Positions 1-32,021 of a stretch of DNA of 32,021 nt are shown here, piece after piece. Source of the DNA: Spirochaetae bacterium HGW-Spirochaetae-2 (lineage in GTDB: Bacteria > Spirochaetota > Spirochaetia > Sphaerochaetales > Sphaerochaetaceae); the NCBI GenBank assembly GCA_002839355.1, contig PGXW01000042.1, positions 1 to 32,021 on the forward strand, read 5' to 3'. The notes beneath the pieces were generated by a model, which ran no database searches, was not told the origin of the DNA, and saw only the letters and a program-made list of their open reading frames with translations. The translations under genes and the position numbers were made by a program. Position 1 is the stretch's first letter, and each line of letters opens with the position of its first letter.

Positions 1-250
1 ACTTCAAGTCTTCCCCTGTCATCTCGCGGTTGCCGCTCTCCAGCTGCAACCTCAAACGTTAGCTTTCACTTTCGTTCGTGAATTGACTTGGAAGCCCTTA
101 CACTTCCTGAACAACTTTCGTTGTTCGAGCTTTGACCAACGACCTTTTCAGGCAATCGTCATAGCTCATATCCTTCCTTCTCTTCTCTCATATCTCTGTC
201 AAAAATCTATTCAATCAGGCTCGCTTCCCAAGAACGTTCTCTTGGAGCGC
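1..250 (-). other. Structured leader of a stable RNA, probably an rRNA operon, running out of the window
   Basis: Read on the minus strand, this stretch follows a near-consensus promoter and is packed with hairpins rather than a credible reading frame. Visible stems are a 6-bp arm pair at 228-245, a 7-bp stem capped by a GAAA tetraloop at 109-126, and several shorter stems nearer the edge. A boxA-like stretch (AGATTTTTGACA, about 197-208) resembles antitermination sites of rRNA leaders. No mature 16S or 23S start is visible before base 1, so the mature RNA would lie outside. Another structured RNA is possible; the rRNA assignment is inference. Confidence 0.45.
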
Positions 251-256
251 TCGACT

Positions 257-286
257 GTTATAGCAGATTTCAAATCATAGTGTCAA
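257..286 (-). promoter_or_regulatory. Strong sigma-70 promoter firing leftwards
   Basis: On the minus strand, -35 TTGACA (281-286) and -10 TATAAC (257-262) are separated by 18 bases. The bases just upstream (287-320) are A/T-rich like an UP element. Initiation would be near 249-251. A possible second promoter, TTGCAA (420-425) and GATAAA (396-401) with an 18-base spacer, lies upstream, so a tandem arrangement as at rRNA operons is possible. Confidence 0.7.
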
Positions 287-465
287 TACTGAATTTCCAC
301 TATTTTCGATTTTCATCCGCTTCCCGGCCGATCCCTTCCAGAAGCTTTCACATCAAGTAGGTGTTTGCCTGAGCAACGAGGTGGATACTACCCGTTTTAT
401 CCAACATGGTCTAGGGGGTTTGCAAAAAAATTGATAAAAATGTTGCATATTCCCAGAAGACGTGC

Positions 466-1062
466 TTACCGGCTCAGGTGGGACAACGACCCATCTCTTA
501 CAATAGCCGATACATACGTCAAAAAAGAAGCCAACGAAGCCAATGCTGCCAACGCGAAGACCACAAGGACAATCGGGTCCGCCCACAGCATCCAGTCATG
601 GTTTTCACCCATTCGCTCGAAGGCGACATACACAATTCCCGCCAAGCCGGACACCGCGTACAGCACTGCCTTGGACTTTCCCCAGATGTTTGCGGCGACC
701 GCCTTGCCCTTCCCCATCATGAGCATCCGGAGGAACACTATCGAGAACTCGCGCCACATGATGATGACAAATGCCCAGATCGGCATAATTCCCACTCCTG
801 CGAGACAGACGAAATAGGTCAACCGACTGAAGGTATCGGCAAAAGGATCCATCACCTTTCCCAGATCCGTGACAAGATTGTGCTTGCGGGCGATGATCCC
901 GTCGAACAGGTCGGACAATTCGGTCAGCGCATACAGTACCAGCAGTAGGACGACAGAAATACTGTCCAACTTAGTACCGAACCAAACAGGCAAGTAGAAG
1001 GCGATGAAGAACAAAGGTGCCATTACCAATCTGGATACAGTCAGTTTGTTGGGTAAATTCAT
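466..1062 (-). CDS. pgsA: CDP-diacylglycerol--glycerol-3-phosphate 3-phosphatidyltransferase
   Basis: This is a 198-residue multi-pass membrane enzyme of the CDP-alcohol phosphatidyltransferase family. The full signature D-x2-DG-x2-AR-x8-G-x3-D-x3-D is present at residues 51-76 (D51, D54, G55, A58, R59, G68, D72, D76), so the metal and CDP site is intact. Length and sequence fit PgsA, which makes phosphatidylglycerophosphate from CDP-diacylglycerol and glycerol-3-phosphate for PG synthesis. A related transferase with another alcohol acceptor cannot be excluded. The ATG lies one base after the stop of the peptidase gene, so it is the last gene of the thrS transcript. No clear terminator hairpin was seen downstream before the leftward promoter region. 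Confidence 0.85.
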   Translation of the reverse strand: MNLPNKLTVSRLVMAPLFFIAFYLPVWFGTKLDSISVVLLLVLYALTELSDLFDGIIARKHNLVTDLGKVMDPFADTFSRLTYFVCLAGVGIMPIWAFVIIMWREFSIVFLRMLMMGKGKAVAANIWGKSKAVLYAVSGLAGIVYVAFERMGENHDWMLWADPIVLVVFALAALASLASFLTYVSAIVRDGSLSHLSR

Positions 1063-1063
1063 G

Positions 1064-2575
1064 TTATAGGCTCCCTAGATATTTATTTGAAAGATATTCG
1101 CGGAAATATTTGGCATCCAACGGTTCTCCTGTGACTTTACGCAAGAGGTCCTTCGGCTTGTACAACGACCCATGGCGCAGGATATGCTGGTCCAGCCACA
1201 TCCTGACAGGCGAGAAGTCCCCCGTTGCCACAACAGCATCGACATCGATCTCGCGATTCATGGTATGCAGTATCTGGGCACCGTAGAGGTTTCCCAACGC
1301 ATAGGTCGGGAAATAGCCGAGTTCCCCCATGGACCAGTGCACATCCTGCAACACTCCCACCCGATCGCTTTTGGGGCGAACGCCCAGCAACTTCTCCATT
1401 CCGTCGTTCCACGCTCCAGGCAAATCGGAAACCGGGAGGTTGCCCGAAAGCAGCTCGCGTTCCAATTCGAACCGGAGGATGATATGCAACCCATAGGTCA
1501 CCTCATCCGCATCCACCCGGATTTCGGACGGTTTGACCACATTCACTGCGGCAAGAAATTTGTCGACATCCACATATTCCAATTGGATGGGAAACAGTTC
1601 ATTCAAGCGGGGGAAGAATCGGACCCAGAAGGCCCTGCTTCTTCCAATCATATTCTCCCAGAGCCGGCTTTGGCTTTCGTGGAACGCCAGCGAAGCCCCG
1701 TTGGCCAAGCAGGTGCCACGGGTGACCTCGTTGGAGGCCCCCATCTCATACAACGCGTGGCCGCCCTCGTGGATAGACGAGAACAACGGGCTGATCACAC
1801 TAGGCTCGGTAAAGCGGGTGGTGATCCGTATATCGTCGGCGCCCAGGCTGATCGTATACGGATGTGTCGAAATACCACAGACGCCACGGTTCCAATCGAA
1901 ACCCATGGCATCGAGGACTTCATGTCCGAAAGCCGACTGCTTGTCCTGGGCATACGAGCTGTACAGGAAGGTGTCGTCGACAGGTCCCGCCTCCCGCATC
2001 CGATCCATGATTCCCATCAAGTCGCCTTGCATTTCCCGGAACAGTTGCTCCACCTCTGCTGTCGAGGTTCCCGGCTCGAAAACGTCGAGCAAGGGATCGT
2101 AGGGATCATCCTTGAATCCGAACGCTCCGGCTTTCCGTTGTACAAGTTCGACAATTCGCGACAGAACCGGTTCGTAGAGGGAAAAATCATTGTTTTTTCT
2201 TGCCGCGGCCCATATATGATGGGCCTGGTTTGTCGTTTCCGAGAATTCCTGGACGAAATCGGCATCGAGCTTCCGTTCGCGGTTCCATGCACGGAAGTAC
2301 TGGCGCACCATGCCCCTCGTACGCTCGTCGAGGGAATCTTCTCCCTCTTCCCGTCCCTCGGCGGCACCCAATTGGGCAAGAATCTCGCCCATCTCCTCAG
2401 AAGCGGAGAGGTCATGCATCTTGCGATCCAACAACCCCAATTGTTGTGCCCGCTCCTGGGCCCCAGCCGAGGGAACGGATTCCTGGTCCCACACCAATAC
2501 TCCGCCGATATGGGAAAGCAACACGAATTCCCTATCGATCTCCCCAAGCCTCTTGATGGCTTCCTCTCGTTTCAT
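1064..2575 (-). CDS. M32 family metallocarboxypeptidase (carboxypeptidase Taq type)
   Basis: This 503-residue cytoplasmic protein is the normal size for the thermostable carboxypeptidase family M32. The zinc motif HEGGH is at residues 269-273, followed by an HES-type segment at 299-301 that supplies the third ligand region. The upstream family block with HPYT and DDIRITTRF (238-254) is also conserved. The family removes C-terminal residues of peptides with broad specificity, but not proline. The start is ATG with a good ribosome site (GGAGGG, 5 bases upstream). It lies 21 bases after thrS and 1 base before pgsA, so it should be co-transcribed; a housekeeping peptide-recycling role is inferred. 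Confidence 0.92.
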   Translation of the reverse strand: MKREEAIKRLGEIDREFVLLSHIGGVLVWDQESVPSAGAQERAQQLGLLDRKMHDLSASEEMGEILAQLGAAEGREEGEDSLDERTRGMVRQYFRAWNRERKLDADFVQEFSETTNQAHHIWAAARKNNDFSLYEPVLSRIVELVQRKAGAFGFKDDPYDPLLDVFEPGTSTAEVEQLFREMQGDLMGIMDRMREAGPVDDTFLYSSYAQDKQSAFGHEVLDAMGFDWNRGVCGISTHPYTISLGADDIRITTRFTEPSVISPLFSSIHEGGHALYEMGASNEVTRGTCLANGASLAFHESQSRLWENMIGRSRAFWVRFFPRLNELFPIQLEYVDVDKFLAAVNVVKPSEIRVDADEVTYGLHIILRFELERELLSGNLPVSDLPGAWNDGMEKLLGVRPKSDRVGVLQDVHWSMGELGYFPTYALGNLYGAQILHTMNREIDVDAVVATGDFSPVRMWLDQHILRHGSLYKPKDLLRKVTGEPLDAKYFREYLSNKYLGSL

Positions 2576-2596
2576 ACAACCCTCCGTCCGAACCTC

Positions 2597-4345
2597 TTAC
2601 AATGCCTGTTTCGACGCGATCCTCTCATGCAACATACCGATGTAGGAATCCAATGCAATCCCGTTTTCCTGCTTGCCGTCCCGATATCGGACCGAAACCG
2701 CCCCATGTTCCTCTTCGCGCTCCCCAAGCACCAGCATATGGGGCACCTTCATCTTCTGGGCATTGCGGATCTTGGCGTTCATCCGGTCGTCACTATCATC
2801 CAGATACGCTCGGATTCCCTGTTTTTTCAAAGCATCCAGGACCTTTCGGCCATAATCGTTGAACACCTCGGAAACAGGAACCACACAGACTTGCTCCGCG
2901 GCGAGCCACAAGGGGAAGGCACCTGCGAAATGCTCCAGCAAGACACCGAAGAACCGTTCGATCGAACCAAGCAGCGCCCTATGGATCATATACGGCCGTT
3001 TCTCCACACCATCGGTATCGACAAACGTCATATTGAACCGCTCGGGTTCATTGAAGTCGAATTGAATGGTCGAAAGCTGCCACTCGCGCCCAAGCGCGTC
3101 CTTTATCTTCAGGTCGATCTTCGGTCCGTAGAAGGCTCCGCCACCTTCATCCACCCCATACTCCAACCCTTCGGCTTCAATCGCCTTGCGCAACGACTCG
3201 GTCGCGGCATCCCAGCGTTCGGGTTCCCCGACACTCTTCTCGGGTCTGGTGGACAAATAGGCACCGATCTCCTCGAATCCAAAGGACCGGAGCATCGCCA
3301 ACGAGAATCTGAGCACTTCTTTGATTTCTTCATCCATTTGCTCCGGGGTACAGAAGATATGTGCATCGTCTTGGGTAAATCCCCTGACCCGCATGAGTCC
3401 ATGGAGCGCCCCGGCCTTCTCGTAGCGGTATACGGTTCCCAGCTCTGCCCATCTGAACGGCAGCTCGCGGTAGGAGTGCTTCGAGTTGCGATAAATCATG
3501 ATATGGAACGGACAGTTCATGGGCTTGGCGTAATAGTCCGCCTTATCCATCTCCATGGAGGAGTACATGCTCTCCTTGTAGAATCCCAAATGGCCCGAGG
3601 TCTCCCACAGCCAGGCTTTTCCCACATGCGGGGTATAGACCATCTCATACCCGTTGGCATAGTGCTGGTCCTTCCAAAAGTTCTCGATTGCCATGCGGAT
3701 GCGGGCTCCACGCGGGTGCCAATAGACCAACCCGGGACCGGCCTCCTCGTGGAAACTGAACAAGTCGAGCTCTTTTCCCAACTTCCGGTGGTCCCGCTTC
3801 TCGATCTCCTCGAGTTTCTGCAGGTAAAGACGCAAGTCCTTCGGATTTGTCCATGCTGTCGCATAGATGCGGGTCAACATGGGGTTGGTTTCCTTTCCCC
3901 TCCAATAGGCACCCGCGGTGTTCAGCAACTTGAAGGCTTCAGGATTGAGTTCCTTGGTCGAAGCCACATGCGGCCCGCGGCACAAGTCGGTGAATCCGCC
4001 CTGATTATACAGGGAGACCTCCTCGTCCGCCGGTATCGCATCGATCAGTTCCTGCTTGTAGATTTGGTCCGCGAACAGTTTTTTCGCCTCGTCACGTGAA
4101 ACGACTATCCGTTTGAATTCCTTGTCCTCCTTGATGATCAGCTTCATCCGATCGCTGATTTCATCCAAGTCGTCCGCTGTGAGCGTACGCGGAAGATCAA
4201 AGTCATAATAGAATCCGTTGTCAATCGCGGGACCGATCGCAATCTGGGCAGTCGGGAACATCTGCAAAACCGCTTCAGCCATCACGTGTGACATCGAATG
4301 CCGTACCTTGGACAGTTTTTCGTCCATGAGTTCTTTCCCAGCCAT
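2597..4345 (-). CDS. thrS: Threonyl-tRNA synthetase lacking the N-terminal TGS domain
   Basis: This class II synthetase charges tRNA-Thr with threonine. The start chosen is ATG 4345, with GGAAGG just upstream; the longer frame to 4384 has no ribosome site. The product is 582 residues, about 60 shorter than the E. coli type, because it begins directly at the editing domain. Editing residues are present (HxxxH at 16-20, CRGPH at 122-126). Catalytic zinc ligands are C278, H329 and H455, and the anticodon-binding domain fills the C-terminus from about residue 485. Absence of TGS is, as I recall, shared by other spirochaete ThrRS. The gene is preceded by a 360-base T-box leader with its own promoter and is followed by M32 peptidase and pgsA genes. 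Confidence 0.97.
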   Translation of the reverse strand: MAGKELMDEKLSKVRHSMSHVMAEAVLQMFPTAQIAIGPAIDNGFYYDFDLPRTLTADDLDEISDRMKLIIKEDKEFKRIVVSRDEAKKLFADQIYKQELIDAIPADEEVSLYNQGGFTDLCRGPHVASTKELNPEAFKLLNTAGAYWRGKETNPMLTRIYATAWTNPKDLRLYLQKLEEIEKRDHRKLGKELDLFSFHEEAGPGLVYWHPRGARIRMAIENFWKDQHYANGYEMVYTPHVGKAWLWETSGHLGFYKESMYSSMEMDKADYYAKPMNCPFHIMIYRNSKHSYRELPFRWAELGTVYRYEKAGALHGLMRVRGFTQDDAHIFCTPEQMDEEIKEVLRFSLAMLRSFGFEEIGAYLSTRPEKSVGEPERWDAATESLRKAIEAEGLEYGVDEGGGAFYGPKIDLKIKDALGREWQLSTIQFDFNEPERFNMTFVDTDGVEKRPYMIHRALLGSIERFFGVLLEHFAGAFPLWLAAEQVCVVPVSEVFNDYGRKVLDALKKQGIRAYLDDSDDRMNAKIRNAQKMKVPHMLVLGEREEEHGAVSVRYRDGKQENGIALDSYIGMLHERIASKQAL

Positions 4346-4707
4346 ATTTCCTTCCTTTGTGCCCTTGGGGCATCTGTATACCATAGATAAATCGAAAGAC
4401 CCCCATGGTCTCTTCCCACCTTGCCCATATCACCGACATGGGTTTTGGTAAGGACGAGAACATGGAGGTCCATGTTTCCGCGGTTCCACCTTACTTCCTG
4501 CAACGACTCTCGATCGCCGTCGCAAGCACTCGTTCTTTTCCCTGTACGCCGGGAAAACGGCAGGCCTACCATACAATCCTTCGACCTGCGGCTCGGGAGG
4601 GGTTTTCACCGGGAACTGCCAGATGCCTCTCACCCATCCGCGCATTGCGGAAGGACATCCTCTCACAGACAGCCCGACCCGATTACTCGTCTCCGTCGTT
4701 GCCACTG
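4346..4707 (-). promoter_or_regulatory. T-box leader (tRNA-sensing riboswitch) of thrS
   Basis: On the minus strand the T-box core AAGGTGGAACCGCGG lies at 4478-4492. It forms a textbook antiterminator: helix A1 GTAAGG (4489-4494) with CCTTAC (4448-4453), the seven-base bulge TGGAACC, and helix A2 GCG with CGT; an extra hairpin ACATGG/CCATGT (4460-4475) caps it. Upstream, a stem I-like region has an AGTA S-turn motif (about 4683-4686), an AGAG element and a GGTGAGAG element. The alternative stem (4409-4459) reuses the CTTACC strand, so the two folds exclude each other. No clean U-tract follows. I could not assign the specifier with certainty; ACC at 4601-4603 is the only ACN triplet I see on the 3' side. 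Confidence 0.85.
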
Positions 4708-4712
4708 GAATA

Positions 4713-4741
4713 ATAATGTGTATGAAACGTATTTATGTCAA
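4713..4741 (-). promoter_or_regulatory. Promoter of the thrS T-box transcript
   Basis: On the minus strand, -35 TTGACA (4736-4741) and -10 CATTAT (4713-4718) are exactly 17 bases apart. The -35 overlaps the last codons of the preceding reductase gene. Initiation near 4705-4707 places the T-box stem I at the 5' end of the transcript, as T-box leaders require. Confidence 0.7.
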
Positions 4742-5254
4742 GGTCGATGGATATATGCCACTTGCAATCTTTGCCGCCTTTTCCAGGAACTCGACGTCTG
4801 CGGGTGAAAACCTGTCCAATTCGGGACTATCGACATCGAGTACCCCCACGACAGCACCACCGACAAGCATCGGAACGACAACTTCGCTCCGACTGGCCGA
4901 ATCGCAGGCGATATGCCCCGCAAACGCATGGACATCGGGTACAACCAAGGTCTTCTTCTCTTTCCAGGCAGTCCCGCATACTCCTCTCCCGTAGGGGATG
5001 GAGACACACGCGGGAGCACCCTGGAACGGCCCGAGGACCAGGTGCGGTATTGCATCCGGTGTTTCGCTATCGACGAGGTAGAAGCCTACCCAATTGATCC
5101 TATCCAGATACCACCCCAACAATGCGCTTGCATTCGCCAGCGAGGCAGTCCTTGCCATAGGGGAGGCCTCCCCAACGGTCACCAGGGATTGCAATTGCCC
5201 GAGGACCTCATTCCGATCGAATGTTCCGACCGGCCGCGACAACGGTTCAAACAT
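4733..5254 (-). CDS. msrC: GAF-domain free methionine-(R)-sulfoxide reductase
   Basis: This 173-residue cytoplasmic GAF-fold enzyme reduces free methionine-R-sulfoxide back to methionine, using a disulfide relay. The three family cysteines are present at residues 83, 93 and 117, in the contexts ACVSIP, GRGVCG and GHIACD; these match the E. coli fRMsr cysteines (84, 94, 118) almost number for number. The start chosen is ATG 5254, which has GGAGG eight bases upstream; a TTG at 5269 would sit on that site. The gene overlaps the end of the hydrogenase gene by 8 bases, so oxidative repair of methionine is coupled to the hydrogenase operon. Its 3' end carries the thrS promoter. Confidence 0.9.
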   Translation of the reverse strand: MFEPLSRPVGTFDRNEVLGQLQSLVTVGEASPMARTASLANASALLGWYLDRINWVGFYLVDSETPDAIPHLVLGPFQGAPACVSIPYGRGVCGTAWKEKKTLVVPDVHAFAGHIACDSASRSEVVVPMLVGGAVVGVLDVDSPELDRFSPADVEFLEKAAKIASGIYPSTLT

Positions 5255-6710
5255 GCTTCTTGCCTCCAAGCGGGATGGTACCTACTCTAGCGACATCGGC
5301 TCCTTGACGCAAGCGCATGGCAATCTTGGGATTGACCACGACACCGGGACCTGCCATGCATCCACCCTCGCAACACATGACCTCGACCAGATCGACTTCG
5401 GGAGGCCGCTTTTCCCACGACCGCATGAGACGGACGGTCTTCTTGTCGACTCCATTGATATTCATGGTCTGGACAGGCTTGTCGGATCGTCGGAGCACCG
5501 ATTGCGAAACTCCTTGCGGACAGGCGAACCCGCGGCAATCGGCATATAGGGAACTATCGGAAGCCTCCTGTGCCGCGATCTCCTTGATATCGATGTCCCT
5601 GGCAACAAACAGTGCCGCGAGCTCAGCGAAGGTAATGACCATGCTGATACTGGGAATCTTGCGGGCTTCCACCTTTTTCGCGATACATGGACCGATAAAC
5701 ACCAATTTCGCATCCGGCATCTGGTCATGGCACTGGCGGGCCGTATATGCCATGGGCGACAATGCCGTTGAACGGCGTGCCGACAACGACGGGATATGGC
5801 GGTCGACCAGCTCCATATAGGCTGGGCAACAGCTGGTGGTCATGAAGCCCGCGTGGGCTTCCATACGTTCGGCGACTTCCCGCGCCTCATGCAGTGCCGT
5901 GACATGGGCACCCTCGGCCACCTCGACCACCTTGGTGAACCCCAACGCTACCAGTCCGGCTTTTATCTGGGCCAGGGAACCGGGAAATTGCCCTTCGATG
6001 GCAGGGGCGACCATCGCCACCACCGGGACCTTCTCCTTGAGCATCCGTGCCACATGGATCAACGAACTGCGTTCGGCGATCGCACCGAACGGGCAGGATT
6101 GTGCACAATGGCCACAATCTATACAGGCCTCGTGGTCAATCTCCACGAACCCCTCGTCGTTCTTATGGACAGCCCCGACGGGACAGGAGGCCTCGCAGGG
6201 GACCGGCACATGGATAACCGCATGGAAAGGACACACATCGAGACATTTTCCACATTTGATGCACCGCTCCTCCACGATCCGAGCCCTTCCGTTGGTGAAT
6301 ACAATGGCGTCCTTCGGACAGTTGGCTAAGCACGGACGGGCAAAGCATCCCCTGCAGGAATCGGTGATCCGGTACTGCTCGTCCGGACAACCGCTACATC
6401 CGGGAGTAATGGTGGTCAAGGTGGGCAGGGGTTGTACTTCGGCAGACAATGCTTCCCCCACGTACCGGGCCAACGGCTTGTACTCGTCATCGTCGCGATC
6501 TATGTCGACTCCGAGCAGGGCCATGATCCTGTACCGGACCATGGCACGCTCCTTGTACACACAACACCGGTTGGGATCACGTTCGCGTGGAATAATGTGT
6601 ATCGGCAACGTGTCGACCACGGCCTCCAAAGTATCGGCGAAGTAGGCCTTGAGGACCTCGGCATCGATCCTGCGTTTCATCAGGGTGTATTGGTTGTTGA
6701 TTTCAAGCAT
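5247..6710 (-). CDS. Monomeric [FeFe] hydrogenase, group B-like
   Basis: This 487-residue protein interconverts protons and H2, presumably with ferredoxin as partner. An N-terminal domain (1-100) leads into ferredoxin-type cysteine clusters: C119/122/127/131, C150/153/156/160 and C196/199/202/206, plus C172/C176. The H-cluster domain has L1 TTSCCP (C294, C295), L2 PCIAKKVE (C342) and L3 MCCEGGC (C446, C447, C451). The proton-transfer cysteine of L1 is retained, so it should be catalytic. Domain order and the L3 variant fit the group B1/B3 family rather than the bifurcating HydA type. It overlaps the preceding thioredoxin-like ferredoxin gene by 8 bases and the msrC gene by 8. No hydrogenase maturation genes (hydE, hydF, hydG) are in the window. 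Confidence 0.87.
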   Translation of the reverse strand: MLEINNQYTLMKRRIDAEVLKAYFADTLEAVVDTLPIHIIPRERDPNRCCVYKERAMVRYRIMALLGVDIDRDDDEYKPLARYVGEALSAEVQPLPTLTTITPGCSGCPDEQYRITDSCRGCFARPCLANCPKDAIVFTNGRARIVEERCIKCGKCLDVCPFHAVIHVPVPCEASCPVGAVHKNDEGFVEIDHEACIDCGHCAQSCPFGAIAERSSLIHVARMLKEKVPVVAMVAPAIEGQFPGSLAQIKAGLVALGFTKVVEVAEGAHVTALHEAREVAERMEAHAGFMTTSCCPAYMELVDRHIPSLSARRSTALSPMAYTARQCHDQMPDAKLVFIGPCIAKKVEARKIPSISMVITFAELAALFVARDIDIKEIAAQEASDSSLYADCRGFACPQGVSQSVLRRSDKPVQTMNINGVDKKTVRLMRSWEKRPPEVDLVEVMCCEGGCMAGPGVVVNPKIAMRLRQGADVARVGTIPLGGKKHV

Positions 6711-6966
6711 CGACAGCCTCCCTGAGCAGTTCGGCCAACCGCTGTTTCGTTACATTCGGGTATAGGACACCGGCAATTTCCACAAGTGGGGCTTTCCATT
6801 TGGGATCATCGGTCTTGCATCCCCCCAGACAGGAGGTCCCCTCGATATCGCAGAGTCCCAACAGTTCGGGATCGAGGAAATCCTCATACAGCAACAGATC
6901 GGCACCCCCCTGTACGAAACAAGCTGTCCCAACACAAATCTTGACTGATATCCGTTTCTGTTCCAT
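6703..6966 (-). CDS. Thioredoxin-like [2Fe-2S] ferredoxin (NuoE/HydC type)
   Basis: This 87-residue cytoplasmic protein has the four cysteines of the thioredoxin-like 2Fe-2S fold, C11 and C16 in the first loop, C46 and C50 in the second. Such domains pass electrons between flavin or pyridine-nucleotide modules and hydrogenases. The ATG is preceded by GGGAAGGG. It sits between the SpoIIE phosphatase (16 bases) and the group B hydrogenase (8-base overlap), so it is likely the dedicated partner of the latter. It is a paralogue of the 87-residue gene at 10019-10282. Confidence 0.85.
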   Translation of the reverse strand: MEQKRISVKICVGTACFVQGGADLLLYEDFLDPELLGLCDIEGTSCLGGCKTDDPKWKAPLVEIAGVLYPNVTKQRLAELLREAVDA

Positions 6967-6982
6967 ATGTATCCCTTCCCTT

Positions 6983-8176
6983 CTATATATATTCCAATAC
7001 CGTTTCTTTCAGAAAATTCTGCTCCAATGCTTGCCGTATCCGTCCCACAATCGTACGTCGTATACCTATTTCCACCGGAATACTCGGATCCTGATGGGCT
7101 TCATTGATCTTGGTACCCACGATAAACGAGACCTGGTCGCTGTCCAACAAAATGGAGACAAACCGCCTCACCGCATCATTCGGCATCGTATGTATCGGCA
7201 ACTTCCGCTCCAAGGCAACCGCAACCTTTGCCAAGGTCAACATTCCCTCGGTCACCAGATCCATCCCTTCCATTTTCGAAGCGGGAGGGACATCGGGTGA
7301 CCAACACGACAAATCGACCTTCACTTTCGTATCGAAGAGTCGGGAAACGATTTGTGCCGTGGTACCACCGGAAACGATCTTCTTGCCCTCGAAAGCCCGC
7401 ATCTTCGCCGCAAGCTGTTCATCACGGTCCTGGGTGAACGGCGGTCCGGTCACCACCAGTGTTTTTCGCGGCTTGCGTATATATACGACCGCACACGTAA
7501 TATCATCGTTCGCTGCCATTCCATCCAGGGCATAGGCCTTTCGGGTAATCGCCGCAGAAAGTTCCCGTGACGAGATATCGGGATTTTCACGGATAACCCC
7601 GGATATGTAGGCGGTCACACCGGCTTGGCGCCACCCGAGCGGGAACCCCTTTCCCATTCCCGATTGCGTGACTCCGTCGGTGAACATCACCAGCCGGTCT
7701 CCCTCCTTCATGGCAAACGTCGACTGGCGGATCACCTCTTCCTTGAAGGCACCTTCCCTATGGAGATTGATTTGGTTGGCTGTAACCGGAGTCGGTGTAT
7801 CCCCCGAGAAATGCAAAGCCGGCGGATTGTCGTATTCGACCAACTGTACGGCGATGGCACCTTCACGGGAGCTACGGATATCCGCAATGGTGAATGTCGA
7901 ATAGCTGATCTTCCGTTCGTTGCACACTGGAAGGGTATTCATGATGATTTTTGCCGATTTCGTGAGATGCATGGGACTGAAGGAGAGTTTATGTGCCATG
8001 TGTGCTGTCAGGTTGGCAAGCACATTGGCCTTTACCCCACTGCCCAAACCGTCCGAAAGGGTACAGACGACCCGGTTCGTAGGAGATTCCTTGGATTGGA
8101 GGAACACATCGCCCCCTATCTTCTGCCCCACCTTATAGGTCTGGTGGTAATCGACGTCCATGAATATTCCGTTCAC
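6983..8176 (-). CDS. SpoIIE-family (PP2C-type) protein phosphatase with extra C-terminal domain
   Basis: This 397-residue protein has a PPM/SpoIIE serine-threonine phosphatase domain at about residues 1-235. Metal-site motifs are visible: IGGD (D23), SDGLGSG (D42), FTDGVTQSG (D167) and NDD (223-225). Residues 236-397 form a second domain that I do not recognise by name but associate with hydrogenase-linked SpoIIE proteins. The start is GTG 8176, overlapping the TGA of the sensor hydrogenase gene (GTGA) with GAGGA upstream; ATG 8161 is an alternative. The tight coupling suggests that the phosphatase acts downstream of the PAS hydrogenase in signalling. Its phosphoprotein target (typically a STAS anti-anti-sigma protein) is not encoded here. 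Confidence 0.86.
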   Translation of the reverse strand: MNGIFMDVDYHQTYKVGQKIGGDVFLQSKESPTNRVVCTLSDGLGSGVKANVLANLTAHMAHKLSFSPMHLTKSAKIIMNTLPVCNERKISYSTFTIADIRSSREGAIAVQLVEYDNPPALHFSGDTPTPVTANQINLHREGAFKEEVIRQSTFAMKEGDRLVMFTDGVTQSGMGKGFPLGWRQAGVTAYISGVIRENPDISSRELSAAITRKAYALDGMAANDDITCAVVYIRKPRKTLVVTGPPFTQDRDEQLAAKMRAFEGKKIVSGGTTAQIVSRLFDTKVKVDLSCWSPDVPPASKMEGMDLVTEGMLTLAKVAVALERKLPIHTMPNDAVRRFVSILLDSDQVSFIVGTKINEAHQDPSIPVEIGIRRTIVGRIRQALEQNFLKETVLEYI

Positions 8177-10026
8177 AACTGGTTCCTCTGGTCGGAATCG
8201 GCAATGAATCCGTCGGGAACTTCCCCGTTGGGGACTTGGAACGCCTCGATCAACGAGTTGAGCATGATTTCCGTTTCCGCCGCATTCTCCCCGAGCAACG
8301 AGGCTATCTGCTGGACAGTCTCCAAGCTCTTCTGTATGACCGCATCGGCCTTTTTCACAACCGTTTCCCGCCGAATGGTCGGCGTGGTGATATCCTGGAA
8401 CATGGCTCCCACCAGACGATGGTTTTCTATTGTGAAGAAGGTGACCTTCAGGAATTTCCCTTTGAAGTGCAGCCGGTACTGGCTCGTCTTGCCCTCGGTT
8501 TCGAACTGTTGGGAAAACTCACCATGGAAGGGAACAAACCGATGGAGCGGAAGCCCAGCCACCCTGTCGACCGCCACCGCTCCCAGTTCACCATCCAAAT
8601 CGGCGAACAGGGAGAGAAACGGACTGTTGCAATCGACTATGGAAAGATTCCGGTCGACAATAACCACCCCCATGGGCAACGTACGGAGCATGACATCGAT
8701 CTTGCTTTGTGCCAGCTTTCGCATCTTGGTGACACACATTTCCACCTCGGCCATGCCGTCCAGGTAGGCAATCGCCATATCCCTGCAGGAATTGTATCCG
8801 CAACCACCACAATTCAGTTCGTCGCCGACACTGTTCTTTCCCAAATCGGACAGGGCTTTCGCAATCGCCTCTTCCGAAAATACCCTGCCGGGGGCCCTCC
8901 CCAGGAAATAGTCCCCGGGATTCGTCTGATGCGTCTGCGCAAGCAGTCCGTACCCCTTGTCGAGCATCATCTGTACAAAATCGGAGGGAGGGGAAAAGAC
9001 CGGCCTGTTCGCCGACAACCGCTTCTTCGTAAACCGTGTGGCAGAGGCTTTGCTTACAGCAGATGATCGGAAATTGGACTTGCCCGGTCCATAGATGCAG
9101 CCTCCCTCGCAATTGAGCAATTCGAGAAACGGGGAGGGTTCGTTTTCCCCGGACTTGGCCAGATCGCACAAGGTCTCCATGACATGGTCGACTCCCGAAA
9201 CGGAGACCGCCTGGTCCTGGAACACATCCTTTCCAATACCGAACGATGCGACCATGCCCCCTTCGACCGGATAGAGGGTACTTTCCCCAGCCTCGGCAGG
9301 AAGCATGGCACCGACAGATTCCGTTGTGATCCCATGGTCCTGGATTTCCTTGAGGTCGAGCCCTTCGCTTGCGAACCACGAACGTAACTCCCGAAACGTG
9401 AGGGCCAGATCGGGATACCCGGGCCGTTGGTCCGCCTCAACCTTTTTCGCGATACACGGGCCGATAAACACGATGCCGATATCCTGACCATACAGGTGCC
9501 TTAGATACGCGCTATGGCATTGCAAGGGTGATGGAATCGGAGACAGGTTCCCGATCAATTCCGGATGGTACCTATGCACCAGTTCCACAACAGAGGGACA
9601 AGCAGTGGATATCCATGGGCAGGATCCATTCTTCGCGATATGGTCATCGATAGCCGCCGAGACCAATGTGGCTCCTATCGCGGTCTCGGAGATGTCCGAA
9701 AAGCCCAAGGTCCGCAAGGCAACCAGGACAGCTTCGGGGGTTTCGGTGAACTCAGAGGCATACGAGGGGGCAAGGGATACAAACACCCGTCTTTTGGATG
9801 TGATCAGTTCCCTTGCACGATAGACATCGTTTCGGATCTTCTTCGCATGCGAGGGACACGTGTCGACACATCTTCCACAGGTGATGCATCGGTCCCGCAC
9901 AACGACGGCACGTGCATCCTTGACTTGGATGGATTTCACCGGACACGCCCGGACACATTTGTAGCAGTCCCTGCATTCGGTGAGCTCCGTGTAGATCGGA
10001 TACAGTCTCGAATTCCCGTTACCCAT
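8173..10026 (-). CDS. Putative sensory [FeFe] hydrogenase, group C-like, with PAS domain
   Basis: This 617-residue protein has two 4Fe-4S ferredoxin motifs (C18/21/24/28, C47/50/53/57), an H-cluster domain (80-315), a second 4Fe-4S motif of the CGGCGYNSC type (C406/409/414/431), a PAS domain (about 445-545) and a helical, possibly coiled-coil tail (552-597). H-cluster ligands are C143 (L1), C191 (L2, PCIAKKVE), C306 and C310 (L3). The residue before C143 is Ala142, where catalytic enzymes have the proton-transfer cysteine; this is a feature I recall from sensory HydS proteins. The start ATG 10026 has GGGAG upstream; the longer TTG start lacks support. It overlaps the upstream ferredoxin gene by 8 bases and the phosphatase gene by 4, suggesting redox/H2 sensing feeding that phosphatase. 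Confidence 0.87.
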   Translation of the reverse strand: MGNGNSRLYPIYTELTECRDCYKCVRACPVKSIQVKDARAVVVRDRCITCGRCVDTCPSHAKKIRNDVYRARELITSKRRVFVSLAPSYASEFTETPEAVLVALRTLGFSDISETAIGATLVSAAIDDHIAKNGSCPWISTACPSVVELVHRYHPELIGNLSPIPSPLQCHSAYLRHLYGQDIGIVFIGPCIAKKVEADQRPGYPDLALTFRELRSWFASEGLDLKEIQDHGITTESVGAMLPAEAGESTLYPVEGGMVASFGIGKDVFQDQAVSVSGVDHVMETLCDLAKSGENEPSPFLELLNCEGGCIYGPGKSNFRSSAVSKASATRFTKKRLSANRPVFSPPSDFVQMMLDKGYGLLAQTHQTNPGDYFLGRAPGRVFSEEAIAKALSDLGKNSVGDELNCGGCGYNSCRDMAIAYLDGMAEVEMCVTKMRKLAQSKIDVMLRTLPMGVVIVDRNLSIVDCNSPFLSLFADLDGELGAVAVDRVAGLPLHRFVPFHGEFSQQFETEGKTSQYRLHFKGKFLKVTFFTIENHRLVGAMFQDITTPTIRRETVVKKADAVIQKSLETVQQIASLLGENAAETEIMLNSLIEAFQVPNGEVPDGFIADSDQRNQL

Positions 10027-10282
10027 CGGTCCGCTCCCGCAAGACAAGTTCCTGCTCCAACAGGGCAATCACCTGGTCGGGTCGCACGGATGTGAACAAT
10101 TTGCCACCGATCCTGATATTCGGTCCCTGGGAACAGGTCCCGAGACAGAGGTGCCCGGCCAACTCCACACGAGCCGAGAGTCCGTTCTTCTCAATATGTG
10201 ATTCGAGATATCCGAGGGCCTTGGCATTTCCCCTGGCGAAGCAGGAGCTGCCCATGCAAAGTTCTATAACTAGGGTGTTCAT
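10019..10282 (-). CDS. Thioredoxin-like [2Fe-2S] ferredoxin, first gene of the hydrogenase operon
   Basis: This 87-residue protein carries the four cysteines of the thioredoxin-like 2Fe-2S fold (C9, C14, C46, C50), the same layout as its paralogue at 6703-6966. It probably exchanges electrons with the PAS hydrogenase encoded immediately after it (8-base overlap). The ATG has no recognisable ribosome site, and a promoter lies directly in front of it, so the operon mRNA may be leaderless. It follows rex on the same strand after 132 A/T-rich bases. Confidence 0.83.
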   Translation of the reverse strand: MNTLVIELCMGSSCFARGNAKALGYLESHIEKNGLSARVELAGHLCLGTCSQGPNIRIGGKLFTSVRPDQVIALLEQELVLRERTDG

Positions 10283-10289
10283 GCGAAAA

Positions 10290-10318
10290 AGGATAATGAA
10301 TTATCGAATACTTGTCAA
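10290..10318 (-). promoter_or_regulatory. Promoter of the hydrogenase operon, abutting the start codon
   Basis: On the minus strand, -35 TTGACA (10313-10318) and -10 TATCCT (10290-10295) are 17 bases apart. Only 7 bases separate the -10 from the ATG at 10282, so transcription should start at or next to the start codon. An imperfect inverted repeat with CTTGT/ACAAG arms (10311-10334) covers the -35 and could be an operator; its arm spacing is 4 bases wider than a canonical Rex box. Confidence 0.5.
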
Positions 10319-10414
10319 TTAATATTCTCACAAGACTTTTTAAGAAGAACAAATTCCTATATTATCCGTCATTTAATGCGATATTACCTATTTTAATATA
10401 ACGACATTCACATT

Positions 10415-11065
10415 TTAATGTGTTGAAACCAATTCTGAACAACCACAGTCGAATAAACGTCGGCATTTGGCTGATAGGACGGCGAAGCTGGTGGCAAGAT
10501 CTGTCCGCTGCAATACGACATTCGGTGGCAACCGCAGGTCTTTCGGCGCAAAATTCCAGATAGCCTTGATTCCCGCATCCACCAGTGCGTCCGCAACATC
10601 TTGCGCAGACTCCGCGGGTACAGTTATAACGGCAATATTGATCGCGTGGTCGGCGACATACTGCTTCAACTCATCCATCGGATACACGACAGTCTTACCG
10701 ATAGGTCGTCCGAATTTCGACGAATCCTTGTCGAAGACAGCCACTATCTGAAGGCCATAACTCGCGAAACCCTCATAGCGGGAAAGAGCGACTCCAAGGT
10801 GCCCGGCGCCAATCAGCACCGCATCGGTGGCATTGTCCCAACCGAGATTCTGTATGATGGCGGAAATCAACGACTCGATTTCAAACCCAACCTTGGGCCG
10901 ACCCTCGACACCGGTACCAGCCATGTCCTTTCGGACCTGGATTGGGGTCAAACCAAGTTCACCGGCCAGTTTAGTAGCTGACACCCATTGCTGTCCATCT
11001 TCCTTGTATTGCCGAAGCAATCGAAGATATGAAGGAAACCGTTTGATTGTCGGAATGGAAATCAT
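10415..11065 (-). CDS. rex: Redox-sensing transcriptional repressor Rex
   Basis: This 216-residue repressor senses the NADH/NAD+ ratio and controls fermentation and hydrogenase genes. Residues 1-75 form the winged-helix DNA-binding domain that opens with the family sequence IPTIKRFPSYLR. The Rossmann domain carries GAGHLG (86-91) for nucleotide binding, and the C-terminal helix for domain swapping is present. The length is normal. The ATG follows the HAD gene stop directly (TAGATG) with GGGGAG upstream, so rex is translated with ispH and the phosphatase gene. Placement immediately before the hydrogenase operon makes that operon its most likely local target; this is inference. A palindrome CACATT-TT-AATGTG (10409-10422) spans its stop codon. 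Confidence 0.93.
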   Translation of the reverse strand: MISIPTIKRFPSYLRLLRQYKEDGQQWVSATKLAGELGLTPIQVRKDMAGTGVEGRPKVGFEIESLISAIIQNLGWDNATDAVLIGAGHLGVALSRYEGFASYGLQIVAVFDKDSSKFGRPIGKTVVYPMDELKQYVADHAINIAVITVPAESAQDVADALVDAGIKAIWNFAPKDLRLPPNVVLQRTDLATSFAVLSAKCRRLFDCGCSELVSTH

Positions 11066-11905
11066 CTACTCCCCCTGTTCCATATTCTTATGGTTTGGCA
11101 CCAACGTTCCAACCGAATCAAGTACCAATCTTGGCCGATACGCGAATCTGTTCGGCGTGTCCATATCCGATACGCCGGACAAAACCAAGACAGGATCGAT
11201 GCCACTTTCAATACCGCTTAGGATATCGGTATCCATCCTATCGCCTATGATCGCCGTTTCCTCCCGTTTGCTCTCAAGCCGTTTCAATGCCTGACGCATC
11301 ATGACAGGATTCGGTTTGCCAATAAAATACGGCTCGACTCCAGCTGTACGGGCAATCGGCAGGATAAGGGAACCCGTTGCCGGAACAATCCCCTCCTCGC
11401 TTGGGCCGGTCGCATCGGGGTTGGTCCCGATCAACCGTGCTCCATTGCGCACCAGGCTCACGGCCCGTATCACTGTCTCATAATTATACGTCTTGGATTC
11501 GCCGACGACAACATAATCAGGATTTATATCGTTCATCGAGTATCCAGCCTCATACAACGCGTTGATCAATCCTGCCTCGCCGATCACATAGACGGTTCCA
11601 TGCGGTACTTGGGAGGCCAAGAATCCCGCGGTCGCGAGGGCGGACGTATAGAAGTGGTCGGCATCGATCTCCATTCCCAACCTACGCATCTTCAGTTTCA
11701 GCTCCATGGGCGAACGCTCACTCGAGTTGGTGAGGAACACATACCGTTTCCCCTCTTTCTGCACCCACTCGATGAACTCCCTGACACCAGGCAATAGTCG
11801 GTTGCCATGGTAGATGACTCCATCCATGTCGCAGATGTAAGCCTGCTTGTTCCTGATTTCCTCCAGAATTTCCTCAGACGACGCATACCTGACCGATCTG
11901 TCCAT
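11066..11905 (-). CDS. HAD-superfamily phosphatase, subclass IIA (NagD/PNPase-like)
   Basis: This 279-residue HAD hydrolase has the nucleophile motif DMDGV (26-30), the second motif TNSS (59-62), a Lys in GKPNP (196-200) and GDRMDTD (221-227). The C2 cap of about 150 residues between motifs marks subclass IIA, whose members dephosphorylate nucleotides, sugar phosphates or phosphoglycolate. Substrate cannot be told from sequence. ATG 11905 is chosen because AGGAG lies seven bases upstream; ATG 11911, overlapping the ispH stop (ATGA), is an alternative. A longer open frame to 12136 is out-of-frame ispH sequence. It sits between ispH and rex with no gaps. Confidence 0.88.
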   Translation of the reverse strand: MDRSVRYASSEEILEEIRNKQAYICDMDGVIYHGNRLLPGVREFIEWVQKEGKRYVFLTNSSERSPMELKLKMRRLGMEIDADHFYTSALATAGFLASQVPHGTVYVIGEAGLINALYEAGYSMNDINPDYVVVGESKTYNYETVIRAVSLVRNGARLIGTNPDATGPSEEGIVPATGSLILPIARTAGVEPYFIGKPNPVMMRQALKRLESKREETAIIGDRMDTDILSGIESGIDPVLVLSGVSDMDTPNRFAYRPRLVLDSVGTLVPNHKNMEQGE

Positions 11906-11907
11906 GT

Positions 11908-12771
11908 TCATGCTCCTGATTCCAATGCGGCGATGACCGCATCGATATCCTCGGGAGGAGTAGATGTTCCGGCCGTTACCCCGACCCGTTGGTACGTGAA
12001 GATTTCCCGGGGAATCTCCCGGACCGATTCTATATGCCAAACAGGTAGTCCCTTTTCCTCGACCAGATGGACAAGGGACGTCGTGTTCGCACTCATTCTG
12101 CCACCGATCACAATAACCGCATCCACCTTCGTACACAAATGCGCAATCGCCTCATGTCGTCTGAATGTGGTCGGACAGAGCCGGTTCCCCATTTTCAACC
12201 GACTTCCATACTTTTCCTGCATCATGCTTTTCAACTCTTCATAATGCAATTGGGGGAATGTCGTCTGGGCCATCAAAAGCACCGTGCTGTACCCAAAACC
12301 AGGAAGCCTGTCCACATCTTCCCGAGTCTCTACCACGAGGACAGGAACAAGTTGCTTCGAGTCGTTCCAAACATTGGAGAGCGCGGCGACTTCACTATGG
12401 CCCTTCAATCCAATGACCACGACATGGGTACGGGGATCTCCATTGCGGATCATTCGCTGTGAATAGGCGACAGTCCCGCATGTTCCATCGACCAAAGTGA
12501 ATCCACTCTGCTCGAATTGCTGGCGCAACGGGTCACCGATTCCGTGGGCACGGATAAGCGCGATGCCTGGAGGCCCATCCTGAGGGGTATCGATATGCTG
12601 CATTCCAGCTTGTACAAAACGCTCGACAACTGTGGGGTTATGGATAAACCAGCCTATCGAATACGCAGGAAGAGAGCGTTCCCTTGCAAGGCGCAGGCAC
12701 TCTTGGGCCAACTCGATGACGTGTGCCACGCCATTGCAATATCCCATGATCTGCGATCGTTCAATTACCAA
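11908..12771 (-). CDS. ispH: 4-hydroxy-3-methylbut-2-enyl diphosphate reductase
   Basis: This is the last enzyme of the MEP isoprenoid pathway; it reduces HMBPP to IPP and DMAPP with a 4Fe-4S cluster. The three cluster cysteines are C12, C98 and C199, very close to E. coli IspH numbering. Active-site histidines are visible in FIHNP, IRAHG and GHSE, with the catalytic Glu two residues after the last His. The length of 287 residues is short but complete. The start is probably TTG 12771, because GGAGG at 12778-12782 is six bases upstream; TTG 12777 directly abuts that site. A strong hairpin separates it from secF, and the HAD gene overlaps its end. Confidence 0.93.
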   Translation of the reverse strand: MVIERSQIMGYCNGVAHVIELAQECLRLARERSLPAYSIGWFIHNPTVVERFVQAGMQHIDTPQDGPPGIALIRAHGIGDPLRQQFEQSGFTLVDGTCGTVAYSQRMIRNGDPRTHVVVIGLKGHSEVAALSNVWNDSKQLVPVLVVETREDVDRLPGFGYSTVLLMAQTTFPQLHYEELKSMMQEKYGSRLKMGNRLCPTTFRRHEAIAHLCTKVDAVIVIGGRMSANTTSLVHLVEEKGLPVWHIESVREIPREIFTYQRVGVTAGTSTPPEDIDAVIAALESGA

Positions 12772-12791
12772 TACCAACCTCCAAACAAGTA

Positions 12792-12823
12792 GGCCGCCAG
12801 CGCAGGATTCCCACGAGGCGGCC
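12792..12823 (-). terminator. Hairpin between secF and ispH, possible terminator or attenuator
   Basis: GGCCGCC (12792-12798) and GGCGGCC (12817-12823) form a 7-bp GC stem with an 18-base loop. On the minus strand it is followed by TACTTGTTT, a weak U-tract, and then by the ispH ribosome site. It may end the sec transcript in part, or only stabilise its 3' end. Confidence 0.45.
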
Positions 12824-12854
12824 CATCATATCGATTAGTAGCAGGAACCCATTA

Positions 12855-14159
12855 TCACTTCTTCTGCTGGCGCTTGCCTTTCAGCTTGCGTTCCGAAGTG
12901 GGAATCTCGGTTTCCACTGCGTCGTGGGTTACCTCGGCAACAGGCACCTCTGCAATCTGCTGTTCGGGCGTATGGTTTCCGTGATCCTCTTTCTTCTTGG
13001 TGATCCAGAGCAGAAGCGATGGAGCAAGGAAATTGCAGGAATAGGCTCCCACAAGAATTCCGAATACCATTTCGATCGCGAACAGCTGGATCGCTCCCGA
13101 AGCCAGGATGGCAAGGGGAAGAATCGCGAATATCGTTGTCAATGACGAGAAAAGTGTTCTGGACAATGACTGCGATACGCTGGTATCGATCAACTGCATC
13201 ATGGAAAGATCCTTGAGCAAAGGTTTGTTTTCCCGAATCCGATCAAAGATAACGATGACGTTGTTCAGGGAATACCCGATGATGGTCAACAAGGCCGCGA
13301 TCGTAGTACTCGAGACTTCAAGCTTGAGCAATACGATGAATCCGATCAGGACAAACGTATCGTGCACCAACGTGATGATTGCCGCCAAGGCATAGGCCAG
13401 TTTGAACCTGAACCAGATGTACAGGAGAATCAGGGTGATTGAGACGATTACGATGAGAATCGAACCTGAAACCAGTGTAGAGGAGTACTTTGGACCAACA
13501 AAGTCGGACTGCAGGACCACAATGGAGTCGGATCCGAAACTGTTGCCCAAGGCCTTGCCGACAGAAGCCGAAATCGCATCCTCGGCAAGGTTGTCGTCAT
13601 TCGCCAGACGGATCTGGAATACTTGGCGATAATTGTCTCCGACTACCTGCACCTGCGCCGAATCGCCGAGAGCCTCACGCATTTCATCGATGGTGATGTA
13701 TGAGGCAGTCTCCGGATTCGAACTGTTGAGTACGAAAGGAGTCTCGGACAACGAGGCCGGAAGCCCGAAACCGGTGATCAGACCCGAAGTGGCCAGGCCA
13801 GCGTCGACAGCCGTCGCTACCACACCTGGGACCGAAGAGGAGATGGCTGCCGCCAACGCTCCTACTGTCGGATAATCTACCGGACTGAACTCCTGATACC
13901 TGGAACCCGAGGAATCACGGGAGACGAGTGTTACCGTACCGTCGGTCACGTTGAGCGTGACGGTATCCGCACCACCATACACGATGGAGACAGCGGCGGG
14001 AGCGATCTGGACGCGCTGTGAGAATCCACTCTGGAAATCGATTCCCAGATTGAAACCTCCAAACGCTATGTACGAGACCAACCCAACCAGGAGAAGGAGG
14101 ACGGAAACGACAATTGCCAAAAAGCGGAATTTTGTGATTGGATAAATTTTCTTAGCCAT
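12855..14159 (-). CDS. secF: Protein translocase subunit SecF
   Basis: This 434-residue RND-type membrane protein pairs with SecD and uses the proton motive force to drive late steps of Sec export. The first membrane helix is at about 11-34, followed by the SecF signature region, here GIDFQSG (39-45) instead of the usual GIDFTGG. A large periplasmic domain (about 50-230) precedes five C-terminal helices with the QSLSRT segment. About 60 residues after the last helix are a charged tail rich in Lys and Glu. The protein is longer than E. coli SecF. The start has GGAGG eight bases upstream, two bases after the secD stop. Confidence 0.95.
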   Translation of the reverse strand: MAKKIYPITKFRFLAIVVSVLLLLVGLVSYIAFGGFNLGIDFQSGFSQRVQIAPAAVSIVYGGADTVTLNVTDGTVTLVSRDSSGSRYQEFSPVDYPTVGALAAAISSSVPGVVATAVDAGLATSGLITGFGLPASLSETPFVLNSSNPETASYITIDEMREALGDSAQVQVVGDNYRQVFQIRLANDDNLAEDAISASVGKALGNSFGSDSIVVLQSDFVGPKYSSTLVSGSILIVIVSITLILLYIWFRFKLAYALAAIITLVHDTFVLIGFIVLLKLEVSSTTIAALLTIIGYSLNNVIVIFDRIRENKPLLKDLSMMQLIDTSVSQSLSRTLFSSLTTIFAILPLAILASGAIQLFAIEMVFGILVGAYSCNFLAPSLLLWITKKKEDHGNHTPEQQIAEVPVAEVTHDAVETEIPTSERKLKGKRQQKK

Positions 14160-14161
14160 GG

Positions 14162-15886
14162 TTACTTTTTCCTCCAGCTAATGCTCAGCCGAGGATTTTT
14201 CCCGGAGAGGGATGCATCGTACATCAGCTTCACAACAAACAGGGCGTTGAACATTGAGCTGACAATACCGACTGCCAGCGTATTGGCGAAGCCTTTGACT
14301 GAACCGGATCCAAGTTGGGAGAGCACAAGCGCAGCGATTATCGTAGTTACGTTCGCATCCATGATGGTCCAGAAAGCTTTGGCGAATCCCGCTTTGACGG
14401 AAGCTGCCGCGCTTTTGCCGTATGCCAACTCTTCCTTGATACGTTCAAGGATAATGACATTCGCATCGACGGCCATACCTACAGTGAGGACCAGACCAGC
14501 GATACTGGTTAGGGTCAACGTCAAGTTGAATGCAGACAATATGGCAAGCAGGATCACAAGGTTGAACACCAATGCGATATCGGCATACAAACCGCTACCC
14601 TTGTAGATGACTACCATGAAAATGAAGACAAGACCGAGACCGATCAGGATCGCAACCAGACCGGCACGGACGGTGTCCTCACCAAGCGAGGCTCCGACAC
14701 CCTGCTGACTGACAACAATCAACTCGATCGGCAACGCCGCGGTTTTCAGCACAATTGAAAGGTCATACGCTTCGGCTTGACCGAATCCGGTGATCTGGAC
14801 GCTGTTGCGGATAGGTTCGGTTATGGTGGCCATAGCCTTGACCTTCCCGTCCTGCACAACAGCCATCAATTCGCCGGTATTCGTCGAAGTCAATTTGTAG
14901 AAGATTTCACCACCGGTGGAATCAAGCTCGAAATTGACTGTCGGTTGACCGGTGATCGGATTCGATCCTGTCACCGCATTGGCGATATGGATTCCATCGA
15001 GACCGATCTCCTCGTTGATGACCACGTAGCTGGACAATTCGTCCAGTCCGTACTTGTCGTTGACATAATAACCGGTTGCGACTTTACCTGCGGGTAGGAA
15101 GTCGGGTTGCTTCAATTGTCCGGCATCGGTAAACACTTCACCAGGATTCTCGGTGAAATAGGTGTTCAGCCGGGCAGTCATTTCCTGATCTACAATCTGG
15201 AAGGTCAACGAACCCTTGCCACGAAGGAAGGAGTTGACCCGCTCGGGGTCGGCCGCACCGGGAATCTCGATAAGAATCTGGTCTGTCCCCTGGATCCGGA
15301 TATCGGGTTCGGTGACACCGAACTGGTCGATACGTTCATTGAGGATCGCAATGTCCTCATTCAACAAAGCCGTGACATCGCCACCCGACAGACGGGTGCC
15401 GGTCTTGGCTTCGTATGCCTCGACATCGGCTTCAAGGAGAATGCTCATACCACCACGGAGATCGAGACCCAACTGCAGGACTTTGCCGCTGAGAGTCTTG
15501 AGCTCCAACAACTGCGATCGATAGTTGTTCTCCAGGGCGTCGAACAGATCCTGCTCGGTATAGAAACCCCTGAAGACAGACTCGACAGTCCAGGAACGGG
15601 GAACATCCCGCTTCATTGACTTGTAGTTATCCTTGGCGATGGGAATCAGGAATCCATTGGCTTCAGGCAACGGTGCGGAAGGATTCGAAGCAATCAACGA
15701 CTTCAGCTCACGCAAGTCTCTGGTAGCTTGACCCAATGCATACTCCCGAATCTGGATTTTTGAGCCAGTCGCAAGATCTTTTGTCTCCTGAGGTACCATA
15801 GTGTACCATTTGATGGTCGGAAATAGGAAAATTCCACAAACCACCACAACCAGAAGAACGATGAACAATCGCCCTCGTTTTTTCAT
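14162..15886 (-). CDS. secD: Protein translocase subunit SecD
   Basis: This 574-residue partner of SecF has an N-terminal membrane helix (about 7-23), the signature LGLDLRGG (139-146), a large P1 periplasmic domain and a C-terminal bundle of membrane helices (about 395-560) with the VGMAVDANVIILERIKE region. It helps to pull exported proteins across the membrane. GGAGAG precedes the ATG. It is placed between yajC and secF with gaps of 27 and 2 bases, the classical operon order. Confidence 0.96.
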   Translation of the reverse strand: MKKRGRLFIVLLVVVVCGIFLFPTIKWYTMVPQETKDLATGSKIQIREYALGQATRDLRELKSLIASNPSAPLPEANGFLIPIAKDNYKSMKRDVPRSWTVESVFRGFYTEQDLFDALENNYRSQLLELKTLSGKVLQLGLDLRGGMSILLEADVEAYEAKTGTRLSGGDVTALLNEDIAILNERIDQFGVTEPDIRIQGTDQILIEIPGAADPERVNSFLRGKGSLTFQIVDQEMTARLNTYFTENPGEVFTDAGQLKQPDFLPAGKVATGYYVNDKYGLDELSSYVVINEEIGLDGIHIANAVTGSNPITGQPTVNFELDSTGGEIFYKLTSTNTGELMAVVQDGKVKAMATITEPIRNSVQITGFGQAEAYDLSIVLKTAALPIELIVVSQQGVGASLGEDTVRAGLVAILIGLGLVFIFMVVIYKGSGLYADIALVFNLVILLAILSAFNLTLTLTSIAGLVLTVGMAVDANVIILERIKEELAYGKSAAASVKAGFAKAFWTIMDANVTTIIAALVLSQLGSGSVKGFANTLAVGIVSSMFNALFVVKLMYDASLSGKNPRLSISWRKK

Positions 15887-15913
15887 GATGCTCTCCGTAT
15901 GATATCGATGTCT

Positions 15914-16426
15914 TTACTTGGTCTCGTTCTTTTCCGCGTCGTCTTCTGCGGCAGCAGGGGTCTCTTCGACAATCACCGCATCCTCGACCGGTTCCGACTT
16001 GGCGGAAGCGCCCCGTTTCTTCTTGGCGGGAGCTTCGACAGTTTCTGCCTTGGCTTCCTCTTTCGCGGGCTTCTCGGCTTTTGCGGATGCGGCAGTCTCT
16101 GCTTTCCTGTCTAGGATCTGGGCAATGGCATTCTTCGAGAATTCAATTCTCGTATTGTCATCGACTTTCACCACAACGGTAGTCTCCTTAACGGTGACAA
16201 TAGTACCGCGAATACCGCCGATCGAAACAACCTTGTCTCCCTTCTTCATGGATGAGAGCATGTTCTTCGTCTCTTTGTCCCGCTTCTTTTGCGGTCTGAT
16301 GATCAAGAAATAGAAAATCAGGATGATGAGCCCGAAGGTAATGAAAGTGGTTGTCATGGAGCCGGTCGAACCTGCCGAACCTGCCGTGGCACCTTGTGTT
16401 CCCAAGGTCGTCAGCAATGCATTCAT
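15914..16426 (-). CDS. yajC: Preprotein translocase accessory subunit YajC with long acidic/basic tail
   Basis: This 170-residue small membrane protein of the SecDF-YajC complex has one transmembrane helix at about 26-43, followed by the family RPQKKR segment (44-49) and the conserved domain to about residue 105. The remaining 65 residues are a low-complexity Ala/Glu/Lys tail, making it much longer than E. coli YajC (110). TGAGG lies about ten bases before the ATG. It is the first gene of yajC-secD-secF. Confidence 0.93.
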   Translation of the reverse strand: MNALLTTLGTQGATAGSAGSTGSMTTTFITFGLIILIFYFLIIRPQKKRDKETKNMLSSMKKGDKVVSIGGIRGTIVTVKETTVVVKVDDNTRIEFSKNAIAQILDRKAETAASAKAEKPAKEEAKAETVEAPAKKKRGASAKSEPVEDAVIVEETPAAAEDDAEKNETK

Positions 16427-16471
16427 ACTAGTATAACCTCACTATTGGGTTTGAAATTTTACGTACCGCTT

Positions 16472-16501
16472 AACGTACCATGTTACCCTTGCAGTAGTCA
16501 A
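16472..16501 (-). promoter_or_regulatory. Candidate promoter of yajC-secDF
   Basis: On the minus strand, -35 TTGACT (16496-16501) and a weak -10 TACGTT (16472-16477) are 18 bases apart, 45 bases before yajC. A direct repeat GGTACGT occurs twice just downstream (about 16462-16480). Confidence 0.4.
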
Positions 16502-16557
16502 GTTTGATATCAGGACCCTTAGGGACTGGGAAAAAGCGTTCTATACTGTGGCAACAT

Positions 16558-16597
16558 AAGAAGAAAGGGTGGACTCCAGGATTACTGGAATCCACCC
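16558..16597 (-). terminator. Rho-independent terminator of groEL
   Basis: On the minus strand GGGTGGATTCCAG pairs with CTGGAGTCCACCC (16567-16597) in a stem of about 13 bp with one wobble and a short loop. It is followed by TTTCTTCTT and lies 27 bases after the groEL stop. Confidence 0.88.
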
Positions 16598-16624
16598 TGA
16601 TACTATCGGATGGGCACAGATGGT

Positions 16625-18385
<1,761 letters not shown>

Positions 18386-18467
18386 TCATGAACAGCAACA
18401 GCAAAATTGAAAATTTCTCAACGGCAACCGGCTATACTTTTTTCCCCTTCCATGACAGAGTCCTTCC

Positions 18468-19412
18468 ATGGATACCCGCAGAACCCTTGCCCATGGTGTG
18501 GCCTTGGCGACAATTGTTGTCTGGGGCACGACCTTTATCGCCACAAAACTATTGCTCGCAGCATTTTCTCCCATAGAGATCCTGGTTATCAGGTTCACCA
18601 TGGGCTACCTCGGACTGGTGGTGTACGAACGGATTTCCACTGCCGGCAGGCATCGTGATGCGGTCCGTTGGGATACCCGCCAGGAGTTGTTGTTCGCAGG
18701 CGCAGGCCTCACCGGTGTCGTCATGTATTATCTGCTTGAGAACCACGCCCTCACCATGACCTTCGCCTCCAATGTGGGAATCCTCGTCTCGATCGCACCA
18801 CTCACCACCGCACTGCTCGCCCCATTCTTCCTCAAGGAGGAACCGGTAAAGGTCAACATTGTCGTCGGATTCGTCATCGCTTCGGCCGGTGTCGCCCTGG
18901 TCATGTTCAACGGTACGGTGGAGCTGCGCCTATCATTGGCCGGCGACCTGCTGGCACTGGCATCGACAATCGGCTGGGCTATCTACTCCATAATCCTCAA
19001 GAAAATCGATACCGTTCGATACAAGGTGTCCACCTACACCAAGAAGATCTTCCTCTATGGCATCGTATTCATGCTCCCCTTCGCGGCAACGGGAGACTTC
19101 TCCCTGGCACGGCCGGACTTCTCCCTGGGCAACCTCGGCCTCCTCATGTTCTTGGGGTTGGGCGCAAGCGCCGCCTGCTTCGTAAGTTGGAACCATGCGG
19201 TACACGTCCTTGGTGTGTTCAGGACCAGCGCATACATCTATCTTACTCCACTGGTCTCGCTCTTCACCGCCTCGTTGGTGTTGGGGGAAAGCATCACCCC
19301 CATGGCTATCGGGGGATGCTTGCTTATTCTGGTGGGATTGTACCTTTCCGAAAGGAAACCCCTCTTTGTCCGCAAAGCCAAACCCGCTATCGCGGAAAGT
19401 TCGAACTTGTAA
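18468..19412 (+). CDS. EamA/DMT-superfamily transporter
   Basis: This 314-residue membrane protein consists of two EamA repeats of about five helices each, the layout of drug/metabolite exporters (RhaT/RarD-like). The first repeat runs from about 10-145 and the second from about 160-300. Typical family phrases include a start of second repeat with GDLLALASTIGWAIYSI (160s) and PLVSLFTASLVLGE (about 265). Substrate is unknown; relatives export amino acids, nucleotides or drugs. No strong ribosome site precedes the ATG (AGAG only). The gene stands alone, followed by a small GCCGC/GCGGC hairpin (19416-19430) without a U-tract. Confidence 0.88.
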   Translation: MDTRRTLAHGVALATIVVWGTTFIATKLLLAAFSPIEILVIRFTMGYLGLVVYERISTAGRHRDAVRWDTRQELLFAGAGLTGVVMYYLLENHALTMTFASNVGILVSIAPLTTALLAPFFLKEEPVKVNIVVGFVIASAGVALVMFNGTVELRLSLAGDLLALASTIGWAIYSIILKKIDTVRYKVSTYTKKIFLYGIVFMLPFAATGDFSLARPDFSLGNLGLLMFLGLGASAACFVSWNHAVHVLGVFRTSAYIYLTPLVSLFTASLVLGESITPMAIGGCLLILVGLYLSERKPLFVRKAKPAIAESSNL

Positions 19413-19471
19413 CTTGCCGCCAGACGCGGCACGTAGTATCCTTCAGTGATATATTAGTTGTGAGGTTCCAT

Positions 19472-20014
19472 ATGCCCCTATCCAGAAGAAGAATCATTGT
19501 AGTGGTCCTGACGATCCTACTTATCGCAAGTACCGCAAGCGCGGCCGGCAAGGCTCCACAAGGTCTCAACTCCTTCTGGACCATCGACCTGGAGGGAAAG
19601 GAAGTTACCCAGGAGATCTTTTCCCCCTACAAACTCACATTGGTGAACGTGTGGGCAACCTTTTGCAGTCCTTGCCTCCAGGAGATGCCCGACTTGGCCG
19701 AGCTGCGTGACGAGTTCGCGACCCGGGGAGTGAACGTGATCGGGATTGTGACCGACGTCTACCACTCCGACCAGACCATATTCATGCGAAACTTGGGTAC
19801 GGCCGCGTATATCATCGAACAGACTGGAGCCGACTACACGCATCTGTTGCCGTCGCAGGACTTGCACAACCTGCGGTTGAAGGATGTCCAGGTGGTACCT
19901 GAGACGTTTTTCGTTGACAGCAAGGGCAATATAGTGGGAAAAACATATTATGGAGCGCGAAGCAAGTCGGCATGGAAAAGCGTAATCGAATCCACATTGG
20001 CCCAACTAGACTAA
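19472..20014 (+). CDS. TlpA-like exported thioredoxin
   Basis: This 180-residue thiol-disulfide protein has an N-terminal signal or anchor helix (about 6-24, cleavage possible after ASA) and a thioredoxin fold with the active site CSPC (C65, C68) followed by EMP. The cis-proline loop is in VQVVPETFF. The family reduces or oxidises extracytoplasmic disulfides. ATG 19472 is chosen because GAGG precedes it by seven bases and the signal peptide begins here; the frame is open further upstream. The next gene, a CXXC micro-protein, starts inside its 3' end, and a 4Fe-4S membrane protein follows, so electrons from the membrane FeS protein may reach this thioredoxin. Confidence 0.88.
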   Translation: MPLSRRRIIVVVLTILLIASTASAAGKAPQGLNSFWTIDLEGKEVTQEIFSPYKLTLVNVWATFCSPCLQEMPDLAELRDEFATRGVNVIGIVTDVYHSDQTIFMRNLGTAAYIIEQTGADYTHLLPSQDLHNLRLKDVQVVPETFFVDSKGNIVGKTYYGARSKSAWKSVIESTLAQLD

Positions 20015-20136
20015 TTTCCCTTCTGCTTGTCATTGCAGGCGCAATCGCCATCATAATCGGCGTACTGCAAGGCGAAGCACTCATCGTGCTCAAGAAAGCA
20101 ACGTTGATCTGCTTGGAGTGTATCGGTCTTGGCTAG
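19972..20136 (+). CDS. CXXC micro-protein, CD1871A-like, single-pass membrane
   Basis: This is a 54-residue frame. It begins with ATG 19972 inside the tlpA-like gene (43-base overlap) and ends at TAG 20134-20136. A basic N-terminus (MEKRNR) is followed by one hydrophobic helix at about residues 14-32 and a conserved-looking end, GEALIVLKKATLICLECIGLG, with the CLEC motif (C47, C50). I recognise this as the CD1871A family of CXXC-containing small proteins, which I recall occurring next to TlpA-like and 4Fe-4S membrane proteins in clostridia and relatives. A role in thiol-electron transfer is inferred. It has no strong ribosome site and is probably translationally coupled. Confidence 0.82.
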   Translation: MEKRNRIHIGPTRLISLLLVIAGAIAIIIGVLQGEALIVLKKATLICLECIGLG

Positions 20137-21040
20137 AAGCAGGTTCAGGCAACATGACCGGAGGAGAACCCTGGTCCAATTTCTCACGGCCATCATTTCC
20201 AACGCCTATATCGTCGGATTCCTTGAAGGCAGGATCTATCAGGGTGATGCGAAGGCGTTCTGTGTGCCGGGTTTGAATTGCTACGCCTGTCCGGGAGCCC
20301 TGGGCTCCTGTCCGATCGGCTCACTGCAGGCTGTTTTGGGCTCGCGGGACAAAAGCTTCTCCTTCTATGTCGGCGGTTTCCTGGTGGCGGTGGGAGCCAC
20401 GATGGGGCGATTCGCCTGCGGATGGCTCTGTCCCTTCGGTTGGTTCCAGGACCTGCTCCACCGCATTCCCATACCCAAGCGGTGGAAACGGTTGCGCAGG
20501 CTTCCCGGCGAGAAATACCTCTCCTTGACACGCTATGCTGTTCTTGTGGTCCTAGTGATCCTGCTGCCGATGTACGTGGTGGACATAATCGGGCAAGGCA
20601 GCCCTTGGTTCTGTACGTGGGTATGCCCGTCCGGCACATTGTCGGGATTGCTGCTGTTGGCCGGCAACCCGGGATTGCGGAGCGTTGCAGGGTGGCTGTT
20701 CGCGTGGAAGAACCTCATCCTCGCGATCACGGTGCTCTCCTCAATCATCATATATCGCCCGTTTTGCCGGTATGCCTGTCCGCTTGGTGCGATTTACGGA
20801 TTGTTCAATCCCGTTTCACTCTACCGGTTTGAAATTGATGAAAAAGCTTGCACCTCCTGCGGCATGTGTCAACAAGTGTGCAAGCTCGATATCCCGGTGT
20901 TCCAGAAACCCAACAGCAGCGCGTGCATTCGTTGCGGGGATTGTATCGCCGCATGTCCCCACACGGCGATCCTTCATGGCTTCAAGACGAAGGTCACAAC
21001 CCCAGACGTTTCACAAAACGCATCAGATTATCCATCGTAA
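20129..21040 (+). CDS. Polytopic membrane 4Fe-4S ferredoxin-type protein (NapH/YccM-like)
   Basis: This 303-residue membrane protein carries cysteine pairs at membrane boundaries: C45/51/54/61, CGWLC (97-101), CTWVC (162-166) and CRYAC (213-217). A C-terminal cytoplasmic domain holds two 4Fe-4S clusters (C241/244/247/251 and C266/269/272/276). Proteins of this class (NapH, NosR, CcoG relatives) move electrons across or along the membrane. The only in-frame start near the beginning is TTG 20129, overlapping the micro-protein stop by 8 bases. It completes a three-gene unit with the TlpA-like protein. Its last 47 bases overlap, tail to tail, the end of the glycerate kinase gene. Confidence 0.87.
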   Translation: MARSRFRQHDRRRTLVQFLTAIISNAYIVGFLEGRIYQGDAKAFCVPGLNCYACPGALGSCPIGSLQAVLGSRDKSFSFYVGGFLVAVGATMGRFACGWLCPFGWFQDLLHRIPIPKRWKRLRRLPGEKYLSLTRYAVLVVLVILLPMYVVDIIGQGSPWFCTWVCPSGTLSGLLLLAGNPGLRSVAGWLFAWKNLILAITVLSSIIIYRPFCRYACPLGAIYGLFNPVSLYRFEIDEKACTSCGMCQQVCKLDIPVFQKPNSSACIRCGDCIAACPHTAILHGFKTKVTTPDVSQNASDYPS

Positions 21041-22127
21041 GCGCCATATCCTGCGGAGCCCGTTCCTTTACATGCTTGAAATCGCGGGCAATCCGGTTGA
21101 TGCTGAAAATCGCCGAGACTCCTTCGTCGTAGGCGGCATCGATCGAATCTCCGATATCACCGACCACAGCGACCAACGGAACATTGTGACGTTTGGTCCT
21201 CCGGGCGATTCCAATCACGACCTTTCCCCTGAGGCTCTGGAAATCGATCTTTCCTTCACCGGAGAAGACCATATCCGTCCCTTCGAGCATCTTGTCGAAT
21301 CCAACCGTATCGAGTACGACCTCGATGCCCATTTCCAATTTGGCATCGAAGAAGGCAACCATCCCAGCCCCCATGCCTCCTGCGGCTCCGGCTCCGGGCA
21401 ACTGGGAAACCTCTTTCGAGAGGTCACGCGAAATCGCCGAGCCCAATGATTGCAGTTGACTGTCGAGGAATCGGACCATATCTTCATCGGCACCCTTTTG
21501 GGGCCCGAAGACGTATGCGGCTCCGTGCTCACCATACAAGGGATTGTCGATATCGCACATGGTGACGATGTCGATTCCATCCAATAGTGGATTGCGGCCT
21601 TTCATATCGATGGAGGCTATGTTCGCCAGTGTTCCACCCGTCGGGACAAAGGAATTTCGCTGTGCGTCCAGGAACCGCACGCCCGCGGCCGCTGCGGCCC
21701 CGGTTCCCCCATCGTTGGTGGAACTGCCACCCAAACCGACGACAATCCGCTTGCAACCCCTTTGTGCGGCATGGAGCATCAATTCGCCCACACCGTAGGT
21801 TGTGGTCTGGTCGGGGCGCTTGTCATCGCCGACCAACGGCAATCCGGCGCACGCCGCCATCTCGATGATCGCCGTGTCGTTGTCCACGATGCCGTAGAAC
21901 CCTTCCATCCGGTCGAAATATGGTCCGGTGACCTCGACTGTTACCTTCTCTCCACCCATTGCGGTCAAGAAGGAGTCGACACTACCCTCACCCCCATCGG
22001 CAACCGGCAAAGAAACGACTTGTGCCGAAGGATAGTGTGCGAGAATGGCGGTTTCCATGATCGAACAGACTTCCGTCGAACTCATGGTTCCCTTGAACGA
22101 ATCGGGAATCAAAATAAACTTTTTCAT
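20994..22127 (-). CDS. glxK: Glycerate kinase, GarK/GlxK family
   Basis: This 377-residue kinase phosphorylates D-glycerate (to 2-phosphoglycerate in this family). Visible motifs are DSFKGT (9-14), PVADGGEGS (41-49), GLGGSSTNDGG (131-141) and GAAGGMGAGM near residue 270. ATG 22127 is chosen, with AGGAG five bases upstream; the frame opens earlier without support. It lies 48 bases after the DUF92 gene and is probably in the same transcript. Its 3' end overlaps the convergent 4Fe-4S gene. Confidence 0.93.
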   Translation of the reverse strand: MKKFILIPDSFKGTMSSTEVCSIMETAILAHYPSAQVVSLPVADGGEGSVDSFLTAMGGEKVTVEVTGPYFDRMEGFYGIVDNDTAIIEMAACAGLPLVGDDKRPDQTTTYGVGELMLHAAQRGCKRIVVGLGGSSTNDGGTGAAAAAGVRFLDAQRNSFVPTGGTLANIASIDMKGRNPLLDGIDIVTMCDIDNPLYGEHGAAYVFGPQKGADEDMVRFLDSQLQSLGSAISRDLSKEVSQLPGAGAAGGMGAGMVAFFDAKLEMGIEVVLDTVGFDKMLEGTDMVFSGEGKIDFQSLRGKVVIGIARRTKRHNVPLVAVVGDIGDSIDAAYDEGVSAIFSINRIARDFKHVKERAPQDMALTMDNLMRFVKRLGL

Positions 22128-22175
22128 TGCGGCTCCTATTCGGTTTTCGATAGTTTGCATATTCGTACCGTAAAC

Positions 22176-22964
22176 TTAGAGAACAATCAAGCTGAAGCCA
22201 CAGCCGACCAGCACCGCGATGGCATTGCTCAGGAAGTTCACGACATCGTTGTCGATCCATCTGATGCCGCGGCAAAGCTCCAGCTTCACTCCGTCCCGGC
22301 TCTCGTGTTCGGTAATCTGCTTGCGTTTGGGATCGTAGTAGTGCCCTTGGACCGTTGCTCCCAAATAACTGTCAGCAACGGAGCCGATTGCTCCGGAAAC
22401 AGCGACTATGGAGGCGAGGAACAACCACGAGGAGTCCGAATAATCGGCGAATGTCGCGTACCAGGCCAGGGCGATCATGACCGAACCCACCAGACTGCTG
22501 GCGGTTCCCAACCACGTCACACCACCTGACATTCCGGCGGGTACAGGCTTGAAGGTGATACCCGCCTCTCCTGCCCAGGTGTCTGCTGTGCTGGAGGCCA
22601 CGGCGACACCGAACATCACCAAAGCAATGCGTCCGCCATCGATCCCGTAGAGTAGCGCGGATGCACCCGCAAGCCCGCCGTTGGCCATGACCTGGGCCCA
22701 ATCCCGTGTTCCGCCCTTCTTCTGGATTCCCGCCTCGATGGATGGGGATACGGCCCGGCTCACTTTACCGAGGATATTGGCAGTGATGAAGAAAAGCATG
22801 AGCAGGACCCATCCCCCGAGTCCTGTGAACCTGTAGGCCAAAAATCCCACGACCAATGCCGAGGCAGCACCCGAATACGTCAGCCATTTGAGGGCTTTCG
22901 CCACCACAGCGACACACAGGTTCACCGCAAGGGGAACGATATAGATCCAGATACCGCTGTTCAT
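22176..22964 (-). CDS. DUF92 (TMEM19/VTE6-like) integral membrane protein
   Basis: This 262-residue protein has about seven hydrophobic segments. The DUF92 hallmarks are KKGGTRDWAQVMANGG (81-96), a segment with DTWAGEAG, and a GSVADSYLGA block. The plant member VTE6 is reported to phosphorylate phytyl-phosphate to the diphosphate; function in bacteria is mostly unassigned. The ATG overlaps the stop of the upstream kinase-like gene (ATGA), with GGAG four bases before it. The pairing suggests two successive phosphorylations of an isoprenoid alcohol; this is inference from homologues. Confidence 0.85.
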   Translation of the reverse strand: MNSGIWIYIVPLAVNLCVAVVAKALKWLTYSGAASALVVGFLAYRFTGLGGWVLLMLFFITANILGKVSRAVSPSIEAGIQKKGGTRDWAQVMANGGLAGASALLYGIDGGRIALVMFGVAVASSTADTWAGEAGITFKPVPAGMSGGVTWLGTASSLVGSVMIALAWYATFADYSDSSWLFLASIVAVSGAIGSVADSYLGATVQGHYYDPKRKQITEHESRDGVKLELCRGIRWIDNDVVNFLSNAIAVLVGCGFSLIVL

Positions 22965-23629
22965 GCGACTCCGAGAAACAGGAAGGCAATCAATGTCGTT
23001 CCGAGCGGAACACTGAGGTTGTCCAACCCGTGGGGTGTGTAGGCTTCAAGCAGGGCTGCAACACCCGAAATGACGACAAGGGAGATCCACCAGGTGAAGC
23101 TCCATACGGAAGGAAGGGAATATCCGAGGGAGAACCCTGTTATCACCAATGCGGTCACCACGAACATGACAAGGGTTCCGAGAAGCGACTTGTCGCCACG
23201 GATCTTTGTGGTTCCCCAATGCTTGCCGATTATGGCGGCGAGACCATCGCCATAGCCCATGGTAAGAGCTCCCATACCACAGGCCCACATGGGAATGGTA
23301 TTCGTATAACCTGCGATAACCAGGATCAAAAGGGAGATGGGGAAATAGACGAGTCCCAGGTTCCTGCGCTTGTCGCTGATTCCCAGGACATTCGCAACCC
23401 CGGTGTAGACTGCGATCCCGTTGACCAGGATGAAGAGTATGGGACCTACCAATGCATAGGTGAGGGAGTCGAAACTCGCTATGAGGATAAACCACCAGTT
23501 CGAGACACCAATGTGGATAAATTTGCGTACGAACTCGGCGCTGAAGCGGCCGGTTTTCGACAGCAACATACCTATCCCTATGATTATCCCTATGAAAACA
23601 AGCGAAAGAATCAACCCTAGATTATTCAT
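22961..23629 (-). CDS. Phytol/polyprenol kinase-like membrane protein (VTE5/SEC59/DGK1 family)
   Basis: This 222-residue polytopic protein resembles CTP-dependent lipid-alcohol kinases. Landmarks are RKFIHIG near residue 34, the segment GMGALTMGYGDGLAAIIGKHWG (about 120-141, the cytidylyl-family core) and a following KSLLGT. The start is ATG 23629: no ribosome site precedes any candidate, but a good promoter ends six bases before this ATG, which suggests a leaderless mRNA. The frame extends to ATG 23704, but that region holds the promoter. It is the first gene of a unit with DUF92 and glycerate kinase. Confidence 0.83.
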   Translation of the reverse strand: MNNLGLILSLVFIGIIIGIGMLLSKTGRFSAEFVRKFIHIGVSNWWFILIASFDSLTYALVGPILFILVNGIAVYTGVANVLGISDKRRNLGLVYFPISLLILVIAGYTNTIPMWACGMGALTMGYGDGLAAIIGKHWGTTKIRGDKSLLGTLVMFVVTALVITGFSLGYSLPSVWSFTWWISLVVISGVAALLEAYTPHGLDNLSVPLGTTLIAFLFLGVA

Positions 23630-23635
23630 TGCCAC

Positions 23636-23664
23636 AATATAGGGTAAAATATGTCGTTTTTCAA
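23636..23664 (-). promoter_or_regulatory. Promoter of the phytol-kinase-like operon, abutting the ATG
   Basis: On the minus strand, -35 TTGAAA (23659-23664) and -10 TATATT (23636-23641) are 17 bases apart. Six bases later comes ATG 23629, so the expected start of transcription falls on the start codon. Confidence 0.65.
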
Positions 23665-23856
23665 GATATTGACAGACCATATTACCCATGCTATTTTTAT
23701 TCATGCTTTCGTTTTTGAGTTGCAGCTGGTTCTTTTAATCTAGTTTCCTTCGAGTCGTCTTCATCGTATTCCTAAAGACCGATTAAATTGACTCAAGCAT
23801 GCCGCCAAATGAAGCAATTTTAGTTAAACAGGCTTAGGACCTGTGGAGGATGCTTT

Positions 23857-24132
23857 ATGGCAAAGAAAATCTATGTCGGCAACATGAGTTACGCCACTTC
23901 CGAAGAGGAACTTCGGGAACTGTTCGCCCAGTACGGTACAGTATTGAGTGCAAACATCATCATTGATCGTGAAACTCACCGCCCCAAGGGCTTTGGGTTC
24001 GTCGAGATGGAAGAGGATTCAGCTGCAGACGCCGCGATTTCCCAACTCGATGGCAAGGAATTTGGTGGACGCAATCTTCGTGTCAACGAAGCAATTGCAA
24101 AACCCCGACCGACTAGAAGCTATCGCGACTAA
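23857..24132 (+). CDS. Small RRM-type RNA-binding protein
   Basis: This 91-residue protein is a single RNA recognition motif with RNP2 IYVGNM (5-10) and RNP1 KGFGFVEM (44-51), ending in a short basic tail. Such solo RRM proteins occur in spirochaetes, cyanobacteria and some others and bind single-stranded RNA, often in cold or stress responses. GGAGG precedes the ATG by seven bases. A hairpin ACAGG/CCTGT (23828-23844) ends right at that site. A terminator follows directly, so it is a single-gene transcript. Confidence 0.93.
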   Translation: MAKKIYVGNMSYATSEEELRELFAQYGTVLSANIIIDRETHRPKGFGFVEMEEDSAADAAISQLDGKEFGGRNLRVNEAIAKPRPTRSYRD

Positions 24133-24152
24133 TTCGAAGTAGAAACTAGCGG

Positions 24153-24185
24153 AGCCGTCCTCTTTTGGGGGACGGCTTTCTTTTA
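24153..24185 (+). terminator. Rho-independent terminator of the RRM gene
   Basis: AGCCGTCC (24153-24160) pairs with GGACGGCT (24170-24177), extendable inward by two pairs, and is followed by TTCTTTT. It lies 20 bases after the RRM stop. Confidence 0.9.
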
Positions 24186-24188
24186 CCT

Positions 24189-25322
24189 TCACTGAATGAG
24201 CCGGAGCCCGACGAACACCAACACGAACAACACGTTCACTTTGGTGAATACCCACAGGTATCTCCATGAAGAGCCGGCATCATGTGCCGCGAAGAGCTTG
24301 AATGAGATGACCGAGGCCAATGACGCGATCAAGGTGCCGCAACCACCGGCGTTCACACCGAGAAGCAATTGCCCGCTATCCAGGGTGAAGCGGGAAAGCA
24401 GCAATGCAGCCGGGACATTGCTCAGCACCTGGCTGGCAAGGAGCGAAACCATGAAGACCCTCCCTGCCAGAATCCGTTCCAATCCGGCCCGCACAAACGA
24501 TGCGGACCCCAGGTTGCCGACAAGAATGAAGAAGCCGACGAAGGTGAGCAACAAGCTGTAATCGACCTTTCGCAGTTGACGGATTCCCACCGACAATCCC
24601 ACAACCACAACGACTGCATACCATGCAAGGATATCGAAAACCGCCAGGATTGAAAGCAGGAACAAGATCGAGTATCTGATGACCGGTCCAATCGCAAGTG
24701 GTCCGGTTTTTTGTACCAAGGGAACCACGATCGATTGTCGTCCGGTGCCGATGAAAAACACCATGCAGAAGAGCACTCCACCACCGACTGCGACCATGGG
24801 CAACATCGTCAGGAAAAACTCTCCCGTCCCCATATGGTAATACGAGAAGAGGTAGAGGTTCTGGGGGTTCCCCATGGGAGTCAACGAACTGCCAACATTG
24901 GCTGCAACCGTCTGCAGGACTATGGTCAGCATGATAGGTCTCGCATCACCAAGCATCTTGAATACCACCAGGGTGAACGGGACGAACGTGATCAACGCGA
25001 CATCGTTGGTGATCCACATGGAAGCGAAGAAGGTCAATCCGACCAATAGGATCGAGACTCGGCGGACCGAGTGTACTTGGGCCAGCATGAGTACCGACAA
25101 TCGTTCGAACAATCCGATCGACCGGAATCCCGCCACTACCGCCATCAACGCAAAGAGACACCCGAGTACCTTGAAGTCCATATAGGCAAGGTACGCTTTC
25201 GAGGGAGGAACCAATATCATGGAAAGGACAGCCAACGCTTGGGAAAGGACCAGTACCGGTTCGTTCCTCAGGTTCGCGGCTGCCCTCGAGAGAACCGTCT
25301 CACCAGGCTCCGCCACCGCCAC
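24189..25322 (-). CDS. SLC13/ArsB-type ion permease
   Basis: This membrane protein of about 377 residues has ten or more hydrophobic segments. It belongs to the ion transporter superfamily: the segment WITNDVALITFVPF and the loop NVGSSLTPMGNPQNL are typical of SLC13/ArsB/NhaD-like permeases, and a second re-entrant region holds SNVPAALLL. The substrate (dicarboxylate, sulfate or another anion) cannot be told. The start is uncertain: GTG 25322, eight bases after GGAGG, is chosen, with GTG 25316 or 25355 as alternatives. It begins within the Gly-rich end of the DUF2207 gene (23-base overlap), so it is translationally linked to lemA-DUF2207. Confidence 0.8.
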   Translation of the reverse strand: MAVAEPGETVLSRAAANLRNEPVLVLSQALAVLSMILVPPSKAYLAYMDFKVLGCLFALMAVVAGFRSIGLFERLSVLMLAQVHSVRRVSILLVGLTFFASMWITNDVALITFVPFTLVVFKMLGDARPIMLTIVLQTVAANVGSSLTPMGNPQNLYLFSYYHMGTGEFFLTMLPMVAVGGGVLFCMVFFIGTGRQSIVVPLVQKTGPLAIGPVIRYSILFLLSILAVFDILAWYAVVVVVGLSVGIRQLRKVDYSLLLTFVGFFILVGNLGSASFVRAGLERILAGRVFMVSLLASQVLSNVPAALLLSRFTLDSGQLLLGVNAGGCGTLIASLASVISFKLFAAHDAGSSWRYLWVFTKVNVLFVLVFVGLRLIQ

Positions 25323-27171
25323 CGCCGAACCCTCCGCCAGAGAATCCACCACCACCGAATGAAGAACCGCCGAAGCGAGATCCGGGACTCGCTTTTGGAG
25401 AGGTGATCACCGACGACACCAATGCGGTGTTGCACCTCGACAACATGGAACTGAGCACCATTGCATTCCAGACGGTATGGGTTCCGACATACCAGTTGGG
25501 AGGTTCGATCGTGATGGAGTCGAATTTCTTCGCCCATTTCTTCTCCAACCCCAGGACAATGGCGAATGAAAGCATATGGTAATAATAATTGGGATCGCTA
25601 TCGATCATCCGTTTCAATTCATCGATCTCAACCTTCTCGATGAAGTCGCGGAATCCCAGGACCTCTTCCAGTCGACGACGCCCATAATCGCTGCGTTGCT
25701 TGGTGACGATGGCCAAAAATCCCATCGGAGCGTTTGCCACCATGAGCAGGGTAGCTCCAAAAAGGATATCGTCCATGGGAGAGTCGACAATCCAACCGGT
25801 GACAATGAGGAAAACCCAACCGAAAACAATCACGAAAAGGAAGACCAAAGGCCAAAACAGTTTTCCCACCGCCTTGCGGATATGCCAGGAACGCATCATG
25901 ACATGCGTGATAAGCAACAGCGGAATCGAAACTCCGATGGCGACGGCAATCAGCACCAAGGTCACCGGACCCAGATAGTTTCCGGTAAGGATCAACGCAT
26001 AACCGATAGCCGGAACCAACATGAACAAGGTGATAAGCGCGGCCTTGTTGCGTGATCGGGAGCTCGCCAGTGCCCGCTCTCCCCGATAATGGGAATCGAC
26101 GGTCTTCTTCAACTTCTGGTATGCTTGGAAAAAGCGCCCCTCGAGATCGGCTGTCTTCACCACACCGTTCGTGCCGCTGGCGAAGAATGCATCGAAAATC
26201 TGCTTCTCATGCTTGGAGGCATTCTTCGGGTCATGTCCCTTTATGAACGAAAACTTCTTCCCCTCCTCCACGATTGTCAGGCACCCCTTGTCGGCCCAGT
26301 AGAAGATCATGGAAGTCACGTCGCGCGGATCCAAGGATTCGTCGATGATGTACCCGACATCCAACGGGCTCATACCATCGGGGGCTTCGAACCGCGGAAC
26401 GATGATCAGGTCCTTGTCGCGTCCGTACGCATGCCAGAAATACCAGGCCAAGGCCACCAGGACAAGCGAGAGGACCAGAAAGACGATCCGATACACGGCT
26501 TGCCAGTCTTTTCTGGCGGTAAAGTAGCCGTCCGGCATCTCCGCCCTGACCGTGATCGCCTCGCCCGGTTCCAACCGGGTCGATTCTCCCGTGAGCACGG
26601 TCCCGTCGCCGGACAACTGCCACCTCAGGCCTTGGGCGGTCGTGCTTCCCCAGAAGCCACGTGTGAGAGAGACCCTGTCGGCGGATATCGGAAAGGGAAA
26701 TGTTATGGAGAAGGTGAATTTTCCGATCGGGACTTCCCAGTCCTCCCCCACGATATTGTAATAGAACTCATCGTATTCCTCGTGGGGATCGGCCCCGATA
26801 TCATAGTTGTACGAGATACCGTATTGTTGCGGACCTACAACGGTCCTGTTCGCATCGCCTACCCGTATGGTTATATAGGAACCTTCGCGCATGACGGTGA
26901 ACGTGTCGCTGGCTTTGACTTTGGTTACCCGCACCTTCACGTCTTCCCGCTGCGAATCCTCGAACAGGTATTCGACCGGGAGGACCCGATAGAATCCGTG
27001 CAACGGGACATGGAAGTCCATGGCAATGCGTTCATCCACCTGGTACACACCTTCCGGTGAGATCACAATGCTACTGTTCATTTCCTTGATATCGTATCCT
27101 GAGGCACCCCATGCAACCGATGCGACAACGAGGAACAGCACTACGATACTGGCAAAACGTGTGTACTTCAT
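25300..27171 (-). CDS. DUF2207 membrane protein with Gly-rich C-terminus
   Basis: This 623-residue protein has a signal peptide (1-22), an extracytoplasmic DUF2207 domain (about 25-215), a membrane helix at about 227-247, a cytoplasmic stretch, two or more further helix pairs (about 375-425 and 440-490), and a C-terminus of Gly-rich repeats ending GGAW. This layout is typical of the family (YciQ-like), which is often encoded beside LemA. The function is unknown; an envelope role is assumed. ATG 27171 is three bases after the lemA stop, with only a weak AGG ribosome site, consistent with coupling. Confidence 0.88.
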   Translation of the reverse strand: MKYTRFASIVVLFLVVASVAWGASGYDIKEMNSSIVISPEGVYQVDERIAMDFHVPLHGFYRVLPVEYLFEDSQREDVKVRVTKVKASDTFTVMREGSYITIRVGDANRTVVGPQQYGISYNYDIGADPHEEYDEFYYNIVGEDWEVPIGKFTFSITFPFPISADRVSLTRGFWGSTTAQGLRWQLSGDGTVLTGESTRLEPGEAITVRAEMPDGYFTARKDWQAVYRIVFLVLSLVLVALAWYFWHAYGRDKDLIIVPRFEAPDGMSPLDVGYIIDESLDPRDVTSMIFYWADKGCLTIVEEGKKFSFIKGHDPKNASKHEKQIFDAFFASGTNGVVKTADLEGRFFQAYQKLKKTVDSHYRGERALASSRSRNKAALITLFMLVPAIGYALILTGNYLGPVTLVLIAVAIGVSIPLLLITHVMMRSWHIRKAVGKLFWPLVFLFVIVFGWVFLIVTGWIVDSPMDDILFGATLLMVANAPMGFLAIVTKQRSDYGRRRLEEVLGFRDFIEKVEIDELKRMIDSDPNYYYHMLSFAIVLGLEKKWAKKFDSITIEPPNWYVGTHTVWNAMVLSSMLSRCNTALVSSVITSPKASPGSRFGGSSFGGGGFSGGGFGGGGGGAW

Positions 27172-27174
27172 AGC

Positions 27175-27723
27175 CTAGAACCGCACGTTGACTTGTGCCC
27201 GCGCCTCATCCTCGATCGCGAGATACGGCAATTTGGTGAAATGCGCAATACCGGCGACAATGGAACTCGGTATGGTCTCGACCATGGTATTTATGTCGTT
27301 GATCACAGCATTGTAGTACTTGCGCACATGGAGCAATTCCTCCTCGATCTTCTGCAATTGGCTTTGCAGGTCAAGGAACCCTTGGTTGGCTTTCAGATCG
27401 GGGTAGCTCTCGCTGAGTGCGAACAGGCTCTTCAATGTGGAGGAGAATGCGTTCGAGGCTTCATTCTTTTCCGTCAAGGTTGTGGCGCCCATTGCCGCGT
27501 TGCGTGCCTCGATGACAGCGGTGAGTGTCTGGCTTTCGTGTTTTGCATATCCTTTGACGGTTTCCACAAGATTCGGGACCAAGTCGTACCGCTTTTTCAA
27601 GTGGGCATCGATCGCGGCAGCCGATTCCTCACTCTGGTTCCGAAGCCGGACCAACTTGTTGTATACCGCTACACCATATAACAACACCAAGACTACAATT
27701 GCACCTATGATAATGCCCACCAT
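27175..27723 (-). CDS. lemA: LemA family protein
   Basis: This 182-residue protein has one N-terminal membrane helix (about 2-21) followed by a helical LemA domain with the family phrases YNKLVRLRNQ, KKRYDLVPNLVETVKGYAKHE and VRKYYNAVINDINT. The N-terminus is thought to be outside, the helical domain inside. The function is unclear; LemA is often paired with DUF2207 or TPM proteins. ATG 27723 is chosen because GGGAGG lies six bases before it; the frame opens further upstream. A perfect inverted repeat GGTGTG/CACACC (27748-27763) lies in its leader. Confidence 0.9.
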   Translation of the reverse strand: MVGIIIGAIVVLVLLYGVAVYNKLVRLRNQSEESAAAIDAHLKKRYDLVPNLVETVKGYAKHESQTLTAVIEARNAAMGATTLTEKNEASNAFSSTLKSLFALSESYPDLKANQGFLDLQSQLQKIEEELLHVRKYYNAVINDINTMVETIPSSIVAGIAHFTKLPYLAIEDEARAQVNVRF

Positions 27724-27747
27724 GAGAGACCTCCCTTTGCTACTTCC

Positions 27748-27763
27748 GGTGTGTATCCACACC
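27748..27763. promoter_or_regulatory. Inverted repeat in the lemA/argR divergent region
   Basis: GGTGTG (27748-27753) and CACACC (27758-27763) form a perfect 6-bp inverted repeat with a 4-base centre, 25 bases before the lemA ATG. It could be an operator or a leader hairpin. Confidence 0.35.
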
Positions 27764-27816
27764 AAGTATCAGAAACAATAATATCTTTCCTGCAGTGATT
27801 CGTCCAGATAATTACC

Positions 27817-27851
27817 TTGTGTTTAGTACGATTGTACTGTATATTCATACA
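27817..27851 (+). promoter_or_regulatory. argR promoter with two overlapping palindromes
   Basis: -35 TTGTGT (27817-27822) and -10 TATATT (27840-27845) are 17 bases apart. AGTAC-GATT-GTACT (27825-27838) fills the spacer and TGTAT-ATTC-ATACA (27838-27851) covers the -10. Both are perfect inverted repeats with 5-bp arms and 4-base centres, 13 bases apart, and could bind ArgR for autoregulation. Confidence 0.55.
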
Positions 27852-27887
27852 GACATTAAAGAATATTTATACCGATTGGAGATACCG

Positions 27888-28358
27888 ATGAAGGAACGAC
27901 ATAATAGGCTTTCAGTTGTGAAGGAACTGATCAAGAACAATAGGATTGACAATCAGGATACACTTCTCGACCTGTTGGCGAAAGAGGGCTTTTCCGTCAC
28001 CCAGGCGACACTGTCGCGCGACTTGAAGATGCTGAAGGTCGGCAAGATTTCCGACGGTTGGTCAGGCTATTATTATGCGTTGCCGGAAAACGATCTGATA
28101 TCGGAATCGGAAAAAAGCTACATCCAGGATGTGCGCCGAGGAGTCCTCTCCATAGAATTCAGCCAGAATTTCGGTGTCATAAAAACCCGCAGCGGCCATG
28201 CGAACAGCGTAGCCCTCGCCTTGGATATCCTGGCTCTTCCCGAAATCCTTGGAACCCTAGCCGGTGACGATACCATTTTCGTCATTCTCCGTGAGGGAAT
28301 GACCAAGGAAGATCTGTTGGAGAGCTTCAAGCTCCGCATCCCGGAAATCGAGACGTAA
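27888..28358 (+). CDS. argR: Arginine repressor ArgR
   Basis: This 156-residue regulator has the normal family length. The N-terminal winged helix includes TQATLSRDLKML (38-49), the recognition helix of the family. The C-terminal oligomerisation and arginine-binding domain has GTLAGDDTI (122-130). With arginine bound it forms hexamers that repress biosynthesis or activate catabolism of arginine. ATG 27888 is chosen, six bases after GGAG; the frame opens earlier at GTG 27795, but the promoter lies there. No arginine genes are in the window, so its targets lie elsewhere except possibly itself. It is followed by pgi in the same direction after 119 bases. Confidence 0.95.
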   Translation: MKERHNRLSVVKELIKNNRIDNQDTLLDLLAKEGFSVTQATLSRDLKMLKVGKISDGWSGYYYALPENDLISESEKSYIQDVRRGVLSIEFSQNFGVIKTRSGHANSVALALDILALPEILGTLAGDDTIFVILREGMTKEDLLESFKLRIPEIET

Positions 28359-28477
28359 TTCCCGAGCTTGTGCAGGAAACGTACGGGAGTCGATACCATT
28401 CCTTCCAAAACAATATTGCCTGGCCCAAGCTCCTGCTATACACTAAAGGACACCCTGAGAAGGGAAGGAGTCAATGT

Positions 28478-30061
28478 ATGCAGTTCAAGAATCTTTCCAA
28501 GACAGCATCCTTCGATGTATTGAAAAAGACACCTCCTATAGATTTGCACAACGCACTTGCGCGTGGACGCATTTCGCAGTCATCGGTCCCGATCGGTGGC
28601 GGGCTTTCATACAATTGGGCGGCGATGCCTGTCGATGACGGACATATCGCGCTCATGCAGAAGCTGGCGGATGAACAGGATCTGGTGATGAAATACCAGT
28701 CGGTGCTTGAGGGAGAGGTCATGAATACCGGGGAACACCGGTTGGTACTGCATCATTTGACCCGTGGAAGGGTCTTGGGAGACGACACTTCGGTGTTCGC
28801 CGACGAAGAGGAAAAGGGAGCGTTCTATGCCGAACAGCTTGAGCGGATAGCCGGCTTTTCCGCCTCGGTCCGCAGCGGATCCTTGGTGGGATCCACCGGA
28901 AAAGCTTTCACAACCGTCGTGCAGATCGGTATCGGTGGAAGCGATCTCGGACCCCGGGCCTTGTATCTTGCCTTGAAGGGTTGGGCCAAGGGAGCGGCTG
29001 TCAAACGGATCGAAGCACGGTTCATCTCCAATGTTGATCCTGATGATGCGGACGATGTATTCGAGAATCTCGACTTCGAGTCGACACTGTTTGTCCTGGT
29101 CACCAAAAGTGGAACCACCCAGGAAACACTCACCAATTGCGACCTGGTACGCAAGGCCATGGTGGACTCGGGAATACCCCGTCTCGATCCTTCAAAGCAC
29201 ATGGTCGCTGTAACCAGCAAAACCAGTCCGCTTGCCTCTTCCAAGGATTTCCTCGAAGCGTTCTATATCGACGACTATATCGGCGGCCGATACTCGTCTT
29301 CCAGTGCTGTCGGGGCAGTGGTGCTCTCGGTAGCATTCGGGGCGGAGGTCTTCCAGCGATTCCTCGCCGGTTGCCACGAAGCCGACCTTGGAGCGCTCGA
29401 ACCCGATATCCGCAAGAATGCAGCCATGATGGATGCACTTGTGGGGCTCTATCTCCGCAATGTCCTGGATTTTCCCTGTACGGCGATCCTGCCCTACTCA
29501 CAAGCCCTTTCACGATTCCCCGCCCACTTGCAGCAATTGGACATGGAAAGCAACGGCAAGCACGTCAACCGGAATGGTGAACCGATCGATTATGCCACCG
29601 GTCCGATCATTTTCGGAGAACCGGGAACCAACGGACAACACTCGTTCTACCAGCTGCTGCACCAGGGGACCGATACCGTACCCTTGCAGTTCATCGGGTT
29701 CAAGCAATCCCAGCGCGGTGTGGAAATAGAAACCGACGGATCGACGAGCCAGACCAAGCTTGTTGCCAACCTGATTGCCCAAATTGTCGCGTTTGCCGGC
29801 GGCAAGGACGATGCCAATGCAAACAAGCGGTTCCCGGGAAACCGGTACTCGAGTGTGATTTCGGGTGACAAGCTTACGCCCGAGGCTCTCGGTGCCCTGC
29901 TGGCCCACTACGAGAACAAGGTCATGTTCCAAGGATTCCTCTGGAACATCAACTCGTTCGACCAGGAAGGTGTGCAGTTGGGCAAGGTCCTGGCCAAGAA
30001 GGTCCTCTCCGGCGGAGGGGGCGACGAGGCGTTGCTGGCGTATATGGAGTTGTTGTACTGA
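28478..30061 (+). CDS. pgi: Glucose-6-phosphate isomerase
   Basis: This 527-residue glycolytic enzyme interconverts glucose-6-phosphate and fructose-6-phosphate. Visible motifs are IGIGGSDLGP (150-159), KSGTTQET (210-217, phosphate binding), GGRYSSSSAVG (269-279), ESNGK with the catalytic region, GTNGQHSFYQLLHQG, and the C-terminal signature with NSFDQEGVQLGK. ATG 28478 has AAGGAG seven bases upstream; the longer frame to 28370 has no support. A weak promoter (TTGCCT 28416-28421, TATACA 28437-28442, spacer 15) may serve it. It ends before a bidirectional terminator. Confidence 0.97.
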   Translation: MQFKNLSKTASFDVLKKTPPIDLHNALARGRISQSSVPIGGGLSYNWAAMPVDDGHIALMQKLADEQDLVMKYQSVLEGEVMNTGEHRLVLHHLTRGRVLGDDTSVFADEEEKGAFYAEQLERIAGFSASVRSGSLVGSTGKAFTTVVQIGIGGSDLGPRALYLALKGWAKGAAVKRIEARFISNVDPDDADDVFENLDFESTLFVLVTKSGTTQETLTNCDLVRKAMVDSGIPRLDPSKHMVAVTSKTSPLASSKDFLEAFYIDDYIGGRYSSSSAVGAVVLSVAFGAEVFQRFLAGCHEADLGALEPDIRKNAAMMDALVGLYLRNVLDFPCTAILPYSQALSRFPAHLQQLDMESNGKHVNRNGEPIDYATGPIIFGEPGTNGQHSFYQLLHQGTDTVPLQFIGFKQSQRGVEIETDGSTSQTKLVANLIAQIVAFAGGKDDANANKRFPGNRYSSVISGDKLTPEALGALLAHYENKVMFQGFLWNINSFDQEGVQLGKVLAKKVLSGGGGDEALLAYMELLY

Positions 30062-30098
30062 TACCCAAAATGTCCAAAATCTAGCCATATGATGCAAA

Positions 30099-30126
30099 GA
30101 AGCTGCGACGTTCCTGCCGCAGCTTC
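30099..30126. terminator. Bidirectional terminator between pgi and the lipoprotein gene
   Basis: GAAGCTGCG (30099-30107) and CGCAGCTTC (30118-30126) form a 9-bp stem with a 10-base loop between convergent genes. The tails are only moderately T-rich (ACGTTTAT on the plus strand, TTTGC on the minus strand). Confidence 0.7.
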
Positions 30127-30154
30127 ACGTTTATACCTAAAACTAATTTGAATA

Positions 30155-31408
30155 CTATTGCCTGACCAATACATCAAGGTGTATCGCCAGGTAGGGGAAT
30201 ATGCCTACATAGATATCAACCAGATTGTCTCCGGTATCCAGCTTTTTGGTGGTGAAGAGTCCTGCCGATGGACGTCTATCCGGAAGATTTTCCAATGCAT
30301 ATCCTTGTATCTTCACAGTACCGGAACCGGTATCAAGCATCATATTTTCTCCTAGAACAATTGTCAGTAGTCCATTTGTCTTATCGTAGCTGACAGTCGC
30401 ACCCGGGACCAATTTCTGACCGGCATAGATTGCCTGTTGTGTAACGTAATCAACGGTCGATGCATCGAAGTAGAACCACCATGCACTTCCATTGTCATTT
30501 CCACCGATTTTTTCCGGGCCTGCAGAGTTACCCGCCCAGGCCGTTTCCCTACTCCATGTAGGATCAGTTCCACCGCCACCAGTTGATCCAACTGGAACAA
30601 CTATGAACTCGATAACCGGTCTGATCGAATAGCCAACCACATAGAACCACGAACCCTTCCCGTCGAACGACGGTGTATCGGGTCCGGCTGCATATGCGGT
30701 TTCTCCGGCCAAGGAACCACCGGTGGTCCCCTCCGCATCCTCACCCAAGGCGGCATGGATGATAAAGTAATAGCTACCCGCCGTGTCGACTGCCGCACCA
30801 AAGAATGAGAGTGGAATAGAAGCAGTCGTCGCATCGGCATTGACTGCCTCGGCAACAAAAGGTGCCAAACCAGGTGCAGGACGTTTTGTCGGAAGTTCAC
30901 TTGTCGATGAATACGCATAGATATGGTATTCCTGGATATCGGCCAGACCATTCGTATCTATCTCAATATAGAAGTTGTCCTGGTCATTGCTGATCGTCAC
31001 CGTACCGGCATCATTGTTTTGACCTGCCCAGAAACCAAATTGGCTCGATACATACCCAAGCAACCGCTCCCCAACCAGATTATGTGTCGCAACATCTGTA
31101 GTACCTGCAATACGGTAGCTGGTACCATTTGCCAATATCGATCCATTCGAATCCTCAACCAAGGCTACTACCGGGTCGTAATCGGTTACCACAGGTGTAT
31201 CCAGGTAAGCTATCTCGGAATCATCGCCCCAAAAAATCTGTGGAGTCCAGGCACTGGTACTCTCCACACTATCGCCCGGTTTTCCCTTCCGGCTCTCCGT
31301 TTCAAGGTCAGTTATGTCATAACCGGCTAAATCGCATCCAACAAACGCGACCAAAGCCAGCAATGCCATGACAATCAACCATGCATTCGCTGCTTTTCTC
31401 GGTCTCAT
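30155..31408 (-). CDS. Surface lipoprotein with repeated beta-rich modules, function unknown
   Basis: This 417-residue protein has a lipoprotein signal peptide ending in FVGC (C25), a relaxed spirochaete-like lipobox. The mature part is rich in Thr, Ser, Gly, Asp and aromatic residues. Two blocks share spaced words: AGQ at 128 and 329, LPTKRPAPG (172-180) and LPDRRPSAG (375-383). ETAYA (235-239) and ETAWA (288-292) are each followed by a W-F-Y segment (SWFYV, WWFYFD). The blocks recall an unnamed extracellular beta-sandwich module seen in hypothetical surface proteins. A Gly run (276-280) separates them. No enzyme motif is visible. The start has a strong AGGAGG. It faces pgi across a shared terminator. 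Confidence 0.82.
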   Translation of the reverse strand: MRPRKAANAWLIVMALLALVAFVGCDLAGYDITDLETESRKGKPGDSVESTSAWTPQIFWGDDSEIAYLDTPVVTDYDPVVALVEDSNGSILANGTSYRIAGTTDVATHNLVGERLLGYVSSQFGFWAGQNNDAGTVTISNDQDNFYIEIDTNGLADIQEYHIYAYSSTSELPTKRPAPGLAPFVAEAVNADATTASIPLSFFGAAVDTAGSYYFIIHAALGEDAEGTTGGSLAGETAYAAGPDTPSFDGKGSWFYVVGYSIRPVIEFIVVPVGSTGGGGTDPTWSRETAWAGNSAGPEKIGGNDNGSAWWFYFDASTVDYVTQQAIYAGQKLVPGATVSYDKTNGLLTIVLGENMMLDTGSGTVKIQGYALENLPDRRPSAGLFTTKKLDTGDNLVDIYVGIFPYLAIHLDVLVRQ

Positions 31409-31454
31409 AGTTTTCCTCCTATGTATTGAATCTTTCCAGATTCATAGTAAATTC

Positions 31455-31484
31455 AATATCACATACACGAACTATTCCAGTCAA
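31455..31484 (-). promoter_or_regulatory. Candidate promoter of the lipoprotein gene
   Basis: On the minus strand, -35 TTGACT (31479-31484) and an extended -10, TG-T-GATATT (-10 at 31455-31460), are 18 bases apart. The leader would be about 40 bases and contains a GAATC/GATTC hairpin. Confidence 0.5.
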
Positions 31485-31532
31485 ACAAAATGACAATGAT
31501 TTGATAATTATTTTTGGTTTTTATTATCTAAT

Positions 31533-31560
31533 AGTATACATGTGTATACTTTATAAGTAT
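31533..31560. promoter_or_regulatory. Overlapping perfect palindromes, operator-like
   Basis: AGTATACA-TG-TGTATACT (31533-31550) is an inverted repeat with 8-bp arms. It overlaps ATACTT-TAT-AAGTAT (31546-31560) with 6-bp arms. Both lie in A/T-rich DNA about 50 bases upstream of the lipoprotein promoter and 125 bases from its ATG, where a regulator could bind. Confidence 0.5.
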
Positions 31561-31925
31561 TTCTTGATTTTGCCGGCAAATGAAACAACAACATTATCGA
31601 TTCAAAATAATTAGATATAAGCGCTATTTTGATACCTTCAAAAAGTAAATTTTTGCTAAAATCGGCGTATATATTCAATGTAATATATTAGATAACCACA
31701 TTCAGACAACTTATGTCATACTATATCAGATAGCGATTATGAGACTTCAAGGGAACCGTTGGATTTGAAGTAGAAGTGGCACGATTGTGGCTGATCTGAA
31801 CGGTTAGGATATCTGGAAGAATATGTATCTTGGTCAACTTCATGCTGGAAGCCCGGAATCCAAACCATTTGACCGAACACCTCTAGCCAAGTCTGTGGAT
31901 CGTCACATGTGGACAAAAAAACGGC
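31561..31925. other. Intergenic region without a supported gene
   Basis: The first half (to about 31740) is A/T-rich with no frame. The second half has mixed composition. A short minus-strand frame of about 61 codons continues in phase after the transposase stop, but it shows no family I know, so I do not call it. A segment on the minus strand with CCACATGTG (about 31904-31912) just after the transposase stop could belong to the end of the insertion sequence; its terminal repeat cannot be confirmed because the other end is outside. Confidence 0.4.
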
Positions 31926-32021
31926 TCAACTCATTTTCTTGTGGGATTGGTATCTTGCCTTTGGCCTTCTGCTAGCCTCCATGATCTTGAGAAAGAAGTA
32001 TTGGGTATCCTGGAAGCCGTA
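31926..32021 (-). mobile_element. C-terminal fragment of a transposase, ISL3-like, cut by the window edge
   Basis: On the minus strand, an open frame runs in from the edge for 31 codons to TGA at 31926-31928. It begins YGFQDTQYFFLKIMEA and ends KKMS. The YGFxDxxYFxLKI pattern matches what I recall of the very C-terminus of ISL3-type (IS204/IS1001/IS1096/IS1165) transposases. Only the end is present, so family and intactness cannot be judged further. Confidence 0.6.

Follow-up and report, generated by a model that had tools for sequence, protein, structure and literature searches.

The closest described systems to the locus analyzed here are the membrane proteins CcdA, DsbD and ScsB (PF02683), in which one polytopic dithiol protein takes electrons from cytoplasmic thioredoxin, and ferredoxin:thioredoxin reductase (FTR), which turns ferredoxin electrons into dithiol electrons. 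FTR is a soluble enzyme, cytoplasmic or plastid. An example of CcdA acting with an exported thioredoxin is the CcdA-Etrx-MsrAB2 system of Streptococcus pneumoniae (PMC3914529). NapH/MauN (TIGR02163) and the NosR/RdhC modules are characterized by two CX3CP motifs at inner span ends. In PMC5928378, the NapH membrane part is proposed to oxidise quinol, changes in the CX3CP motifs impaired NapH function and, for the first motif, abolished that of NosR, and the role of the motif in RdhC is given as unknown, either a disulfide or a cluster.

Within the window, the whole stretch of 32,021 nucleotides that was analyzed, three overlapping genes encode a TlpA/ResA-like thioredoxin-fold protein, a micro-protein and a NapH-like membrane iron-sulfur (FeS) protein. 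As in the CcdA/DsbD/ScsB systems, the gene of the membrane partner adjoins that of the exported TlpA-like thioredoxin, to which the partner is predicted to supply electrons, and the genome distributions of the two systems are complementary. In contrast to these systems, the module lacks PF02683, combines FeS clusters with a separate CxxC micro-protein in place of one polytopic dithiol protein, and has ferredoxin as its predicted electron source. The two CX3CP motifs are common to NapH/MauN and the NosR/RdhC modules, and the two C-terminal ferredoxin clusters to NapH; unlike NapH/MauN, the FeS protein has six extra invariant cysteines in predicted outer loops and an obligate micro-protein partner, and it stays below the TIGR02163 cut-off, with no recurrent nitrate-reductase genes. 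FTR resembles the module in what the latter would do with ferredoxin electrons, and none of the three proteins matched the FTR family at E 0.1.

The module appears to be widely conserved and would carry electrons from cytoplasmic iron-sulfur proteins across the membrane to an exported thioredoxin, a task that falls to CcdA/DsbD in many other bacteria. We consider it probable, at roughly 0.6, that the trio is a membrane system reducing the exported TlpA-like protein, with the micro-protein as a thiol carrier, and as such a ferredoxin-type counterpart of CcdA. If true, the ferredoxin pool of a sizeable set of Clostridia and treponemes would be coupled directly to the surface of the cell. Among open-licence papers, we found no explanation of how fermenting anaerobes lacking CcdA/DsbD keep their exported thiols reduced, nor any account of the function of the trio or the micro-protein. 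The new element is the assembled evidence for a putative CcdA-like supply line made from other parts, comprising the six extra FeS cysteines, the Shine-Dalgarno-like CxEC codons, the FeS-thioredoxin fusions and the anti-correlation with CcdA/DsbD.

Three overlapping genes and their products

All three plus-strand frames were confirmed at their positions in the window (Table 1), and the serial overlaps given in the original prediction, 43 bases between the TlpA-like and micro-genes and 8 bases between the micro- and FeS genes, match exactly.

Table 1 Positions of the module features in the window
Feature	Position	Strand	Remarks
TlpA/ResA-like thioredoxin-fold protein	19472-20014	+	180 aa
CD1871A-family micro-protein	19972-20136	+	54 aa, ATG start
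NapH-like membrane iron-sulfur (FeS) protein	20129-21040	+	303 aa, TTG start
Shine-Dalgarno-like GGAG in CLEC codons (TTG GAG)	20115-20118	+	upstream of FeS TTG start
8-base micro/FeS overlap	20129-20136	+	FeS TTG start in the final micro-gene codons

The TlpA-like protein scored above the Pfam cut-offs for PF00578 (47.5 bits, cut-off 26) and PF08534 (47.2 bits, cut-off 26.6), and below those of the NCBIfam models for ResA, DsbE and TlpA (50.9, 48.6 and 45.5 bits against cut-offs of 170, 123.15 and 230). It starts with a hydrophobic export signal (residues 1-19) and carries the active site WATFCSPC. Across 52 aligned homologues, C65, C68, E71 and the cis-proline Pro143 are invariant, with CGPC (23) and CSPC (13) as the prevailing forms of the CxxC. 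A lipobox-like motif is present in 34 of these 52 proteins and absent from the window protein.

The micro-protein matched NCBIfam NF040920 (CD1871A) with 46.8 bits (cut-off 32) over the complete profile (1-38 of 38), and it had no match in Pfam. It displays the two features of this family, one hydrophobic stretch (helix 13-33) followed by a C-terminal CxxC, and consists of a basic amino terminus, the membrane helix, a second carboxy-terminal helix and the terminal CLECIGLG with Cys47 and Cys50. The carboxy terminus is CLECIGLG and not the CLECIG reported from the sequence. The description as a single-helix protein is probably incorrect, as AlphaFold2 yielded two helices, 13-33 and 36-51 (pLDDT 79, pTM 0.39), the second containing CLEC near its end. 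That the gene is easily missed is true in part, since a curated NCBI model exists for the family; the family is already named, and its name conveys a motif and no function. In the open-licence literature, no paper naming CD1871A was found, and two papers that contain CD1871 together with difficile refer to such a gene number in passing, in a table of CodY targets and for an ABC transporter permease; neither concerns the micro-protein. The genome of the window contains one copy of the family, a second match at E 0.5 being noise.

The junction between the micro- and FeS genes was compared in a named-genome scan with the pattern [IV]C[LM]ECIG[LI]G, from which we used the best 80 of 557 confirmed loci, mostly of Clostridia and some of Treponema; these loci were selected by the motif, so that cysteine conservation in them holds by construction. 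In 57 of the best 80 of 557 loci, counting reading frames open for more than 200 codons, a TTG at an identical offset, 8 bases ahead of the micro-gene end, starts the FeS frame. GGAG is spelled by the [LM]E codons of CxEC in 63 of them, and the conserved glutamate is encoded by GAG in 65 of these 80 loci versus 171 of 448 glutamates in FeS frames (Fisher p 5e-13). We read the CxEC codons as doubling as a Shine-Dalgarno-like site for the FeS gene, written into the redox motif. Given such a role, L/M and E may be conserved for reasons other than catalysis; the role does not account for the conservation of the two cysteines.

The FeS protein matched PF12801 (54.0 bits, cut-off 22) as well as Fer4 domains, and 18 cysteines are invariant in all 74 aligned sequences. 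Twelve of them correspond to cysteines of E. coli NapH, namely two inner CX3CP motifs (Cys97/101 and Cys213/217) and the eight ligands of two C-terminal ferredoxin clusters. The other six (Cys45, 51, 54 and 61; Cys162 and 166) lie in two loops in which NapH has no cysteines. A profile comparison by hhalign with E. coli NapH gave a probability of 98.7; the inner CX3CP motifs align along with the carboxy-terminal half, and the alignment covers only part of the FeS membrane domain. The NapH/MauN model TIGR02163 yielded 69.6 bits against a cut-off of 213.05, with its best stretch at 192-281 only, and we therefore did not file the protein as NapH. The label NapH-like holds for the two CX3CP motifs and the two ferredoxin clusters; the missed NapH/MauN cut-off and the six extra cysteines set the protein apart from NapH/MauN proper.

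The six extra cysteines probably face outward in the predicted topology. By charge balance, the amino terminus (+3.4), loop 2 (+4.0) and the part after TM4 (+3.8) are placed inside and loop 3 (−0.8) outside. The net charge of loop 1, +3.5, gives no support to an outer placement under the positive-inside rule and is not decisive. AlphaFold2 modelled the protein with a pLDDT of 89.9, and a Foldseek search of the model against the PDB returned no match at E < 0.001, the meaningful matches being ferredoxin-like parts; for the membrane fold, no solved relative emerged from the PDB. PF02683, the CcdA/DsbD membrane domain, was absent from the FeS protein and the micro-protein at E 0.1. At two loci (L041, 6137-7510; L060, from 4473) the FeS protein has an N-terminal extension of about 150 residues, with two hydrophobic stretches around a small domain.

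Distribution, fusions and relation to CcdA/DsbD

Among 61 genomes, made up of the window's own plus 60 relatives, 23 carry the micro-family; by tblastn, an FeS gene adjoins at all 23 loci and a TlpA homologue lies within the 3-kb locus at 21. Together with the NF040920 score, these counts argue that the micro-gene is no chance frame. Both cysteines of the micro-protein are invariant in alignments of 37 and 38 rows, which were chosen by the motif. Over the 36 codons that lie outside the two overlaps, the window and one other locus (L012) differ at 21.5 of 28.5 synonymous and 14.5 of 79.5 nonsynonymous sites; most pairs show saturation at synonymous sites, and the median dN-to-dS-type ratio of 0.49 in the 31 pairs with dS < 1.5 is the weaker figure. 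Two findings would have refuted the original prediction, a small frame free of purifying selection and a lack of co-conservation among the three genes. Neither was obtained: amino-acid changes in the frame are selected against, and the three genes are found together repeatedly in both Clostridia and spirochaetes.

An FeS HMM match lies directly downstream of the micro-gene in 77 of the best 80 of 557 loci. In one exception (L060) the sequence stops after another 670 bases, where a longer frame resembling the L041 one has just begun; another (L104) shows an assembly duplication and has its FeS gene at a greater distance, and the third (L070) has no FeS HMM match. TlpA HMM matches within 3 kb were obtained for 73 of these best 80 loci, upstream in 62 and downstream only in 11, a count that leaves out a match 4 kb away (L084). 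TlpA is absent nearby from seven of the best 80, two of them cut by contig ends, and its linkage is looser than that of the FeS protein.

The pairing of the micro-protein with the FeS protein was assessed in 243 evenly drawn Clostridia. Of these genomes, 38 have the micro-family (36 over the cut-off) and 37 a full-length FeS protein, each with at least 325 bits and the next best match at 170; all 37 FeS-positive genomes also carry the micro-protein. The sole micro-only genome of the 243 (G219) has a homologue reading AISLHYIGIG, in which Ser and Tyr replace both cysteines, and gave no FeS match at E 1e-20. This cysteine-less homologue is located at 9712-9825 on the minus strand of locus L140. 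A weak micro match in genome G289, with WLEP for CLEC, is a separate gene beside TlpA; in the same genome the FeS gene lies at the end of another contig and follows immediately on a CLECIGIG tail. In these two genomes, retention of the cysteines goes along with that of the FeS protein, the loss side resting on one genome. Two further, apparently degenerate micro-proteins were set aside, one resembling a one-base shift in an A run (G570) and the other a misjoin (G784).

At two loci (L009, L018) the FeS protein and the thioredoxin are fused, a single predicted span (305-323 and 296-314, respectively) separating the two parts. In both fusions the ferredoxin side is positively charged and the thioredoxin side strongly negative; these opposite charges across a single span argue that the ferredoxin part lies inside and the thioredoxin part outside. 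Beside the FeS-thioredoxin fusion, L009, L018, L107 and L108 have the micro-protein fused to the carboxy terminus of a longer membrane protein. The extended micro-proteins of L018 and L107, with three and five predicted spans, would place the CxxC outside; that of L009, with four spans at the threshold used, would place it inside.

The module is anti-correlated with CcdA/DsbD, weakly so in Clostridia. In Spirochaetota, PF02683 was found in 6 of 42 micro-positive versus 141 of 204 micro-negative genomes (p 6e-11), in Clostridia in 13 of 38 versus 113 of 205 (p 0.02) and in the window's own family in 3 of 19 versus 11 of 18 (p 0.007), all with kinship ignored. By genus, that family divides into 10 with the module only, 7 with CcdA only, 2 with both and 3 with neither (p 0.03, kinship ignored). 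All 17 CcdA loci inspected in the family have a thioredoxin-like gene adjoining or fused; one of the 17 is from the window's own genome, and in six the thioredoxin was judged by eye and not by HMM. The 580-584-residue DsbD matches of three genomes (G000, G001, G022) have their own thioredoxin domain and stand outside the 17. The window's own genome holds the module, CcdA and a DsbD-like thioredoxin fusion, so that the module is not the sole supplier there. The CcdA gene of this genome (L155, contig C25) occurs with a thioredoxin-like gene (GADSCAPC) amid genes that by eye are arsenic-resistance-like, and this CcdA/thioredoxin pair may be an acquired set.

In three of the best 80 of 557 loci (L029, L071, L103), TlpA has UGA at the first active-site cysteine, and the genomes of all three carry full SelB. 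The micro-gene of genome G157 (L106) has an in-frame UGA at 3012, at the first cysteine of CxEC (V-UGA-LECIGIG), with an intact FeS gene directly downstream and a SelB of 385.5 bits (cut-off 242.25); no TlpA HMM match was found within 6 kb or 18 kb around. A hairpin after this UGA is equalled or bettered by 4 of 80 cysteine-form controls, 1 of 28 among the low-GC ones. In 393 genomes of one order, 140 of them with a match, the matches listed contained no internal stop and hence no second UGA micro-protein; with a single case, a sequencing error is possible. The data on G157 are suggestive of a selenocysteine micro-protein, a lead.

Electron path and competing readings

In the proposed relay, electrons would enter the cytoplasmic ferredoxin domain of the FeS protein, cross the membrane via its inner CX3CP centre and then the outer cysteines, and pass to the carboxy-terminal CxxC of the micro-protein on the outward side of the membrane. 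This CxxC would reduce that of the TlpA-like protein, which in turn would keep extracytoplasmic thiols reduced; ferredoxin-type electrons would here serve as cytoplasmic thioredoxin does for CcdA/DsbD. We infer cluster occupancy, every transfer step, ferredoxin as the electron source and the final substrate. The path originally suggested, from ferredoxin clusters through membrane cysteines to the exported thioredoxin, is partly borne out, as the strict co-occurrence of micro-protein and FeS protein, the one-span FeS-thioredoxin fusions and the anti-correlation with CcdA/DsbD favour it; electron transfer to the exported thioredoxin draws its support from distribution and gene order. On this path the motif-named CD1871A family would gain a testable function, the micro-protein being predicted to have two cysteines, one membrane partner and one exported substrate.

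The thiol-carrier role has its main competitor in a reading in which the micro-protein is a structural subunit of the FeS protein whose CxxC, together with the outer CX3CP (Cys162/166), ligates an iron-sulfur cluster, the complex still sending electrons outward. The six invariant extra cysteines in the outer loops and the two of the micro-protein add up to eight, enough for two clusters; furthermore, the micro-protein is tied more closely to the FeS protein (37 of 37) than to TlpA, and the loss of both its cysteines coincides with FeS absence in G219. The UGA at the first cysteine in G157, with SelB, would in this single case point to a selenol and not to a ligand, and we regard the ligand role as unlikely, albeit a serious alternative. 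Less probable still is a quinol supply to the FeS protein, as has been supposed for NapH, with the rest of the relay unchanged, a reading that can overlap with either the thiol-carrier or the ligand form. The hhalign alignment of the inner CX3CP motifs and C-terminal half is in line with it, but only part of the membrane domain aligns, and the module occurs in Clostridia and treponemes. Many of these organisms lack quinones.

Topology alone would permit flow in both directions, including a system that, like DsbB, oxidises exported thiols and dumps the electrons into ferredoxin. We assign the outward direction on the basis of CGPC/CSPC and the invariant glutamate of TlpA, typical of ResA-type reductants, and of redox potentials, by which electron transfer from thiols to ferredoxin is thermodynamically uphill; inward flow is accordingly highly improbable. 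A wider version of the preferred relay, that the module is a further iron-sulfur-based ferredoxin:extracytoplasmic-thioredoxin reductase in which a micro-protein of about 45-55 residues (one perhaps with selenocysteine) is the outer dithiol or completes an outer cluster, and that it replaces CcdA/DsbD in many anaerobes, is more tentative, with odds slightly short of even.

Genes around the module

Clustering the 765 called genes of the best 80 of 557 loci revealed no third partner or fixed substrate gene, such as a methionine sulfoxide reductase, the next cluster being present in 7 of the 80; nitrate-reductase genes likewise did not recur among the neighbours at these loci. A cluster of Rrf2/HypR-like regulators (4 of the best 80) and one of RclA-like disulfide oxidoreductases (3 of the best 80), each named from one member, were set aside on account of too few loci. 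In the window, the module lies between an upstream EamA-type transporter and, on its downstream side, a convergent glycerate kinase, neither with an evident tie to it. A 247-residue membrane protein (22961-23704, minus strand), without a Pfam or NCBIfam match at E 0.1, overlaps a DUF92 protein by 4 bases. The FeS gene shares its last 47 bases (20994-21040) with the glycerate kinase frame (20994-22160, minus strand), the two being arranged tail to tail.
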